The translations under genes and the position numbers were made by a program. A DNA stretch of 64,000 bases. Origin: Flavobacterium swingsii (lineage in GTDB: Bacteria; Bacteroidota; Bacteroidia; Flavobacteriales; Flavobacteriaceae). Below, in pieces: positions 1 through 64,000 of the stretch. Position 1 is the stretch's first letter, and every line of letters starts with the position of its first letter. Location of the stretch: contig NZ_FOJT01000002.1 in the NCBI RefSeq assembly GCF_900111965.1, forward strand, positions 248,001 through 312,000, given 5' to 3'. The notes under the pieces are model-generated. The model saw nothing but the letters and a program-made list of their open reading frames with translations, was not told the DNA's origin and did not search any database.

Positions 1-92
1 TTTCAGAAAATACAGTTCGTTTGCCGTTAGTTAGTGTCAACGAAAATCTAGCAAACAGATTAGATTTGTTCACAAAACAGCTATCAAAATAA
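1..92 (+). CDS. dapA: 4-hydroxy-tetrahydrodipicolinate synthase, 3' end only
   Basis: Only the last 29 codons and the TAA stop (90-92) are inside the window, read in the frame that starts at base 3. The tail contains VRLPLVSVNENLANRL, which resembles the C-terminal end of DapA, the lysine and diaminopimelate pathway enzyme that condenses pyruvate with aspartate semialdehyde. The identification rests on this short tail and on my recollection that dapA lies upstream of bamD in Flavobacterium, so it is tentative. That a reading frame ends here is much surer than its name. Confidence 0.55.
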   Translation, partial: SENTVRLPLVSVNENLANRLDLFTKQLSK

Positions 93-106
93 CAACGAAA
101 ATAAAG

Positions 107-137
107 TTTTGTATATAAGAATTAATAACTAAATTTG
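107..137 (+). promoter_or_regulatory. Bacteroidota-type promoter for bamD-rpoZ-coaBC
   Basis: TTTTG at 107-111 is followed by an 18-bp spacer and TAAATTTG at 130-137. This matches the Bacteroidota sigma-ABfr consensus of TTG, 17-23 bp, TAnnTTTG. Transcription would begin near 141-144, giving a leader of about 50 nt before the bamD ATG at 193. It is the best-formed promoter in the window because both elements are present at correct spacing. Confidence 0.7.
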
Positions 138-192
138 CAGTTCGGTTTTTTGAACTCAAAAACTCAATAAAATCGATAGTTTTAAAATAAAT

Positions 193-987
193 ATGAAGAA
201 AATACTATACACATTCCTAATAATTGCTTTGTTTTCGTCTTGTAGCGAATACCAAAAAGCAATTAAATCTGAAGATGTGGCTGTAAAAAGTGCTGCCGCT
301 ACGAAAATGTACGAAAAAGGCAAGTATGAAAAAGCCATTCGTCTTTTCGAACAAATCTCTCCAGTATTAAAAGGAAAACCAGAAGCTGAAGATATATTTT
401 ATATGTTTTCTCAGTCTTATTATCAAACAGAACAATATTATTTGTCAGGATATCAGTTTGAAAGTTTTGCAGCATTATATCCAAAAAGTAAAAGAGCAGA
501 AGAAGCAGCTTTTTTAGGAGCAAAATCATATTCTGAATTGTCGCCAGTTTATACATTGGACCAAACGGATACAGATAAAGCAATTAATAAATTACAAGAT
601 TTTATTAATAAATATCCAAATTCTCAGTACCTAGCCGATGCAAACGTAATCGTAAAAGATTTGAGAGAAAAATTAGAGAAAAAAGCTTTTGAAATTGCAA
701 AACAATACAATACAATTTCAGATTTTAAACCTGCAATTAAAGCTTTAGATAACTTTATTGCAGATTATCCAGGAACACCATACAAAGAACAAGCCTTATT
801 TTATAAGTTAAATGCAAGTTACCAATTAGCGATAAACAGTGTGCCATCTAAAATGCAAGAAAGATTAAATGTTGCAAAAGCAGCACAAGAAGCTTTGCTA
901 AATTTTAATGCAAATACAGAATTCAAAAAAACAGCTGACGAAATGTTGGTTAGGATAGATAAAGATTTACAACAATTTTCTAAATAA
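193..987 (+). CDS. bamD: Outer membrane protein assembly factor BamD
   Basis: BamD is the essential lipoprotein partner of BamA in the beta-barrel assembly machine, facing the periplasm from the outer membrane. The 264-residue product begins with a lipoprotein signal ending LFSSC, so Cys17 would be lipidated. Five degenerate TPR-like helical pairs follow (about residues 30-230), with the typical alternation of YEKAIRLFEQI, FMFSQSYYQTEQY and AINKLQDFINKYPNS segments. Length and organisation fit the family. It is the first gene after a strong promoter and lies 9 bp before rpoZ, a conserved flavobacterial arrangement. I am confident of the family. Confidence 0.92.
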   Translation: MKKILYTFLIIALFSSCSEYQKAIKSEDVAVKSAAATKMYEKGKYEKAIRLFEQISPVLKGKPEAEDIFYMFSQSYYQTEQYYLSGYQFESFAALYPKSKRAEEAAFLGAKSYSELSPVYTLDQTDTDKAINKLQDFINKYPNSQYLADANVIVKDLREKLEKKAFEIAKQYNTISDFKPAIKALDNFIADYPGTPYKEQALFYKLNASYQLAINSVPSKMQERLNVAKAAQEALLNFNANTEFKKTADEMLVRIDKDLQQFSK

Positions 988-996
988 AAAAAAGTC

Positions 997-1311
997 ATGG
1001 ATTTAAAAAAGACTACAGCTCCAGTAAACACAGTTACTTACAACAAAACAGTAATTGAAGAACCAACTGGGAATGTTTATGAAGCGATTACCATAATGGC
1101 TAAAAGAGCAAATCAGATTAATGCTGAAATTAAAAAAGAACTAATCGAAAAATTAGAAGAATTTGCTACTTATAACGACAGTTTAGAAGAAGTTTTCGAA
1201 AACAAAGAGCAAATCGAAGTTTCTAAATTTTACGAAAAATTGCCAAAAGCACACGCATTGGCAGTTGAAGAATGGTTAGAAGATAAAATTTACTACAAAT
1301 CAACAAAATAA
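997..1311 (+). CDS. rpoZ: DNA-directed RNA polymerase omega subunit, Bacteroidota form
   Basis: This 104-residue protein is the divergent RNA polymerase omega subunit of Bacteroidota, which helps assembly and stability of the core enzyme. The diagnostic part is the helix around residues 28-50 (YEAITIMAKRANQIN), equivalent to the omega segment that contacts the beta-prime C-terminus. The acidic second half carries the DSLEEVFEN and FYEKLPKAHALAVEEWL segments usual in flavobacterial homologues. It sits between bamD and coaBC with gaps of 9 and 7 bp, so it is certainly co-transcribed. In other phyla rpoZ also neighbours coaBC, which supports the call. Confidence 0.88.
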   Translation: MDLKKTTAPVNTVTYNKTVIEEPTGNVYEAITIMAKRANQINAEIKKELIEKLEEFATYNDSLEEVFENKEQIEVSKFYEKLPKAHALAVEEWLEDKIYYKSTK

Positions 1312-1318
1312 AACAACT

Positions 1319-2527
1319 ATGTCTGTTTTAAGCGGTAAGAAAATAATACTAGGAGTTTCTGGTGGAATTGCCGCTTACAAATCAGCGTCGTTAGTTAGAT
1401 TATTCATAAAAGCAGGAGCGCATGTCCAAGTGATAATGACTCCTGCTTCTAAGGATTTTGTAACACCACTCACACTGTCTACACTGTCTAAAAATCCTGT
1501 TCATTCTTCTTTTTTTAATGAAGATGATCAAGATGCAGTTTGGAACAATCATGTCGATTTAGCACTTTGGGCAGACTATATTGTTATTGCGCCAGCAACA
1601 GCAAACACAATGTCTAAGATGGTTTCAGGTAATTGCGATAATTTACTTATTGCTACCTATCTTTCGGCAAAATGTCCTGTATATATCGCGCCAGCAATGG
1701 ATTTAGATATGTACAAACACCCATCTACAAAAACAAATTTTGAAGCTTTCTCCAAATTTGGAAACACCATTATTCCTGCCGAAAGTGGCGAATTAGCCAG
1801 TGGACTTTCCGGAGAAGGCCGCATGGCAGAACCAGAAAATATCATTGCATTTTTAGAAAAAGACATCGAAAATAAATTACCATTAAAAGGTAAAAAAATC
1901 CTTGTTACAGCTGGACCAACTTATGAAGCCATAGATCCTGTTCGATTTATAGGAAATCATTCTTCAGGAAAAATGGGTTTCGATATTGCCATTGCAGCTG
2001 CAAATTTGGGAGCTCAAGTTACTTTAGTTTCTGGACCAACACATTTTCAAGTAAATAATTCTTTAATTAATTTAGTTCGAGTAACTTCTGCCGAAGAAAT
2101 GTATAATACTTGTCATAAATATTTTAACGATTATGACGTGATGATTGCAGCAGCAGCAGTGGCCGATTATCGTCCAAAAAATGTAGCCCCACAGAAAATA
2201 AAAAAGAACGAAGCTACGTTTACTATAGAATTAGAAAAGACAAAAGATATTTTGTTGTCATTGGGTCAAATCAAAAAAAAACAATTTCTGATTGGTTTTG
2301 CTCTAGAAACTGAGAATGAAATTGAAAATGCAAAGCTGAAAATTCAGAAAAAAAACCTAGATTTGATAGTTCTTAATTCTTTAAATGATTTGGGTGCTGG
2401 TTTTGGAAAACCAACAAATAAAGTTACATTTATAGACAAAAAATTTAAGATAGAACCGCAAGAATTAAAATCGAAAGAAGCAGTAGCTATTGATATTGTA
2501 AATAAAATTGTCTCACATTATGCGTAA
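1319..2527 (+). CDS. coaBC: Bifunctional phosphopantothenoylcysteine decarboxylase / phosphopantothenate-cysteine ligase
   Basis: The enzyme joins cysteine to 4'-phosphopantothenate (CoaB, CTP-dependent) and decarboxylates the product (CoaC, FMN-dependent) on the way to coenzyme A. The 402-residue protein has an N-terminal flavoprotein domain (about 1-185) with GVSGGIAAYK at 12-21 and the active-site His78 in NNHVDLALW. The C-terminal ligase domain has VTAGPTYEAIDPVRFIGN. Two CoaC motifs differ from the E. coli enzyme: PxMN is PAMD (Asp128), and the clamp segment with the reactive Cys158 is ASGLSGEGRM with Ser161. The reading frame is intact. It overlaps the next gene by 8 bp. Confidence 0.95.
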   Translation: MSVLSGKKIILGVSGGIAAYKSASLVRLFIKAGAHVQVIMTPASKDFVTPLTLSTLSKNPVHSSFFNEDDQDAVWNNHVDLALWADYIVIAPATANTMSKMVSGNCDNLLIATYLSAKCPVYIAPAMDLDMYKHPSTKTNFEAFSKFGNTIIPAESGELASGLSGEGRMAEPENIIAFLEKDIENKLPLKGKKILVTAGPTYEAIDPVRFIGNHSSGKMGFDIAIAAANLGAQVTLVSGPTHFQVNNSLINLVRVTSAEEMYNTCHKYFNDYDVMIAAAAVADYRPKNVAPQKIKKNEATFTIELEKTKDILLSLGQIKKKQFLIGFALETENEIENAKLKIQKKNLDLIVLNSLNDLGAGFGKPTNKVTFIDKKFKIEPQELKSKEAVAIDIVNKIVSHYA

Positions 2528-3407
2528 AATATTTGTTTTTTTATTTCTGTCATTTTTTGGGTTTGCACAAGCCCAAGAACTCAATTGTTCTGTAACTTTC
2601 AATACAGATCAAGTTACGGCAACAAACCAACAAGTATTTAAAACACTCAAAAAATCGCTTACAGAGTTTGTAAATAATAGAAAATGGTCTGACCAAACTT
2701 ATAAAGGAGCCGAAAAAATAGAATGTTCTTTTTTCTTTACAATCACAACATATGATGCCGATCAGTTTACAGGAACTTTGCAAGTTCAGGCTTCAAGACC
2801 TGTTTATAATTCGACTTATATGTCACCTATTTTAAATATAAACGACAAGGATATTAATTTTGGTTATACAGAATTTCAGAATTTAGCTTTCGATCAAAAC
2901 TCATTCGATTCTAACTTACTTTCTATAATGGCATTTTATTCCAATTTAATTATAGGTGTCGATGCAGATACGTTTGCACTCGAAGGAGGTTCTAAATCTT
3001 TAGAAAATGCTTTAAATATTGCCAATGTCGCACAACAAAGTCAAATAAAAGGTTGGAGCCAATCGGACAAAAATCAAAACAGATATTTTCTTATAAATGA
3101 TATGCTTTCGCCTGCTTTTGTAGCTTTTAGAAAAACGATGTACGAATACCATTTGAAAGCTTTAGACAAAATGGCCGATAACCCAAAAGAAGCTAAAGAA
3201 AATATAAAAATTGCTTTAAAAACATTATCCCAAATAGCGGAAACAAGACCAAACGCTTATCTGACTAGAGTATTTTTTGATGCTAAAGCTGATGAAATAC
3301 TTAGCATTTATACCGATGGACCAAAAGTTGATGTCACTGAAGTTATTAACGCACTCAATAAATTATCTCCTACAAATTCCAGCAAATGGGGAAAAATTAG
3401 TTATTAA
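2520..3407 (+). CDS. porD: DUF4835 / PorD family secreted protein, T9SS-associated
   Basis: I choose the ATG at 2520, which lies inside the coaBC stop region (ATGCGTAA, 8-bp overlap). The TTG at 2508 would only add four residues in front of a good signal peptide (MRKIFVFLFLSFFGFAQAQ). The mature part of the 295-residue product is a DUF4835 protein, a family named PorD in current annotation as a type IX secretion component. No enzyme motif is visible. Conserved-looking segments are NRKWSDQTYKGAEKIECSF and MAFYSNLIIGVDADTF. The tight coupling between coaBC and recN is usual in Flavobacterium. The family is sure; a direct secretion role rests on literature naming, not on sequence. Confidence 0.8.
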   Translation: MRKIFVFLFLSFFGFAQAQELNCSVTFNTDQVTATNQQVFKTLKKSLTEFVNNRKWSDQTYKGAEKIECSFFFTITTYDADQFTGTLQVQASRPVYNSTYMSPILNINDKDINFGYTEFQNLAFDQNSFDSNLLSIMAFYSNLIIGVDADTFALEGGSKSLENALNIANVAQQSQIKGWSQSDKNQNRYFLINDMLSPAFVAFRKTMYEYHLKALDKMADNPKEAKENIKIALKTLSQIAETRPNAYLTRVFFDAKADEILSIYTDGPKVDVTEVINALNKLSPTNSSKWGKISY

Positions 3408-3416
3408 TTCCTCATT

Positions 3417-5069
3417 ATGTTATCTTCATTATCTATAAAAAATTTCGCCTTGATAGAACAGTTGGAAATGAATTTTTCTAACCAATTTTCTATTATTACA
3501 GGTGAAACTGGTGCAGGAAAATCGATACTATTAGGTGCTTTAGGATTAGTTTTAGGCAAACGAGCCGATTTAACTTCCTTAAAAGACAAAGAACAAAAAT
3601 GTGTTATCGAAGCACAATTTCAAATTTCAAAATACAATTTACAAGATTTTTTTGCCACAAATGATTTAGATTACGAAGACACAACCATCATTCGTCGTGA
3701 GATTTTGCCTTCAGGGAAATCTAGAGCTTTTGTAAATGACAGCCCAGTAAATCTTACCGAATTACAGGATTTGAGCGAATATTTGTTAGATATTCATTCG
3801 CAACATCAAACGCAAGAATTGTCTAATGAAGCTTATCAAATCGAGATTCTTGATGCGATTGCAAACCATCAAAATTTACTTGTAGATTACAAGCAAAATT
3901 TAGCCAAATATAAATCGGTAAAAATCGAATTAAAAAAAATACATGCTGAAAAAGAAGCATTGTCAAAAGAGCAGGATTATAATTCATTTTTGTTAGAAGA
4001 GTTGCTTTCGGCAAATTTAAAATCAGACGAGCAAGAAGAATTAGAAAGTATTTTTGAGAAGTTGAATAATGTCGAGTTTATCAAAGAATCACTAGATAAA
4101 TCTTTGGCTGTGGCCAATGAAGAGCAAATAGGAATTATACAAAACTTGAAAGAAGTTAAAATTTCGTTGCAAAAAATTTCAGGCTTATCATCAGAATTTA
4201 AGGATTTGTTTGAAAGAGTTTCAAGTACATTAATCGAATTTGAAGATATCTCTATCGAGCTTTCTGGGCAAGCAGAAAAATTAGTTAATGATCCCGAAAA
4301 ATTAGATTTGGTAAATCAAAAACTGCAAACAATATATTCTTTACAAAAAAAACATCAAGTAGAATCGATTGCTGAATTGTTAATCATTCAAAATGATTTA
4401 GACAGTAAATTGGTTTTGGTTAGTGATTTAGAGAATCAAATTCAAAAATTAGAAAATCAACTAAACGAAAGTGTATTGGTTTTAGATAAAATAGCTTCCG
4501 AAATTCATCAAAATAGAAGCAAAGCAGTTCCAGTTTTAGTAACTCAAATCACTGAAATTCTGACGCAGTTAGGAATGCCAAATGCTAGATTTCAGTTCGA
4601 AATAAATCAAACACAAAACTATTTGCCTTCAGGAAAAGATGAAGTGCAATTGTTGTTTTCGGCAAATAAAGGAACCGATTTTGGTTTGCTGAAAAAAGTA
4701 GCATCTGGCGGAGAAATGTCAAGAATTATGTTGGCTGTCAAAGCAATTTTAGCCAATTATTCGAAATTACCAACCATTATTTTTGATGAAATAGATACAG
4801 GAGTTTCTGGAGAAATTGCTCATAAAATGGGTGATATCATGAAAGAAATGAGTAACAAGATGCAAGTTTTTGCCATTACACATTTACCACAAATTGCTGC
4901 AAAAGGAAACCAACATTATAAAGTTTTCAAATCATCGGAAGGAGAAAGTACCATTTCAGAACTGAAATTACTATCTCAAAATGAGAGAGTTGTAGAAATT
5001 GCCGAAATGTTATCGGGAAAAGATATTTCAGATTCGGCACTTAATCACGCAAAATCATTATTAAACTAA
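3417..5069 (+). CDS. recN: DNA repair protein RecN
   Basis: RecN is an SMC-like ATPase that acts early at double-strand breaks and tethers DNA ends. The 550-residue protein has an N-terminal ATP-binding half with Walker A GETGAGKS at 29-36. A long coiled-coil region runs from about 150 to 370 (rich in E, K, L and Q heptads). The C-terminal half carries the ABC signature KKVASGGEMSRIMLA and Walker B PTIIFDEIDTGVSG. Length matches the family. It starts 9 bp after porD and closes the bamD-to-recN run. No sign of damage. Confidence 0.95.
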   Translation: MLSSLSIKNFALIEQLEMNFSNQFSIITGETGAGKSILLGALGLVLGKRADLTSLKDKEQKCVIEAQFQISKYNLQDFFATNDLDYEDTTIIRREILPSGKSRAFVNDSPVNLTELQDLSEYLLDIHSQHQTQELSNEAYQIEILDAIANHQNLLVDYKQNLAKYKSVKIELKKIHAEKEALSKEQDYNSFLLEELLSANLKSDEQEELESIFEKLNNVEFIKESLDKSLAVANEEQIGIIQNLKEVKISLQKISGLSSEFKDLFERVSSTLIEFEDISIELSGQAEKLVNDPEKLDLVNQKLQTIYSLQKKHQVESIAELLIIQNDLDSKLVLVSDLENQIQKLENQLNESVLVLDKIASEIHQNRSKAVPVLVTQITEILTQLGMPNARFQFEINQTQNYLPSGKDEVQLLFSANKGTDFGLLKKVASGGEMSRIMLAVKAILANYSKLPTIIFDEIDTGVSGEIAHKMGDIMKEMSNKMQVFAITHLPQIAAKGNQHYKVFKSSEGESTISELKLLSQNERVVEIAEMLSGKDISDSALNHAKSLLN

Positions 5070-5079
5070 TTTTTTTTAA

Positions 5080-5087
5080 TAATTTTG
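5080..5087 (+). promoter_or_regulatory. -7 box upstream of fabV
   Basis: TAATTTTG fits the TAnnTTTG -7 consensus and lies in the 55-bp gap between recN and fabV, giving a leader of about 33 nt. No clear -33 TTG is visible at the right distance, so confidence is moderate. Confidence 0.45.
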
Positions 5088-5124
5088 TTTAACAAATAAA
5101 TACATCAATAAACAAACATAAAAG

Positions 5125-6315
5125 ATGATTATAGAACCAAGAATGCGAGGATTTATTTGCCTTACAGCGCACCCAACAGGTTGTGAGCAAAATATAAAAA
5201 ATCAAATAGCTTACGTAAAATCTAAAGGACATATAGAAGGAGCAAAGAGAGTTCTTGTAATTGGAGCTTCAACAGGTTTTGGTTTGGCTTCAAGAATTAC
5301 AAGTGCTTTTGGCTGCGATGCTTCTACAATAGGAGTTTTCTTCGAAAAACCAGCAAGTGAAGGAAAAACAGCTTCACCAGGTTGGTACAATTCGGCAGCT
5401 TTCGAAAATGAAGCAAAAAAAGCTGGTTTGTACGCAAAAAGCATCAATGGAGATGCATTTTCTAACGAAGTAAAGCAACAAACTATCGATTTAATCAAAA
5501 AAGATTTAGGTCAAATAGATTTGATTATTTATAGTTTAGCATCACCAGTTCGTTTGCATCCAGTAACAGGAGTTTTGCATCGTTCGGTTCTAAAGCCAAT
5601 TGGAGGAACGTTTACCAATAAAACTGTCGATTTTCATTCAGGAAAAGTTTCGGATATTTCTATAGCACCTTGCGAAGGAGATGATATCGAAAACACCGTG
5701 ACTGTAATGGGTGGAGAAGATTGGTCTATGTGGATTGATGCTTTAAAAAAGGAAAATTTATTAGCTAATAATGCTACTACAATTGCTTACTCATATATAG
5801 GACCAGAAGTTACCGAAGCAGTTTATCGCAAAGGAACCATTGGTAAAGCAAAAGACCATCTAGAAGCGACTGCTTTTTCTATTACAGATAGTTTGGCGGA
5901 TTTAGAAGGAAAAGCATATGTTTCAGTAAACAAAGCATTGGTTACACAAGCAAGTTCAGCTATTCCAGTTATTCCTTTATATATTTCATTATTGTATAAA
6001 ATTATGAAAGCCGAAGGAATCCACGAAGGTTGTATCGAGCAAATGCAAAGATTGTATGCGCAAAGATTATATACAGGAAATGCAATTCCTACCGATGATA
6101 AAGGAAGAATCCGTATAGATGATTGGGAAATGAGAGCTGATGTACAGGAAAAAGTAGCCAAACTTTGGTTAGAAGCTACTACCGAAACATTGCCAGAAAT
6201 AGGCGATTTAGAAGGATATAGAAATGATTTTCATAATCTTTTTGGCTTCGGATTTGAAGGAGTAGATTATAAAGCAGATACTAACGAAATGGTAAATGTT
6301 TCAAGTATAGTATAA
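5125..6315 (+). CDS. fabV: NADH-dependent trans-2-enoyl-ACP/CoA reductase FabV
   Basis: FabV reduces the trans-2-enoyl thioester in the last step of each fatty acid elongation cycle and is a triclosan-tolerant alternative to FabI. The 396-residue product has the cofactor-binding segment VIGASTGFGLASR (about 46-58). Its enlarged Tyr-x8-Lys active site is Tyr234-Lys243 (YRKGTIGKAK). The N-terminus, MIIEPRMRGFICLTAHPTGC, is a typical FabV start, which supports the chosen ATG. It is monocistronic, with its own -7 box upstream and a strong terminator downstream. No other enoyl reductase is in the window. Confidence 0.95.
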   Translation: MIIEPRMRGFICLTAHPTGCEQNIKNQIAYVKSKGHIEGAKRVLVIGASTGFGLASRITSAFGCDASTIGVFFEKPASEGKTASPGWYNSAAFENEAKKAGLYAKSINGDAFSNEVKQQTIDLIKKDLGQIDLIIYSLASPVRLHPVTGVLHRSVLKPIGGTFTNKTVDFHSGKVSDISIAPCEGDDIENTVTVMGGEDWSMWIDALKKENLLANNATTIAYSYIGPEVTEAVYRKGTIGKAKDHLEATAFSITDSLADLEGKAYVSVNKALVTQASSAIPVIPLYISLLYKIMKAEGIHEGCIEQMQRLYAQRLYTGNAIPTDDKGRIRIDDWEMRADVQEKVAKLWLEATTETLPEIGDLEGYRNDFHNLFGFGFEGVDYKADTNEMVNVSSIV

Positions 6316-6340
6316 TTACATAAAGAATAGATATTTACAA

Positions 6341-6369
6341 AACCATGAATGTATTTCATGGTTTTTTTT
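6341..6369 (+). terminator. Rho-independent terminator after fabV
   Basis: A 9-bp perfect stem (AACCATGAA 6341-6349 with TTCATGGTT 6355-6363) with a 5-nt loop is followed by a T-run to 6369. It lies 25 bp after the fabV stop. Confidence 0.85.
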
Positions 6370-6454
6370 ATGTTTTATGCTTAAATACTATTGATAATTT
6401 AACAAATGATTAATATTTTTCATATATTGCATGCTTAAACCAAAAAATATAACT

Positions 6455-9307
6455 ATGAAAAAAATTACTTTATTACTGTTTTTATTGGTCACTAGTTGGC
6501 AAATAAATGCACAAACTTGTACGCAGACATTTACTGCAACAGGGCAAGATGATGATCCAACAGTATTAACAATTAATGCAAGCTCTATTAATTGTTATGG
6601 AGCAAATCCTTTAACAAGTCTGAAATTAACTAATTCCGCAGGAAGTTTAACTAATGGTAATTGTGATTCTGCTGGAGCAGGTTGGTATGCATTTGATTTG
6701 TCTATAGATGGAGGTACTGCTATTACTGGTTGTGCTGCAGATTTTGATAATGTAAATATTACAGGATTTACTACATTGACAATAACATCTCATGATGATG
6801 ATGTTTGGTCTGATACAGTTACTATTACAATAGATGTAGAAGCAACTTTCACAGCGCTTACACCTCCATCATGCACTGCATTGTCTACACCCGCTAACGG
6901 AGCAACTGGAGTTTCTTCTAGTGTTATATCTTGGTCAGCAGCAACTGGAGGAGCAACAGGATATAGATTAAATGTGGGTACTATGCCAGGAGGTACAAAT
7001 GTTTTAAATAATTTTGATGCTGGAAATGTATTAACCTATGATTTAATTACCTTAATAGCAGGAACAACTTATTATGTAACAGTAATCCCTTATAATGGAA
7101 ACGGTCCAGCAACAGCATGTTCGGAAACATCTTTTGCAACTTGTGGAGCTATTACGGTTTTACCTTGGACTGAAAATTTTGATGCTTTAGCTACAGGAAC
7201 AGATCTATTCCCATCTTGTTGGGCATATGAGAATATAACGAGTAATTGGTCAATTTCGACTAGTCCAGTTGCAAATAGTGGAGCAAACTCTTTAAGAAGA
7301 ACTTGGAGTACTGATGGTTGGGCTTTTACACCATTAGCAACACTAACAGCTGGAACTTCATATACTTTTAGTTATTATATGAGAACAAATGATGCAGTTG
7401 TAGGATACGATGTGACACTTGGAGTTGGAACTGCTCAAACATCTGGAGCAATGTCAACAACGTTGTCTTCACAAACAGGATATCAAGGTCCAGCTTGGAC
7501 TTTATTTACAGTTTACTTTACACCAACTGTTTCTGGAAATTACTCTTTTGGAATACATGCTGCAGGTCCTTTTGCTCCTAATGGAATTAATTTTGATGAT
7601 TTTAAACTTGAGGTATCTCCATCATGTATTAATCCACTTGGTTTAGCTGCATCTGCAGTAACGAATTCTAGCGCTACAATTACATGGACAGCAACAACTG
7701 GTAATTACGAATATGTTTTAGATAATACTGCTACTGATCCTGCAGGATCTGGAACAACATTACCTGGAGAGACTTATAATGCAACACCATTATCTGCCTC
7801 TACAGCTTATTATTTCCATGTAAGATCTGTTTGTGCAGGACCTACTTACAGTACTTGGTCTACGGTTTCGTTTACAACAGCTTGTGCTCCTGTTACGGCA
7901 TTTATAGAAAATTTTGATAGTGTTACTGCTCCTAGCTTCCCAAATTGTTGGAGTAGAGTAGGTACTGGTGGTAATGCGAATATACAAACAACAAACCCAA
8001 GTTCTGGTGTAAATACAATGTATATTTATGGTTTTTCAGGCAGTTTAGGAGTTGTTAAAACAGTACCAGTTTCTAATTTAGGTGCGGGTACACATCGTTT
8101 GAACTTCAAAATGAGAGGTAATTTTACCGCTGGTGATGATGTAGAAATTGGTTATTTAACAGATCCTAACGATGACAGTAGTTTTGTTGCTTTAGGTTCT
8201 GTAAATGCAGCTTCATTAGTATATGAGGATTATACTTTTACTCCAGCAGCAGGATCATATTCAAACTATTTAGCATTTAGACATACAGGAACTATAGGTG
8301 CTAGTGTATTAATTGATGATGTAGTTTGGGAGCCAATCCCAGCTTGTAATAATCCTAGTGGTTTAGCTGTATCTGCACTAACAAGTTCTAGTGCTACAAT
8401 TACATGGACAGCAACAACTGGTAATTACGAATATGTTTTAGATAATACTGCTACTGATCCTGCAGGATCTGGAACAACATTACCTGGAGAGACTTATAAT
8501 GCAACACCATTATCTGCTTCTACAACGTATTATTTTCATGTAAGAACTGTTTGTGCAGGACCTACTTATAGTACTTGGACTACAGTTTCATTTACTACAC
8601 CAGCAACACCTCCTACAAACGATTCTTGTTCATCTCCAATAGTATTAATTCCTGGTGCTGATTTTGCAGATAATGCTATTGACACTACAAACGCAGGAGC
8701 TACTTTAAGTTCAGAAACACCAAGTCCTTCTTGTGGAACAACTGGTTTTGCGACTTCTGGTAAAGATGTTTGGTATAGTGTGGTAGTGCCACCATCTGGT
8801 GATATTACTATTGAGACAGATATTGATTCTGTAGGAGGAGCAAATGCATTGTTAGATGCAGTAACATCTGTTTATTCAGGTACTTGTGGTGCGCTAGTAG
8901 AAGTAGACTGTGATGATTTTTCAAGCCCTTCAGCTAACGGCGATTATTCTTTATTATCATTAACAGGGCTAAATCCTGGGGATACTTTATTGATTAGAGC
9001 ATTTGGATGGAATGGACTTCAAGGAAATTTCAGTATTTCAGCTTACGATGCTTCATTAAGTAGAGCATCTTTCGATATTACTGGATTCTCAGCTTATCCT
9101 AATCCAGTAAAAGATGTATTGAATTTATCTTACACACAAGAGATTTCTAATGTATCTGTACATAATTTGTTAGGTCAGGAAGTAATGACAAAATCTATCA
9201 ATGCTACTCAATCTAAAATTGATATGTCAAACTTATCAAACGGGACTTATTTAGTAAAAGTTACTGTAGATGGTTTGGTTAAAACATTGAAAGTTGTAAA
9301 ACAATAA
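6455..9307 (+). CDS. Secreted multidomain fibronectin type III protein with T9SS sorting domain
   Basis: I place the start at the ATG at 6455, giving a clean signal peptide (MKKITLLLFLLVTSWQINAQ) and 950 residues; the ATG at 6431 would add eight residues before it. Domains in order: an N-terminal all-beta region with several Cys; a first FN3 module (about 140-235); a jelly-roll region beginning PWTENFD (about 240-390); a second FN3; another ENFD jelly-roll; a third FN3; a PPC-like beta domain beginning NDSCSSPIVL; and a C-terminal type A sorting domain (FSAYPNPVKDVLNL, LSNGTYLVKV). The last is the T9SS export signal. No catalytic motif is seen, so adhesion or polymer binding is the likeliest role. 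FN3 copies two and three share long identical DNA. Confidence 0.85.
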   Translation: MKKITLLLFLLVTSWQINAQTCTQTFTATGQDDDPTVLTINASSINCYGANPLTSLKLTNSAGSLTNGNCDSAGAGWYAFDLSIDGGTAITGCAADFDNVNITGFTTLTITSHDDDVWSDTVTITIDVEATFTALTPPSCTALSTPANGATGVSSSVISWSAATGGATGYRLNVGTMPGGTNVLNNFDAGNVLTYDLITLIAGTTYYVTVIPYNGNGPATACSETSFATCGAITVLPWTENFDALATGTDLFPSCWAYENITSNWSISTSPVANSGANSLRRTWSTDGWAFTPLATLTAGTSYTFSYYMRTNDAVVGYDVTLGVGTAQTSGAMSTTLSSQTGYQGPAWTLFTVYFTPTVSGNYSFGIHAAGPFAPNGINFDDFKLEVSPSCINPLGLAASAVTNSSATITWTATTGNYEYVLDNTATDPAGSGTTLPGETYNATPLSASTAYYFHVRSVCAGPTYSTWSTVSFTTACAPVTAFIENFDSVTAPSFPNCWSRVGTGGNANIQTTNPSSGVNTMYIYGFSGSLGVVKTVPVSNLGAGTHRLNFKMRGNFTAGDDVEIGYLTDPNDDSSFVALGSVNAASLVYEDYTFTPAAGSYSNYLAFRHTGTIGASVLIDDVVWEPIPACNNPSGLAVSALTSSSATITWTATTGNYEYVLDNTATDPAGSGTTLPGETYNATPLSASTTYYFHVRTVCAGPTYSTWTTVSFTTPATPPTNDSCSSPIVLIPGADFADNAIDTTNAGATLSSETPSPSCGTTGFATSGKDVWYSVVVPPSGDITIETDIDSVGGANALLDAVTSVYSGTCGALVEVDCDDFSSPSANGDYSLLSLTGLNPGDTLLIRAFGWNGLQGNFSISAYDASLSRASFDITGFSAYPNPVKDVLNLSYTQEISNVSVHNLLGQEVMTKSINATQSKIDMSNLSNGTYLVKVTVDGLVKTLKVVKQ
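7673..7797 (+). repeat. 125-bp exact repeat, copy 1 (FN3-2)
   Basis: These 125 bases are identical to 8393-8517 by direct reading, 720 bp (240 codons) apart, and encode the same stretch of FN3 modules two and three. Flanking bases differ by scattered, largely silent changes. Confidence 0.9.
8393..8517 (+). repeat. 125-bp exact repeat, copy 2 (FN3-3)
   Basis: Second copy of the identical 125-bp segment at 7673-7797, in the same reading frame. Identity at synonymous positions implies recent duplication or gene conversion between the modules. Confidence 0.9.
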
Positions 9308-9330
9308 CAATAGTTTTTAAAAATGTTAAA

Positions 9331-9362
9331 AGCCATTCGCTAGTCGAATGGCTTTTTTTTTA
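9331..9362 (+). terminator. Rho-independent terminator after the FN3 protein
   Basis: A perfect 9-bp stem, AGCCATTCG (9331-9339) with CGAATGGCT (9345-9353), has a CTAGT loop and a following run of eight or more T. It ends the fibronectin-III gene before the glycosyltransferase promoter. Confidence 0.9.
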
Positions 9363-9372
9363 TAAAAAAATG

Positions 9373-9380
9373 TACCTTTG
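9373..9380 (+). promoter_or_regulatory. -7 box that decides the GT2 start
   Basis: TACCTTTG matches TAnnTTTG. It overlaps the upstream in-frame ATG at 9370, so that codon would lie before the transcription start. The real start is therefore the ATG at 9397, which also removes an odd leader peptide. Confidence 0.6.
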
Positions 9381-9396
9381 TCAAAATTTTTTATCA

Positions 9397-10395
9397 ATGA
9401 ATTTTTCGTTTATTATTCCAGTTTACAATCGTCCAGAAGAAATCGAGGAACTTTTAGAAAGTTTAACTAAACAGACTTACAAAGAATCTTTCGATATTAT
9501 TATTGTTGAAGACGGTTCGACCATTCCTTGTGAACATATTGTAGATAAATATAAAAGTAAATTAGCTATCACATATTACCTGAAATATAATTCAGGACCT
9601 GGTGATTCTCGTAACTTTGGTATGAGCCAATCTAAATCAGATTATTTTATTATTTTAGATTCAGATTGTATCATTCCCGAAAATTATTTGACAGAAGTTT
9701 CTAAAAGCTTATCTCATAAATATGTAGATTGTTACGGTGGTCCAGATGCTATGTTACCTAGTTTTTCAGCCGTACAAAAAGCCATAAACTTTACGATGAC
9801 ATCAGTTATTACAACTGGAGGTATTCGAGGTGGTTCAGAAAAAATAGAAAAATTTCAGCCACGAAGTTTCAATATGGGAATTTCAAGAAAAGCATTTGAA
9901 GCATCTAAAGGATTTTCAAACATTCACCCAGGTGAAGATCCAGATTTGAGTATTCGTTTGTGGAAGTTAGGTTTCGAAACCAAACTAATCACGTCAGCAT
10001 TCGTATATCACAAAAGAAGAATCGATTGGGAGAAGTTTTATATTCAAGTAAATAAATTTGGTAAAGCAAGACCAATTCTTAACCATTGGTACCCAGAATA
10101 TGCAAAAGCAACCTTCTTTTTGCCATCAATATTTGTTATTGGTTTTATTGTTGGAGTTGTTTCTTTAATTTTTACTTTCGATTGGATTTTGAAATTATAT
10201 TTTGCTTATACGATTCTAATTTTCATAATGTCATCTATTCAAAACAAAAATATTTATGTTGGATATCTTTCTATAATAGCAGTTTGGAAGCAGTTTTTCG
10301 GTTACGGATTGGGATTTATAGAATCCTTTTTTAAAATCAATATTCTGAAGGAAAAACCTCAAGAAGCATTTCCTGAATTATTTTTTAAAATTTAA
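9397..10395 (+). CDS. Family 2 glycosyltransferase, membrane-anchored
   Basis: The 332-residue product begins directly with the GT2 Rossmann strand (MNFSFIIPVYNRPEEI). IIVEDGS and the metal-binding DSDCIIP follow. The segment GEDPDLSIRLWKLGF resembles the acceptor-site ED motif of inverting GT-A enzymes. Two or three hydrophobic helices near the C-terminus (about 240-300) would anchor it in the inner membrane with the catalytic domain in the cytoplasm. It would transfer a sugar from a nucleotide donor to a lipid or polysaccharide acceptor; the substrate cannot be read from sequence. It is 1 bp from coaE and so co-transcribed, a common flavobacterial pairing without clear functional logic. Confidence 0.85.
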   Translation: MNFSFIIPVYNRPEEIEELLESLTKQTYKESFDIIIVEDGSTIPCEHIVDKYKSKLAITYYLKYNSGPGDSRNFGMSQSKSDYFIILDSDCIIPENYLTEVSKSLSHKYVDCYGGPDAMLPSFSAVQKAINFTMTSVITTGGIRGGSEKIEKFQPRSFNMGISRKAFEASKGFSNIHPGEDPDLSIRLWKLGFETKLITSAFVYHKRRIDWEKFYIQVNKFGKARPILNHWYPEYAKATFFLPSIFVIGFIVGVVSLIFTFDWILKLYFAYTILIFIMSSIQNKNIYVGYLSIIAVWKQFFGYGLGFIESFFKINILKEKPQEAFPELFFKI

Positions 10396-10396
10396 A

Positions 10397-10981
10397 ATGA
10401 CAAAAATTATAGGTTTAACCGGCGGAATTGGAAGTGGTAAAACAACCATTGCTAGACTTTTTGAAGCCGAAGGAATTCCTGTATATATTGCAGATGATGA
10501 AGCAAAAAAAATAATGATTTTGCCAGAAACGATTCGTTTAGTTGGAGAATATTTCGGTCAAGAAGTGATTGTAAACCATCAGATTGATAGAAATAAATTA
10601 TCAGAAATTGTTTTCAATCATCCAGAAAAACTAAAAGAACTCAACAAAATCATTCACCCATTGGTGAAAAAACATTTTGATAATTGGGTAAAAAAACAAA
10701 ACTCACCGTTTGTCATCAAAGAAGCTGCTATTCTTTTTGAAAGTGGAAGTTATAAATATTGTGATCAAATTATTACCGTTATCGCTTCGGAAGAAACCCG
10801 TATAAAACGTGTGATGTCAAGGGATAATTCTACCAAAGAAGCTGTTTTAGACAGAATAAAAAATCAGTGGAGCGATAGTCAGAAAACCTCAAAAAGTGAC
10901 TATGTTATTGAAAATGAAAACTTAAATGAAGCCAAACTTCAATTTCAAGGAATTCTTAAAAAATTAAAAAATCTATATTAA
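10397..10981 (+). CDS. coaE: Dephospho-CoA kinase
   Basis: CoaE phosphorylates the 3'-hydroxyl of dephospho-CoA, the last step of coenzyme A synthesis. The 194-residue protein starts with the P-loop GLTGGIGSGKTT (about 6-17). Then come the substrate segment PVYIADDEAKK and the lid region containing HPLVKKHF. KEAAILFESG matches the CoaE motif around the conserved Glu-Ser. Its length is normal. It follows the glycosyltransferase by 1 bp. CoaBC (1319-2527) and PanB (54448-55266) elsewhere in the window belong to the same pathway. Confidence 0.95.
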   Translation: MTKIIGLTGGIGSGKTTIARLFEAEGIPVYIADDEAKKIMILPETIRLVGEYFGQEVIVNHQIDRNKLSEIVFNHPEKLKELNKIIHPLVKKHFDNWVKKQNSPFVIKEAAILFESGSYKYCDQIITVIASEETRIKRVMSRDNSTKEAVLDRIKNQWSDSQKTSKSDYVIENENLNEAKLQFQGILKKLKNLY

Positions 10982-11036
10982 AAGTGCCATTTGTTAATAT
11001 TTGGTTAATATATTTAGGATTCAAATGTTAAAATGT

Positions 11037-11044
11037 TAAATTTG
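11037..11044 (+). promoter_or_regulatory. -7 box immediately before rprX
   Basis: TAAATTTG ends only 5 nt before the rprX ATG at 11050. If it is used, transcription starts at or next to the start codon, so the mRNA would be leaderless or nearly so. No correctly spaced -33 TTG is seen. Confidence 0.5.
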
Positions 11045-11049
11045 TATCA

Positions 11050-12633
11050 ATGAATAAAACGTTGTTTCGCATTGTAGTATTTTTAATGACACTTTCCCTG
11101 TTGGGAATCATTGTTGTACAAGGTTATTTGATAAATGCGTCTTTCAAAAATAAAGACGAGCAATTTAAATACCAAGTAAAACAAGTTATAGATAATGTAT
11201 CTAAAAAATTACAAGAGCAGGAAACCTACACTTTTTTAAGTACATACAACAAACTTAAAGACAGTATAGGAAAAAGCCCGCAACAAAGTGAATTACTCAA
11301 GTTTTTTTATGTTGAAAAAAATGCAGTAACGAACGAAACGATTATTTATTCTAATAGTTTGATTGCAGAAGATTATTCGCTGCCATCATCGTTCTTTGAT
11401 AAAAATAAAGATTCAACAAAGCTTAAAAACTATATTTCTAAACGCGTTACCGAAGTTTATAGCGGAAATACTATTAATGATAACAATCTAAATAGTACGT
11501 TATCTCCAGACGAAAAGATAGAAAAATCTGGAAGAATGGACGTTCTAGACAAAGCAACATTTGGAGTATATTTTAAGGACATTGCCGCAACACGATCTAT
11601 AACCCAAAGAGTTTCTAACAAGCAATTGTATGATTTATTGGCTTATGAATTGAGTGGTTATGGTATAAAAACACCGTTCGAATTTGGTATTTACAGCAAT
11701 GGTTTAGCAACAAAAGTAAAATCTGAAAAGTTTAAGTACGACAAGAAAAACACGTACGACATTCCAGTTTTTACAGACAATGATGGTGTGAGTAAATACC
11801 AGTTATTGGTTAGTTTTCCTAAAAAGAAGGAATTCTTAATATCGGATTTAATAGGAATTGCAATGTTAGCATTTTTGTTTACAGCCATTATTATTGTTGC
11901 TTATTATACAGGATTAAATCAGTTGAATAAGCAACGTCATATTTCTCAAATCAAAACCGATTTTATAAATAATATGACGCATGAGTTCAAAACACCTATT
12001 GCAACAATCAATTTAGCTTTAGATGCTATAAAGAATCCCAAGGTTATTGATGATAAAGAGAAAGTTTTTCGATATCTGCAAATGATTAAGGACGAAAACA
12101 AACGAATGCATGCTCAGGTAGAAAACGTGTTACAAATTTCTAAATTAGAAAAGCGAGAACTCGATATTACAAAAGAGGCATATAATATGAATGATATTAT
12201 TGAAGAAGCGATAGAACACGTGAATTTGATAGTTGAAGACAGAGAAGGAAAAATAAGCGTAAATCTAAAAGCAAAACAGACAAATGTGTTGTTAAACGAT
12301 GTGCATTTTACCAATGTATTAGTCAATATATTAGAAAATGCAATAAAATATTCGCCCGAAAAGCCAGTAATAACAGTAAGTTCAGAAAATGTAAAGAACT
12401 TTATTATTATTAGTATAAAAGACGAAGGAATGGGAATAAACAAAGCTTCTCAAAAGAAAATATTTGACAAGTTTTACAGAGAACACACAGGAGATATACA
12501 CAACGTAAAAGGTCACGGATTAGGGTTGGCCTACGTAAAAAGAATAGTCGACGACCACCACGGAGAAGTAATGGTAGAAAGCGAAAAAGGAAAAGGAAGC
12601 ACATTTATAATCAAATTACCCCTAATTTATTAA
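11050..12633 (+). CDS. rprX: Sensor histidine kinase, RprX-like
   Basis: This 527-residue inner-membrane kinase has a transmembrane segment at about 8-29 and a periplasmic sensor region at about 30-268. A second membrane segment lies at about 270-290, followed by the cytoplasmic kinase. The HisKA box is DFINNMTHEFKTP with phospho-acceptor His311. The ATPase part shows NILENAIKYSP (N box), IKDEGMGI (G1) and HGLGLAYVKRI (G2). The architecture without a HAMP domain and the partner regulator 3 bp downstream match the Bacteroides RprX/RprY pair. The signal is unknown. The symbol is given by family resemblance. Confidence 0.85.
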   Translation: MNKTLFRIVVFLMTLSLLGIIVVQGYLINASFKNKDEQFKYQVKQVIDNVSKKLQEQETYTFLSTYNKLKDSIGKSPQQSELLKFFYVEKNAVTNETIIYSNSLIAEDYSLPSSFFDKNKDSTKLKNYISKRVTEVYSGNTINDNNLNSTLSPDEKIEKSGRMDVLDKATFGVYFKDIAATRSITQRVSNKQLYDLLAYELSGYGIKTPFEFGIYSNGLATKVKSEKFKYDKKNTYDIPVFTDNDGVSKYQLLVSFPKKKEFLISDLIGIAMLAFLFTAIIIVAYYTGLNQLNKQRHISQIKTDFINNMTHEFKTPIATINLALDAIKNPKVIDDKEKVFRYLQMIKDENKRMHAQVENVLQISKLEKRELDITKEAYNMNDIIEEAIEHVNLIVEDREGKISVNLKAKQTNVLLNDVHFTNVLVNILENAIKYSPEKPVITVSSENVKNFIIISIKDEGMGINKASQKKIFDKFYREHTGDIHNVKGHGLGLAYVKRIVDDHHGEVMVESEKGKGSTFIIKLPLIY

Positions 12634-12636
12634 ACT

Positions 12637-13344
12637 ATGGAAGCAAATAAAAAAATACTATTAGTAGAAGATGATCCAAACTTTGGTTCGATACTTCGCG
12701 ATTACCTTTCTATGAACGATTTTGAGGTAACACTTGCAAAAAATGGAATGGAAGGTTTCGAAAAATTCAAAAAGGACAATTTCGATTTGTGCATTCTAGA
12801 TGTCATGATGCCCTACAAAGATGGTTACACATTAGCCAAAGAAATTCGCGAAAAAAATAAAGAAGTGCCTATCGTTTTCCTAACAGCAAAATCTATGAAA
12901 GAAGATGTGCTAAAAGGATACAAAGTAGGAGCAGACGATTATTTGAACAAACCATTCGATTCGGAAGTTTTGTTGATGAAAATTAAAGCAATTATTCAGC
13001 GTAAAGCTTCAGAAACAAAAACAGATGTTGCGAAATTTGAATTTAAAATCGGAAAATTCGATTTAAACTCAAAATTACGTTTCTTAGATTTTCCAGGTCA
13101 AGAAACCATAAAATTATCACCAAAAGAAAACGAATTGCTAAAAATGTTAGCACTTCACGAAAACGATTTGATGCCAAGAGAATTAGCATTAACAAAAATT
13201 TGGAGAGATGATAACTACTTTACTTCAAGAAGTATGGACGTATATATTGCCAAACTTCGTAAATACCTGAAACCAGATGAAGGTGTTGAGATTATCAACA
13301 TTCACGGAGAAGGATTTAGGTTAGCCATAAAAAACGCAGTATAA
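12637..13344 (+). CDS. rprY: OmpR-family response regulator, RprY-like
   Basis: The 235-residue regulator has a receiver domain (about 5-120) with acidic pocket EDD at 11-13, phospho-acceptor Asp55 in CILDVMMP, the conserved Thr in FLTAKS, and Lys in NKPFDSE. A winged-helix DNA-binding domain (about 135-232) has the typical LSPKENELLKMLA and SRSMDVYIAKLRKYL segments. It follows the kinase by 3 bp, so the two are made from one transcript that ends at a terminator. In Bacteroidota this regulator family has been tied to stress and redox responses; the targets here are unknown. Confidence 0.88.
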   Translation: MEANKKILLVEDDPNFGSILRDYLSMNDFEVTLAKNGMEGFEKFKKDNFDLCILDVMMPYKDGYTLAKEIREKNKEVPIVFLTAKSMKEDVLKGYKVGADDYLNKPFDSEVLLMKIKAIIQRKASETKTDVAKFEFKIGKFDLNSKLRFLDFPGQETIKLSPKENELLKMLALHENDLMPRELALTKIWRDDNYFTSRSMDVYIAKLRKYLKPDEGVEIINIHGEGFRLAIKNAV

Positions 13345-13353
13345 AAATAGAAA

Positions 13354-13382
13354 AGGCTTCGAATAATCGGAGCTTTTTTTTA
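13354..13382 (+). terminator. Rho-independent terminator after rprXY
   Basis: A 9-bp stem with two G-U pairs (13354-13362 with 13367-13375) and a 4-nt loop runs into a T tract, 9 bp after the rprY stop. Confidence 0.75.
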
Positions 13383-13392
13383 AAACAATAAA

Positions 13393-13779
13393 ATGAGTTT
13401 ATTTAAAAATATATTTGGTCATTCTGAAACCGATAAAATAGTTTCAAAAGTAAATTGGAAACCACTTTCGGATTTGGGTAAGATAAACGAAATTAAAGAT
13501 TTATCACACGAAAAAACAGTTGCTATTTTCAAGCACAGCACACGTTGTAGCATAAGCCGAATGGTTTTGAAACAATTTGAAAACGAATATAATTTAGAAA
13601 ATAAACTAGAACTCTATTTTTTAGATTTGTTAGAACACCGAAATATTTCGAACGAAATTGCCAACAGTTTTGGCGTTATTCACCAATCGCCACAACTTAT
13701 CGTGATACAAAATGGTGTTTCTGTTTACAATGCATCTCACGAAAGTATTGATGCTAATGGTTTAGGGAAGTTTGTGTAA
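13393..13779 (+). CDS. ytxJ: Bacillithiol-system redox-active protein YtxJ
   Basis: The 128-residue protein is a monothiol, thioredoxin-fold member of the YtxJ/DUF2847 family, proposed to remove bacillithiol from S-bacillithiolated proteins. The key motif is FKHSTRCSISRMVLKQFE at about residues 46-63, with a single active-site Cys followed by Ser. A thioredoxin-like second half contains GVIHQSPQLIVIQNG with the cis-Pro position. It stands alone after a terminator and converges on a minus-strand gene 8 bp away. Other bacillithiol genes are not in the window. Confidence 0.85.
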   Translation: MSLFKNIFGHSETDKIVSKVNWKPLSDLGKINEIKDLSHEKTVAIFKHSTRCSISRMVLKQFENEYNLENKLELYFLDLLEHRNISNEIANSFGVIHQSPQLIVIQNGVSVYNASHESIDANGLGKFV

Positions 13780-13787
13780 AATCTCTG

Positions 13788-14606
13788 TTATAGGATGATT
13801 TCGTCTTCACTTTGTGAAAAATATTCTTCTAAAGTTGTTTTGTCGTTCAGCATTTCTCGCACAATTTCATTTTTCGAAATAATTTCAGCAAACTTTTTTT
13901 GAGCTTCAGTAAATTTGGTTATTAAGTTAATTGGATTTGGAAACTCTACATATAAATCTTCTTTTCGTATTAGAGTTTTATATAGTTCGTTATTGTTTTT
14001 GTCACCAGAGTAATATTTTTTCATGAAGTCAGAGTCTAAAAATGGATTCGACTTTTTAAGCTTAGATTTTGAGGAATCCTTAGAAATCCTTCCCTCAAAA
14101 GTCCAATTTGGATGATGAACCAACATAAAACCTTTGGGATGTTTTAAAAAATTTGCCCAATGCTTTACTTCTTGAAAAATTTGAAAATACTTTAATCTAT
14201 AATTTTCAGGAATTGACATTATGTTGAAATACTCGTTACAAACTTCTACTTGTAAATATAAGAGTAGTATGAAATTTGTGAAAGTTAATTGAGAATCGTG
14301 AAAACTTTTATATTGAAGTAAAAAATTTTGAATCAATCTGTTACTATTATTCAAATTACAAGCTACACAATTGTGTCCTTGCGTAAAATTAGAATGAATA
14401 TTACAGAACAAGGTGTCATATTCTTTATCGTCGTCATCTTGATCATAATAATGTGTAACAACAAAAATGTCCAAAACTTTTTCAAAAAGAGGTATTAGAT
14501 TATCCGAACTTTCCTTTTTTTCGGAAGTATACTCTTTAATTAAATTTCTTGTTTTTTTATCCATCATATGTGTTTTAATCTTGCCTATAACTCGATGCTT
14601 CGACAA
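13788..14606 (-). CDS. Hypothetical protein, 272 residues
   Basis: I do not recognise this family. The product is hydrophilic and mixed-charge, without signal peptide or membrane segment. Visible features are a short CVAC motif (about residue 95, in HNCVACNLNN), the acidic run DQDDDDKEYD, and an aromatic, His-rich middle (VKHWANFLKHPK, LVHHPNWTF). The start is uncertain: ATG codons also occur at residues 14 and 15 (MMDKKTRN), and the later one may be real. It converges with ytxJ and follows the lipoprotein gene by 18 bp on the same strand. Sporadic accessory genes of this kind are often strain-specific, but nothing here shows transfer directly. Confidence 0.6.
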   Translation of the reverse strand: MSKHRVIGKIKTHMMDKKTRNLIKEYTSEKKESSDNLIPLFEKVLDIFVVTHYYDQDDDDKEYDTLFCNIHSNFTQGHNCVACNLNNSNRLIQNFLLQYKSFHDSQLTFTNFILLLYLQVEVCNEYFNIMSIPENYRLKYFQIFQEVKHWANFLKHPKGFMLVHHPNWTFEGRISKDSSKSKLKKSNPFLDSDFMKKYYSGDKNNNELYKTLIRKEDLYVEFPNPINLITKFTEAQKKFAEIISKNEIVREMLNDKTTLEEYFSQSEDEIIL

Positions 14607-14624
14607 TTAAACGTAAATTAAATC

Positions 14625-15809
14625 TTATCTCCTAAACCTATTCCTAACAATAATATCTTTCAATTTAGCTTTCAGGTCTTCGCCAGAATCATAAACCATT
14701 TGGTCGTTACTAGGAAAAGCAACGGCACGTTTATTAAAATAAGGCATATAACTGTCATCGCAAGCATTTTTGTCACCGTTATAAGTCGAATAAATATTTT
14801 CGAAAACAAATTCACTACTTATAGGAAAAGCTTCAATAAGTTGGTTGGTTCTAAAATCGATATAATCAACTTTTGCAGTTACTTGGCAAGATTTAAACTG
14901 TCTGAATTCATAAATATCAACACGAATAGTTTTAAAATTATCAACCATAATAGTATGACCCAAACTGTCTTTTACCACATTTCCTTGCGAATTCAATAAT
15001 GCTTTTACACCATCTTTTATCTGTTTTTCCTTAATAAATTCCTTCTCCTTTATTTGCTCTGGCGAAATATTTATTTGACGGAAATTTACAATCAATCCGT
15101 AATCGTAACTGATTCCTTTTTGTTTGTTGCTATGATAAACCGTCCATTTGTCGTTTAGTCCAAAAGTGCTAAAATCTAACAAATCGCTTTGCAAACGAAC
15201 AGGAATAACCATATTGGTTTCGTTTTTGGTATAAACACTCACAAAATCAGTACCTTTTTGTTGTGCCTGATTCATTAATTTTGTTACATCTTTATAACCA
15301 GGATTTATGCTTTCTAAATAACCCAAATCGTCATAAGATTTTCTAAAATCCATTTTGTTATTAGATTTCAAAAGTTTCACAGCATTATCGTATAAGTATT
15401 TCGATAAGGCATTTTTGCTGTTTATAATTTGGTCCGAATAATTATCGAAAGGAAAATAAGCATTTCTTCCTTCTTTCAATAATTGCAATGGTAGCAACGG
15501 ACGAATGCGCTCCTGACGGTTATTCAACTGCAAATAATCGTTATATATTTTCTCTAAATTTGCAGGATTAGCATCTTTAGCAAGCATGTCTATATTGCGC
15601 AAATCACGATCTTTAGCTTTGGCAAAAGCCTCCTCGAGCAAGTACACATAATCTTGTTTTCCTTTCGCATCTTTTTTAGTTCGCAAGGCTTCCACAGCAC
15701 GATTTATGGCGTTATCATAATCACCATCACTCAGTAAAGACTGCGTTTTTTTAACACCACAAGAATAAATTAAAAGTAATATCGATAAGAGTAAAGTAAT
15801 TTTTCGCAT
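14625..15809 (-). CDS. Predicted lipoprotein with N-terminal TPR-like region
   Basis: The 394-residue product has a lipoprotein signal (MRKITLLLSILLLIYSC) with lipidation at Cys17. Helical TPR-like pairs follow (about 25-190; for example YDNAINRAVEAL and YVYLLEEAFAKAKDRD). The C-terminal half looks beta-rich (SKRL-poor, with YEFRQFKSCQVTAKVDYIDF). No catalytic motif is visible. Its likely place is the periplasmic face of the outer membrane. I cannot assign a function; homologues are commonly labelled as hypothetical lipoproteins in Flavobacterium. It is divergent from pyrD, with a structured repeat in the shared 191-bp gap. Confidence 0.75.
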   Translation of the reverse strand: MRKITLLLSILLLIYSCGVKKTQSLLSDGDYDNAINRAVEALRTKKDAKGKQDYVYLLEEAFAKAKDRDLRNIDMLAKDANPANLEKIYNDYLQLNNRQERIRPLLPLQLLKEGRNAYFPFDNYSDQIINSKNALSKYLYDNAVKLLKSNNKMDFRKSYDDLGYLESINPGYKDVTKLMNQAQQKGTDFVSVYTKNETNMVIPVRLQSDLLDFSTFGLNDKWTVYHSNKQKGISYDYGLIVNFRQINISPEQIKEKEFIKEKQIKDGVKALLNSQGNVVKDSLGHTIMVDNFKTIRVDIYEFRQFKSCQVTAKVDYIDFRTNQLIEAFPISSEFVFENIYSTYNGDKNACDDSYMPYFNKRAVAFPSNDQMVYDSGEDLKAKLKDIIVRNRFRR

Positions 15810-15839
15810 GATTTCTAATTTTTACAAATATATTTTTTT

Positions 15840-15924
15840 AGGAGCTATTTCCTGCTATCCGTTTCAATCTTTTTTTCGGTAAAAACCTCAAAAAAGGATT
15901 TCCACTACTATCAGGGCTAGGGCA
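15840..15924 (+). repeat. Dispersed structured element, copy A
   Basis: This 85-bp sequence opens AGGAGCTATTTCCTGCTATCC and closes TATCAGGGCTAGGGCA. In between, ATCTTTTT and AAAAAAGGAT can pair around a variable hairpin tip. The same layout recurs at 17959-18044 in the same orientation and at 29811-29890 inverted. The start can fold as AGGA with TCCT. It fills much of the gap between the lipoprotein gene and pyrD. I recognise the layout as a recurring intergenic sequence of Flavobacterium; whether it equals a named RNA family such as Flavo-1 is unverified. Confidence 0.75.
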
Positions 15925-15971
15925 TTCCAATATTTTTGCAAACCAAACAGTAAAAACTGAAACCAATTTTC

Positions 15972-15979
15972 TATTTTTG
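15972..15979 (+). promoter_or_regulatory. -7 box that decides the pyrD start
   Basis: TATTTTTG matches the consensus. A second TATTTTTG lies at 15931-15938. The in-frame TTG at 15977-15979 is part of this box, so it cannot be the start codon of the transcript made here; the ATG at 16001 is used instead, giving a leader of about 17 nt. Confidence 0.6.
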
Positions 15980-16000
15980 CAAAACACAACACAACAACAA

Positions 16001-17062
16001 ATGTACAAACTCATTATTCGCCCTATACTTTTCTGGTTTGATCCCGAAAAAGTGCATTATTTTACCTTCTCATTAATAAGAACAGTATCTAAAATTCCAG
16101 GATTTACATCAATATTCAAATCCTTGTACGAAGTAAACGACAAACGATTAGAAAGAGAAGTTTTCGGACTAAAATTCAAAAATCCAGTAGGACTCGCAGC
16201 TGGTTTCGACAAAGATGCCAAGCTTTATAAAGAATTATCCAATTTTGGTTTCGGTTTTATCGAAATAGGAACACTAACTCCAAAAGGACAAGAAGGAAAT
16301 CCTAAAAAACGATTGTTTCGTTTGCAAGAAGATTCAGCAATCATCAACCGAATGGGTTTCAATAACGGCGGCGTTCTCGAAGCAGTCGAAAGACTAAAGA
16401 AAAACAGCGGAGTACTAATAGGAGGGAACATTGGTAAAAACAAACTCACGCCAAACGAAAATGCCACTTCCGATTACGAAATATGTTTCGATGCTTTATA
16501 TGATTATGTCGATTATTTTGTAGTAAATGTAAGTTCGCCTAACACACCAAATCTTCGTGAACTACAGGAAAAAGAGCCATTAACACAATTGTTAAACACG
16601 CTTCAAACAAAAAACATTCAAAGATATAACACTGAGCTTGTCACCCTGAGCGAAGTCGAAGGGCGAAGTGCAAAACCTATTCTACTAAAAATCGCTCCGG
16701 ATTTAACAAACGAACAATTATTAGATATTATCGATATTGTAAAAACCACAAAAATTGCAGGAGTAATTGCAACCAATACCACCATTTCTCGTGAAGGTTT
16801 ACAATCGGTTAATAAAATAGAAATGGGTGGATTATCAGGAAAACCACTCACCAATCGCTCTACCGAAGTGATTCGTTTCCTTTCCGAAAAAAGCAACAAA
16901 GCCTTCCCAATAATAGGAGTAGGAGGAATACATTCTGTGCAAGATGCCATCGAAAAACTAGAAGCAGGAGCAAGCCTAATTCAACTTTATACAGGTTTTA
17001 TTTACGAAGGACCAGCATTAGTAAAAGCAATTAATAAAGCAGTTCTTAAAAAAAGTTTGTAA
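16001..17062 (+). CDS. pyrD: Dihydroorotate dehydrogenase (quinone), class 2
   Basis: PyrD oxidises dihydroorotate to orotate and passes electrons to the membrane quinone pool. The 353-residue protein has an N-terminal hydrophobic membrane-docking helix (about 1-35). FMN-binding segments are [11 protein letters not shown] and [20 protein letters not shown], and the catalytic-loop Ser is in [15 protein letters not shown]. The FMN phosphate site is [11 protein letters not shown]. Residues about 210-223 are encoded by a GC-rich REP-like insert in a loop before [10 protein letters not shown], kept in frame. The gene lies 22 bp before mvaB, and the two are probably co-transcribed. All catalytic motifs remain, so the enzyme is expected to be active. 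Confidence 0.93.
16630..16670 (+). repeat. REP-like GC-rich insert inside pyrD
   Basis: These 41 bases run from CACTGAGC to GCGAAGTG around the core CCCTGAGCGAAGTCGAAGGG. They are about 59% GC in strongly AT-rich surroundings and have dyad symmetry at both ends (CACT/AGTG and CCCT/AGGG). The core is a widely dispersed palindromic word that I recognise from many flavobacterial intergenic regions. Here it is translated in frame as SEVEG-containing loop sequence. Confidence 0.75.
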
Positions 17063-17084
17063 CTTTACCACTTTGCCTTTTTAA

Positions 17085-17951
17085 ATGAGCCAACCAATAA
17101 AAATTATCGAATGTCCTCGTGATGCCATGCAAGGTATCAAGGCGTTTATACCTACCGAGAAAAAAGTTGCCTATATTCAATCGCTTTTGCGAGTAGGTTT
17201 TGATACTATCGATTTTGGGAGTTTCGTTTCGGCAAAAGCCATTCCACAAATGCAAGACACGGTAGAAGTTTTAGCACAACTTGATTTGTCACAAACCCAA
17301 AGTAAATTATTGGCTATTATTGCCAACACACAAGGTGCTGAAAACGCTTCTATTCACAAAGAAATTCAATATTTAGGATTTCCGTTTTCTATTTCGGAGA
17401 ATTTCCAAATGCGAAATACCCACAAAACTATTGCAGAATCTCTGGTTACCTTACAAGAAATTTTAAACATTGCCGACAGAACAAATAAAGAAGTCGTAAC
17501 CTATATTTCTATGGGATTTGGTAACCCTTATGGAGATCCTTGGAATGTTGAAATTGTAGGAGAATGGACAGAGAAACTCGCCAATATGGGCGTAAAAATT
17601 CTTTCCCTTTCGGATACTGTAGGTTCATCAACACCAGAAGTGATTCGTTATTTATTCTCCAATTTAATACCAAAATACCCAAATATCGAGTTCGGTGCTC
17701 ATCTGCATACCACACCAGACAAGTGGCATGAGAAAATAGACGCCGCTTACAAAGCAGGTTGTCGTCGTTATGATGGAGCGATTCAGGGATTTGGTGGTTG
17801 TCCTATGGCAAAAGACGATTTGACAGGAAATATGCCTACGGAGAAAATGTTATCTTATTTTACCACACAAAAAGAAAATACAAATACCAGTCCAATGAGT
17901 TTCGAAAGTGCCTATAACGAAGCATCAAAAATATTCAATTTATATCATTAG
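17085..17951 (+). CDS. mvaB: Hydroxymethylglutaryl-CoA lyase
   Basis: The enzyme cleaves HMG-CoA to acetoacetate and acetyl-CoA, the last step of leucine breakdown. The 288-residue TIM-barrel protein shows the HMGL-like N-terminal motif IIECPRDAMQGIKAFIP. Metal-site histidines are in FGAHLHTTPDKW. The catalytic-Cys loop IQGFGGCPMAKDDLTGNMPTEK is close to the family signature. Length is normal. It follows pyrD by 22 bp although the pathways are unrelated, and a dispersed element (copy B) begins 8 bp after the stop. Confidence 0.93.
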   Translation: MSQPIKIIECPRDAMQGIKAFIPTEKKVAYIQSLLRVGFDTIDFGSFVSAKAIPQMQDTVEVLAQLDLSQTQSKLLAIIANTQGAENASIHKEIQYLGFPFSISENFQMRNTHKTIAESLVTLQEILNIADRTNKEVVTYISMGFGNPYGDPWNVEIVGEWTEKLANMGVKILSLSDTVGSSTPEVIRYLFSNLIPKYPNIEFGAHLHTTPDKWHEKIDAAYKAGCRRYDGAIQGFGGCPMAKDDLTGNMPTEKMLSYFTTQKENTNTSPMSFESAYNEASKIFNLYH

Positions 17952-17958
17952 CATTTTT

Positions 17959-18044
17959 AGGAGCTATTCCAGCTATCCACTATATCTTTTTGTATCGCCG
18001 AAAAGGCTCTCAAAAAGGATATCGTTCCTATCTGGGCTAGGGCA
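17959..18044 (+). repeat. Dispersed structured element, copy B
   Basis: This 86-bp copy has AGGAGCTATTCCAGCTATCC at its start and TATCTGGGCTAGGGCA at its end. The internal stem ATATCTTTTTG with CAAAAAGGATAT is nearly perfect, with a GCCGAAAAGGC hairpin at the tip. It has the same orientation as copy A, so the two are direct repeats flanking pyrD-mvaB. Confidence 0.75.
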
Positions 18045-18100
18045 AATCGGTAAAGACAAATAAACGAATAACCAAATTACCGAATAAACAAAAAAATCAC

Positions 18101-18108
18101 TATATTTG
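18101..18108 (+). promoter_or_regulatory. -7 box for guaB
   Basis: TATATTTG matches TAnnTTTG and lies 31 bp before the guaB ATG at 18140. No -33 TTG is present at the expected spacing. Confidence 0.5.
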
Positions 18109-18139
18109 CACGCAATTTAACTACAACTACAAATTGCAC

Positions 18140-19612
18140 ATGAAAGCACACAATTCTAAAATCATCGGAGAAGGACTAACTTACGATGACGTATTACTTA
18201 TCCCAAGTTATTCAGAGATATTGCCACGCGAAGTAAGTATCAAAACACATTTTTCAAGAAATATTACTCTAAACACACCAGTTGTTTCCGCAGCGATGGA
18301 CACTGTTACCGAAAGTGCTATGGCAATAGCAATGGCACAAGAAGGCGGAATAGGAGTTTTGCATAAAAACATGACTATCGAGCAACAAGCAGCCGAAGTA
18401 CGCAAAGTAAAACGTGCCGAATCAGGTATGATAATCGATCCAGTTACTTTACCATTATCAGCAACCGTAGCAGATGCCAAACAAGTAATGCGCGAATACG
18501 GTATTGGTGGAATTCCAATTGTAGATGAAAATCAAACACTAAAAGGAATCGTAACCAATCGTGATTTACGTTTCGAAAAAAATAATAATAGACTGATAAC
18601 CGAAGTAATGACTTCGCAAAATTTGGTTACAGCAGCTGTAGGAACTTCATTGCAAGAAGCAGAAATTATTTTACAAGGACACAAAATCGAAAAATTATTG
18701 GTAGTAGATCCAAACAATAAATTAGTAGGTTTAATCACTTTTAGAGATATTACAAAACTGACTCAAAAACCAAACGCTAACAAAGACAAGTTTGGTCGTT
18801 TGCGTGTTGCCGCAGCACTTGGTGTTACTGCCGATGCGGTTGAAAGAGCTGAAGCACTTGTAAAAGCAGGTGTCGATGCAGTAATTATTGACACAGCCCA
18901 CGGACATACAAAAGGAGTAGTAGATGTTTTGAAACAAGTAAAAGCAAAATTCCCTGATTTAGATGTAGTAGTAGGAAATATTGCTACGCCAGAAGCCGCC
19001 TTATATTTAGCACAAAATGGTGCTGATGCTGTCAAAGTAGGTATCGGACCAGGTTCTATATGTACCACAAGAGTCGTTGCAGGAGTAGGATTTCCTCAAT
19101 TTTCTGCAGTATTAGAAGTCGCAGCAGCACTAAAAGGATCTGGAGTTCCAGTAATTGCCGATGGTGGAATTCGTTATACAGGTGATATTCCTAAGGCTAT
19201 TGCAGCTGGAGCAGATTGTGTGATGTTGGGTTCACTTTTAGCAGGAACTAAAGAATCTCCAGGAGAAACCATCATTTTTGAAGGAAGAAAATTCAAATCT
19301 TATCGAGGAATGGGCTCTGTTGAAGCCATGCAAGAAGGATCGAAAGACCGTTATTTTCAAGATGTAGAAGACGATATCAAAAAATTAGTTCCCGAAGGAA
19401 TTGTAGGTCGTGTACCATACAAAGGAGAATTGAATGAAAGTATGCAACAATTTGTTGGTGGACTTCGTGCAGGAATGGGTTATTGTGGTTCTAAAGACAT
19501 TGCAACGTTGCAAGAAACTGGACGTTTTGTGAGAATTACAACTAGCGGAATAGGAGAGAGTCACCCACATAATGTGACTATCACTAAGGAAGCACCTAAT
19601 TATTCGAGGTAA
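18140..19612 (+). CDS. guaB: IMP dehydrogenase
   Basis: GuaB oxidises IMP to XMP with NAD, the committed step of guanine nucleotide synthesis. I use the ATG at 18140; a TTG two codons upstream is less likely. The 490-residue protein has the family N-terminus [20 protein letters not shown] and two CBS domains (about 95-210, including the segment [12 protein letters not shown]). The catalytic loop is [15 protein letters not shown] with the active-site Cys. The IMP phosphate site is [19 protein letters not shown] and the flap is [15 protein letters not shown]. Length is normal. It lies 18 bp before rdgB, so the two probably form an operon for purine synthesis and purine pool cleaning. Confidence 0.96.
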
Positions 19613-19630
19613 TTAAAAACAATCCAAATC

Positions 19631-20203
19631 ATGCAACTCGTATTCGCTTCAAACAACAAAAATAAAATACAAGAAATACAAAGTATGCTCCCAGAAAGCA
19701 TCAAAATACTAAGCCTTTCTGATATTGGCTGTCACGAGGATATTCCCGAAACAGCCAATACCATCGAAGGAAACGCTATTCTAAAAGCGAATTATGTAAC
19801 TCAAAAATATGGTTACGATTGTTTTGCTGACGATACAGGGTTAGAAGTTGAAATACTAAATGGCGAACCAGGTGTTTTCTCCGCTCGTTATGCTGGCGAA
19901 CAACGTAATGACAATGATAATATGGATAAGTTGTTAATTGAATTAGACAATAAAACCAATAGAAACGCCCAATTCAAAACCGTTATTTGTTTAAATATTA
20001 ATAACGAACAACATCTATTTACAGGAATTGCTAAAGGAGAAATCACTAAAGAGAAGCTTGGGAATCAAGGTTTTGGCTACGATCCCATCTTTCAGCCTGA
20101 AGGTTATCAACATACGTTTGCTCAAATTTCGCTCGAAGAAAAAGCAAATATTAGCCATCGTGGCAAAGCTACAAGACAACTTATTGCTTTCTTTAAAAAG
20201 TAA
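19631..20203 (+). CDS. rdgB: XTP/dITP diphosphatase (RdgB/HAM1 family)
   Basis: This housecleaning pyrophosphatase hydrolyses dITP, ITP and XTP to monophosphates, keeping deaminated purines out of DNA and RNA. The 190-residue protein starts with the family motif LVFASNNKNKIQEIQ. It has ETANTIEGNAILKANYV, the metal site FADDTGLEVEILNGEPGVFSARYAG, and GFGYDPIFQPEGY. Co-transcription with guaB fits, since XMP and IMP are the sources of XTP and ITP. Confidence 0.94.
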   Translation: MQLVFASNNKNKIQEIQSMLPESIKILSLSDIGCHEDIPETANTIEGNAILKANYVTQKYGYDCFADDTGLEVEILNGEPGVFSARYAGEQRNDNDNMDKLLIELDNKTNRNAQFKTVICLNINNEQHLFTGIAKGEITKEKLGNQGFGYDPIFQPEGYQHTFAQISLEEKANISHRGKATRQLIAFFKK

Positions 20204-20274
20204 CTTATTGATTTTCAATTGTTAATAAATTTTTAATTCTCGATTTAACATTAGTTTATCTCGTTTATTCGATG

Positions 20275-20282
20275 TACTTTTG
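20275..20282 (+). promoter_or_regulatory. -7 box for the DEAD-box helicase gene
   Basis: TACTTTTG matches TAnnTTTG and ends 21 nt before the ATG at 20304. The leader would be about 17 nt, too short for a structured cold-shock leader. Confidence 0.5.
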
Positions 20283-20303
20283 CACCGAATTTAAAAATAA
20301 ATA

Positions 20304-22277
20304 ATGAACAAATTTGAACAATTAGGATTGACAGAATCGCTACTACGTGCGATTATCGATCTAGGATTTGAGAATCCGACCGAAGTACAAGAGAAAGCGA
20401 TTCCGATGCTATTGGAAAAAGACATTGATTTAGTTGCGTTGGCTCAGACAGGGACAGGGAAAACGGCAGCTTTTGGTTTTCCAGTCATTCAAAAAATTGA
20501 TGCCAACAATAGAAATACACAGGCGTTAATTTTATCACCTACTCGCGAACTATGTTTGCAGATTACAAACGAACTTAAAAACTACTCAAAATACGAAAAA
20601 GGTATTAATGTAGTGGCAGTTTATGGTGGTGCAAGTATCACAGAACAAGCAAGAGACATCAAAAGAGGAGCGCAAATTATTGTGGCAACTCCAGGAAGAA
20701 TGCAAGACATGATTAACAGAAGATTAGTTGACATTTCTCAAATAAACTACTGTATTCTTGACGAGGCTGACGAAATGTTAAACATGGGTTTCTACGAAGA
20801 CATCGTAAACATCTTATCTACAACTCCAGACGAGAAAAACACTTGGTTGTTTTCTGCAACAATGCCTGCTGAGGTAGCTAGAATTGGAAAACAATTCATG
20901 ACCGATCCAATAGAAATTACTGTAGGAGCTAAAAACTCAGGTTCTGCAACAGTTTCTCACGAATTTTACCTAGTAAATGCACGTGATCGTTACGAAGCTT
21001 TGAAACGTTTAGCCGATGCTAATCCAGACATTTTTTCTGTAGTTTTTTGTAGAACAAAACGTGATACACAAGCTGTGGCTGAAAAATTAGTCGAAGATGG
21101 TTATAGTGCTGCTGCTTTGCACGGAGATTTATCTCAAGCGCAACGTGATGGTGTTATGAAAGCTTTCCGTGGTAGACAAATCCAAATGCTTGTAGCGACT
21201 GATGTTGCTGCTCGTGGAATCGATGTTGATAATATTACACACGTTGTAAATTACCAATTGCCAGACGAAATAGAAACCTATAACCACCGTTCTGGTCGTA
21301 CCGGACGTGCAGGAAAACTAGGAACTTCTATTGTTATTGTAACTAAAAGTGAAATTCGCAAAATTTCTTCTATCGAAAGAATTATCAAACAAAAGTTTGA
21401 AGAAAAAACAATTCCTTCAGGAATCGAAATCTGCGAAATCCAATTATTACACTTAGCAAACAAAATTAAAGATACTGAAGTTGATCACGAAATTGACAAC
21501 TATTTACCAGCTATTAATAGCGTTTTAGAAGATTTATCTAAAGAAGAGCTAATTAAGAAAATGGTATCGGTAGAATTTAATCGTTTTATTGCTTACTACA
21601 AGAAAAACAGAGATATTTCTAATCAATCTTCAGGTTCAGACAGACGTGAGCGTGATGATAGAGATGGTGCTCCAAGAGAGAATAACAACAATGGCGCAAC
21701 GCGTTATTTTGTAAACATTGGTTCTAGAGACGATTTCGATTGGATGCAATTGAAAGATTTCTTAAAAGAAACATTAGACTTAGGTCGTGATGATGTATTT
21801 AAAGTAGATGTAAAAGAAGGTTTCTCTTTCTTTAATACCGATGCAGAACATACTGATAAAGTAATGGAAGTTCTTAACGGATTCGACCTTAACGGAAGAA
21901 GAATAAACGTTGAAATCTCTAAAAATGACGGTGGTTCAAGCTCTGGACGTCGTGATCACAACGGAAGAAGTTCTGGTGGTGGTTTCGGTGGCGGAAGAAG
22001 TTCTGGCGGAGGAGGTTTTAGAGGAGAAAGAAGTTCAGCGCCAAGATCTGGTGGTGGTGCTTTTGGACCAAGAAGCGAATCAAGAAGTTCGGCTCCAAGA
22101 GAAGGCGGATTTAGTAGAGGATCAGCTCCAAGAGAAGGTGGTTTTGGAAGAAGTTCAGAAAGAAGCGAGTCTTCAGACAGAGCGCCAAGAAACGAAAGAC
22201 GTTCATCAGGATCAGGTTTTACACCACGTCCTTCTGAATCAAGTTCTGAAAGACCTAAAAGACCAAGAAGAAGCTAA
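20304..22277 (+). CDS. deaD: DEAD-box RNA helicase with DbpA-type domain and Gly/Arg/Ser-rich tail (DeaD/CsdA-like)
   Basis: The 657-residue ATP-dependent RNA helicase has the Q motif (FENPTEVQEKAIP), motif I AQTGTGKTAAFG, PTREL, DEAD in ILDEADEML, SAT, and motif VI HRSGRTGRAGK. After the RecA-like core (about 1-370) comes a linker. A DbpA-type RNA-binding domain follows (about 468-545; RYFVNIGSRDDFDW, GFSFFNTDAEH). A low-complexity tail of about 110 residues is rich in Gly, Arg and Ser (repeated SAPREGGF and RSSGGGF units). This architecture is that of ribosome-assembly and cold-adaptation helicases. It is monocistronic and followed by a strong terminator. The tail repeats create an overlapping long ORF in another frame that is not real. 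Confidence 0.9.
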   Translation: MNKFEQLGLTESLLRAIIDLGFENPTEVQEKAIPMLLEKDIDLVALAQTGTGKTAAFGFPVIQKIDANNRNTQALILSPTRELCLQITNELKNYSKYEKGINVVAVYGGASITEQARDIKRGAQIIVATPGRMQDMINRRLVDISQINYCILDEADEMLNMGFYEDIVNILSTTPDEKNTWLFSATMPAEVARIGKQFMTDPIEITVGAKNSGSATVSHEFYLVNARDRYEALKRLADANPDIFSVVFCRTKRDTQAVAEKLVEDGYSAAALHGDLSQAQRDGVMKAFRGRQIQMLVATDVAARGIDVDNITHVVNYQLPDEIETYNHRSGRTGRAGKLGTSIVIVTKSEIRKISSIERIIKQKFEEKTIPSGIEICEIQLLHLANKIKDTEVDHEIDNYLPAINSVLEDLSKEELIKKMVSVEFNRFIAYYKKNRDISNQSSGSDRRERDDRDGAPRENNNNGATRYFVNIGSRDDFDWMQLKDFLKETLDLGRDDVFKVDVKEGFSFFNTDAEHTDKVMEVLNGFDLNGRRINVEISKNDGGSSSGRRDHNGRSSGGGFGGGRSSGGGGFRGERSSAPRSGGGAFGPRSESRSSAPREGGFSRGSAPREGGFGRSSERSESSDRAPRNERRSSGSGFTPRPSESSSERPKRPRRS

Positions 22278-22302
22278 ATAATAGTCTTTGACTTAATAGT
22301 AA

Positions 22303-22337
22303 AGCCTTGAAAATTAATTTTTTCAAGGCTTTTTTTA
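22303..22337 (+). terminator. Rho-independent terminator after the helicase
   Basis: AGCCTTGAAAA (22303-22313) pairs with TTTTTCAAGGCT ending at 22330, followed by a T-run to 22337. It lies 26 bp after the stop. Confidence 0.88.
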
Positions 22338-22420
22338 TTAAAATGAGTTCAAATTGTCTCGTCAGATTTACGGTGGTTACGTAAATTTACCACAAAAGAT
22401 TATAAGTACAAGAGAAAATT

Positions 22421-22873
22421 TTATGCGTCTGGAATTTCGGGCTCGACCAACTTAGTCAATTTTTCTAAAGATTCTTGCCAACCTAAATAACACATTTCTA
22501 CAGGTATAACAGATGGGATTCCTTCCTGCAAAATTTTTAATTCGGTACCTCCAATAACTTTACGCAACCAAACGGACGTAATCATTTCACCGGGAAGATT
22601 TGGGTCATCAAATTGATCTGTATACTTTAAAAATTCATTAGGTTTAATTTCGATATATTTCCCACCAAATGAGTGACCATTGCCAGTTGAGAAATTATGA
22701 AATGACATTTTATAAGTCCCCCCCATCTTTACAGTTATTTCATGTACAGTACAAAGAAAACCATATGGAGGTATCCAAGAAGCAAGCGCATTAGCCTCAG
22801 TAAATGCACGGTAAATTTTTTCAGGAGAAGATTTAAGAACTCTGTGTAACGATACGCTGCTATTATTTGACAT
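22421..22873 (-). CDS. SRPBCC (AHSA1/START-like) domain protein
   Basis: The 150-residue protein is a single helix-grip domain of the AHSA1/SRPBCC superfamily, which binds hydrophobic ligands. Signature parts are LHRVLKSSPEKIYRAFTEANALASWIPP at the start, GGTYKMSFHNFS in the middle and GWQESLEKLTKLVEP at the end. The start at 22873 (MSNNSS) is preferred over the ATG three codons upstream. No ligand can be inferred. The gene is isolated between a terminator and a gap with less typical composition, and in many bacteria such genes are carried as optional single-gene inserts. Confidence 0.82.
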   Translation of the reverse strand: MSNNSSVSLHRVLKSSPEKIYRAFTEANALASWIPPYGFLCTVHEITVKMGGTYKMSFHNFSTGNGHSFGGKYIEIKPNEFLKYTDQFDDPNLPGEMITSVWLRKVIGGTELKILQEGIPSVIPVEMCYLGWQESLEKLTKLVEPEIPDA

Positions 22874-23093
22874 AAAATACATTGGTGTAAATCCCTACTC
22901 GTCTGGCTTTTGGGTTCCGCCCGTTTTTTTTAATGGTCGCTGCTCCATAACGTATAAAGTTAATAAATTTCGATTAAACATTCAAATATCATTTCTGATT
23001 TAATTAACAATTATAGTTAATTTTCTTATAATTATAATATAAATTGAAAATATCTCAACATGAATAATTACATTAGCCCAACAAATTTTTAGC
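22874..23093. other. 220-bp intergenic region with a GC-richer patch
   Basis: The stretch 22889-22945 (TCTGGCTTTTGGGTTCCGCC and GGTCGCTGCTCCATAACG) is richer in GC than the surrounding AT-rich spacer and does not look like promoter or terminator sequence. No ORF or RNA gene is recognisable. The rest is AT-rich. Confidence 0.4.
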
Positions 23094-23846
23094 ATGAGAA
23101 ATTTTACCATTTTATTTATATTTTTTATTTCATTTTCGGCAATTTCGCAAGAAACGATTATTTCCGGTACCGTCATAAACGACAATACTATGTTGCCTTT
23201 GTGGAATATTAATGTCGTAAATATAAACCTAGTAAAAGGTGCTGTGACTGATGCAAAAGGGAATTTCAAGATTCCAGCCAATGTAAATGATGTGTTATTG
23301 GTTTCGAGTTTGGGTTTTCAATCTATCGAAATAAAAGTGACAAATGATTGGATAAAAAGTAATGCAAACCGAATTCACCTTACCGAAAAAGCCTATGCGC
23401 TCGAGGAAGTTGTAATTCCTCCATACGATTTAACAGGTTATCTCGAAGTCGATTCGAAACTCATTCCTGAAAAAGAAAATTATTGGTACAATATTTCGGG
23501 ACTAACAAGTCGATATGAAGCTGGCGAGAGTTCCCCAAAAGCTTTTGGTCGGGTTATGAATTCCTTATTTAATCCAGCCGATATGCTTTATAATTTCTTT
23601 GGAAAAAAGCCGAAAGAACTTAGAAGACTTAAGGAATTAAAAAAAGATGAAAATCTAAGAAATTTGCTTCAAACAAAGTACGATCACCAAACTATTTACT
23701 TACTTTTAGGTATCGATAAAAAGGAACTTGCCGATATTTTGCAACGTTGCAGTTATTCTGAAGCATTTGTACAAACGGCAAATGATTTGCAAATTTTAGA
23801 TGCTATAAACGGCTGTTATGAGGAATATAAAGTTTTGAAAAAATAG
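23094..23846 (+). CDS. Carboxypeptidase-regulatory-like domain protein, secreted
   Basis: The 250-residue product has a signal peptide (MRNFTILFIFFISFSAISQ). A CarboxypepD_reg-like beta-sandwich follows (about 20-95), beginning TIISGTVINDNTMLPL with VTDAKGNFKIP and VSSLGFQSIEI. This is the module that precedes TonB-dependent receptors in Bacteroidota, but no receptor barrel follows. The C-terminal half (about 110-250) is helical and charged, of unknown role. It most likely works in the periplasm or at the outer membrane. The downstream sulfite-exporter gene starts 29 bp later on the same strand; a functional link is not evident. Confidence 0.78.
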   Translation: MRNFTILFIFFISFSAISQETIISGTVINDNTMLPLWNINVVNINLVKGAVTDAKGNFKIPANVNDVLLVSSLGFQSIEIKVTNDWIKSNANRIHLTEKAYALEEVVIPPYDLTGYLEVDSKLIPEKENYWYNISGLTSRYEAGESSPKAFGRVMNSLFNPADMLYNFFGKKPKELRRLKELKKDENLRNLLQTKYDHQTIYLLLGIDKKELADILQRCSYSEAFVQTANDLQILDAINGCYEEYKVLKK

Positions 23847-23875
23847 TTTTCTTCATTCAAACATAAAACATAGTA

Positions 23876-24661
23876 ATGGAATATTTAGGCTATTTTGCTT
23901 CTATACTTGTAGGAATTTCATTAGGATTAATAGGTGGTGGCGGGTCTATACTTACCATACCTATTTTAGTTTATTTATTTAAAATAAATCCAGAGAATGC
24001 GACCAGTTATTCATTATTTATAGTCGGAATAACTGCATTAATAGGTTCTTATAAGCATTATTTGTTAGGGAATTTAAAACTAAAAACAGCTTTGTATTTT
24101 ACCTTTCCATCAGTAATATCATTATTATTCGTTAGAGAAATAGTGTTGCCTAATATTCCAAATCATTTATTTTTTATCAATAATTTTGAGTTCACAAAAA
24201 ATTCACTCATCATGCTTGTTTTTGCAATATTGATGATTTTTGCCTCAGTTTCGATGATAAAAAGGTCAAATGCTGATAAAAAAATGCAAGAAATAAGTTT
24301 TATTCAATTATCACTTATTGGATTAATTGTTGGTTTTGTAATAGGATTTTTAGGAGCTGGTGGTGGTTTTCTTATTATTCCGGCATTAATATTTTTTGCT
24401 GGTTTAGAAATGAAACAAGCTATAGGAACTTCCTTATTTATCATTTTTATCAATTCGATTATAGGATTTGGTGGAGATGTCATAAACGGAATTCAACTGG
24501 ACTATAAATTACTATTTATCATCTCATCAATAGCAATTTTTGGAATGTTTATAGGAACTCATTTATCAAAAAAAATAGATGGTTCGAAACTAAAACCAGC
24601 TTTTGGTTGGTTTGTATTGATCATGGGAATTTATATTATATCGAAAGAATTTTTTTTATAA
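23876..24661 (+). CDS. TauE/SafE-family sulfite or organosulfonate exporter
   Basis: The 261-residue inner-membrane protein has about eight hydrophobic helices. It carries two inverted-repeat motifs typical of the TauE/SafE family: SLGLIGGGGSILTIPILVY near residue 20 and IGFLGAGGGFLIIPALIFF near residue 160. Members export sulfite or sulfonates. The next gene encodes a persulfide dioxygenase-rhodanese fusion that would generate sulfite, so sulfite efflux is the best-supported role, though this is inference from context. The -7 box before that gene suggests it also has its own promoter. Confidence 0.85.
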   Translation: MEYLGYFASILVGISLGLIGGGGSILTIPILVYLFKINPENATSYSLFIVGITALIGSYKHYLLGNLKLKTALYFTFPSVISLLFVREIVLPNIPNHLFFINNFEFTKNSLIMLVFAILMIFASVSMIKRSNADKKMQEISFIQLSLIGLIVGFVIGFLGAGGGFLIIPALIFFAGLEMKQAIGTSLFIIFINSIIGFGGDVINGIQLDYKLLFIISSIAIFGMFIGTHLSKKIDGSKLKPAFGWFVLIMGIYIISKEFFL

Positions 24662-24700
24662 ACTTTAAATCAATAATTCTATTTTAAACAATAGATGACT

Positions 24701-24708
24701 TATTTTTG
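24701..24708 (+). promoter_or_regulatory. -7 box that decides the start of the persulfide dioxygenase gene
   Basis: TATTTTTG overlaps an in-frame TTG (24706-24708) that would otherwise give a longer ORF. The ATG at 24733 is therefore the probable start, with a leader of about 20 nt. Confidence 0.55.
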
Positions 24709-24732
24709 TCTAATAATATCAATTATAATACA

Positions 24733-26142
24733 ATGCAAATAGAACAAATATATACAGGTTGTTTGGCGCAAGGTGCTTACTACATCACTTCAAATGGCGA
24801 AGCTGCAATTATCGATCCGTTACGTGAAATTCAACCTTATCTTGGTCGATTAGAAAGAGATAATGTAAAACTGAAATATATTTTTGAAACTCATTTTCAT
24901 GCGGATTTTGTTTCAGGGCATTTAGATTTAAGCAAAAAAACGGGAGCTAAAATTGTTTATGGGCCAAACGCAAATCCTGATTTCGAATTTATTTCTGCCA
25001 ATGATAATCAGGAATTTACCATAGGAAACATCAAAATAAAAGCTTTGCACACACCTGGTCACACCATGGAAAGTTCTTGTTTTTTACTTATTGATGAAAA
25101 CGGAAAAGACAAAGCTATTTTCTCAGGAGATACTTTATTTATTGGAGATGTTGGTCGTCCGGATTTGGCACAAAAAGCAGCATCGATGACGCAAGATGAG
25201 TTGGCTGGAATGCTTTTTCATTCGTTAAGAACAAAAGTAATGACACTTGCTGACGATGTAACGGTTTATCCCGCACATGGTGCTGGCTCTGCTTGTGGCA
25301 AAAATATGAGTAAAGAAACTGTATCGACAATTGGAGAACAAAAACAGCTGAATTATGCACTAAGAGCCAATATGACCGAAGCCGAATTTATTACCGAAGT
25401 TACTGATGGTTTGCTACCTCCGCCTTCTTATTTTGGAATGAATGTTGCTATGAATAAATCAGGAATTCCTAGTTTTGAAAATGTATTACATAATGGTATG
25501 AAATCATTATCTGTTACTGAATTTGAAGCTATTGCTGAAGAAACGGGAGCAATAGTTTTAGATACCAGAAGCAGTGGTGATTTTGCTAAAGGACACATTC
25601 CGCAATCTATAAATATTGGTATTGCTGGCGATTTTGCTCCTTGGGTTGGAGCGCTAATTGCTAATGTAAACCAGCCAATAATCATAGTTTCAGACATTGG
25701 TAAAGAAGAAGAAACTGTAACTAGACTAAGCCGAGTAGGTTTCGATAATGTATTAGGACATTTGCAAGGCGGTTTCGAATCATGGAAAAATACAGGAAAA
25801 GAAATAGATACTGTAAACCGAATTACTGCTACTGAATTTGAAAATCAAGTAAAAATTGGCGAAAGCAAAGTTATAGATATTCGCAAAGAAACAGAATATA
25901 GCGCCGAGCATATCGAAGAAGCATTTTGCAAACCTTTGGCCGCAATAAACGATTGGGTAAAAGACATCAATCCGCAAGAACATTTCTTTATGCATTGTGC
26001 TGGCGGTTATCGTAGTATGATTGCAGCGTCGATATTGCAAGCTCGAGGTTACAGAAATTTCACCGAAATAGAAGGCGGTTACAATGCGATTGCAAAAACA
26101 AATTTACCAAAAACCGATTTTGTTTGTCAAAGTAAATTTTAA
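24733..26142 (+). CDS. Persulfide dioxygenase-like metallo-beta-lactamase fused to two rhodanese domains
   Basis: The 469-residue protein has an N-terminal ETHE1-like metallo-beta-lactamase domain (about 1-245). It shows THFHADFVSGH (His54, His56, Asp58), HTPGHTMESSCFLL and FSGDTLFIGDVGRPDL, the last being typical of persulfide dioxygenases. Two rhodanese domains follow. The first (about 260-355) lacks the catalytic Cys (IIVSDIGKEEE at the loop). The second (about 365-465) has it at Cys422 in MHCAGGYRS. The likely role is oxidation of glutathione-like persulfides to sulfite, with sulfur transfer to thiosulfate. The sulfite exporter gene just upstream fits this. The thiol cofactor is unknown; ytxJ elsewhere in the window hints at bacillithiol. 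Confidence 0.85.
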   Translation: MQIEQIYTGCLAQGAYYITSNGEAAIIDPLREIQPYLGRLERDNVKLKYIFETHFHADFVSGHLDLSKKTGAKIVYGPNANPDFEFISANDNQEFTIGNIKIKALHTPGHTMESSCFLLIDENGKDKAIFSGDTLFIGDVGRPDLAQKAASMTQDELAGMLFHSLRTKVMTLADDVTVYPAHGAGSACGKNMSKETVSTIGEQKQLNYALRANMTEAEFITEVTDGLLPPPSYFGMNVAMNKSGIPSFENVLHNGMKSLSVTEFEAIAEETGAIVLDTRSSGDFAKGHIPQSINIGIAGDFAPWVGALIANVNQPIIIVSDIGKEEETVTRLSRVGFDNVLGHLQGGFESWKNTGKEIDTVNRITATEFENQVKIGESKVIDIRKETEYSAEHIEEAFCKPLAAINDWVKDINPQEHFFMHCAGGYRSMIAASILQARGYRNFTEIEGGYNAIAKTNLPKTDFVCQSKF

Positions 26143-26159
26143 AAATAAGAACTGAAATC

Positions 26160-26187
26160 GAGGCTAGTTATTGTAATATCTAGCCTC
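26160..26187. terminator. Possible bidirectional terminator between convergent genes
   Basis: GAGGCTAG (26160-26167) pairs perfectly with CTAGCCTC (26180-26187) across a 12-nt loop. It overlaps the last codons of the minus-strand trmH gene. T-rich sequence follows on the plus side. It would stop transcription from both genes. Confidence 0.55.
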
Positions 26188-26817
26188 AATTCTTTTAATA
26201 TCCTTAATAGAGCTTTTTGCCCAAGCCAATCTTTTTTCTAGAATTTCGTCATCAGATAATTGCCAATTTACATCAGATTTACGTAATCTTTCAGTCAAAT
26301 TCTGAATGATAATCGCTGCTGAAACCGAGATATTCAAACTTTCGGTAAAACCAACCATAGGAATTTTCAGAAAACCATCAGCTTGTTTGAGAATTTCTTC
26401 CGATAAACCATCTCTTTCGGTACCAAAAAACAAAGCGCTTGGTTTAGAAATATCAAAATCCTCCATCAAACAATCATTTTCGTGTGGTGTGGTCGCAATG
26501 ATTTGGTAACCTTTATTTTTTAAAGTCTCTATACAATTAGAAACACTATCGAAAGTATTAATATCGACCCATTTTTGTGCGCCCATTGCAATTTCTTTAT
26601 CGATGCTTTTGCCATAACGTTCCTCGATTACATTAAGTTCCTGAATTCCAAAAACCTCGCAACTGCGCATAACAGCGCTCGCATTATGCATCTGAAAAAT
26701 ATCTTCTACGGCAATTGTAAAATGGTTTGTTCTGTTTTCTAAGACTTTCAAAAATTTTTCTTTTCGGTTGTCTGTCAATATGTTTTCTAAAAAAGCTAAG
26801 TAATCTAAATCGACCAT
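26164..26817 (-). CDS. trmH: SpoU-family tRNA 2'-O-methyltransferase, TrmH-like
   Basis: The 217-residue protein is a knotted SPOUT methyltransferase that uses S-adenosylmethionine, most likely for Gm18 of tRNA. Family motifs are seen in order: NRTNHFTIAVEDIFQMHNASAVMRSCEVFG (motif 1 Asn/Arg region), ALFFGTERDGLSEE (motif 2), and IPMVGFTESLNISVSAAI (motif 3, the knot). The C-terminal helix after the knot is of TrmH type (DDEILEKRLAWAKSSIK). It is divergent from the sirtuin gene with a 62-bp gap. Confidence 0.9.
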   Translation of the reverse strand: MVDLDYLAFLENILTDNRKEKFLKVLENRTNHFTIAVEDIFQMHNASAVMRSCEVFGIQELNVIEERYGKSIDKEIAMGAQKWVDINTFDSVSNCIETLKNKGYQIIATTPHENDCLMEDFDISKPSALFFGTERDGLSEEILKQADGFLKIPMVGFTESLNISVSAAIIIQNLTERLRKSDVNWQLSDDEILEKRLAWAKSSIKDIKRIEARYYNN

Positions 26818-26879
26818 TTTATACTATTTGTTTTGGCAAAAATAGTGAAATTGTGTAGTTTTAGTTCCAAATAATAAAA

Positions 26880-27569
26880 ATGAAAAAATTAGTTGTTTTA
26901 ACTGGAGCCGGAATTTCTGCTGAAAGTGGTATAAAAACATTTCGTGATAGTGATGGACTTTGGGAAGCTCATAACGTTATGGATGTTGCTACGCCAGAAG
27001 GTTGGCATAAAAATCCTAAATTAGTTCTTGATTTTTACAACAAGAGAAGACAGCAACTCAAGGAAGTAGAGCCTAATGCTGGACATCAGATTCTGGCAGC
27101 ATTAGAAAATAAATTTGATGTTCAAATTATAACTCAAAACGTTGATGATTTACACGAACGTGCAGGAAGTTCAAATGTTTTGCATTTGCATGGCGAATTG
27201 TTGAAAGTCAGAAGTACAAAAAAGGAAAATTATATTTTGAATTGGTCGGAAGATTTAAATCTTGGTGATTTTGATGATAAAGGAAATCAATTACGTCCAC
27301 ATATTGTATGGTTTGGCGAAGATGTTCCTGCTTTAGAATATGCCATAGAATTAGTGCAACAAGCGGAAGTTTTAATCATTATTGGGACATCATTGCAAGT
27401 TTATCCTGCGGCTGGATTAATAAATTTTGCCAACCCAAACATATCTGTTTATTATATTGATCCTAATCCGGCAACGATTTATGATTCGCCAAACGATATT
27501 AAAGTAGTTTCTACAACGGGTTCTAAAGGAATGGAAATTGTTAGGAAAGAGCTTGAAAAATTTCAATAA
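26880..27569 (+). CDS. cobB: NAD-dependent protein deacylase, sirtuin class III without zinc cysteines
   Basis: The 229-residue sirtuin has the NAD-binding motif GAGISAESGIKTFRDSDGLWE, TQNVDDLHERAGS, and the catalytic His104 in LHLHGE. Tyr53 and Arg56 in FYNKRRQQL match the pair that recognises succinyl or malonyl lysine in CobB and SIRT5, so desuccinylase activity is likely. The protein contains no cysteine at all, so the usual four-Cys zinc site is missing. The small domain instead has a short loop ending LRPHIVWFGEDVP. It is monocistronic with an intact frame. Confidence 0.9.
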   Translation: MKKLVVLTGAGISAESGIKTFRDSDGLWEAHNVMDVATPEGWHKNPKLVLDFYNKRRQQLKEVEPNAGHQILAALENKFDVQIITQNVDDLHERAGSSNVLHLHGELLKVRSTKKENYILNWSEDLNLGDFDDKGNQLRPHIVWFGEDVPALEYAIELVQQAEVLIIIGTSLQVYPAAGLINFANPNISVYYIDPNPATIYDSPNDIKVVSTTGSKGMEIVRKELEKFQ

Positions 27570-27570
27570 A

Positions 27571-27591
27571 AAAACCTAAAACCTAAAACCT
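27571..27591 (+). repeat. Short tandem repeat, three AAAACCT units
   Basis: Three exact 7-bp units lie directly after the sirtuin stop. This kind of low-complexity word array is common between flavobacterial genes. No function is evident. Confidence 0.8.
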
Positions 27592-27609
27592 AAAAACATA
27601 AAATCTGTT

Positions 27610-27617
27610 TATCTTTG
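27610..27617 (+). promoter_or_regulatory. -7 box for purB
   Basis: TATCTTTG matches TAnnTTTG and lies 24 bp before the purB ATG at 27642. No clear -33 element is seen. Confidence 0.5.
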
Positions 27618-27641
27618 CGCTTTTAAACAACAACACAACAA

Positions 27642-28985
27642 ATGCAACTAACTGAATTGAATGCTGTTTCGCCAATAGATGGTCGTTATAGAAGTAAAAC
27701 AAAATCACTTTCAACCTATTTTTCTGAAGAAGCCTTAATAAAATATCGAGTTCTAGTAGAAATTGAATATTTTATTGCGCTTTGCGAGGCTAATTTGCCG
27801 CAACTTTCAGGAGTGAATCCAAATATATACGAGGATTTACGAAATATTTACAAAAACTTTTCGACCGAAGATGCACTTTGGATAAAAGAAACCGAAAAAA
27901 CAACGAACCACGACGTAAAAGCAGTTGAATATTTTATCAAAGAAGCTTTCGAAAAGTTAGGTTTGTCACAATATAAAGAGTTCATTCACTTCGGATTAAC
28001 TTCTCAAGATATAAATAATACAGCGATTCCGCTTTCTACAAAAGAAGCGTTCGAAAAAGTTTATTTGGCATCATTAATAGGTTTGGTTTCCAAACTAAAA
28101 GAGTTAAGTGTAGAATGGGCAGCAGTGCCAATGTTAGCCAGAACCCACGGACAACCCGCTTCGCCAACACGTTTGGGAAAAGAAATTGGCGTTTTTGTAG
28201 AACGATTGGAAGAGCAAATGCGTTTGTTGTTTAACATTCCTTTTGCAGCTAAATTTGGTGGTGCTACAGGAAATTACAACGCACACCATGTTGCGTATCC
28301 AAATACCGATTGGAGAAAATTTGGTAGTAATTTTGTAGAAGATACACTAGGTTTACACCATTCTTTTCCTACAACACAAATAGAACATTACGATCATTTT
28401 GCTGCATTTTTTGATGCTTTAAAAAGAATAAATACCATTATAATCGATTTAGATAGAGATGTTTGGACGTATGTTTCGATGGAATATTTTAAGCAAAAAA
28501 TAAAAGCAGGCGAAATTGGATCATCGGCAATGCCACACAAAGTAAATCCAATTGATTTTGAAAATTCGGAAGGGAATTTAGGAATTGCCAATGCTATTTT
28601 CGAACACCTTTCGGCAAAATTACCATTGTCTAGATTGCAACGCGATTTGACTGACAGTACGGTTTTAAGAAATATTGGTGTGCCCATGGGACATACTTTA
28701 ATCGCTTTTGAAGCAACGCTAAAAGGTTTAAATAAATTGCTATTAAACGAACCGAAATTTTACGAAGATTTAGAGAAAAACTGGGCAGTTGTAGCAGAAG
28801 CTATTCAAACGATTTTGCGTCGCGAAGGTTATCCAAATCCTTACGAGGCCTTGAAAGGACTAACAAGAACCAACACAACGATTGATAAAAAAGCGATTCA
28901 TGATTTTATTGCTACTTTAGATGTTTCTGATGCCATTAAAAATGAATTGTTAGTGATTACACCAAGTAACTTTTTGGGAATATAA
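27642..28985 (+). CDS. purB: Adenylosuccinate lyase
   Basis: PurB catalyses two fumarate-releasing steps in purine synthesis, on SAICAR and on adenylosuccinate. The 447-residue protein shows the N-terminal ELNAVSPIDGRY segment and TTNHDVKAVEYF. HFGLTSQDINNTA carries a catalytic region and ARTHGQPASPTRLGKE a catalytic His. The fumarase-superfamily signature GSSAMPHKVNPIDFEN is in the flexible loop. It is of the longer E. coli type (with the DYDHF-like HYDHFAAFFDAL segment). Single gene with its own -7 box. The following accessory gene starts 84 bp downstream. Confidence 0.96.
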   Translation: MQLTELNAVSPIDGRYRSKTKSLSTYFSEEALIKYRVLVEIEYFIALCEANLPQLSGVNPNIYEDLRNIYKNFSTEDALWIKETEKTTNHDVKAVEYFIKEAFEKLGLSQYKEFIHFGLTSQDINNTAIPLSTKEAFEKVYLASLIGLVSKLKELSVEWAAVPMLARTHGQPASPTRLGKEIGVFVERLEEQMRLLFNIPFAAKFGGATGNYNAHHVAYPNTDWRKFGSNFVEDTLGLHHSFPTTQIEHYDHFAAFFDALKRINTIIIDLDRDVWTYVSMEYFKQKIKAGEIGSSAMPHKVNPIDFENSEGNLGIANAIFEHLSAKLPLSRLQRDLTDSTVLRNIGVPMGHTLIAFEATLKGLNKLLLNEPKFYEDLEKNWAVVAEAIQTILRREGYPNPYEALKGLTRTNTTIDKKAIHDFIATLDVSDAIKNELLVITPSNFLGI

Positions 28986-29010
28986 TTTCTGATTGAAGAC
29001 AAATTAGCAA

Positions 29011-29020
29011 GTTAGCAGAA
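29011..29020 (+). repeat. Left arm of 10-bp inverted repeat flanking an accessory gene
   Basis: GTTAGCAGAA is the exact reverse complement of TTCTGCTAAC at 29736-29745. The two bracket the 29070-29717 gene. The right arm belongs to a longer word (CTTCTGCTAACAGAGGTTTC) that I recognise as recurring in Bacteroidota intergenic DNA. Confidence 0.6.
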
Positions 29021-29069
29021 AATTGCTGACAAAATTGCGTTCAAAACAAACTTAAAAAAAACAAAAATA

Positions 29070-29717
29070 ATGACCAAATATGATTTTGAATTTAACGATA
29101 CTAAATTTGCTTTTCGTTTATTTATGATTTGTTTAATTACATTTATTGCACTTCTATTTATAACTCTTCAATTGAATTTAAATTTCCTTATTTTAATAAC
29201 AATTTCTCTAGGAATTCCTATTCTCATATTTTGGCTTAACCGAAAAAAAATCCCTAAAAAAGGATTTGCAACAATTAGTGATTGTGAAATTGAGTTTAAC
29301 CTAAATGGAGCAGAGGAAAAAATTAACTTAAATGAAATTAAAAATTATCAAATTCATATTTATAATGGCACAACTTTAAATATAAAACTTAAAAGCGGAA
29401 AAAAAATTGGAATAGTTTCAAATTCAAATTTTTGTAATCCGATGAAATTTGATGTTTTTTGTCAAGAACTTGAAAACAAAATTGAAAAGTATAAAACTGA
29501 AAATAATATTGAATTAATTAGGAAGAAATCTTTTTTTGAACAAGTTTGGTTATTTCCTTTTTTAGTCATTATAACTTCAATACTAATTATATCAGTTTTA
29601 ATTGCAGTATTTAAGGGAATGGAATTAAAACCATCAATTTTTATATCTTTAGCGCCATTATCAACACTTTGGGGCGGATATTTAAGTACGAAAAATAGAA
29701 TGAAAAATAAAATTTGA
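29070..29717 (+). CDS. Hypothetical membrane protein with two pairs of transmembrane helices
   Basis: I do not recognise the family. The 215-residue product has two hydrophobic helices near the start (about 12-35 and 37-55). A cytoplasmic-looking middle follows (about 60-155), with beta-type sequence EKINLNEIKNYQIHIYNGTTLNIKLKSGKKIG. Two more helices lie at the end (about 165-210). The middle resembles PH-like or bPH domains of bacterial membrane proteins, but this is only a guess. It is very rich in Asn, Ile and Lys, more AT-rich than purB, and enclosed by 10-bp inverted repeats, so it looks like an accessory gene. Confidence 0.65.
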   Translation: MTKYDFEFNDTKFAFRLFMICLITFIALLFITLQLNLNFLILITISLGIPILIFWLNRKKIPKKGFATISDCEIEFNLNGAEEKINLNEIKNYQIHIYNGTTLNIKLKSGKKIGIVSNSNFCNPMKFDVFCQELENKIEKYKTENNIELIRKKSFFEQVWLFPFLVIITSILIISVLIAVFKGMELKPSIFISLAPLSTLWGGYLSTKNRMKNKI

Positions 29718-29735
29718 ACATATAATTATTCAACC

Positions 29736-29745
29736 TTCTGCTAAC
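29736..29745 (+). repeat. Right arm of 10-bp inverted repeat
   Basis: TTCTGCTAAC pairs with GTTAGCAGAA at 29011-29020. It lies 18 bp after the stop of the accessory gene and 65 bp before dispersed element copy C. Confidence 0.6.
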
Positions 29746-29810
29746 AGAGGTTTCATGAAATTGGGATAAGGCTAATTTAAAAGTAATGTTTATTATGAAA
29801 ACGGTATTTT

Positions 29811-29890
29811 TAGCCCTGATGGAAACGGCATCCTTTTGCTTTTTTCTTTAGAAAGCAAAAGATAGAGTGAACAGCAGGAAATTGCTCCTA
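29811..29890 (-). repeat. Dispersed structured element, copy C (inverted)
   Basis: Read on the minus strand this 80-bp copy opens AGGAGCAATTTCCTGCTG and closes CCATCAGGGCTA. The internal stem is the longest of the three copies (ATCTTTTGCTTTCT with AAAAAAGCAAAAGGAT). It lacks the final GGGCA found in copies A and B. It lies in the longest gene-free stretch of the window (29718-29981), which otherwise holds only the inverted-repeat arm. Confidence 0.72.
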
Positions 29891-29981
29891 AAAAAAATTA
29901 TGATAAGAGAGATTAAATAATTAATTTCGCAACCAATTCCGAAGTTGTCGGAACGGGATTTAAAATTTAGATTTTAATATT

Positions 29982-31241
29982 ATGGTAAAAGATTTATTCG
30001 AAAGAATTCAAAACAATAAAGGACCATTAGGAAAATGGGCTTCGCAGGCGGAAGGATATTTTGTGTTTCCAAAATTGGAAGGCGAATTGGGTCCGAGAAT
30101 GCAATTTAAAGGAAAAAATATATTAAACTGGAGTTTGAATGACTATTTGGGTCTTGCAAATCATCCAGAAGTTCGAAAAGCAGATACTGATGCGGCGATA
30201 CAATATGGTGCGGCTTATCCTATGGGTGCTCGTATGATGTCTGGTCACACTAAGTATCACGAGCAATTAGAAGAAGAATTGGCTGCTTTTGTAATGAAAG
30301 AATCGGCTTATTTATTGAATTTTGGTTACCAAGGAATGGTGTCAACTATTGATGCTTTAGTAACTAAAAATGATGTTATTGTATACGATGTCGATGCACA
30401 CGCTTGTATTATAGATGGTGTTCGTTTGCACATGGGAAAACGTTTTACATACCGTCATAACGACGTGGAGAGTATGGAGAAAAACCTGCAACGTGCTACA
30501 AAATTAGCTACTGAAACTGGTGGTGGAATTTTGTTTATCACTGAAGGTGTTTTTGGAATGCGTGGGCAACAAGGTAAGTTGAAAGAAATTGTAGAAATGA
30601 AAAAAAGATACAATTTCCGTTTGCTAGTAGATGATGCGCATGGTTTTGGAACACTAGGAAAAACTGGTGCTGGAGCAGGTGAGGAGCAAGGAGTTCAGGA
30701 TGAAATTGATGTTTATTTTTCGACTTTTGCAAAATCGATGGCAAATATTGGAGCTTTTATAGCTGCCGATAAAGATATTATCGATTACTTAAAATATAAT
30801 TTACGTTCTCAAATGTTTGCTAAAGCGTTGCCAATGATTCAAACAATTGGTTCACTAAAACGTTTAGAATTATTGCGTGAATCGTCTGAAATAAAAGACA
30901 AACTTTGGGTAAATGTAAATGCGTTACAAAGCGGATTGAGAGAAAAAGGATTTAATATTGGTGATACAAACACTTGTATTACACCAGTTTATTTGGAAGG
31001 TTCTATCCCAGAAGCGATGATTATGGTAAATGATTTGAGAGAAAACTATGGTATTTTCCTTTCGATTGTGGTTTATCCTGTAATTCCTAAAGGTATGATT
31101 TTGTTAAGAATGATTCCTACAGCGTCGCACACGATTGCCGATATTGATGAAACTCTTACTGCTTTTGAAGCCATTCGTGAGAAATTAGTAAACGGAACGT
31201 ATAAAGAAATTGCAGACAGAACTACGGTTGATGTTTCTTAA
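29982..31241 (+). CDS. Alpha-oxoamine synthase family PLP enzyme (serine palmitoyltransferase or cysteate acyltransferase candidate)
   Basis: The 419-residue fold-type I PLP enzyme condenses an amino acid with an acyl thioester with loss of CO2. Family motifs: NWSLNDYLGLANHPEV, GARMMSGHTKYHEQLEEELA, the PLP-Asp/His region VDDAHGFGTLGKTGAG, and the Schiff-base Lys251 in STFAKSMANIGAF. Relatives include 8-amino-7-oxononanoate synthase, glycine C-acetyltransferase and serine palmitoyltransferase. No bio or threonine genes are nearby, and a GNAT protein resembling bacterial ceramide synthase lies 0.9 kb away. The lipid role, making a long-chain base for sphingolipids or, with cysteate, capnine for sulfonolipids, is therefore the best guess. 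The substrate cannot be read from sequence. Confidence 0.82.
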   Translation: MVKDLFERIQNNKGPLGKWASQAEGYFVFPKLEGELGPRMQFKGKNILNWSLNDYLGLANHPEVRKADTDAAIQYGAAYPMGARMMSGHTKYHEQLEEELAAFVMKESAYLLNFGYQGMVSTIDALVTKNDVIVYDVDAHACIIDGVRLHMGKRFTYRHNDVESMEKNLQRATKLATETGGGILFITEGVFGMRGQQGKLKEIVEMKKRYNFRLLVDDAHGFGTLGKTGAGAGEEQGVQDEIDVYFSTFAKSMANIGAFIAADKDIIDYLKYNLRSQMFAKALPMIQTIGSLKRLELLRESSEIKDKLWVNVNALQSGLREKGFNIGDTNTCITPVYLEGSIPEAMIMVNDLRENYGIFLSIVVYPVIPKGMILLRMIPTASHTIADIDETLTAFEAIREKLVNGTYKEIADRTTVDVS

Positions 31242-31262
31242 TTAATTTTAGATTTATAAAAA

Positions 31263-31290
31263 AAATCCATTCATTTGAATGGATTTTTTT
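31263..31290. terminator. Bidirectional terminator
   Basis: An 11-bp perfect stem (AAATCCATTCA 31263-31273 with TGAATGGATTT 31276-31286) has A-runs on the left and T-runs on the right. It serves both the oxoamine synthase gene and the convergent TPR gene. Confidence 0.9.
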
Positions 31291-31293
31291 GTT

Positions 31294-32103
31294 TTATTTG
31301 CAATATTCTTTGTAGTATTCTTTGGCTTTCAAGTCGCCTAATCCTGACGCAATATTTAAATCTTGACAAGCACCCGAAAAATCTTTTTTTGCAATTCTAG
31401 CATCTGCACGATTTCGATATGCATTAAAATATTTTAAATTTAAGTCTATTGCTTTTGAATAATTATATATTGCTAAATCATATTTTTTAAGCATAAAATT
31501 TATAAAACCAATATTATTAAAAGCTAAGTAATTTTCAGGATTAATTTCTAAACTTTTAGTATAATATAATATAGATTTTTCATATTCTTTTTTCTTATCA
31601 TACATTAATCCTTGAGCAAAAATTGCCATACCCCAATTTGGTTTTAATTCTAGTGCTTTTATTAAATCTTTTTCAGCATTTTCATATTTTTTAAGTTTTA
31701 TATTTATTAATGCTCTGTCGTGCCAACCCCATTCAAAACTAGGTTTGGAAATAATTATTTTTGTAAAATCTTCTAATGCTCCATTCAAATCGTTTATTCT
31801 TTCTTTATATCCACCACGAGTATAATAAATAGCTAGTTCATTAGGAGATAATTTAAGAGCTAAATCTAAATCAGATATGGCTCCATTATAATCTTCTATT
31901 TCGCCTTTTAATTTTGCTCTTTTAAAATAGTTTTCTCCAGTAGGATTGATTTTGATGAAAAAAGTTTGGTCTTTAATCCGGTTTCTAACACCTTGCCATA
32001 AAGTCGAATCAATTTGGGTTGCAGTATTATTATTTAATAATTCGGTTTGTCCAAACATTAAATTGGACATTAAAAAAAGTAGAAATAATATTTTTTTCAT
32101 CAT
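31294..32103 (-). CDS. Secreted or periplasmic TPR protein
   Basis: The 269-residue product has a signal peptide (MMKKILFLLFLMSNLMFGQ). From about residue 50 to 255 there are six tandem TPR units (for example YNGAISDLDLALKLSPNELAIYYTRG and YEKSILYYTKSLEINPENYLAF). The C-terminus has a Sel1-like end (ACQDLNIASGLGDLKAKEYY), with a Cys pair. It would be a protein-binding scaffold in the periplasm. The partner is unknown. It follows the GNAT-fold gene by 8 bp and is probably its co-transcribed neighbour. Confidence 0.8.
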   Translation of the reverse strand: MMKKILFLLFLMSNLMFGQTELLNNNTATQIDSTLWQGVRNRIKDQTFFIKINPTGENYFKRAKLKGEIEDYNGAISDLDLALKLSPNELAIYYTRGGYKERINDLNGALEDFTKIIISKPSFEWGWHDRALINIKLKKYENAEKDLIKALELKPNWGMAIFAQGLMYDKKKEYEKSILYYTKSLEINPENYLAFNNIGFINFMLKKYDLAIYNYSKAIDLNLKYFNAYRNRADARIAKKDFSGACQDLNIASGLGDLKAKEYYKEYCK

Positions 32104-32111
32104 AAAATATT

Positions 32112-33230
32112 TTACAATTCTTTCCTAAACGTTTTTCTTCTGCAAATAATTTTAGGGTCAAAATTTTTCCAAAGTAAATGTATCGCATGATTGTCCGCTA
32201 ATTCTGGTGTTCGAATACAATTTTGAATTCCTTTTTTGGTAAATGTGGTGTGCATTTCTTTGAAAATAATAGCATGAACTCCTTTGTTTTGATATTCTGG
32301 ATGAACACCTATTAGATAAAAAGTAACGTCTTTGCTGTTTTTTCTGGCATTTAATAAATGAAACAATCCAAAAGGGAAAAGCTTGCCTTTGGCTTTTTGT
32401 AAAGCTGTCGAAAAACTAGGCATAACAATAGCAAAAGCTACTATATTTTCATCTTTATCTTCTACAAATTTGATATATTCTGGATTGATAAACGAAATGT
32501 ATTTTTTCTTGAAATATTCTTTTTGAACGTCCGAAATGGCTACAAAAGAAGACAAGTTTGCATAAGAAGTATTAAACAAATCGAACATTTTGTCTACATA
32601 AGGTAAAACGTCTTTTGTTTTTTTGAAATTTAAAGCCTTCAGGTTGTAACGTCTTTTTATAAGTTCTTGCGCTTTGTCGAAAAACTCTAATTTTACGTTC
32701 TCGAAAGGGAATTTACTTTCTATATATTCTTTTTCGACAACAAAACCCAATTGCTCAAAATGAGTCGCATAATAAGGAAAATTGTACCAAGTAATCATGG
32801 TTCCTATTTCTTCAAATCCTTCGGTAAGTACGCCCACTTTGTCCAGATTAGAAAATCCCATAGGACCTTCTATATGATCAAGATTGTTTTTTTTACCTAA
32901 TTCTTGTACTTTTTCGAGCAATGCTTTGGTGACTTCAATATCATCAATAACATCGAACCAGCCAAAACGAACTTTGCTTTTTTGTTGGTCATTTACTTCG
33001 CTCCAATTTATAATTGCAGCAATTCTTCCAACGATTTTATTATCGCGATAGGCTAAATAAAAATAGGCTTCTGCGTTTTCGAAAGCAGGATTTTTGACTT
33101 TATCGAAAGTTTCAAGTTCATCGGCAATAATCGGCGGAACCCAATATTTATTATTTTTATATAGTGAAAAAGGAAACTTGATATAATGGGTAAGTTCACT
33201 CTTCGTTTTGGCTTCTTTTATAGTAATCAT
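32112..33230 (-). CDS. GNAT-fold acyltransferase, candidate bacterial ceramide synthase (bCerS-like)
   Basis: The 372-residue protein opens ITIKEAKTKSELTHYIKFPFSLYKNNKYWVPP, has DHIEGPMGFSNLDKVGVL near the middle, and a C-terminal GNAT-like domain with YLIGVHPEYQNKGVHAIIF (the acyl-CoA binding turn). In size and in the N-terminal sequence it resembles the large GNAT-like proteins that include Caulobacter bCerS, which N-acylates the long-chain base. The alpha-oxoamine synthase gene nearby supports this. The evidence is family-level only, and a simple uncharacterised N-acyltransferase remains possible. Its start shares one base with the stop of the upstream gene (TAATG), so the two are translationally coupled. 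Confidence 0.7.
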   Translation of the reverse strand: MITIKEAKTKSELTHYIKFPFSLYKNNKYWVPPIIADELETFDKVKNPAFENAEAYFYLAYRDNKIVGRIAAIINWSEVNDQQKSKVRFGWFDVIDDIEVTKALLEKVQELGKKNNLDHIEGPMGFSNLDKVGVLTEGFEEIGTMITWYNFPYYATHFEQLGFVVEKEYIESKFPFENVKLEFFDKAQELIKRRYNLKALNFKKTKDVLPYVDKMFDLFNTSYANLSSFVAISDVQKEYFKKKYISFINPEYIKFVEDKDENIVAFAIVMPSFSTALQKAKGKLFPFGLFHLLNARKNSKDVTFYLIGVHPEYQNKGVHAIIFKEMHTTFTKKGIQNCIRTPELADNHAIHLLWKNFDPKIICRRKTFRKEL

Positions 33231-34297
33231 TACGGAGTTGGAGTTGGAGTTTCTTCTTCGAGATCGTCTAAACGTTTTTTCTTTGTTTCAGGAACTGGCT
33301 CTTCTTCTCCGTCAGGTTTATTTTTTCTAGCTTTTTTCTCAGCTTTAGCTTTTTCTTTATCTAATTCTTCTTGCGATTTAACACCTTTCGAATCTTTGTC
33401 TTTTTTCTCTTCTTTTACTTCTTTTCCGTCTTTAATTTGAATGTCTTTGTGTTTTTTGTCGAAACGCCAAGAAAAACCAATTCCTCCGTATAATAATGAT
33501 GGTGTCGATTTGATGTTTTTACTAATCGAAGCATCAACTTGTATGTGGTTTTTTAGTAAATGTGTGGCGCCTATTGTAAATATTCCGTCAGAATAATAAT
33601 CTCCTTTTATTGCTTTGTTTTCTACAAAAGCAGACCATTTTTCGTTAATTCCTCTCGTTAAAGTGAATATAGACCCAAAACTTGAATTATTCGACGTGAT
33701 TTTATCTGCAATTATATTACTAACTAAAACCCATTTCATACCAAAATGATGTTGTGTAATAAGCATAACTTTAGGACTAATTACCGATTCGTCTGGAATG
33801 CTGTAATCGTTTTTCATTACATAATTTGCACCTACATAACCTGATATTGCAGGAATAAACTGTTTCCAACTCATTCTGTGGTTTGCTTTCCAACTGTATA
33901 TATTTGGTTTTGCTGGTCCTTTTTTGAACGGATCATAAAACAAATATTTTGCACCAAAAAGAGTTTGTTTTAAACCACTTCTGCCAGTACTAAAATTTTC
34001 TGCTGAATATTTATCTAATTGAAATTGAGCTTCTAAAATAAATTCTAATTGTTCTTTTATAAATCCGCCACGAGCAGCAAAATCTAAACCGAATCCACGA
34101 GCGTCATAATTTCTTACATCATGAGATTCGTTAATGTAATAGACTCCACTTTCTACCTGATATATTTTTTTTCCAACGGCAAATGCTCCCATAGATTTTC
34201 CTGGTCTATTAGAGTTTATCTGATCGGTAAATTGACCGTAATTTGCAATTGAAGTTAATAAAACGCTTGTTATAACTATCGATTTGAGTAATTTCAT
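33230..34297 (-). CDS. Outer-membrane transporter-like beta-barrel with a charged C-terminal tail
   Basis: The 355-residue product has a signal peptide (MKLLKSIVITSVLLTSIANYGQ) and a beta-barrel part (about 25-280). Repeated amphipathic strands appear, and DQINSNRPGKSMGAFAVGKKIYQVESG at the start is like the phenol-degradation MetA/transporter family. The barrel seems to end at GGIGFSWRFDKK (about 283). After this comes a tail of about 70 residues of almost only Lys, Glu, Asp and Pro (ending EETPTPTP), unusual because barrels normally end in an aromatic C-terminus. The function is unknown. The gene overlaps the acyltransferase gene by one base. Confidence 0.72.
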   Translation of the reverse strand: MKLLKSIVITSVLLTSIANYGQFTDQINSNRPGKSMGAFAVGKKIYQVESGVYYINESHDVRNYDARGFGLDFAARGGFIKEQLEFILEAQFQLDKYSAENFSTGRSGLKQTLFGAKYLFYDPFKKGPAKPNIYSWKANHRMSWKQFIPAISGYVGANYVMKNDYSIPDESVISPKVMLITQHHFGMKWVLVSNIIADKITSNNSSFGSIFTLTRGINEKWSAFVENKAIKGDYYSDGIFTIGATHLLKNHIQVDASISKNIKSTPSLLYGGIGFSWRFDKKHKDIQIKDGKEVKEEKKDKDSKGVKSQEELDKEKAKAEKKARKNKPDGEEEPVPETKKKRLDDLEEETPTPTP

Positions 34298-34404
34298 AAA
34301 AAATTTATTTTCAAGAAATCAAATGTAGTAATTTTATCATTATTTTAAGAATCAAAATTCAGTTTTAAAATTTAGTTTTATTATTTTTGATAAAAAATTA
34401 GACA

Positions 34405-34680
34405 ATGCAAGAAGCTTCTTTTAATGGTTTTTTTAAAACAATAATTTATATGATTGGGTTTTATTACCTAATCAAATTCTTGTCACGCATCTTTTTGCCA
34501 ATACTTTTGCAAAAGGCTGTCAATAAAGTACAGGACAATTTCGAAAGACATCAAAACCAAAATCCTTTTAATCAGCAAAATAATCAAGATTCTCAAACTC
34601 CTAAAAAAGAATCTAAAAACTTCGAAAAAAAACCTACGAAGCAAGTTGGAGATTATATCGATTATGAGGAAGTAGAGTAG
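34405..34680 (+). CDS. DUF4834 family small membrane protein
   Basis: The 91-residue protein has one hydrophobic segment (about 8-33, TIIYMIGFYYLIKFLSRIFLPILL). A polar tail rich in Gln, Asn and Lys follows and ends VGDYIDYEEVE, the conserved C-terminal motif of DUF4834 proteins. It would sit in the inner membrane with the tail in the cytoplasm. The function of the family is not known. In flavobacterial genomes it is commonly next to the YfhO-type gene, as here. Confidence 0.8.
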   Translation: MQEASFNGFFKTIIYMIGFYYLIKFLSRIFLPILLQKAVNKVQDNFERHQNQNPFNQQNNQDSQTPKKESKNFEKKPTKQVGDYIDYEEVE

Positions 34681-34793
34681 AAGTCAGATTTCAGATTAGA
34701 GTTTAAGTAGCTACATAAAAATCTAAAATCTAATATCTGAATTCTAAAATTTCATTATCTTCACGCCTTATTTTGATTCAACATCATTACTTT

Positions 34794-37235
34794 ATGAACA
34801 AGTTACAACGATTTTACCCACATGCATTGGCTATTTTTGCTTTTGTATTAGTTTCTGTTATTTATTTTTATCCAGTTTTACAAGGCAAAAAAATCCTTCA
34901 GTCAGACATAGTACAATATACGGCTATGGCGAAGGAGCAAAATGATTTTAGAGCCGAAAATAATACCGAACCATATTGGACAAATTCTGCTTTTGGTGGT
35001 ATGCCAACTTATCAGTTAGGCGCAAAATATCCTCATAATTATATCAAAAAAATTGATGAATTAATTCGGTTTTTGCCTCGTCCTGCAGATTATATGTTTT
35101 TGTATTTCTTAGGATTTTACATTTTGCTTTTGGTATTAAAAATAAATCCACTCAAAGCATTTTTTGGAGCCTTAGCCTTTGGTTTTTCTACCTATTTAGT
35201 AATTATTTTAGGAGTTGGTCACAATGCAAAAGCCCATGCGATTGCTTATATGCCAATGGTTATTGCTGGAGTTTTATTGGTCTTACAACAAAAAAAATAT
35301 ATACTTGGAGGTTTGCTCACATTGTTTGCCGCTGCATTAGAAATTAATGCAAATCACCCACAAATGACTTATTATCTTCTGATATTTTTATTGATAGTAT
35401 TGGTTTATTTTGTGTACAAAGCCATTAAAAGCAAGGAATATAAACCACTATTGTATAGTTTTGGAACTTTTGCTATCGCAGGATTATTTGCCGTAGGAAC
35501 AAATGCAACTAGTTTAATGGCTACTTCGGAATATGCTAAAGAAAGTACACGTGGAAAAAGCCAACTAACTTATAATCCTGATGGTACTAAAAACAACAAT
35601 TTTGGAGGTATGACTTATGATTATATTACTGAATATAGTTATGGTATAGCCGAAAGTTTTAATCTAATTTCTCCAAGAATTTTTGGAGGTTCAAATAATG
35701 AAAATTTAGGAACTAATTCTGCCATGTACGAATATGTAGTTGCGCAAAATGTACCTGAAGATCAAGCACAGGAAATCGTAAAAGGTTTGCCTACTTATTG
35801 GGGAGATCAACCTATTGTAGCTGCTCCCGCATATATTGGTGCTGTAGTTTTCTTCTTAGCAGTAATAGCTCTTTTTTGTGATAAACGAAAAATAAAATAT
35901 GTTTTTCTGGCAGGAGCAATTGTAACATTATTACTTTCTTGGGGAAAGAATTTTTCAATATTGACGGATTTCTTTATCAATTTCGTACCAATGTATGATA
36001 AGTTTAGAGCCGTTTCATCGATACAAGTGATACTCGAAATATGTATGCCAGTTCTTGCAATTATGGGATTACAGTCGTTCTTTAAACTAGATGATAAAGA
36101 AAAATGGACAAACTTATGGAAATCAGCTTCTGTAAGTATCGGAATTTTAGCTTTGTTATTCGTTTTCAAAGGAAGTTTTAGTTTTGCAGGAGGAAGCGAT
36201 CGTTATTTAGCGGAATCTTATGGACCAGAATTTATTGATGCCTTAAAATTAGACAGAAAAACAATGTTTTCTGCTGATTTGTTACGTTCCTCATTTCTAA
36301 TCTTAATGGCTTTTGGAGTGTTATGGTTGTCTATAAAAAATACCATTTCTCATAAAGTAGCCGTGATAGTTGTAGGAATAATAATGATTTCGGATTTGTT
36401 TTTTATTGATAAAAATTATCTAAATAATTCTAATTTTGTATCTAAGCAAGAAGTAGAGCAGCCAATTCAAGAAACCGAACTAGATGCAAGTATATTAAAA
36501 GACAAATCGTATTATCGTGTTTTCGAAGTTTCTCAAAATGTGATGAGTGATCCAAGAGCTTCTTATTTTCATAAATCAATCGGAGGTTATAGTGCAGTAA
36601 AGCCTAGAAGAATGCAAGATTTATTCGATTATCAAATTGCTAAGAATAACATGGAAGTAGTAAATATGCTAAATGTTAAATATTTAATTCAAACCAACGA
36701 AAAAGGAGAAAAAATAGCTATTCATAATACACAAGCTAACGGAAATGCTTGGTTTGTAAAGGAGGTAAAATTTGTAAATTCTGCTGATGCAGAAATGAAA
36801 TCTTTGGATAAATTAGATACAAAAAATGTTGCAATTAGAAATAAAACTTCGGACGATGTATTTAATTTTAACAAAGGAAATTTTATTAAAGATGAAACTT
36901 ATAAAACAGATGAAGCAACAATAAAACTAACTTCATACGAACCAAACGAGCTAAAATACATTTCAAATAATCCGAATTTAGGTTACGCAGTTTTCTCTGA
37001 AATGTATTATAAAAATGGTTGGAATGCTTATATAGATGGAAAAATAACCTATCATGATAGAGTCGATTATGCCTTACGAGGTTTGTCAATTCCTGCAGGA
37101 AAACACACTATAGAATTCAAATTTGAGCCACAAGTTATAAAAACCGGAAGTATGATTTCTTTATTAAGTTTCATCGGAATTTTACTATTATTAGGTGGCG
37201 GAATTTATTATGAAACCAAACGCAAAAAAGCTTAA
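34794..37235 (+). CDS. YfhO family multi-spanning membrane protein, putative glycosyltransferase-like
   Basis: I take the ATG at 34794; the TTG at 34773 is upstream of it and a -7-like TATCTTCA lies at 34756-34763. The 813-residue protein has about 11-13 hydrophobic helices in its first 570 residues. A catalytic-looking short extracytoplasmic segment after helix 1 (KILQSDIVQYTAMAKEQNDF) and WTNSAFGGMPTYQLG are typical of YfhO. A soluble domain of about 220 residues precedes a last helix at the C-terminus. YfhO in Gram-positives decorates lipoteichoic acid with sugar, but in Bacteroidota the substrate is unknown. It abuts crcB without a gap. Confidence 0.82.
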   Translation: MNKLQRFYPHALAIFAFVLVSVIYFYPVLQGKKILQSDIVQYTAMAKEQNDFRAENNTEPYWTNSAFGGMPTYQLGAKYPHNYIKKIDELIRFLPRPADYMFLYFLGFYILLLVLKINPLKAFFGALAFGFSTYLVIILGVGHNAKAHAIAYMPMVIAGVLLVLQQKKYILGGLLTLFAAALEINANHPQMTYYLLIFLLIVLVYFVYKAIKSKEYKPLLYSFGTFAIAGLFAVGTNATSLMATSEYAKESTRGKSQLTYNPDGTKNNNFGGMTYDYITEYSYGIAESFNLISPRIFGGSNNENLGTNSAMYEYVVAQNVPEDQAQEIVKGLPTYWGDQPIVAAPAYIGAVVFFLAVIALFCDKRKIKYVFLAGAIVTLLLSWGKNFSILTDFFINFVPMYDKFRAVSSIQVILEICMPVLAIMGLQSFFKLDDKEKWTNLWKSASVSIGILALLFVFKGSFSFAGGSDRYLAESYGPEFIDALKLDRKTMFSADLLRSSFLILMAFGVLWLSIKNTISHKVAVIVVGIIMISDLFFIDKNYLNNSNFVSKQEVEQPIQETELDASILKDKSYYRVFEVSQNVMSDPRASYFHKSIGGYSAVKPRRMQDLFDYQIAKNNMEVVNMLNVKYLIQTNEKGEKIAIHNTQANGNAWFVKEVKFVNSADAEMKSLDKLDTKNVAIRNKTSDDVFNFNKGNFIKDETYKTDEATIKLTSYEPNELKYISNNPNLGYAVFSEMYYKNGWNAYIDGKITYHDRVDYALRGLSIPAGKHTIEFKFEPQVIKTGSMISLLSFIGILLLLGGGIYYETKRKKA

Positions 37236-37610
37236 TTGAAAACCATATTTTACATAGCACTTGGCGGAGGACTAGGTAGTGTTTTACGCTATTTAACGAC
37301 TGTTGTTATGAACAAATATGTGCAAACCGCTTTTCCTTACGCGACTTTTATAACTAATATTATTGGCTGTTTGCTCATAGGATTATTCTTTGGTTATTTA
37401 GAAAAACAAAATGCTGTTTCTCAGGATTTAAAATTGTTCTTAATCACAGGATTTTGTGGTGGTTACACTACGTTTTCTGCATTTTCTAACGAGAATGTAC
37501 AATTATTGCAAAGTAATCAAATGCTAATTGCTTTTTTATATATTAGTCTAAGTGTTTTCTTAGGATTAATGGCAACTTGGGCAGGATTAACAATTGCTAA
37601 AGGATTATGA
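37236..37610 (+). CDS. crcB: Fluoride exporter CrcB/FluC, with TTG start
   Basis: CrcB forms dual-topology dimeric channels that export fluoride. The 124-residue protein has four helices and the family motifs GGGLGSVLRYL near the start, TFITNIIGCLLIGLFFG, and GFCGGYTTFSAFSNEN, which contains the conserved Phe and Thr residues of the ion path. The start is the TTG at 37236, directly after the YfhO stop TAA; the next ATG (37310) would remove helix 1, so the TTG is required. No room exists for a fluoride riboswitch before it. The stop overlaps the next gene start as ATGA. Confidence 0.92.
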   Translation: MKTIFYIALGGGLGSVLRYLTTVVMNKYVQTAFPYATFITNIIGCLLIGLFFGYLEKQNAVSQDLKLFLITGFCGGYTTFSAFSNENVQLLQSNQMLIAFLYISLSVFLGLMATWAGLTIAKGL

Positions 37611-38884
37611 AAAAAGTCCTCATCATAACTTATTATTGGCCACCAGCTGGCGGACCAGGTGTGCAGCGTTGGCTTAAATTTGTAAAATATTTACCTGATT
37701 ATAATATTCAACCGATTGTTTATATTCCAGAAAATCCGACGTATCCAATTGTAGATGAAGGTTTGGTTAGTGAAGTTTCAAACCAAGCTATTATTTTAAA
37801 AAATAAAATTGTTGAACCTTACCAATTGGCTTCTATTTTCTCAAAAAAAAGTACAAAAGGCATTAGTTCTGGTATTATTCCAAATCAGAAGAAACAAAGT
37901 TTTATTCAGAAGTTATTACTGATAGTTCGTGGTAATTTATTTATTCCCGATGCAAGAATTTTGTGGGTAAAACCATCTGTGAAATACTTAGAAAAGTATA
38001 TTTCAGAAAACAATATCGATACTATAATTACTTCAGGACCACCACATAGTTTGCATTTAATTGGATTAAAATTGAAGCAAAATTTGAATGTAAAATGGTT
38101 TGCCGATTTTCGTGATCCTTGGACAACAATTGGTTACCATTCGGCATTAAAACTATCTTCTTATGCCGAAAAAAAGCATAAAAATTTAGAACGAAATGTT
38201 TTAAATACTGCCGATACCATTATTGTAACAAGTAAAACGACAAAAGCCGAATTTCAGGCAATTACATCAAAACCAATTGAAGTAATTACAAATGGTTATG
38301 ATGTAGAAAATATTTCAAAACAATCATTAGATGAAAAATTTACATTAGCACATATTGGTTCCTTTTTGTCAGATAGAAATCCTATGATTTTATGGGAATC
38401 TTTGAGTGAATTAATTGCTGAAAACGAAAAATTCGCAAACCATTTTCAATTAAAACTAATTGGGAAAGTAAGCCAAGAAATTTTAGATGCAATTGATACT
38501 TTTAATCTAAATTCTTATATAAATAACCTCGGTTATGTTTCTCATAAAGAAGCAGTTGAATATCAAAAGAAATCTCAAATTTTACTGTTGATAGAAATAG
38601 ATTCGCCAGAAACTAAAAGCATCATTCCAGGGAAATTATTCGAATACATGGTTTCCGAAAGACCTATAATTGCGATTGGACCTAAAGGTTCTGATTTTGC
38701 TGAAATTATCACAGAAACAAACACAGGAGTTTTCTTTACTTATGATCAAAAAGAGAGATTAAAGAATCAAATTTTATCTTATTTCGAATTGTATTTAACA
38801 CAAAAACTGACGGTTTCACCAGTTGGATTGCAACAATATTCAAGAAAGAATTTGACAGAAAAACTATCAAAACTCGTACGTTAG
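37607..38884 (+). CDS. Family 4 (group 1) glycosyltransferase
   Basis: The 425-residue GT-B enzyme starts with KVLIITYYWPPAGGPGVQRW, typical of GT4 members that act in polysaccharide or cell-wall glycosylation. Further signs are WFADFRDPWTT, the sugar-nucleotide region HIGSFLSDRNP, and the C-terminal IIPGKLFEYMVSERPIIAIGP with the E-x7-E type motif. It is probably cytoplasmic or peripheral to the membrane. The donor and acceptor are unknown. It is coupled to crcB by a 4-bp overlap and completes the YfhO-crcB-GT4 run. Confidence 0.87.
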   Translation: MKKVLIITYYWPPAGGPGVQRWLKFVKYLPDYNIQPIVYIPENPTYPIVDEGLVSEVSNQAIILKNKIVEPYQLASIFSKKSTKGISSGIIPNQKKQSFIQKLLLIVRGNLFIPDARILWVKPSVKYLEKYISENNIDTIITSGPPHSLHLIGLKLKQNLNVKWFADFRDPWTTIGYHSALKLSSYAEKKHKNLERNVLNTADTIIVTSKTTKAEFQAITSKPIEVITNGYDVENISKQSLDEKFTLAHIGSFLSDRNPMILWESLSELIAENEKFANHFQLKLIGKVSQEILDAIDTFNLNSYINNLGYVSHKEAVEYQKKSQILLLIEIDSPETKSIIPGKLFEYMVSERPIIAIGPKGSDFAEIITETNTGVFFTYDQKERLKNQILSYFELYLTQKLTVSPVGLQQYSRKNLTEKLSKLVR

Positions 38885-38912
38885 TATTTTAAAGAATTAG
38901 CACAAATTTTAA

Positions 38913-38946
38913 TTGTTTTTTTAATCCAAAAAAAAACTTATTTTTG
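38913..38946 (+). promoter_or_regulatory. Promoter for pyrR-pyrB
   Basis: TTG at 38913-38915 is followed by 23 bp and TATTTTTG at 38939-38946, the upper limit of consensus spacing. The predicted leader before the pyrR ATG at 38969 is only about 18 nt. Confidence 0.6.
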
Positions 38947-38968
38947 TATTCCAAACACACAAACTATT

Positions 38969-39505
38969 ATGAGTCAAAAAATTTTGCTCAACCACAAAGA
39001 AGTTTCCATCATACTTCACCGTTTGGCTTGTCAGTTAATAGAAAATCATCTCGATTTTTCCAATACTATTCTGATAGGAATTCAGCCTCGTGGAACACAA
39101 CTTGCCAATAGATTAAAACAAATTCTGCAAGAGGAATATCAAATAAAAAATATTGCTTTAGGATTTTTGGACATTACTTTTTTTAGAGATGACTTTCGTC
39201 GTGGCGAAACACTCGAAGCAAATAAAACCCAAATAGATTTCCTTGTCGAAAACAAAAAAGTAATTTTTATAGACGATGTCCTCTATACAGGACGAAGTAT
39301 TAATGCAGCACTATCTGCCATACAATCCTTCGGAAGACCTAGCGAAGTAGAGCTTTTGGTACTAATAGACAGACGTTTTAGTCGTCATTTACCAATACAG
39401 CCAGATTATCGTGGTCGTCAAGTTGATGCTATAAATAACGAAAAAGTGGTCGTAAATTGGTCTGAAACAACGGGAGAAGATTCAGTAGAATTAATTACAA
39501 AATAA
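38969..39505 (+). CDS. pyrR: PyrR bifunctional regulator / uracil phosphoribosyltransferase family
   Basis: The 178-residue protein is a type I phosphoribosyltransferase. It shows the N-terminal QRG segment GIQPRGTQLANRL, the PRPP motif VIFIDDVLYTGRSINAA (about 98-114), and LVLIDRRFSRHLPIQPDYRGRQV near the end, all as in PyrR. In Bacillus PyrR binds pyr mRNA leaders and attenuates transcription. Here the leader is too short to hold such a binding loop, so any regulation must be on pyrB or elsewhere, or only the enzyme activity is used. pyrB follows after 1 bp. Confidence 0.9.
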   Translation: MSQKILLNHKEVSIILHRLACQLIENHLDFSNTILIGIQPRGTQLANRLKQILQEEYQIKNIALGFLDITFFRDDFRRGETLEANKTQIDFLVENKKVIFIDDVLYTGRSINAALSAIQSFGRPSEVELLVLIDRRFSRHLPIQPDYRGRQVDAINNEKVVVNWSETTGEDSVELITK

Positions 39506-39506
39506 G

Positions 39507-40433
39507 ATGAAGGAATTAAGCGTAAATCATTTATTAGGAATAAAATACATTAATGAGAATGATATAAATCTCATTTTTGAAACCGCCGACCATTTTAAAG
39601 AAGTAATTAATAGACCTATTAAAAAAGTTCCTTCACTTCGAGATATAACCATTGCCAATATATTTTTTGAAAACAGTACAAGAACTAAATTATCATTCGA
39701 ATTAGCACAAAAACGCCTTTCGGCAGATGTTATAAATTTTGCAGCATCAAGCTCATCAGTAACTAAAGGAGAAACATTGGTAGACACCGTAAACAATATA
39801 CTTTCGATGAAAGTTGATATGGTGGTTATGCGACATGCATCGCCAGGAGCGGCAGTTTTTTTGTCTAAAAATGTAAAAGCAAGTATTGTAAATGCTGGTG
39901 ATGGCGCACACGAACACCCAACGCAAGCTTTATTAGATGCTTATACAATTCGTGAAAAACTAGGTGATGTTTCAGGAAAAAAAGTAGTGATTGTAGGTGA
40001 TATTTTGCATTCACGAGTAGCGCTTTCAAACATATATTCTTTACAAAAATTAGGTGCAGAAGTTCGGGTTTGTGGTCCCAAAACATTAATCCCAAAATAT
40101 ATTGAAGCATTAGGTGTAAAAGTCGAACCAAACCTGCGAAAAGCTCTGGAATGGTGCGATGTAGCCAATATGTTACGCGTGCAAAACGAAAGACTAGACA
40201 TTAGTTATTTTCCATCAACACGGGAATATGCCATGCAATATGGCTTGGATAAAAAATTATTAGATTCTCTAAATAAAGAAATTGTAATCATGCATCCTGG
40301 ACCTATAAATCGTGGTGTAGAAATTACAAGCGATGTTGCGGATTCTAAACAATCAGTAATATTAAACCAAGTTGAAAATGGAGTTGCCATAAGAATGGCA
40401 GTAATTTATCTATTGGCTTCAAAAATTAAGTAA
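39507..40433 (+). CDS. pyrB: Aspartate carbamoyltransferase catalytic subunit
   Basis: PyrB makes carbamoyl-aspartate, the first pyrimidine-specific step. The 308-residue protein has the carbamoyl-phosphate motif FENSTRTKLSFELAQKRL (about 51-68), the second-domain HPTQALLDAYTIREKLG, and VCGPKTLIPKYI. MHPGPINRGVEI lies at the aspartate-binding loop. It follows pyrR by 1 bp and leads into a small conserved gene 9 bp later. No regulatory subunit gene (pyrI) is present here, as is usual in Bacteroidota. Confidence 0.95.
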   Translation: MKELSVNHLLGIKYINENDINLIFETADHFKEVINRPIKKVPSLRDITIANIFFENSTRTKLSFELAQKRLSADVINFAASSSSVTKGETLVDTVNNILSMKVDMVVMRHASPGAAVFLSKNVKASIVNAGDGAHEHPTQALLDAYTIREKLGDVSGKKVVIVGDILHSRVALSNIYSLQKLGAEVRVCGPKTLIPKYIEALGVKVEPNLRKALEWCDVANMLRVQNERLDISYFPSTREYAMQYGLDKKLLDSLNKEIVIMHPGPINRGVEITSDVADSKQSVILNQVENGVAIRMAVIYLLASKIK

Positions 40434-40442
40434 ATTTGTTAT

Positions 40443-40772
40443 ATGAAAGTAGAAGAAAAAGGACATACTATTATTATAAAAGATACGCAAGGTGATTTAG
40501 CTTCATTTTTGTTGAAATTAGATCATGACACAAGCTTTAGCAAACATAATTTGATAATTGATTTATCATCTTATAAAAGTTTGATTGCTAAAGATATTTT
40601 ATTGTTTGCCGATTTTTATAAAAAACATAAAAAAGAGAAAAAATCATTTGTGATTGTTGCTTCTGAATTTGATTTTAATGCAAATACAAAAAAAATTGTG
40701 GTAGTACCTTCGGTTTTGGAGGCTCATGATATTATTGAAATGGAAGAAATAGAAAGAGATTTAGGATTTTAG
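40443..40772 (+). CDS. Small conserved protein with STAS-like pattern, downstream of pyrB
   Basis: The 109-residue cytoplasmic protein alternates short beta strands and helices (HTIIIKDTQGDLASFLLKL, NLIIDLSSY, KSFVIVASEFDFN), suggesting a STAS-like or anti-sigma-antagonist fold. No enzyme motif is seen. Homologues are often labelled ribonuclease Z in flavobacterial genomes, a name that appears to have spread from a neighbouring rnz gene. The sequence has none of the metal-binding motifs of RNase Z, and the real rnz here is at 46320. It is co-transcribed with pyrB and ends at a strong terminator. The function is unknown. Confidence 0.75.
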   Translation: MKVEEKGHTIIIKDTQGDLASFLLKLDHDTSFSKHNLIIDLSSYKSLIAKDILLFADFYKKHKKEKKSFVIVASEFDFNANTKKIVVVPSVLEAHDIIEMEEIERDLGF

Positions 40773-40800
40773 TCTACTATATTTATATTAAAACATAAAA

Positions 40801-40830
40801 AAAAGGAACTCAATTTGAGTTCCTTTTTTA
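40801..40830. terminator. Bidirectional terminator
   Basis: AAAGGAACTCAA ending at 40813 pairs with TTGAGTTCCTTT from 40815, with A-rich and T-rich flanks. It serves the pyrR operon and the convergent acidic-protein gene. Confidence 0.9.
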
Positions 40831-40834
40831 TTAT

Positions 40835-41251
40835 TTAGTCTTCATCATCTTCGTCAGAATCCTCATCTATTGGTTCGTCCTTATCGTCATCATCGTCGTC
40901 GTCAGAATCATCTCCGTCATTTGTGTCAGCTTTTTCTAAGTCGTCATCGTCATCGGCATCATCATCAATTTCGAGTTCTTTTAGTGCGTCGATAGAATTG
41001 TCTTCTACATCAACATCATCTGCTAACTCATCATCTTCATCGTAGTTTATTATTCTGTCAGAAAGCTTGGTGCTTATTTTCACTAGAAAAATAGTGTCAA
41101 CAGTACGTACCTCAACCGCTTCGATAGTTTCGTTTTTTGCATTTTTAAAACGCACGATATTCGAATCATCATATCCGTCGGGAAATTTTTCGACCAATAA
41201 GTTTAAAATTTCTCCTGTAAGTTTTGAATAATCAACAATAACTCTTTTCAT
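40835..41251 (-). CDS. Highly acidic small protein
   Basis: The 138-residue product has a folded-looking first half (MKRVIVDYSKLTGEILNLLVEKFPDGYDD, then VRFKNAKNETIEAVEVRTVDTIFLVKIS). From residue about 85 it is almost entirely Asp and Glu, with runs of five or more Asp. Similar proteins are called DNA primase in some flavobacterial annotations, but no primase motif is present. The acidic tail could mimic nucleic acid or bind basic proteins or metals; this is only speculation. It follows the DHS-like gene by 9 bp and would share its transcript. Confidence 0.78.
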   Translation of the reverse strand: MKRVIVDYSKLTGEILNLLVEKFPDGYDDSNIVRFKNAKNETIEAVEVRTVDTIFLVKISTKLSDRIINYDEDDELADDVDVEDNSIDALKELEIDDDADDDDDLEKADTNDGDDSDDDDDDDKDEPIDEDSDEDDED

Positions 41252-41260
41252 AAATATATA

Positions 41261-42232
41261 TTATAGATCTAAAATGTAAGCAAATATAAGTGGAACTACG
41301 ATTGTAGCATCAGATTCGACGATAAATTTTGGAGTATCAATATCTAATTTTCCCCAAGTAATTTTTTCGTTTGGTACTGCTCCAGAATACGAACCATAAC
41401 TGGTTGTTGAGTCTGAAACTTGGCAAAAATAACTCCAAAAAGGTATGTCATGCATTTCCATATCTTGGTACAACATTGGAACCACACAAATAGGAAAATC
41501 TCCTGCAATACCACCACCAACTTGGAAGAAACCAATTCCTTTTCCTTCGCAGTTTTCAGGATACCATTTTGCCAACCACATCATATATTCGATACCACTT
41601 TTCATAGTAGTAGCTGTAAATTCTCCTTTGATACAGTAAGAAGAGAAAATATTTCCCATAGTACTGTCTTCCCAACCTGGAACTACGATTGGCAAGTTTT
41701 TTTCTGCTGCAGCAACCATCCAAGAATCTTTTGGGTCTATTTCATAATATTGCTCCAAAACACCAGAATTTATCATTTGATACATAAATTCATGCGGAAA
41801 ATATCTCTCGCCAGCTTGTTCTGCTTTGTTCCAAATATGAAACAAATGAGATTGCAAACGACGGAAAGCTTCTTCTTCTGGAATACAAGTATCGGTAACT
41901 CTATTGAAGTGATTGTCTAACAAATCTCTTTCTTCTTGTGGACTTAAATCTCTGTAATTAGGCACTCTTTTGTACGAATTGTGCGCTACAAGATTCATAA
42001 TGTCTTCTTCAAGATTCGCTCCTGTACAAGAAATAATGTGTACTTTGTCTTGACGAATCATTTCTGCTAATGATTTCCCTAGTTCGGCAGTACTCATTGC
42101 TCCTGCAAGTGTAATCATCATTTTACCATTGTCTAGTAAATGTTCTTCGTAGCCTTTTGCAGCATCGACTAATGCGGCTGCATTAAAGTGCAAATAGTGT
42201 TTTTCGATAAACTGACTTATTGGTCCTTTCAT
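41261..42232 (-). CDS. Deoxyhypusine synthase-like enzyme, probable homospermidine synthase
   Basis: The 323-residue protein belongs to the deoxyhypusine synthase family. It has the conserved GAMSTAELGKSLAEMI start region, HIISCTGANLEEDI for NAD binding, and the active-site Lys295 in NEKITWGKLD, equivalent to the Lys that carries the aminobutyl group. Bacteria have no eIF5A, so bacterial relatives are thought to act on free polyamines. Flavobacteriaceae are known to contain homospermidine, and speA lies next upstream, so homospermidine synthase is the best guess. Deoxyhypusine formation itself is not expected. Confidence 0.82.
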   Translation of the reverse strand: MKGPISQFIEKHYLHFNAAALVDAAKGYEEHLLDNGKMMITLAGAMSTAELGKSLAEMIRQDKVHIISCTGANLEEDIMNLVAHNSYKRVPNYRDLSPQEERDLLDNHFNRVTDTCIPEEEAFRRLQSHLFHIWNKAEQAGERYFPHEFMYQMINSGVLEQYYEIDPKDSWMVAAAEKNLPIVVPGWEDSTMGNIFSSYCIKGEFTATTMKSGIEYMMWLAKWYPENCEGKGIGFFQVGGGIAGDFPICVVPMLYQDMEMHDIPFWSYFCQVSDSTTSYGSYSGAVPNEKITWGKLDIDTPKFIVESDATIVVPLIFAYILDL

Positions 42233-42313
42233 TTTCTTGTTTATTTATTTCATCCGTTCGCTATCGCTCGGGTGTAGATTCAGTTATGTATTTAATCGAA
42301 TGGGTTTTGTTAT

Positions 42314-43708
42314 TTATTTGTAACCTAATATTTTTAGTACGTCTTCGGCCTTTTGTTGTTCAGAAAAAATCTCTGTTGCAATAATACCGTTTTCATCTCT
42401 ATCTATCAAAATATGTTTTGGCTGCGGAATCAAACAGTGGTGTAATCCTCCGTAACCGCCTATTGTCTCTTGATAAGCGCCTGTGTTAAAGAAACCAATA
42501 TATAAAGGTTTTTCTTTATTGTATTTTGGCAAATATATGGCATTCATATTTTGCTCTGAGTTGTAATAATCGTCGCTGTCGCAAGTCATTCCCCCTAGTA
42601 AAACCCTTTCGTACTGGTCGTTCCAACGGTTTATAGCTAACATGATAAAACGCTTATTTATCGCCCAAGTATCTGGTAATGTGGTTATGAAAGAAGAATC
42701 TATCATATTCCATTTTTCTCTATCGTTTTGTTGTTTTTGATACAAAATCTGGTAAATCGCACCTCCACTTTCTCCTACTGTAAATGATCCAAATTCAGTA
42801 AAAATATTTGGTACATCAACTTCTGCTTCTTCGCAGGCAATTTTTATTTGATTGATGATTTCGTCAATCATATATTGATAATCGTACTCGAATGCTAAGG
42901 AGTTTTTGATAGGAAATCCGCCACCAATATTAAGCCCATCTAATGTTGGACATTCTTTTTTTAGTGAAATATATACTTTGATACATTTTACCAATTCATT
43001 CCAATAATAGGCATTATCATTTATTCCTGTATTGATAAAAAAGTGAAGCATTTTCAGCTCTAATTTATCATTTTCCTGAATTTGTTTTTTATAAAACTGA
43101 ACAATATTTTTATATCCAATTCCTAATCGTGACGTATAGAACTCAAATTTTGGTTCTTCTTCGGCAGCAATACGAATTCCAATTTTAAATTTTCCTTTTA
43201 TTTCTGCTTGAAGCAAATCTAATTCTTCATAATTATCTATAATTGGAATAGTATTTTTATGCCCGTTATTGATAATTCTAGCAATATTTTCTATGTATTG
43301 GTCACGTTTGAAACCGTTACAAATTACATATGTGCTTTTATTTATTTTTCCGTTTTGCAATAAATTTTCAACAATATTGATGTCGAAAGCGGAAGAAGTT
43401 TCTATATGAATGTTGTTTTTGAAAGCTTCATTCATAATATATTCAAAATGAGAACTTTTTGTACAATAACAATAGTAATATTTACCTTCGTAATTGTTTT
43501 TTTCCATGGCATTTCTAAACCAACTTTTGGCTCTTTTTATGTTGCTGGAAATTTGTGGTAAATAGGTAAACTTTAATGGTGTTCCATATTGCTCCACTAA
43601 TTTCATCAAATCAATATTGTGAAATTGAAGGTTGTCTTTTGCAAGAGTGAATTCTTCTTGTGGGAAGTAGTATGTTTGATTTATTAAGTCAGAATATTTT
43701 GTATTCAT
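42314..43708 (-). CDS. speA: Biosynthetic arginine decarboxylase, compact form
   Basis: The 464-residue fold-type III PLP enzyme would decarboxylate arginine to agmatine, starting polyamine synthesis. Signs are the N-terminal barrel Lys region YYYCYCTKSSH, HIETSSAFDINIVENL, DGLNIGGGFPIKN at the PLP phosphate, and GGMTCDSDDYY with the second-subunit Cys-Asp. It is much shorter than the 630-660-residue E. coli enzyme, which is normal for flavobacterial homologues as I recall. The DHS-like gene follows after 81 bp. A 54-codon ORF lies 56 bp upstream on the same strand. Confidence 0.88.
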   Translation of the reverse strand: MNTKYSDLINQTYYFPQEEFTLAKDNLQFHNIDLMKLVEQYGTPLKFTYLPQISSNIKRAKSWFRNAMEKNNYEGKYYYCYCTKSSHFEYIMNEAFKNNIHIETSSAFDINIVENLLQNGKINKSTYVICNGFKRDQYIENIARIINNGHKNTIPIIDNYEELDLLQAEIKGKFKIGIRIAAEEEPKFEFYTSRLGIGYKNIVQFYKKQIQENDKLELKMLHFFINTGINDNAYYWNELVKCIKVYISLKKECPTLDGLNIGGGFPIKNSLAFEYDYQYMIDEIINQIKIACEEAEVDVPNIFTEFGSFTVGESGGAIYQILYQKQQNDREKWNMIDSSFITTLPDTWAINKRFIMLAINRWNDQYERVLLGGMTCDSDDYYNSEQNMNAIYLPKYNKEKPLYIGFFNTGAYQETIGGYGGLHHCLIPQPKHILIDRDENGIIATEIFSEQQKAEDVLKILGYK

Positions 43709-43764
43709 TTATTTATCAGAGGTTTAATAGATTAAAAGTATAAAAAAAATAAGCTACTTTTTAA

Positions 43765-43929
43765 TCAAACTCGAATATTTGCAAAAATTATTTCTAATTC
43801 GTTCTGTCTAAATGAATTTATCGAAAATAAAGCCAACAAATCGTCCCGTTTTCTTAAAACAGAATTTATAAAACCATTTTTAGGTTTTCGAAATTGATTA
43901 TTGTTGTTGTCTTTACAGCCGTTATTCAT
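43765..43929 (-). CDS. 54-codon upstream ORF before speA
   Basis: An ATG at 43929 opens a frame that ends in TGA at 43765, encoding 54 residues. It starts MNNGCKDNNNNQFRKPKNGF and ends ELEIIFANIRV. It is too short for the usual ORF length cut-off. A perfect -7 box (TAAATTTG, 43941-43934) ends 4 nt before the ATG, so the transcript would begin at the start codon. speA begins 56 bp after the stop, so both are on one transcript. The peptide is basic and Asn-rich and resembles nothing I know. It may be a real small protein or a leader. Confidence 0.4.
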   Translation of the reverse strand: MNNGCKDNNNNQFRKPKNGFINSVLRKRDDLLALFSINSFRQNELEIIFANIRV

Positions 43930-43933
43930 AGCG

Positions 43934-43941
43934 CAAATTTA
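43934..43941 (-). promoter_or_regulatory. -7 box for the upstream ORF and speA
   Basis: TAAATTTG on the minus strand lies in the speA-aroB gap. With the upstream ORF starting 5 nt after it, the mRNA would be leaderless. Confidence 0.5.
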
Positions 43942-43983
43942 AAAAAATATTAATGTGATAATATATATTTTATTAAAAAATCA

Positions 43984-45051
43984 TTAATTTTTATAATCCA
44001 AAAAAGCGGCGATAATTGTTTCGTTATCAGTAGCTTGATTTATTTTTATTTTTCCGATGCCATCTAAAAGTGCAAATTGTACTTTTCCGTACTCATTTTT
44101 CTTGTCGTGAATAAGCAATTCGATGATATTTTCTTGCTCATTTTCATCGATAATAATCTTGTCGAAAATATTGTTTAATGTCGATTTTATTTCAGCATAT
44201 TCACTTTCGGAAATTAACTTTTGGTCTAAAGAAATATAGCTTTCCAATATCATTCCGGCAACAATAGCTTCTCCGTGAAGCAAATTTGTTTTATCAGAAT
44301 TTTCTAAAAAATAAGTTTCGATGGCATGACCTAAAGTATGTCCAAAATTTAATGCTTTTCTAATTCCATTTTCGGTAGGATCTTGAGTTACAATATCACT
44401 TTTTATAGTTATCGATTCGAAAATTAAATCATCAAAATCATCAAAATCTATTTCTTTTAGATTTTTAAACTTTTCCCAATGTGATTTTTTAGCAATTAAT
44501 CCGTGTTTTAGCATTTCGGCAAGACCAGAACGCATTTGGTTTTGCGGAAGCGATTCTAAAAAACTAGAATCTATAATCACCATTTCTGGATTGGTTATGG
44601 TTCCAATTTGGTTTTTTAATCCACCTAAATCGACTCCATTTTTTCCACCAACCGAAGCATCAACCATCGACAATAAAGTCGTTGGAATATTTACAAAAGA
44701 AATGCCGCGTTTGAAAGTTGACGCTATAAATCCGCCCATATCCGTAATTACACCACCACCAAGATTGATGATTAAACTTTTTCTATCAGCTCCTAATTCT
44801 ATTAAAACATTCCAAATTTGAATACAGGTTTCGATGGTTTTGTTTTCTTCACCCGATTCGAGTTCGATAATTTCTATCTCAGATTTAGTTTCAATCATGG
44901 GTAATAATTGAGGAAGACAATATTCATTCGAATTTTCGTCGACCAAAACAAAAATTTTCGAGTAATTATTTTCTTTAATATTACGATTTAAAAAATCATA
45001 ACCGTCTTGGTTGAAATGTATTGAATATCCGTTTGAAACTATTGAAACCAT
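43984..45051 (-). CDS. aroB: 3-dehydroquinate synthase
   Basis: AroB converts DAHP to 3-dehydroquinate, the second shikimate step, with NAD and a divalent metal. The 355-residue protein shows the nucleotide-binding GGGVITDMGGFIASTFKRGI and the family core PTTLLSMVDASVGGKNGVD. Metal ligands are in RKALNFGHTLGHAIE and in the later LLHGEAIVAGM. No other shikimate gene is adjacent. It is separated from the upstream ORF of speA by only about 55 bp on the same strand, so read-through into the speA region is possible. Confidence 0.95.
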   Translation of the reverse strand: MVSIVSNGYSIHFNQDGYDFLNRNIKENNYSKIFVLVDENSNEYCLPQLLPMIETKSEIEIIELESGEENKTIETCIQIWNVLIELGADRKSLIINLGGGVITDMGGFIASTFKRGISFVNIPTTLLSMVDASVGGKNGVDLGGLKNQIGTITNPEMVIIDSSFLESLPQNQMRSGLAEMLKHGLIAKKSHWEKFKNLKEIDFDDFDDLIFESITIKSDIVTQDPTENGIRKALNFGHTLGHAIETYFLENSDKTNLLHGEAIVAGMILESYISLDQKLISESEYAEIKSTLNNIFDKIIIDENEQENIIELLIHDKKNEYGKVQFALLDGIGKIKINQATDNETIIAAFLDYKN

Positions 45052-45094
45052 GATGGCTAGTATTATTTTATATGTTGTGCAAAATAAAGTAAAA

Positions 45095-45129
45095 TTTGCA
45101 TAAAAAAATACGCTACTATATTATATTTG
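45095..45129 (+). promoter_or_regulatory. Promoter that decides the proline dehydrogenase start
   Basis: TTTG at 45095-45098, a 23-bp spacer, and TATATTTG at 45122-45129 form a consensus promoter. The in-frame TTG at 45127 is the end of the -7 box, so the ATG at 45148 is the true start with a leader of about 15 nt. Confidence 0.62.
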
Positions 45130-45147
45130 CATAACATTATTATTTAT

Positions 45148-46320
45148 ATGGATAAAATTTTCGATAATACCCAAAATGCATTTTCACTAAAAAGTGATAC
45201 CGAGCTAGATAGAGCTTATTTTTTGTTTAAAATGATTGCCGTTCAGCCATTAGTTAGAATAGGAACTGCGGTTACAAATTTTGCTTTAAATGCTAATTTG
45301 CCAGTTGAAGGATTAATTCGCGCCACTGTTTTCGACCATTTTTGTGGTGGAGTTTCTGAAGACGATTGTATTCCTGTGGTCGATAAAATGTTTACCAAAG
45401 GAGTTTCTTCGGTTTTAGATTATTCGGTAGAAGGCAAAGAAGACGAAGCACATTTTGATGATGCAATGCAAATGACTTTGAAGATTATCGATTTTGCTAA
45501 AGAAAAAAAAGCCATTCCGTTTGCAGTTTTTAAACCAACAGGTTTTGGACGATTTGAATTATACGAAAAATTAGGAGAAGGACAAACACTAACCGAAGCA
45601 GAACAAGCAGAATGGAATAGGGTAGAACAACGATTTGAGAAAGTATGCAAAAAGGCTTTTGAAAATGATATTTCATTATTAATTGATGGTGAAGAAAGTT
45701 GGATGCAAGATGCTGCCGATGAATTGGTTGCTAGAATGATGCAAAAATATAATAAACAAAAACCAATTGTTTACAATACGTTACAAATGTATCGTTGGGA
45801 CAGATTAGATTATCTTAAAAAATTGCATGAACAAGCAAAAACGGAAGGTTTTTATATAGGAATGAAGCTCGTGCGTGGTGCTTATATGGAAAAAGAAAAC
45901 AAACGTGCCGAAGAAAAAGGATATAAATCTCCTATTTGCGAATCGAAACAAGCAACCGATGATAATTTTGATGCAGCGGTTTCTTATATGATTAATAATA
46001 TCGATAAAATGGCCATTTTTGCAGGAACTCACAACGAATTGAGTTCTTACACTTTAATGCAAAAAATGCAAGAAAAAGGTATTTCTAAAAATGATTCTAG
46101 ACTTTGGTTCGGGCAATTATATGGCATGAGCGATAATATCAGTTATAATTTAGCTAACGAAGGTTATAATGTAGCAAAATATTTGCCTTTTGGTCCTGTA
46201 AAAGATGTGATGCCTTACTTAATTCGTCGTGCCGAAGAAAATACTTCGGTAGCAGGACAAACCAGTCGCGAATTACTATTAATAAAAACCGAACGCAATC
46301 GCAGAAAAGGGAAAAACTAA
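45148..46320 (+). CDS. Proline dehydrogenase, monofunctional
   Basis: The enzyme oxidises proline to pyrroline-5-carboxylate with FAD and delivers electrons to the quinone pool. The 390-residue protein has the FAD-barrel motifs LIDGEESWMQDAADEL, YNTLQMYRWDRLDYL, GMKLVRGAYMEKEN, FAGTHNELSSY and the C-terminal YLPFGPVKDVMPYLIRRAEENTSV. This last region contains the substrate-binding double Arg. It is a single-domain protein, unlike the PutA fusion. Its stop shares one base with the rnz start (TAATG), so translation is coupled. Confidence 0.93.
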   Translation: MDKIFDNTQNAFSLKSDTELDRAYFLFKMIAVQPLVRIGTAVTNFALNANLPVEGLIRATVFDHFCGGVSEDDCIPVVDKMFTKGVSSVLDYSVEGKEDEAHFDDAMQMTLKIIDFAKEKKAIPFAVFKPTGFGRFELYEKLGEGQTLTEAEQAEWNRVEQRFEKVCKKAFENDISLLIDGEESWMQDAADELVARMMQKYNKQKPIVYNTLQMYRWDRLDYLKKLHEQAKTEGFYIGMKLVRGAYMEKENKRAEEKGYKSPICESKQATDDNFDAAVSYMINNIDKMAIFAGTHNELSSYTLMQKMQEKGISKNDSRLWFGQLYGMSDNISYNLANEGYNVAKYLPFGPVKDVMPYLIRRAEENTSVAGQTSRELLLIKTERNRRKGKN

Positions 46321-47225
46321 TGAATCTTACCATATTAGGTTGTTATGCAGCCACACCGAGAACATTTACAAACCCAACTTCGCAAGTATTAGAAATAAGA
46401 AATAGATTGTTTCTAATAGATTGTGGCGAGGGAACTCAAGTGCAATTGCGTAAGAATAAAATTAAGTTTTCGGCAATAAATCATATTTTCATTTCCCATT
46501 TGCATGGCGACCATTTTTATGGATTAATAGGATTAATTTCGACTTTTAATTTGTTAAATAGGAATAATGATTTAACAGTTTATGGCCCAAAAGGAATTCA
46601 GGAAATTATAAAATTACAGTTAAAATTATCTAATTCTTGGCCACAATATGACTTGCATTTTGTAGAACTTACAAGTACCGAATCGGAAATTATTTTTGAA
46701 GATGATAAAGTAATTGTAAAAACAATTCCGCTAAAACACAGGGTTTATACTAATGGATTTTTGTTTCAAGAAAAGATAAAAGAACGCAAACTGAATGTAA
46801 ATGCGGTTCAGAATTACGAAATAGAAACTTGTTATTTTCAGAATATAAAAAGCGGAAAAGACATCACTTTAGAAGACGGACGAGTAATTCCAAACTCAGA
46901 ATTAACTTTCGATCCGGAAGCTCCTAAAAGTTACGCTTTTTGTTCTGACACGATGTATAATGAGGAGATTATTCCGATTATTAAAAATGTAGATGTTTTG
47001 TATCACGAAACCACTTTTTTAGAATCGGAAGTAGAATTAGCTAAAAAAACCATGCATTCAACCGCTAAAGAAGCCGCTAGAATTGCATTGCAAGCTAATT
47101 GCAAGCAACTTATTTTAGGACATTATTCTACCAGGTACGAATCGATAAAACTTTTTAAGGAAGAAGCACAAACAATTTTTGAAAATGCAGTTTTGGGAGA
47201 TGATGGTAAAGTTTTTGAATTATAA
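46320..47225 (+). CDS. rnz: Ribonuclease Z
   Basis: RNase Z cuts the 3' trailer of tRNA precursors. The 301-residue metallo-beta-lactamase protein has the family start TILGCYAATPRTFTNPTSQ, the signature LIDCGEGTQVQLRK, and the His-motif FISHLHGDHFYGLIGLIS. It also has KTIPLKHRVYTNGF in the exosite part, SYAFCSDTMYNEEI, and the final HSTAKEAARIALQANCKQLILGHYSTRY. This is the true rnz of the window. It follows proline dehydrogenase by a one-base overlap and is followed by a perfect 54-bp palindrome. Confidence 0.95.
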   Translation: MNLTILGCYAATPRTFTNPTSQVLEIRNRLFLIDCGEGTQVQLRKNKIKFSAINHIFISHLHGDHFYGLIGLISTFNLLNRNNDLTVYGPKGIQEIIKLQLKLSNSWPQYDLHFVELTSTESEIIFEDDKVIVKTIPLKHRVYTNGFLFQEKIKERKLNVNAVQNYEIETCYFQNIKSGKDITLEDGRVIPNSELTFDPEAPKSYAFCSDTMYNEEIIPIIKNVDVLYHETTFLESEVELAKKTMHSTAKEAARIALQANCKQLILGHYSTRYESIKLFKEEAQTIFENAVLGDDGKVFEL

Positions 47226-47237
47226 TATAAATGTTTG

Positions 47238-47291
47238 TTTGGTTATTTGTGGATTTGGTTATTCGAATAACCAAATCCACAAATAACCAAA
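47238..47291. repeat. Perfect 54-bp palindrome between rnz and pdxH
   Basis: Each 27-bp arm is the exact reverse complement of the other, centred on TTCGAA at 47264/47265. The arm contains GGTTATTTGTGGATTTGG. As RNA it gives a 25-bp hairpin with a tight loop, and as DNA a cruciform. A 17-bp part recurs at 49456-49472. It could act as a terminator or as a mobile palindromic element. No long T-run follows, so classic termination is not assured. Confidence 0.9.
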
Positions 47292-47312
47292 TCGACAATA
47301 AAAAATCAAAAA

Positions 47313-47957
47313 ATGGAAGATTTAAGCAATTACAGAAAATCATACGAGAAAAGTGAATTATTGGAAACTAATATTCCAGAAGATCCAATAATGCTTTTCA
47401 AGAAATGGTTTCATGAAGTAGAAGATTTTGGCGGAGTAGAAGAAGTAAATGCCATGACTGTTTCTACTATTGGTTTAGATGGTTTTCCTAAAGCTCGAGT
47501 AGTACTTTTGAAACAATTTACTTACGAAGGTTTTATTTTTTATACCAATTACGATTCCGAAAAAGGTCGCGCCATAGCAAATAACCCAAATGTATGTTTG
47601 TCTTTTTTTTGGCATTCCTTAGAACGTCAAATTATTATAAAAGGGAGAGTTAGAAAAATTGCCGAGAATCTTTCTGATGGTTATTTCGAATCTAGACCAG
47701 ACGGAAGCAAATTAGGTGCAATAGTGTCTAACCAAAGCGAAGTAATAGCATCAAGAACAGTTCTGGAAGAAAAACTAAAACAATTAGAAGCTGATTGTGT
47801 AGGAAAAGAAATCCTTCGACCTAAAAATTGGGGAGGTTATATTGTTGAACCACAAGAGGTTGAATTCTGGCAAGGTCGCCCGAATCGTTTGCATGACAGA
47901 ATCCGTTATAAATTAAATACTGACTTTTCTTGGAAGATAGAAAGATTAGCGCCTTAA
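47313..47957 (+). CDS. pdxH: Pyridoxamine 5'-phosphate oxidase
   Basis: PdxH oxidises pyridoxamine or pyridoxine 5'-phosphate to pyridoxal phosphate with FMN. The 214-residue protein has the start region LSNYRKSYEKSELLETNIPEDP, the FMN segment NAMTVSTIGLDGFPKARVVLLK, and FFWHSLERQIIIKGR. The substrate-binding signature VEFWQGRPNRLHDRIRY lies near the C-terminus. Length is normal. It stands between a palindrome and a terminator. Confidence 0.95.
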   Translation: MEDLSNYRKSYEKSELLETNIPEDPIMLFKKWFHEVEDFGGVEEVNAMTVSTIGLDGFPKARVVLLKQFTYEGFIFYTNYDSEKGRAIANNPNVCLSFFWHSLERQIIIKGRVRKIAENLSDGYFESRPDGSKLGAIVSNQSEVIASRTVLEEKLKQLEADCVGKEILRPKNWGGYIVEPQEVEFWQGRPNRLHDRIRYKLNTDFSWKIERLAP

Positions 47958-48146
47958 ATTGTAAGATTATAATTATAAATTAACAAATTAAATACATTTT
48001 ATCGATTATATTAATCACTTTATCGAATTTTATCATACTATTGTACTGTCGAAACTTAGTAATGAGTTTTGATTTTTATCAGAAAAAAGTACGAATCACT
48101 TCGTAAAAAGATAGTTTGTTTTTTAGTTTATTTGATTGTTAATAAA

Positions 48147-48181
48147 AAATGCTTTAGTCCCCCAACTAAAGCATTTTTTTT
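48147..48181. terminator. Bidirectional terminator between pdxH and rhlE
   Basis: AAATGCTTTAGT (48147-48158) pairs with ACTAAAGCATTT (48165-48176) across a CCCCCA loop, with A-rich and T-rich flanks. The 190 bp between the pdxH stop and this hairpin contain AT-rich spacer with no recognisable gene. Confidence 0.88.
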
Positions 48182-48188
48182 ATTTGTA

Positions 48189-49433
48189 TTAATACCAACG
48201 CTTCTTATTCTTTTTCGAAGCATCAGATTTTCTAGATTTTTCTTTTTCGCCGCTTCGGTTTGAGCTATGAACTTTCGTGGTTTCTTCAGAACCTTTTTTC
48301 CAAGGAAAAGGATGTTCGTCTATCGTGGTAACTTTGGCTTTGGTAAGTTTTATAATGTCTTTCCAGTAACCTTCTTCGTCTTTTCCACAAAAAGAAATAG
48401 CCATTCCTTCACGACCAGCACGACCTGTTCTTCCAATTCGGTGCACGTAAGTTTCGGGAATATTCGGCAAATCGAAATTAATCACATAAGGTAAAAATTC
48501 GATATCAATACCACGAGCAGCAATATCTGTGGCAACAAGAATATCACATTCTTTGTTTTTGAAATTGTCTAAAGCTCTTTGACGTGCATTCTGAGATTTA
48601 TCTCCATGAATGGCTTCGGCATTTAAACCTTGCTTTTTTAATGCTTTGGCAATATTATCGGCACCATGTTTTGTTCTCGAAAAAACAAGAATATTACTCA
48701 GTTTTTCTTCTTTAATAATATGATACAATAATTGTCTTTTGTCAGCTTTATCTACATAATACAAACGTTGGTCTACCGTTTCGATAGTCGATGATACTGG
48801 TGCTACTTGTACGGTTGCAGGATCTGTAAGAAACATTTCGGCAAGTTCACGAATCGCTATGGGCATGGTTGCCGAGAATAGTAAAGTTTGACGATTTTTA
48901 GGCGTTAGTTTTACAATCTTTTTCACATCGTTTATAAATCCCATGTCTAGCATTTGGTCGGCTTCGTCAAGGACTAAATGATGCATGTGATCTAAATTAA
49001 TAAATCCTTGTTTGTGCAAGTCTAGTAATCTTCCAGGCGTTGCAATTAGAATATCGACACCACTTTTTAGCTGATCTACTTGTGGATTTTGCGACACACC
49101 ACCAAAAATTGTTAACTGTTTTAAGTTGGTATATTTTCCGTAAGTATCAAAACTTTCGCCTATTTGTACAGCCAACTCACGAGTAGGCGTAACGACAAGC
49201 GTACGAATTAGTTTTTCTTTTTTTGATGAACCTACGATTCTGTGTAAATTATGAATGATAGGGATTGCAAATGCAGCTGTTTTTCCTGTTCCTGTTTGTG
49301 CGCAACCTATTAAGTCTTGTCCTGCTAATATAATTGGGATAGATTGTTCTTGAATTGGAGTTGCGCTAAGGTAACCTTCTTCAAAAACGGCTCTTTGTAT
49401 ACTTTTTGATAATGATAAATCTTCGAATAACAT
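48189..49433 (-). CDS. rhlE: DEAD-box RNA helicase, RhlE-like
   Basis: The 414-residue helicase has the motifs LSATPIQEQSIPIILAG (Q), CAQTGTGKTAAF (I), PTRELAVQI (Ia), VLDEADQML (II), LLFSATMP (III) and YVHRIGRTGRAGREG (VI). After the core it has a short basic tail (about 375-414; KKGSEETTKVH to KKNKKRWY) in place of an RNA-binding domain, as in RhlE, which remodels ribosome precursors. It is the second DEAD-box gene of the window; the other has a DbpA-type domain. Monocistronic. Confidence 0.9.
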   Translation of the reverse strand: MLFEDLSLSKSIQRAVFEEGYLSATPIQEQSIPIILAGQDLIGCAQTGTGKTAAFAIPIIHNLHRIVGSSKKEKLIRTLVVTPTRELAVQIGESFDTYGKYTNLKQLTIFGGVSQNPQVDQLKSGVDILIATPGRLLDLHKQGFINLDHMHHLVLDEADQMLDMGFINDVKKIVKLTPKNRQTLLFSATMPIAIRELAEMFLTDPATVQVAPVSSTIETVDQRLYYVDKADKRQLLYHIIKEEKLSNILVFSRTKHGADNIAKALKKQGLNAEAIHGDKSQNARQRALDNFKNKECDILVATDIAARGIDIEFLPYVINFDLPNIPETYVHRIGRTGRAGREGMAISFCGKDEEGYWKDIIKLTKAKVTTIDEHPFPWKKGSEETTKVHSSNRSGEKEKSRKSDASKKNKKRWY

Positions 49434-49455
49434 ATTTTAATTTTATGCAAAGATA

Positions 49456-49525
49456 GGTTATTTGTGGATTTGTTTAACCGTTTAATCGTTAATTTGGTTA
49501 ATCGATTAAACAGTTAAACGGTTAA
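49456..49525. repeat. Cluster of short inverted repeats between rhlE and the arginase-family gene
   Basis: TTAACCGTTTAA (49474-49485) pairs exactly with TTAAACGGTTAA (49514-49525), and an inner pair TTTAATCG/CGATTAAA lies at 49481-49488 and 49503-49510. The preceding 17 bp (49456-49472) equal part of the arm of the palindrome at 47238. The gap between two minus-strand genes is otherwise empty. Confidence 0.75.
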
Positions 49526-49534
49526 CCAATTCAA

Positions 49535-50569
49535 CTATACTTGAGAATTACCTTTTATAAAATCGGTAACTAAATAACCAATAAGTTTTCCTATTAAATG
49601 GCTATTTTTTTCTTCGCCAAGTGATGGTGCGCCTTCGCAAATATGAATATAGCTTGCATTCTGGTTTTGACCAAAATAGTAGATAAATTGTCTTAACTCT
49701 TCGACCGAAAAACCACTTAAAGTCATGGCACTCGAAGGAATATTTGGAATAGCATCTAAATCGATTTCGATACCAAAAAAATCATTTTTGATGAAGTCTA
49801 AAGCTTGAATCATTTCTTGTTCGAAATATTTCTGATGACGAATCTTAATCTCGTCGTAAGTATTATATCTAACTCGGTCATCTATTTTTTTTATCGAATC
49901 TAAAACACTTTTTGAGGTGTAACTTTCGTGTAATCCGAATATGAAATATTTTTTAAGAAATCCTTCATCAAAAGCATAAGAAAAACCATTGCCACTGTGT
50001 CTTCCTTCTAGAATTCTAAAATCGGAATGGGCATCAAAATTAATAGCATTTACAGGTTTTCCTTTGGCAAGTGCCGTGCCTTTTATATTTCCATAAGCAT
50101 TATTGTGTCCGCCACCTATAATAATGGGAGTTTTTCCAGCTTTTACAATCGAAAAAATAATGTGAGAAACTTCTTTGTCTATTTGTTCGACAATTTTAAA
50201 TAGTTGTTTTCTGTCTTCGGGTTTTGCTTCGTCTAAATCTTTTGCCAAATCCATTTCTTGCGAAACATCTACTTGACCTAATATTAAAACCGAATTTCCT
50301 TTGCAAAATCTGTTGTGTTGAATGTTTGCAATACTTTGTATGGCGCTATCCCAAGCTGTATTTGCTCCAGATCGACCTAAATTTGCTCTAACTCCTACGT
50401 CTTCAGGAATTCCTAAAATGACATATTTTGCTTCACTTTGGGTAATGAATTCTGTAATATTCTCATCTTTAGGTACTGTAATCATTTTTTCGCCAAATTT
50501 TACTTCTCCGTTTCGGAAATTTGTAATTTTTGCTAAATCAGATTGTTTGAAACGTATTAAGTTTTCCAT
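49535..50569 (-). CDS. Arginase/agmatinase/formimidoylglutamase family hydrolase
   Basis: The 344-residue enzyme is a binuclear-metal ureohydrolase. Visible ligands are the His of GGGHNNAYG, Asp-His-Asp of NFDAHSDFR, and the Asp pair in IEIDLDAIPN. The first motif is GGGHN rather than the GGDHS of classic arginases and agmatinases, and the protein is longer than SpeB, so formimidoylglutamase (histidine breakdown) or an uncharacterised branch is as likely as agmatinase. SpeA is 6 kb away, so an agmatinase role remains possible but is not shown by context. No hut genes are near. Confidence 0.8.
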   Translation of the reverse strand: MENLIRFKQSDLAKITNFRNGEVKFGEKMITVPKDENITEFITQSEAKYVILGIPEDVGVRANLGRSGANTAWDSAIQSIANIQHNRFCKGNSVLILGQVDVSQEMDLAKDLDEAKPEDRKQLFKIVEQIDKEVSHIIFSIVKAGKTPIIIGGGHNNAYGNIKGTALAKGKPVNAINFDAHSDFRILEGRHSGNGFSYAFDEGFLKKYFIFGLHESYTSKSVLDSIKKIDDRVRYNTYDEIKIRHQKYFEQEMIQALDFIKNDFFGIEIDLDAIPNIPSSAMTLSGFSVEELRQFIYYFGQNQNASYIHICEGAPSLGEEKNSHLIGKLIGYLVTDFIKGNSQV

Positions 50570-50687
50570 GTTAGAAATTATGATGAACCAAAAATACTAT
50601 TTTTTTTAAACTTGCGTTAAAAGTTACAGAATAATAATATAAATTGCACCTATAAATTAATTAACCTCAAAAAACCAAGTTTACAAA

Positions 50688-51575
50688 ATGGAAAGTATAA
50701 CAAATAAAAAGAGTAACAACTCAGGTCTTAAAGCCATAATCGCAATATTAGCACTACTTTTATTAGGTAGTTTATGGTATGTTTATAAGATTAAAAATGA
50801 TTCTAAAACTGTTGAAAATGTTTTAATTAGCGAAAAAGATGCTGTTCTTAAAGATTTAATGATTCAAAAAGATTCTCTTAATGCTGCTATATCATCAAAT
50901 ACTACTTTATCGGAAGAGTTAATTGCCGAAAGAGATAAAATTCAGCAATTAATGGCCGATGTAGAAAAATCTAAAGGAGATGTTGCTTCGATGTCAAAAT
51001 TTAAAACCGAAGCCGCTACATTAAGAAGTAATGTGGCAGTTTTGATGAAACAAGTTGATGGTTTAAAAAGAGAGAATGCAAAACTAACGGTGCAACGAGA
51101 TAGTACGGCTGTTGTTCTTGGTGAAGCGAGAAAATATACGGATACGCTGGTAGACCAGAATTTTAAAATGGCCAATACAATCGAGAAAGGATCGAAACTT
51201 TCGGTATTGAATTTACAATCATCGGCTGTAAAACAAAAAGGTTCAGGAAAACAAGTTTCTACTGATAAGGCTAGCAGAGCTGATGTTTTAAAAATTAGTT
51301 TTATGATTGCCGAGAATCAAATCGCAAAATCTGGAGATAAAACCTATTATGTTCAAGTAATAGACAGTAAAAGCAATGTTTTAGGTGACAAAAAAACAGA
51401 AATGTTTGGCGAAAAATCGTTGACTTATAGTTTTGTAACTTCTGTAAAATATGAAAATAAAACGGTTAAAGTTGAAAAAGATTTACCAGTTACAGATATT
51501 CAAAGCGGTTCTTATTTTGTAAACATTTTCGATAAAGCCGAATTGGTTTCTAAAACAAGTTTTACTTTAAAATAG
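50688..51575 (+). CDS. Membrane-anchored coiled-coil protein of unknown function
   Basis: The 295-residue protein has a short basic N-terminus, one membrane helix (about 14-32), then a long coiled coil (about 38-155) with many Lys, Glu, Asp and Leu. The C-terminal domain (about 190-295) is beta-type, with VLKISFMIAENQIAKSGDKTYYVQVIDSKSNVLG. Homologues are sometimes called chromosome-partitioning ParA, but there is no P-loop. It is likely anchored in the inner membrane with the bulk in the periplasm. The function is unknown. A strong terminator follows. Confidence 0.75.
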   Translation: MESITNKKSNNSGLKAIIAILALLLLGSLWYVYKIKNDSKTVENVLISEKDAVLKDLMIQKDSLNAAISSNTTLSEELIAERDKIQQLMADVEKSKGDVASMSKFKTEAATLRSNVAVLMKQVDGLKRENAKLTVQRDSTAVVLGEARKYTDTLVDQNFKMANTIEKGSKLSVLNLQSSAVKQKGSGKQVSTDKASRADVLKISFMIAENQIAKSGDKTYYVQVIDSKSNVLGDKKTEMFGEKSLTYSFVTSVKYENKTVKVEKDLPVTDIQSGSYFVNIFDKAELVSKTSFTLK

Positions 51576-51591
51576 ACTATAGTAAGTATAA

Positions 51592-51634
51592 AAAAATCCC
51601 GTGTCGTTCTAAAAAACGACACGGGATTTTTTTT
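51592..51634. terminator. Strong bidirectional terminator
   Basis: ATCCCGTGTCGTT (ending 51608) pairs perfectly with AACGACACGGGAT (51615-51627), with A-run and T-run flanks. It is a GC-rich stem of at least 13 bp between convergent genes. Confidence 0.92.
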
Positions 51635-51647
51635 GATATTATAATTT

Positions 51648-52376
51648 CTAACCCAATCTTTTGTAAATACTATATTGCATTGCATAAGCAAATGGTATTG
51701 TAAAAAATAAACCAATACACAAGGCAATGATTCCAACTGCCGAAAATAGCCCAGCTACAATCATTAATAATAAAACAATAAAAAAGTTATTTAGGATTCT
51801 TGAACAACTTAATTTGATAGCATCAATAAAATTTAAATTTTTAAAAATAACCAAAGGGATTGCTATAAATGTAAGTACTGATATTGTGTAGGATACTATA
51901 AATCCTAATATATCTCCAGAAGTATTTGGCAACGCATTTTTTAGTAATACATTTAATCCTACTGAGAATATTGAAATTAAAGTTGTAGTTAATATAATAT
52001 TCAAAAATTGAGGACTATTTACATAATAATATATTGAAGAAAAAGTAACTTCTTGGTCATTATCTGCATCATGAGCCATTTTTAGCATTCCAGCTATAAA
52101 CGGGCTTATAAGCACTGTAAAACCTATAACGACAGCAAAATAAATTAACATTCCGTTGGTTGATAACGTTTCTGGATTAAAATTTTTCATCAGTTCAGGA
52201 AGTTCTTCTTTGTTGAAAAAATAACCAATTCCCACCATTGCGAGCGTCATTAGGATAAGCATTAAAAACATAAAAGCCAATCCGCCCATGAGTGCCGTTT
52301 TTTTCCAGATTTCGAAAGTTTCATTAATTACTTCTCCTAAATCTAAAGATTTTTTAGTGTCATTCATTTCTTCCAT
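51648..52376 (-). CDS. Hypothetical multi-spanning membrane protein (DUF4013/DUF975-like)
   Basis: The 242-residue protein has about six hydrophobic segments (about 30-55, 80-105, 130-155, 165-190, 200-230). The N-terminal line DLGEVINETFEIWKKTALMGGLAF is like that of DUF975/DUF4013-type integral proteins, which start with a similar amphipathic helix. No transport or enzyme motif is seen. It is the last gene of the panB-to-membrane-protein minus-strand run, 11 bp after the aldehyde dehydrogenase. The start may be this ATG or one three codons later. Confidence 0.7.
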   Translation of the reverse strand: MEEMNDTKKSLDLGEVINETFEIWKKTALMGGLAFMFLMLILMTLAMVGIGYFFNKEELPELMKNFNPETLSTNGMLIYFAVVIGFTVLISPFIAGMLKMAHDADNDQEVTFSSIYYYVNSPQFLNIILTTTLISIFSVGLNVLLKNALPNTSGDILGFIVSYTISVLTFIAIPLVIFKNLNFIDAIKLSCSRILNNFFIVLLLMIVAGLFSAVGIIALCIGLFFTIPFAYAMQYSIYKRLG

Positions 52377-52387
52377 TTTTGTTTAAA

Positions 52388-53716
52388 TTAAAGCCAATTT
52401 AGTATTCGTTTTATAATATTTACTTTGTTTTTGTACGGCGCATATCGCAACGGAATATCAAGCCAATTTCCTTTTTTAACAATGGCTTTTTTATGCGAAA
52501 AAGTATCGAAACTTAGCTTACCATGATAAGCGCCAATTCCGCTATGACCAACTCCACCAAAAGGCAAACGACTATTTGAAAAATGAATTATAGTGTCATT
52601 TATACAACCACCACCAAAAGAATATTTACCTAAAACTTCTTTGATAAACGACTTGTTTTCTGAGAAAATAAATAGGGATAATGGTTTTTCGTATTTCGAA
52701 ATAATTCTTTCAATATCTGCCTTTGATTCGTAGGAAATGATTGGTAAAATAGGTCCGAAAATTTCATCTTTCATAACAGGACTTTCCAAACTAGGTTCGT
52801 CGAGTAGTGTAGGAGCAAGGTAAAAATCACTTCGGTTAGATTCTCCACCAAAAAGAATATTCTGATTTTCGATTAAACTTAATTGTCTTTCCCAATTTTT
52901 AAGGTTGATAATTCTAGCAAAATCTTCAGATTCTTCTGGGTTTTCTCCCAATGCATTTTTTATTTCTTCGATAAGATATTTGACTAATTTGGATTTCATT
53001 TTATGATGAACCAATATATAATCGGGAGCAATACAGGTTTGTCCTGCATTTAGGATTTTACCCCAAATTATGCGTTTTGCAGCAAGCGGAAGATTAGCAG
53101 TTTCATCTACAATACAAGGGTTTTTTCCACCTAATTCGAGTGTTACTGGTGTTAGGTTTTCGGCAGCAGCTTTTGCTACAATTTTTCCAACGGCAACACT
53201 TCCAGTAAAGAAAATATAATCCCAACGTTTTTTTAGTAAATCCTGAGCAATAGTATAATCGCCAGTTACAGCAACTACGTGTTTTACTTCAAAAGATTCT
53301 CTAATTATTTTTGAAATTATTGCCGACGTATAAGGTGTAAGTTCAGATGGTTTAAGTGTTACTTTATTTCCCGCTGCAACCGCTGCAATAAGCGGACTAA
53401 TTGCTAATTGAAAAGGATAATTCCAAGGGGAAATGAGTAGCACTTTTCCGTAAGGTTCGCTGTATATATAATCCGAAGAAGGAAAATTTAGAAGTGATGG
53501 AAAAACCCGTTTTGGTTTGCTCCAAGCATCTATTTTATTGATGGTATTCCTTAATTCCGAAATAATATAGGATGTTTCGGTAACAATACCTTCAAATCTT
53601 GGTTTTTTAAAATCTTTATGTAAAGCTTCCAGAATTTCTTCTTCGTGAATGATAATATTTTTCAAGAGCTTTTTTAAAGCTTCTTTTCTTTGCGAAACAG
53701 TTGGTAAATTATTCAT
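52388..53716 (-). CDS. Aldehyde dehydrogenase family protein
   Basis: The 442-residue NAD(P)-dependent enzyme is of the shorter class-3 type (ALDH3-like). It has LLISPWNYPFQLAISPLIAAVAAGN, FFTGSVAVGKIV, ELGGKNPCIV with the general-base Glu, and the nucleophile Cys in GKILNAGQTCIAPDY. The C-terminal GGCINDTIIHFSNSRLPFGGVGHSG is typical. A weak hydrophobic C-terminus (YKNKVNIIKRILNWL) may give membrane association as in fatty-aldehyde dehydrogenases. The substrate is probably a medium- or long-chain aldehyde, but this is inference. Confidence 0.9.
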   Translation of the reverse strand: MNNLPTVSQRKEALKKLLKNIIIHEEEILEALHKDFKKPRFEGIVTETSYIISELRNTINKIDAWSKPKRVFPSLLNFPSSDYIYSEPYGKVLLISPWNYPFQLAISPLIAAVAAGNKVTLKPSELTPYTSAIISKIIRESFEVKHVVAVTGDYTIAQDLLKKRWDYIFFTGSVAVGKIVAKAAAENLTPVTLELGGKNPCIVDETANLPLAAKRIIWGKILNAGQTCIAPDYILVHHKMKSKLVKYLIEEIKNALGENPEESEDFARIINLKNWERQLSLIENQNILFGGESNRSDFYLAPTLLDEPSLESPVMKDEIFGPILPIISYESKADIERIISKYEKPLSLFIFSENKSFIKEVLGKYSFGGGCINDTIIHFSNSRLPFGGVGHSGIGAYHGKLSFDTFSHKKAIVKKGNWLDIPLRYAPYKNKVNIIKRILNWL

Positions 53717-53744
53717 CGAAAATATTTTTAGCTAATATAATAAA

Positions 53745-54440
53745 TTAAATGGCTCGCCAAATTACATCATCAGGAACTGGCGCAATAATTTGTATATTTT
53801 CTTTAGTAACAGGATGTGTAAAAACTAATTTCCTGGCATGAAGATGTATGCCACCATCAGGATTACTTCGGTCGAAACCGTATTTTAAATCTCCTTTTAT
53901 GGGTGAACCAATGGCAGAAAGTTGTGCTCTAATTTGATGATGACGACCTGTATGAAGATTAATTTCTAAAGCAAAATAGTTGTTTAACTCCTTAATAATT
54001 TTATAATCTAAAGAAGCCAATTTACTTTCAGGAACTTCTTTAATATGCGCTTTTGAAGTGTTGTTTTTTTCATTTCTTTTCAGATAATGAACTAATTTAT
54101 CTTCACTTTTTGGAGGTTTGTTTTTTACTACTGCCCAATAGGTTTTTTGCGTTTCTCGGTTGCTAAACATTTCATTTAGTCGGGTTAAAGCCTTGCTGGT
54201 TCTTGCAAAAACTACAATTCCTGTTGTTGGTCTGTCTAATCTGTGAACAACGCCTAAAAAAACTTCACCAGGTTTATTGTATTTATCTTTTATATATTCT
54301 TTGACAACTTCCGAAAGTGGTTTGTCGCCTGTTTTGTCTCCTTGCACAATATCGCCCACACGCTTATTTACCACAATAATGTGATTGTCTTCGTGAAGAA
54401 TTTGTAGATTATTTTTTGTCGAAATTATTTTCTCTGCCAT
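53745..54440 (-). CDS. RluA-family RNA pseudouridine synthase
   Basis: The 231-residue protein converts uridine to pseudouridine in rRNA or tRNA. It has DNHIIVVNKRVGDIVQGD at the start, the catalytic motif VHRLDRPTTGIVVFARTSKA with the active-site Asp, and the later KYGFDRSNPDGGIHLHARKLVFTHP. There is no N-terminal S4 domain, so it resembles the RluA/RluC-small or TruC type. The target site cannot be told. It lies 7 bp after panB. Confidence 0.9.
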   Translation of the reverse strand: MAEKIISTKNNLQILHEDNHIIVVNKRVGDIVQGDKTGDKPLSEVVKEYIKDKYNKPGEVFLGVVHRLDRPTTGIVVFARTSKALTRLNEMFSNRETQKTYWAVVKNKPPKSEDKLVHYLKRNEKNNTSKAHIKEVPESKLASLDYKIIKELNNYFALEINLHTGRHHQIRAQLSAIGSPIKGDLKYGFDRSNPDGGIHLHARKLVFTHPVTKENIQIIAPVPDDVIWRAI

Positions 54441-54447
54441 TTGCTAT

Positions 54448-55266
54448 CTAGTACTGCTCACTAGCATTCGGAAAATCTTTACTTTTTACATCAGCAACAT
54501 AATTACCTATGGCTTTTGTCATCTGATCATATAAATCTAGATACCTTCTTAGAAATCTTGGGCTAAATTCGTTGTTCATTCCTAACATATCGTGAATGAC
54601 TAAAACTTGTCCGTCGACTCCTCCACCAGCTCCAATGCCAATTACGGGGATAGAAATACTTTGAGCCACTTTTGTTGCTAAATGCGCCGGAATTTTTTCT
54701 AAAACCAAAGCAAAACAACCTAATTTTTCTAATAATTGTGCATCTTCAAGTAACTTTTCAGCTTCTTCTTCTTCTTTGGCACGAACAGTATAAGTTCCAA
54801 ATTTATATATAGATTGAGGTGTAAGTCCCAAATGTCCCATTACTGGAATTCCAGCATTTAGAATTTTCTTGATAGAATCTTTTATTTCTCTTCCACCTTC
54901 TAATTTTACGGCGTGTCCGCCACTTTCTTTCATAATCCTAATAGATGAACGTAGGGCTTCTTTTGAATCTGATTGGTAGCTTCCAAATGGTAAATCGACC
55001 ACAACCAAAGCTCTTTCAATAGCACGAACTACACTTGATGCGTGATAAATCATTTGGTCAAGGGTTATTGGCAAAGTCGTTTCGTGTCCAGCCATCACGT
55101 TACTGGCAGAATCTCCAACCAAAATAACATCAACTCCAGCGGTATCTACAATTTTTGCCATCGTATAATCGTAGGCTGTAAGCATAGAAATTTTTTCACC
55201 ATTGGTTTTCATTTCTATCAATGATTTGGTGGTAATTCGTTTGTAATCTTTTTTTGCTACTGACAT
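54448..55266 (-). CDS. panB: 3-methyl-2-oxobutanoate hydroxymethyltransferase
   Basis: PanB makes ketopantoate from alpha-ketoisovalerate and methylene-tetrahydrofolate, the first step to pantothenate. I take the ATG at 55266 ([11 protein letters not shown]); the upstream ATG at 55320 adds an unusual 18-residue leader. The 272-residue protein has [17 protein letters not shown], the metal-site [51 protein letters not shown] and the final [23 protein letters not shown]. Length is normal. CoaE and CoaBC elsewhere in the window are later in the same route. Confidence 0.95.
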
Positions 55267-55367
55267 AAGTGGTGAATTTTGAAGTGTAAAAGTACTACAA
55301 ATTCTATAAAAGTGTAACAATTATTCATTTTTTGATACAAATAAAGTAAACTTTAAAAAACTGAAAT

Positions 55368-55808
55368 ATGAAAAATTTTGTAACATTATTTATTCTTTGT
55401 TTTGCTTTAAATATGAATGCACAACAGTTTGAAATTGAAAAAACTGTTAATACTTTTTTTGAAGGTTTTCATGTAAAAGATACAATCAAAATTAAATCGG
55501 TTTGTCATTCTACAATGATTTTACAATCTATTATGGAAGGACAGAAAGGAACTAAATTAGTTGATGAGAAAACGGAAGAATTCTATAAATCATTTTCGAC
55601 TTTTCCAGCGGATATGAAATTTGAAGAAAAGATTTTGAGCTATAAAGTTCAAATTGATGGAGCAATGGCACACGCTTGGACGCCTTACGAATTTTATATT
55701 AACGGAAAACTAAGTCATTCTGGTGTAAATGCTTTTACATTTTTTAAAGAGAATAATGTTTGGAAAATTATTTATATTATTGATACCAGAAGAAAAAACA
55801 GCAAATAA
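55368..55808 (+). CDS. Secreted NTF2-like (SnoaL/DUF4440) protein
   Basis: The 146-residue product has a signal peptide (MKNFVTLFILCFALNMNAQ) and a single NTF2-like cone domain. Typical parts are the N-terminal helix FEIEKTVNTFFEGFHVKD and the strands AMAHAWTPYEFYINGKLSHSGVNAFTFFKENNVWKIIYIIDTR. Such domains bind small ligands or are found in toxin-immunity and enzyme families; here nothing allows a choice. It is divergent from panB and lies 90 bp before the kdpD-type gene. Confidence 0.82.
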   Translation: MKNFVTLFILCFALNMNAQQFEIEKTVNTFFEGFHVKDTIKIKSVCHSTMILQSIMEGQKGTKLVDEKTEEFYKSFSTFPADMKFEEKILSYKVQIDGAMAHAWTPYEFYINGKLSHSGVNAFTFFKENNVWKIIYIIDTRRKNSK

Positions 55809-55870
55809 ATCTTTATAAAATCTTTATACTAAACAGCTTTTATATTATAAAATACTTACAATAGATGCTT

Positions 55871-55878
55871 TAACTTTG
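55871..55878 (+). promoter_or_regulatory. -7 box for the kdpD-kdpE operon
   Basis: TAACTTTG matches TAnnTTTG and ends 19 nt before the ATG at 55898, giving a leader of about 15 nt. Confidence 0.55.
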
Positions 55879-55897
55879 CAGTATTAATCTGTTAGAA

Positions 55898-57010
55898 ATG
55901 AAAAGTATTATTAAATATAAAAAACCTAAAAGTCAGTATCTTATAAGTATACTTTCTGTAGTTATTGTATCGCTACTTTGTTTATTCGTTAGAGATATTG
56001 TCGAATATAAAGTGGTTGGTTATTTATTGCTAGTTGTTGTTTCGTTACTAGCTATTTTTTTAGAAATTAAACCTGTTTTAGTGGGGGCGGTTTTAAGCGC
56101 TTTGGCGTTAAATTTTCTATTCATAAAACCCTATTATACTTTACATATAGATAGTGCCGAAGATACATTTTTGTTAATGATGTTCTTTATCATAGCTTTG
56201 ATTAATGCGGTTTTGACCAACAAATTTAGAAGAATGCAACGCGCCATTCATATCATTGAAACTAGAGCGAGCACGATGAAATTGTATAATTCGCTTCTCG
56301 ATTCCCTTTCTCATGAATTGCGAACTCCCATTGCAGCTATTTTAGGTTCGATAGATACATTACAGCAAAAAAATGTCCATTTATCTATAGAAACTCAAGA
56401 AAAATTGCACAATGAAATTGAAAAAGCTTCGATGAAACTCAACTATCAAGTTGAAAATCTCTTAAACATGTCTAGATTAGAATCTGGTTATATTCAACCA
56501 AAATTAGACTGGTGCGATGTTAAAGAAATCATCTACAATGTTTGCAATCGCTTGACAGAAGAAACCAAAGACCATAAAATTAACTACCTTATTGATGATA
56601 ATTTGCCATTGTTCAAATTAGATTATGGTTTGATGGAACAAATCATTTATAATTTGGTTTACAATTGCGCACAACACACGCCAAAAGGAGCTAATATTAC
56701 TATTAAAGCCCAATATGAAGTCGATGCTGATTACGACAACCATATCGATTTGATTAAAAAATGCATAATTATGATTACCGATGATGGTTATGGTTTTCCC
56801 GATGGAGAAATAGATCGTGCTTTTGATAAATTTTACCGATTCAAAAGTGCTAAAACTGGAGGTACAGGATTGGGATTGTCTATCGTAAAAGGATTTGTAC
56901 AAGCGCAAAATGGAACCATTAGTTTGAAAAATGCCGAAAATGGTGGCGCTATTTTCACCATTGAATTTAATGTCGATTGTTTACCAATTAATTCTCTCGA
57001 AAATGAATAA
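55898..57010 (+). CDS. kdpD: KdpD-type sensor histidine kinase without N-terminal KdpD/USP domains
   Basis: The 370-residue kinase starts with a DUF4118 four-helix membrane domain (about 15-110; YLISILSVVIVSLLCLFVRDI, then the NFLFIKPYYTLHI loop), the hallmark of KdpD. HisKA has LDSLSHELRTPIAAI with phospho-acceptor His139. The ATPase has LVYNCAQHTPKG (N box), ITDDGYGFPDG (G1) and TGGTGLGLSIVKGF (G2). The roughly 400-residue cytoplasmic N-terminal sensor (KdpD and universal-stress domains) of E. coli KdpD is absent. In many Bacteroidota it is a separate protein, and it is not in this window. The gene overlaps kdpE by 8 bp. It probably controls the Kup gene that follows. Confidence 0.87.
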   Translation: MKSIIKYKKPKSQYLISILSVVIVSLLCLFVRDIVEYKVVGYLLLVVVSLLAIFLEIKPVLVGAVLSALALNFLFIKPYYTLHIDSAEDTFLLMMFFIIALINAVLTNKFRRMQRAIHIIETRASTMKLYNSLLDSLSHELRTPIAAILGSIDTLQQKNVHLSIETQEKLHNEIEKASMKLNYQVENLLNMSRLESGYIQPKLDWCDVKEIIYNVCNRLTEETKDHKINYLIDDNLPLFKLDYGLMEQIIYNLVYNCAQHTPKGANITIKAQYEVDADYDNHIDLIKKCIIMITDDGYGFPDGEIDRAFDKFYRFKSAKTGGTGLGLSIVKGFVQAQNGTISLKNAENGGAIFTIEFNVDCLPINSLENE

Positions 57011-57692
57011 TGGTTTTTCAATATTAGTGATTGATGATGAAATTCAAATACGAAAACTACTTGAAATTTCATTGGAAGCCAACGATTACAAAGTACTCTT
57101 TGCTATTGATGGTAAAGTAGGAATTACAATGGCAGCAAGTCATCAACCTGATTTAATTCTGTTAGATTTGGGTTTGCCTGATGAAGACGGACAAGAAATT
57201 TTGGTAAAATTGAGAGAATGGTTTCAAAATCCAATCATCATTTTAACGGTTAAAAGTGCGGAAGAGGAAATAGTAAAAGCATTAGATCATGGTGCCAATG
57301 ATTATTTGACAAAACCTTTCAGAACTCAAGAATTATTGGCGCGAATGAGAACAGCATTGCGAGGCAAGACGAGTCAGAATAAAAATGAATCCATTATGCA
57401 ATTTGGTGCAGTATCTGTCGATTTTGTTTCAAGAATGGTCAAAGTTAAAGAGGAAGTCATCAAACTCACTGCTACCGAATATTCTCTACTCACCTTATTA
57501 TTAAAAAACGACGGAAGAGTTTTAACACATCAATACATTTTAAAAGAAATTTGGGGACAAAGCTATTCTGAACAAACACAATACTTAAGGGTTTTTGTTG
57601 CCCAACTTCGAAAGAAACTAGAAGAAGATCCAAACCGACCTAAATATATTTTAACCGAATCTGGTGTAGGCTACCGATTCAATTCCGGATAA
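57003..57692 (+). CDS. kdpE: KdpE-type response regulator
   Basis: I take the ATG at 57003 (MNNGFSILVIDDE), which overlaps the kinase stop by 8 bp; an upstream ATG adds 24 residues read from inside kdpD and is not credible. The 229-residue OmpR-type regulator has acidic residues VIDDE, phospho-acceptor Asp55 in ILLDLGLPDEDGQE, Thr in ILTVKSAEEE and Lys in TKPFRTQELLARM. The winged-helix domain ends LRVFVAQLRKKLEEDPNRPKYILTESGVGYRF, a sequence very close to KdpE. The downstream kup gene lies 108 bp away. Confidence 0.9.
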   Translation: MNNGFSILVIDDEIQIRKLLEISLEANDYKVLFAIDGKVGITMAASHQPDLILLDLGLPDEDGQEILVKLREWFQNPIIILTVKSAEEEIVKALDHGANDYLTKPFRTQELLARMRTALRGKTSQNKNESIMQFGAVSVDFVSRMVKVKEEVIKLTATEYSLLTLLLKNDGRVLTHQYILKEIWGQSYSEQTQYLRVFVAQLRKKLEEDPNRPKYILTESGVGYRFNSG

Positions 57693-57800
57693 CCAAACTT
57701 TACATATCGAATAATTGCTATTGCGAATATCATTTTCATCGTAATCAGGCTTTGCTATGCTCAAAAATGAACACAAATTAAATTTAAAATTAATATAAAA
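57693..57800 (+). promoter_or_regulatory. kup upstream region with CGAATA direct repeats
   Basis: The 108-bp gap between kdpE and kup holds two CGAATA words 16 bp apart (57708-57713 and 57724-57729) in similar surroundings (TATCGAATA, TTGCGAATA). This could be a regulator site for the adjacent KdpE-type protein. No strong -7 box is seen. It is a weak prediction. Confidence 0.3.
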
Positions 57801-59735
57801 ATGAATACATCAACCATCCAAAAAGTCAGTGCTGCTTCACTTTTAGTCGCTCTTGGAATTATTTACGGCGATATTGGAACCAGCCCACTATATGTAATGA
57901 AATCAATCATTGGTGATAGAGCCATCACCGAATTATTGGTTTACGGCGGAATTTCCTGCGTGTTTTGGACGCTTACTTTTCAAACCACTTTCAAATATGT
58001 TTTTCTAACACTTTCTGCCGATAATCAAGGAGAAGGCGGTGTGTTTTCTTTATATGCTTTAGTCAAACGTTTTGGCAAAGGAAAGTTAGTCATTCCAACC
58101 ATCTTAGGAGCCACCACTTTATTGGCTGACGGAATTATAACGCCACCTATTTCAGTAGCCTCAGCTGTAGAAGGACTGGAAGCTATCGTTCCCAATTTAC
58201 CAACAATTCCCATTGTGATTGCCATTCTTTCAGGATTGTTTATTTTTCAACGTTTTGGAACTCAAAAAGTAGGTTATATTTTCGGTCCGGCGATGGTGGT
58301 TTGGTTCACGATGTTGTTGGTTTTAGGACTTTCGCAAATTGTACATCATCCAGATATTTTAAAAGCATTAAATCCAATGTATGGGTATAAATTATTGGTC
58401 GAATATCCGAATGGGTTTTGGCTTTTAGGTGCTGTGTTTTTATGTACAACAGGAGCGGAAGCTTTGTATTCTGATTTAGGACATTGTGGAAAAGAAAATA
58501 TTCGTATTACCTGGATTTTTGTAAAAATAGCTTTGGTAACCAATTATTTAGGACAGGGTGCCTGGTTGATGCATCAAGGAAATGAGTTTCTGAACGGACA
58601 AAATCCTTTTTACACCATCATGCCGCAATGGTTTTTAATCATTGGAATTGGGATTGCAACATTGGCGGCGATTATTGCCTCTCAAGCGTTAATCAGTGGT
58701 TCATTTACTCTAATTAATGAAGCCATATCACTCAACTTTTGGCCTCGCGTGGCTTTAAAAAACCCAACCAATTTAAAAGGTCAGATTTACATTCCATCTG
58801 TAAATACCATACTTTGGGCTGGATGTATATTGATGATTTTATATTTCAAAAACTCGGCACATATGGAAGCGGCCTACGGATTTTCGATTACGATTGCTAT
58901 GTTAATGACGACATTATTGCTATCGTACTATTTAGTGTTTATCAAGAAAATTAAAATTGGTTGGGTTGCAATTGTACTGTTAATTTTCTCGATTATTGAA
59001 GTGTCATTTTTTATTGCCAATGTGGTTAAAATTAAAGAAAGATGGATGTTTCTTTTCTTCGAATTATTCATTTTTATGGTCATGTATGTTTGGTATTATT
59101 CAAGAAAAATTAACAATAGTTTTTTAAAGTTCACCAATTTGGTCGAACAAACGCCAATGTTAAACGAATTGAGTGATGATGATAGTATTCCAAAATATTC
59201 TACACATCTAATTTATCTATCCAAAGCTGATAAAACCTATGAAATCGAAGAAAAAATCATGAAATCTATCTTTGCCAAAAAACCTAAAAGAGCAGATGTT
59301 TACTGGTTTTTACACATCAACAGAACCAACGATCCATTTGCTTTAAACTATGAAGTAGTCGAAATTTTAGACGATAAAGTCATCAAAGTAATACTGAATC
59401 TTGGCTTTAGAGTACAACCCAAAGTCGAATTATATTTTAAAAAAATCGTTCAAGAATTGGTGGAAAGAAAAGAGCTCAATTTGCACATTCGTCCTGATGG
59501 TTCTACTAAATACAATGCTGAACCCGACTTCAAATTCATCATCATCGAAAAGTTTTTATCAGTTGAAAATGATTTTGAATTAAAAGATGGCTGGTTGCTT
59601 ACTTCATATTTCTGGTTAAAAAAACTTTCTATTTCCGATGAAAAAGCCTTTGGTTTAGATAAAAGCGATGTCGAAATTGAAAATGTACCAATGATTTATA
59701 GTCCAGCAACAAATCTTGAATTAAACAGAAAATAA
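57801..59735 (+). CDS. kup: Kup-family low-affinity potassium transporter
   Basis: Kup brings K+ into the cell together with protons. The 644-residue protein has about 12 helices in its first 430 residues and a C-terminal cytoplasmic domain. Family motifs: ALGIIYGDIGTSPLYVMKSI near the start, LSADNQGEGGVFSLYALVKR, the pore-like TTGAEALYSDLGHCGKENIRITW, and LINEAISLNFWPRV. Length is normal. It follows a KdpD-KdpE-type pair and precedes a porin, so it appears to be the regulated transporter of this locus in place of KdpFABC. Confidence 0.93.
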   Translation: MNTSTIQKVSAASLLVALGIIYGDIGTSPLYVMKSIIGDRAITELLVYGGISCVFWTLTFQTTFKYVFLTLSADNQGEGGVFSLYALVKRFGKGKLVIPTILGATTLLADGIITPPISVASAVEGLEAIVPNLPTIPIVIAILSGLFIFQRFGTQKVGYIFGPAMVVWFTMLLVLGLSQIVHHPDILKALNPMYGYKLLVEYPNGFWLLGAVFLCTTGAEALYSDLGHCGKENIRITWIFVKIALVTNYLGQGAWLMHQGNEFLNGQNPFYTIMPQWFLIIGIGIATLAAIIASQALISGSFTLINEAISLNFWPRVALKNPTNLKGQIYIPSVNTILWAGCILMILYFKNSAHMEAAYGFSITIAMLMTTLLLSYYLVFIKKIKIGWVAIVLLIFSIIEVSFFIANVVKIKERWMFLFFELFIFMVMYVWYYSRKINNSFLKFTNLVEQTPMLNELSDDDSIPKYSTHLIYLSKADKTYEIEEKIMKSIFAKKPKRADVYWFLHINRTNDPFALNYEVVEILDDKVIKVILNLGFRVQPKVELYFKKIVQELVERKELNLHIRPDGSTKYNAEPDFKFIIIEKFLSVENDFELKDGWLLTSYFWLKKLSISDEKAFGLDKSDVEIENVPMIYSPATNLELNRK

Positions 59736-59749
59736 ATTAATTTTACAGT

Positions 59750-60847
59750 ATGAGAAAAATAACCGCCATTACTACTTTCTCCGTATTTCTTTTGATTTTT
59801 AATCAAAAAATGTGGTCACAAGATTCAATAAATAATTTAAAACCTAAAATTGACTTTTCGGGTTGTATTGAAACTTATTATAGTTACGATTTTAATAAAA
59901 CAGACATAGGAATTCGTCAGCCATTTTTGTATACCTATAACCGACACAATGAATTCAATATCAATTTAGGATTGGTTAAAGTTTCGGTTTCGAATGCAAA
60001 ATACAGAGCCAATTTAGCACTACAAGCAGGAACTTATGTTTCTGATAATTATACTGCTGAAGATGAAGAGTTGCGATTAATTAACGAAGCCAATGTTGGA
60101 ATTTCTTTAAATTTTAAAAATAATTTATGGTTAGATGCTGGAATTTTGCCTTCCCATATTGGTTTTGAAAGTGCCATTGGGGCTAATAATCAAAATCTTA
60201 CTCGTTCAATTTTAGCCGAAAACTCTCCTTATTTTTTAACAGGTGCAAAACTAACTTATGAGCCTTCCTCAAAATGGTTAATGTCAGTTTCAGTACTAAA
60301 TGGTTGGCAACGAATTAGAAGATTACAAGGAAATAGTTTGTTGAGTTTAGGAACACAATTAACCTATAAAAAATCGGATAAAGTAGTGTTTAATTGGAGT
60401 ACATTTATTGGATCTGATTCGCCAGATGCAGATAGAAAAATGCGTTATTTCAATAATTTATACTGTCAATATAAAGCAACAGATAAACTGAATTTTACGG
60501 TTGGTTTTGATGCCGGTTTTCAACAGAAATTTAAAAAAGCGAATGGATATTTTGTTTGGTACAGTCCGGTTTTAATTTCGCAATATCAACTTTCGGAAAA
60601 ATGGAGCAGCTCCTTACGATTAGAATATTATTCAGACAAGTACAATGTGATTGTAAATCCTTTGGCAACAGCTACTCCTTTTGAAGTTTCAGGAAGTTCA
60701 TTAAACTTTGATTATGCTCCGTTTAAAATGGCAAAAATTCGTTTCGAAGCACGATATTTAAATGCAAGTGAGACTATTTTTGTAAGGAATACATTTTTTA
60801 AAGAAGATAATTTAGCTTTAACAACTTCATTGTCATTACAGTTCTAA
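59750..60847 (+). CDS. Outer-membrane porin of the BBP2 (OmpL-like beta-barrel porin-2) family
   Basis: The 365-residue product has a signal peptide (to about residue 23, MWSQ). The start of the barrel is typical of the BBP2 family: KIDFSGCIETYYSYDFN, then PFLYTYNRHNEFNINLGLVKVS. Tyr and Phe strands alternate to a C-terminal LTTSLSLQF. Porins of this type are often in kdp loci of Bacteroidota, which fits a role in bringing K+ through the outer membrane. It follows kup by 14 bp. Its 3' end overlaps the convergent Coq4-like gene by 12 bp. Confidence 0.83.
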   Translation: MRKITAITTFSVFLLIFNQKMWSQDSINNLKPKIDFSGCIETYYSYDFNKTDIGIRQPFLYTYNRHNEFNINLGLVKVSVSNAKYRANLALQAGTYVSDNYTAEDEELRLINEANVGISLNFKNNLWLDAGILPSHIGFESAIGANNQNLTRSILAENSPYFLTGAKLTYEPSSKWLMSVSVLNGWQRIRRLQGNSLLSLGTQLTYKKSDKVVFNWSTFIGSDSPDADRKMRYFNNLYCQYKATDKLNFTVGFDAGFQQKFKKANGYFVWYSPVLISQYQLSEKWSSSLRLEYYSDKYNVIVNPLATATPFEVSGSSLNFDYAPFKMAKIRFEARYLNASETIFVRNTFFKEDNLALTTSLSLQF

Positions 60848-61435
60848 TTTTCGATTTGATATTTCTATATAAATTGAATATAAAAGCAAAAAAGGCAGTG
60901 TAACCAAAAGTAAAATAGAATAAATGGCTCCAAAGAAAATGAATAAGGTGAATAAAATCACATCCGTTAAATTTGGAGCTATATTTTTTTGATTGAGATT
61001 TAAAATTTCACGCAATTCGGAAATTTTCATATCCAGAGCTGTTTCGTTAGAAAACATATCGTAATACAAATTTTTTGTTCTTCTTCCTCTTGCGAATGCT
61101 CTCAAAACTCGTAGAAAATTGAAAGGTAATCCAACCATCACACCACTAGTATCGATTAAAAAAGCGGCCCAATATTTTTTACATCCTGAGGCAATTTCCC
61201 AAGTGCTAATTTCACTTTCGCCAATAATAGAAGTATCATATCCTGTTAATAAATGATGAATGTCGTGTTTCATTACTGCTTTTCGGCGGGCATCAAAATT
61301 TGGAAAATAGATATTAAACTTTGGAGTCAATTCAATTTTTACACTAGAGCTTTTTTGACCACCATCTAATCCTAAATTATTATCAATGTAAAATTGTTGA
61401 AGTAGTTCTCGGGGTGTTTGTTGCTCAATATTCAT
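60836..61435 (-). CDS. Coq4-like protein with HDxxHx11E zinc motif
   Basis: The 199-residue protein has the full Coq4 motif HDxxH-x11-E: His57, Asp58, His61, Glu73 in HDIHHLLTGYDTSIIGESE. In Coq4 this site binds a metal and removes the C1 carboxylate in ubiquinone synthesis. The surrounding sequence is like Coq4 (RRKAVMKHDIHHLLTG). Two hydrophobic helices near the C-terminus (about 150-190) would anchor it in the membrane. Flavobacteria use menaquinone, so a ubiquinone role is not expected, and the substrate is open. It overlaps the porin gene by 12 bp and follows sdaA by 23 bp. Confidence 0.72.
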   Translation of the reverse strand: MNIEQQTPRELLQQFYIDNNLGLDGGQKSSSVKIELTPKFNIYFPNFDARRKAVMKHDIHHLLTGYDTSIIGESEISTWEIASGCKKYWAAFLIDTSGVMVGLPFNFLRVLRAFARGRRTKNLYYDMFSNETALDMKISELREILNLNQKNIAPNLTDVILFTLFIFFGAIYSILLLVTLPFLLLYSIYIEISNRKLEL

Positions 61436-61458
61436 TTTTTAATGTTTATTCAAATTGA

Positions 61459-62886
61459 CTAACAATCTGCCATATTTACAGCAATTGCAAGACCACCTTC
61501 GGAAGTTTCTTTGTATTTATTATTCATGTCTTTAGCCGTTTGCCACATCGTATTCACCACTTTGTCTAAAGGAACTTTGGCATTTTTTGGGTCGGTTTCT
61601 AAGGCTAATTCGGCAGCATTTATGGCTTTTATGGCTCCCATAGTATTTCTTTCGATGCACGGAATTTGTACCAAACCACCAATCGGGTCACAGGTTAATC
61701 CCAAATGATGTTCCATAGCAATTTCAGCCGCCATAAGTACTTGTTCAGGAGTTCCGCCCATGAGTTCACAAAGTGCAGCCGCAGCCATGGCTGATGATAC
61801 ACCAATTTCAGCTTGACAACCGCCCATTGCAGCCGATATTGTTGCTCCTTTTTTGAAAATACTTCCTATTTCGCCAGCAACCATCAAAAATTGTTTGATT
61901 TCTTTTTCGCCAGCTTGATGGTTTTCAATTACTAAATAATACATCAAAACAGCAGGAATTACGCCAGCACTTCCGTTGGTAGGCGCTGTTACTACTCGTC
62001 CTAACGAAGCATTTACTTCATTTACCGCAAGGGCAAAACAAGAAACCCATTTTAGGATTTGACGAAATTTGACTTCGGTTTTTCTAATACATTCCAGCCA
62101 TTCTTGTGGGTTCGAATAATTGGCTAATCCGATTAGGTTTTGATGCATATCGAATGCACGTCGTCTTACATTTAATCCGCCGGGTAAAATCCCTTCACTA
62201 TGACAACCAATGTGCATACACTCTAGCATAGTGCTCCAAATTCGCATTAATTCATGGTGAATTTGTTCTTCAGAACGCATCGATTTTTCGTTTTCGTAAA
62301 CGATTTCAGATATTTTTTTATTTTCCTTAATACAATATTGCAAAAGTTCTTCTGCTAGATTTATTGGATAAGGAAAAGCACATTTTATTTCAATTTTTTT
62401 CTTAGCATTTGCTCGTTCTTCTTTAACCACAAATCCACCACCGATAGAGTAGAAGGTCGATTGGTATTCTTTTTCATCGGAAGTAAATGCTGTAAATGTT
62501 AAGCCATTGGCATGAAAAGGAAGGAAGTTCTTGTTGAAAACAATGTCTTGCAAAAAATAAAATGGAATGAGTTGCTTGTTACCCAAATTTATTTCCTTTT
62601 TGTCTTCAATATTTTTTATAATTCCAGAAATATTTTGCACCGGGATATATTCAGGATCTTGTCCGCTAAGTCCTAACATTATGGCTAAATCGGTTGCGTG
62701 ACCAGTTCCTGTTAACGAAAGAGAACCGTATAAATCGACTTTAACTCGAATGGTTTTGTCTAATATTTTTCTTTCAGTTAATTCGGCTAAAAATCTTTCG
62801 GCAGCACGCCAAGGCCCAAGCGTGTGTGAACTTGATGGACCAACGCCAATTTTTAACATGTCAAATACTGAAATACACTCTTCCAT
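61459..62886 (-). CDS. sdaA: L-serine ammonia-lyase, iron-sulfur type, single chain
   Basis: The enzyme converts L-serine to pyruvate and ammonia with a 4Fe-4S cluster. The 475-residue protein joins the beta-like N-terminal domain ([25 protein letters not shown]) with the alpha catalytic domain ([19 protein letters not shown], then [25 protein letters not shown]). The cluster Cys are in [16 protein letters not shown] and near the C-terminus (MADC). Length is normal for the fused form. It is minus strand and divergent from the last gene. Confidence 0.94.
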
Positions 62887-63006
62887 AAAACTGATTCTTT
62901 AGTATTACAAATATATGGTTTGTTTGATAAAGTTAGAATAATAATTATATATTAAAATCCTTCCTTTGCCATTATATTTTTCTATTTTTACAAATACTTT
63001 TTAACC

Positions 63007-63014
63007 TAATTTTG
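63007..63014 (+). promoter_or_regulatory. -7-like box overlapping the start of the last gene
   Basis: TAATTTTG lies 1 nt before the ATG at 63016, so transcription from it would start within the first codons. A second, less perfect TATTTTTA lies at 62983-62990 and would give a normal short leader; the latter may be the working one. Confidence 0.3.
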
Positions 63015-63015
63015 C

Positions 63016-64000
63016 ATGTCTAAATTTTTCAGATTTCAAGAATATAAAGCCTTATTTTATAGAATATTATTGGCTTTTTTGTTTTATTCTATTGCCAGAT
63101 TGGGTTTCTTTTTATACAATTATAAATTACTAAAAGTAGATTCTGTTTCAGAATATATATTGTTAGCTTATCATGGTTTGGTATTTGATACGACTGCGAT
63201 TTTGTATGTAAACGGATTGTTTATTTTACTTTCGATACTTCCATTTTGGATAAATACTTCAAAAAAATACCAAATTTTCCTTTTTTGGATTTATTTCCTT
63301 TTTAACGCTATCGCGTATGCAACGAATTTTATAGATTATATTTATTACCGATTTACTTATGCCAGAACTACGATTGCAATTCTAGATATTGCTAAAAACG
63401 AGACCAATAAAGGTAGTTTGTTTTCTCGTTTTATTGTAGATTATTGGCATGTTTATGTATTATTTTTTATACTATTATTCTTATGGATTTATCTGTACAA
63501 AAAAGTAAAAGTTGAAAATTTGCCCATTAATATTAATAAAATTAAATACTTTTTATATTCTGTAATTGGATTGTTAATTATTGCAACTCTTGCTATTGGT
63601 GGGATTCGTGGCGATTTTAAGAAAAGCACCAGACCTATTAATATGATTGATGCAAACCGATATGTTACAAAACCACAACATGCTGATATTGTTTTAAATA
63701 CGCCATTTGCATTAATCAGAACAATGAAAACTAATAGTTTTAAGAAGATTAATTTAGTATCTGAAGAACAAATAAATAATGCAATCCAGCCTATAAAACA
63801 ATACAAAAACAATCCTCTTACAAAACCCAATATTGTCGTTATTATTACCGAAAGTATGGGAAGAGAATATTTGGGTTCATTTAATAAAAATTATGCGATT
63901 CCCGATTACAAAAGTTATACACCATTTATAGATTCGTTAGCGCAACAAAGTTTAATTTTCACCAATGCTTTTGCAAACGGAAGCAAATCGATACACGGAA
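63016..64000 (+). CDS. LTA synthase / sulfatase-type membrane phosphotransferase, 5' part
   Basis: Only the first 328 codons lie in the window and no stop occurs before base 64000. The start has five hydrophobic helices (about 10-190). The beginning of an extracytoplasmic alkaline-phosphatase-fold domain follows: PNIVVIITESMGREYLGSFN with the metal Glu, then FANGSKSIHG, which likely carries the nucleophile Ser/Thr. This is the layout of LTA synthase and of phosphoethanolamine transferases. In a Gram-negative lineage it would transfer a phospho-group to a lipid or glycan. The substrate is unknown. Confidence 0.82.
   Translation, partial: MSKFFRFQEYKALFYRILLAFLFYSIARLGFFLYNYKLLKVDSVSEYILLAYHGLVFDTTAILYVNGLFILLSILPFWINTSKKYQIFLFWIYFLFNAIAYATNFIDYIYYRFTYARTTIAILDIAKNETNKGSLFSRFIVDYWHVYVLFFILLFLWIYLYKKVKVENLPININKIKYFLYSVIGLLIIATLAIGGIRGDFKKSTRPINMIDANRYVTKPQHADIVLNTPFALIRTMKTNSFKKINLVSEEQINNAIQPIKQYKNNPLTKPNIVVIITESMGREYLGSFNKNYAIPDYKSYTPFIDSLAQQSLIFTNAFANGSKSIHG

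Follow-up and report, generated by a model that had tools for sequence, protein, structure and literature searches.

Flavo-1 of Flavobacterium is probably a recombining, REP-like dispersed DNA repeat

Flavo-1, a family of structured intergenic elements of about 80 bp of which three copies lie in a 64,000 nucleotide stretch of the Flavobacterium swingsii genome (here called the window), is probably a recombining, REP-like, dispersed non-autonomous DNA repeat rather than a family of RNA genes. Comparison of its copies within and between genomes shows a replaceable tip and small palindromes nested inside the element. The family was catalogued in 2010 as a possible small RNA and has remained so since; it stands in Rfam (RF01705) as an sRNA family without a known role. 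In the accessible part of Weinberg et al. 2010 it is a row of a table, listed as probably an RNA, probably not cis-regulatory, of Bacteroidetes (PMC2864571), and in the available text of a review (PMC9029176) it appears in the section that deals with the most abundant sRNAs. In Flavobacterium psychrophilum some Flavo-1 matches coincided with 5' transcribed regions, and the accessible portion of that study draws no clear role from this (PMC9723704). The open-licence literature that we found on Flavo-1 or RF01705 gives no function for it in its available parts.

In a cmscan search against Rfam 15 all three window copies match Flavo-1 with E 1.8e-11 or better (gathering score of the family, 42 bits; Table 1); this is the same family as RF01705 as published, each copy scores above that threshold, and their identity is certain. 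The initial annotation had described three elements at these places with the common ends AGGAGC[T/A]ATT(T)CC ... ATC[A/T]GGGCTA and with tips that differ in sequence yet still pair, all of which is real in all three copies; it gave the complementary strand, its plus-strand copies being minus-strand Flavo-1 and vice versa. Of the two identities it proposed, Rfam Flavo-1 was correct, and the wider evidence set out below favours the other, a non-autonomous repeat, as well. Copy 2 is antisense to both of its neighbours, the HMGL-like gene and the IMP dehydrogenase gene, and copy 3 is sense to its neighbours, the minority case. Elsewhere in the window, the Rfam DUF805 RNA (RF03081) matches at 22888-22953 on the minus strand (57.7 bits, cut-off 51.1), directly 5' of an AHSA1-domain gene (22424-22882, minus strand) and not of a DUF805 gene.

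Table 1. Flavo-1 copies of the window with their neighbouring genes, and loci of two other palindromes in related genomes
Feature	Position	Strand	Description
Flavo-1 copy 1	15844-15922	-	cmscan 77.2 bits, E 2.7e-15
Copy 1, inner stem and variable tip	15866-15900	-	AATCCTTTTTTGAGGTTTTTACCGAAAAAAAGATT on the Rfam strand; from sequence and Rfam alignment
Copy 1, neighbouring gene	14625-15809	-	divergent; without Pfam match
Copy 1, neighbouring gene	16001-17062	+	pyrD
Flavo-1 copy 2	17962-18042	-	cmscan 63.3 bits
Copy 2, neighbouring gene	17085-17951		HMGL-like; stop 10 nt before the copy
Copy 2, neighbouring gene	~18140-19612		IMP dehydrogenase (guaB)
Flavo-1 copy 3	29808-29885	+	cmscan 75.7 bits
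Copy 3, neighbouring gene	29070-29717	+	without Pfam match
Copy 3, neighbouring gene	29982-31241	+	aminotransferase
Free-standing E	L138-L167 (e.g. L144 1501, L160 1501)
Hairpin GTTTAATCGG...CCGATTAAAC	L235, L236, L238, L239, L246-L249, L254, L261, L265		ddl-side site

Rather than the few further copies that would have spoken against the initial annotation, the F. swingsii genome (2.57 Mb, 10 contigs) yields 113 Flavo-1 matches at E 1e-3, 100 of them above the cut-off. Across a sample of the genus the element is found in 113 of 121 genomes (112 above the cut-off), where at most 35 candidates per genome were scored and the number of copies within a genome is a lower bound; across a sample of the order, scored for at most 29 candidates per genome, it is found in 40 of 148 genomes (37 above the cut-off), which belong to 13 of the 62 genera sampled. 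It is missing from all 14 control genomes, and phage and plasmid collections, each searched with one copy, gave no match. We read 108 of the 113 copies with their flanks, and the closest pairs among these are 96% identical, apart from one identical pair at contig ends, a scarcity of recent duplicates that counts against the repeat reading. That pair is a 91-nt Flavo-1-like copy with identical flanks at G000:C6:317119-317209 and G000:C8:449485-449575, near two contig ends, which therefore probably overlap or finish in a duplicated region. The roughly 100 diverged copies per genome count against the main rival reading, which we regard as unlikely, that Flavo-1 is a structured RNA family with many gene copies, whose Rfam-strand transcripts would act in trans as sRNAs or else as antisense RNAs; its Rfam type, sRNA gene, is that of such a family.

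Judged from its sequences, Flavo-1 is modular, with one stem-loop backbone, unrelated self-paired tips and interchangeable ends. The commonest form reads, on the Rfam strand, YYYTAGCCCNGATNGNARYG(G/A)AAATCC, then a tip, then GATTGNARYGNANAGCNGGAAATAGCTCCTAAA, where the tip forms a hairpin that pairs perfectly or almost so and is unrelated in sequence between copies (e.g. TTTTGCTTTTTTCTTTAGAAAGCAAAA, ACCTGACAGGTTTTTAAAACCTGTCAGGT or GTCAGTTCGAGT...GTATCGAGAAC). Heads are of type A (TAGCCC) or C (GCGTKAGGGAT), or are an A or C head interrupted by one of two inserts, D and E; tails are of type A (GGAAATAGCTCC), B (with a second small hairpin before GCTCC) or C (AGCCCGACCC...). Under simple pattern rules the 108 copies divide into the head-tail combinations A-A (61), A-B (20), C-C (16), D-A (4), D-B (2) and others (5). 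Eight tips are each shared by at least two copies of the genome, three of them on more than one backbone. One tip of about 50 nt, CCCGATTTAGAAAAACAAGG..., followed through eight genomes, is carried in 22 copies by heads A, C and D and by tails A, B and C. Donors of this tip exist within genomes, as it occupies 3 to 9 places each in 7 of the 8 genomes searched and none in the eighth, G049. A separate palindrome, CCCGATAGCTATCGGG, or a near variant of it, sits within other Flavo-1 copies of this genome and also of G102 and G044.

Two intergenic sites were followed through related genomes. Of 20 fetched relatives, 6 retain the HMGL-like - guaB pair that encloses window copy 2, as identified by inspecting the sequence that precedes guaB; the copy is absent from all 6, in which the gap is too diverged to give a clean empty site. 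The second site lies between a gene that from its sequence we take to be ddl and a PASTA-domain gene, and was followed in 60 genomes chosen, not at random, from 265 scored of 299; intergenes, whose ddl-side end is approximate, were parsed from 59 of them (G078 was not parsed) and from the query genome, and 45 of the 60 intergenes hold a Flavo-1 element. In several pairs the flanks, taken as 60 nt upstream and downstream to the PASTA gene, are much more alike than the element between them: 97% against 68% with 24 gap positions (G049 and G230), 97% against 72% (G225 and G049) and 95% against 72% (G109 and G230), while in G042 and G083 the flanks are 93% identical, the outer parts of the element near-identical and the tips unrelated. 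Replacement is not the rule, since elements track their flanks in G049 and G109 (flanks 95%, elements 92%) and in G265 and G238 (98% for both). At this site tip CCCGATTTAGAAAAACAAGG... is combined with either of two outer types, X (GAGCC...GGC) and Y (GAAGC...GC), each of which is also found with a different tip, and the resulting four combinations would not readily be reached by point mutation of a resident element; the least that would explain the four states is three replacements, the compared pairs sharing genomes.

No clean empty Flavo-1 site appears at the ddl-side locus, where 15 of the 60 intergenes are without a parsed element. Eleven of these hold, in the same place, variants of another hairpin, GTTTAATCGG...CCGATTAAAC (Table 1), and the remaining four have sequence that cannot be cleanly aligned. 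Either this site attracts hairpins or a hairpin is useful there, and local usefulness could account for the element being retained in 45 of the intergenes.

The inserts D (ACTTCACT...GGAGTTCAGTGAACTTCGTT, about 46 nt) and E (GCTTCGCCWGTTCG...CTCGGGT, 26-45 nt) stand inside Flavo-1 right after GATT, at 7 of 7 and 4 of 4 places respectively in a part of the genome chosen around Flavo-1; E has six places in the whole genome. The elements of G201 and G265 agree to 99%, save for 46 nt of D that G201 carries behind GATT, with no duplication, and G223 has the same insert after GAGT. E is free-standing in other genomes, its pattern being found in 13 of 40 and that of a reversed control in none, and at 30 distinct places in several genomes (Table 1) the letters before it are TT in 28 cases, ATT or ATTT in 27 and GATT in 6, with no visible target duplication at those 30 places. 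With its fixed ends and a self-paired middle that varies between copies, E resembles a small mobile palindrome that has not been named. At L281 (G089:C4), a RAYT-type hairpin downstream of a Y1 gene is interrupted after ATT by the E-like ACTTCGTCAGTTCGCTATCGCTCGTGT. In the window itself, GTCACCCTGAGCGAAGTCGAAGGG, a palindromic repeat widespread in bacteria, lies at 16640-16663 inside pyrD, in frame and with the frame open; it adds 13 residues that are lacking in all 12 fetched relatives covering the site. The dihydroorotate dehydrogenase that pyrD encodes reaches 86% identity with its counterparts in named Flavobacterium species. The RPE of Rickettsia are palindrome-in-gene repeats that form protein-coding insertions. 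The small palindromes seen here resemble them in inserting without breaking the host sequence, even in frame as in pyrD; Flavo-1 itself, unlike them, is intergenic.

The covariation noticed in three tips by the initial annotation persists in a larger alignment. This alignment, A2, holds 43 own-genome copies of 76-84 nt with standard ends (65 of the 108 were left out, by length, by their ends or, at three loci, by orientation), and in a 16-pair structure 94.8% of its cells are standard pairs and 12 of the 16 pairs have changed on both sides, the double changes at pairs 24-60 and 25-59 stemming from a subfamily whose register in the alignment is off by one base. Covariation scores 0.563, compared with 0.186 for shuffled alignments (0 of 500 reach 0.563) and at most 0.151 for slid controls. 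Covariation of this strength speaks for an RNA family. It arises, however, at least partly through exchange of whole self-paired tips between copies, and because tip exchange feeds it, covariation alone is no proof of selection for a base-paired product. The kinds of mismatch in the stems do speak for a folded single strand, namely the complement of the strand that the initial annotation gave.

On the Rfam strand, the cells of the tip stem that are not Watson-Crick pairs number 31 G.T, 0 A.C and 13 others, counted over 110 distinct tips in 154 distinct copies by a pattern search that misses copies with other heads; since distinct tips are partly related, the 31-to-0 figure is not a probability. 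Counted over all copies the numbers are 46, 0 and 14, and without the three loop-adjacent pairs 23, 0 and 9. The whole of A2 has 22 G.T and 16 A.C, of which 15 A.C fall in column pair 26-58, the place of a one-base shift in a subfamily whose C there is bulged; outside that pair the count is 22 to 1. A G.T pair is an A.C on the opposite strand, so that a double-stranded cruciform or a strand-blind repair should yield equal numbers, and by this excess the Rfam strand appears to be the strand whose folding matters. That strand appears, from these counts, to fold either as RNA or as single-stranded DNA, with strand-biased deamination of exposed DNA as a further possible cause of the excess. Predicted RNA folding energies are lower for the Rfam strand than for its complement in 42 of 43 copies (means -21.4 and -17.3 kcal/mol), a difference that largely restates the G.T/A.C asymmetry. 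Both the asymmetry and the energies are also what the RNA reading would predict, tolerance of G.T and covariation being equally expected of RNA.

The same asymmetry bears on whether pairing is kept by hairpin-templated (quasipalindrome) repair and not by selection, such that any palindrome comes to look covarying. Tips are often near-perfect palindromes, and there is one example in which an arm seems to have been copied from the other: in G227 the 3' arm holds the D insert, and the 5' arm has been rewritten over about 20 nt into a perfect complement of it (GTGAATTAATCTTTTGTGCC / GGCACAAAAGATTAATTCAC), while the D-bearing orthologues in G201 and G223 retain the usual 5' arm. Such repair is strand-blind, as is a double-stranded cruciform, but the tip-stem mismatches are not; it may contribute, and as the explanation of the pairing it is very improbable.

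Gene context was taken from open reading frames of at least 80 aa, without a gene caller, and 105 of the 108 copies have two neighbours by this measure (three are without a second). Only one of the 108 lies inside an open reading frame. The 105 copies stand between tandem (71), divergent (23) and convergent (11) genes, roughly in line with the share of gap length of each kind (63, 24 and 13%), and Flavo-1 is not bound to one gene and is without a fixed gene context. Its orientation is biased: of the 71 tandem copies, 57 have their Rfam strand antisense to the adjacent genes (binomial P 2.7e-7); 9 of the 11 convergent copies have it antisense to the nearer gene, and the divergent figure is 13 of 23. 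In other species (48 copies, mostly the best-scoring) the bias has the same direction and is weaker, with 24 of 38 tandem (P 0.14), 5 of 5 convergent and 3 of 5 divergent copies antisense. With gene neighbourhood as a proxy for replichore, replication strand was not supported as the cause of this bias, as non-tandem copies oppose the neighbourhood majority in 19 of 33 cases; copies between tandem pairs that run against that majority are still antisense in 17 of 22. An antisense RNA could show such an orientation, which is a point for the RNA reading.

Among the tandem copies, 53 of 71 are nearer to the upstream stop codon, at a median distance of 32 nt after it. Some REPs have been claimed to protect mRNA 3' ends or to separate the genes of an operon in part, and a domesticated post-transcriptional element of this kind would account for the position after stop codons, for an orientation that follows the adjacent genes and not the neighbourhood, and for the antisense placement of convergent copies. 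We nevertheless consider such a role improbable as the explanation of the family, given that the mRNA would carry the complement, which has the weaker fold, that no U-tract follows the hairpin, that the three kinds of context occur roughly as gap length would have them, and that the bias is weaker in other species.

TAnnTTTG is the -7 consensus of Bacteroidetes promoters, and of 106 copies searched for this single motif, 1 has it in the 20 nt or so that precede the Rfam 5' end. Within 100 nt it occurs upstream 15 times on the Rfam strand and 21 times on the other, and downstream 31 and 21 times, compared with 10 expected at the genome rate. The 15 upstream occurrences exceed expectation, as transcription of the Rfam strand would have it. 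The motif is no commoner upstream on that strand, however, which describes motif-rich flanks and gives no pointer to a start at the element, and no start site is evident there. Also at odds with an RNA family, the accessible text on F. psychrophilum has Flavo-1 'indistinctly' sense or antisense of transcribed regions, with many copies outside any (PMC9723704).

In the preferred reading, Flavo-1 would be a recombining DNA repeat that works in the manner of a REP or BIME family. REPs are short, intergenic, high-copy palindromes of mosaic make-up, forming a wobble-paired single-strand hairpin and often lying 3' of genes. Flavo-1 is likewise a high-copy intergenic palindrome, and resembles REP, BIME and REPIN elements in being mosaic, in its wobble-paired single-strand hairpin and in often lying 3' of genes; unlike them it is larger (about 80 bp), and its conserved ends, YYYTAGCCC and GCTCCTAA, which are its presumed termini, are without a REP-type GTAG or CGTC tetranucleotide. 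A MITE of a DDE transposon was rejected, as TAGCCC and AGCTCCTAA are not inverted repeats and no target-site duplication was found in 80 copies (3-9 nt at 64 end offsets; best 6 observed, 2.9 expected).

A search for a mobiliser gave no Y1_Tnp match in the own genome at E 1e-3, and Y1 transposase matches in 86 of 121 genomes of the genus. Among 30 strong Y1 loci, Flavo-1 matches within 1.5 kb are present at 2, and 7 of 20 weaker loci have a Flavo-1-like string, at no constant place and with no regular flanking; at one of them, L285, the string belongs to the Y1 gene's own hairpin. A Y1 transposase as neighbour or partner of Flavo-1 is ruled out for the 50 loci examined. Flavo-1 differs from the REP/RAYT arrangement, in that it does not regularly flank a RAYT gene and in that its variable tip is swapped as a cassette. 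The RAYT-like genes of the genus carry hairpins other than Flavo-1: in 16 loci read, Y1 genes mostly have their own, CCCGATAGCGCGGATTTGCAATCCGTGCCC or CCACGCGAAGGGATTCGCGCGG, and those beside the weak Y1 genes are CCCGATAGCGCGGATTTGCAATCC... or CCACGCGAAGGGATTCGCGCGG...; CCCCGATAG, which the weak-Y1 hairpins have in common with Flavo-1, is a lead only. As a signature common to Flavo-1 and RAYT hairpins, CCCGATAG proved weak; it occurs 23 times (17 at Flavo-1 ends, 4 in the CCCGATAGCTATCGGG palindrome, 2 elsewhere) where 5.3 are expected, in a part of the genome that was chosen around Flavo-1, and its fourth C varies in Flavo-1. In the available part of one survey, TnpA-REP subclass 2.6 of Bacteroidetes has on its flanks 'atypical secondary structures' that also recur at other places of the same genome (PMC6006769); at about 185 aa the weak Y1 genes of the present analysis come close to it in size, a likeness by length and description. 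No mobiliser was found in these searches, which counts against the preferred reading, and Flavo-1 cannot be filed as the REP of a RAYT system, and its kinship with REPs is one of resemblance.

How copies might be replaced in place can be outlined. An enzyme acting in trans, perhaps of the HUH/Y1 kind, would recognise Flavo-1 as a single-stranded DNA hairpin, on the lagging strand or in DNA laid open by transcription. Single strands copied from other elements would then overwrite resident copies by way of short homologous arms of about 25-30 nt, an overwriting that would swap tips while the stem stays paired. The enzyme, the single-stranded route and any benefit to the host are inferred. A stronger form of this account, which we hold tentatively, makes Flavo-1 a self-renewing mosaic palindrome. 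Its hairpin would serve as a docking platform, tips and ends would move as cassettes among some 100 resident sites by way of single-stranded DNA recognised on one strand, smaller palindromes would land and nest at the GATT box in its arms, and pairing would survive throughout.

Compared with the account of Flavo-1 in the accessible part of PMC2864571, what is added here is the module exchange, the in-place replacement, the nested inserts and the strand test. In the open-licence literature, as far as its texts were available, we found no description of module exchange or nested insertion in Flavo-1; searches of open-licence full text for a REP/RAYT transposase in Flavobacterium and, separately, for palindromic intergenic repeats in it returned nothing, and open-licence literature held nothing related on nested palindromes with gene conversion. 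Thousands of REP-like palindromes have been counted in two Flavobacterium genomes, according to the accessible part of that report (PMC12306157).

If Flavo-1 is a recombining DNA repeat, counts of sRNA abundance that include it should be reconsidered, as should other RNA predictions with covariation as their sole basis. One would then also expect a protein that binds a single strand of the hairpin, and this protein would offer a route to the enzyme. Should the mosaic-palindrome account also be true, the textbook covariation of an Rfam RNA family would have come mainly from the exchange of DNA cassettes.
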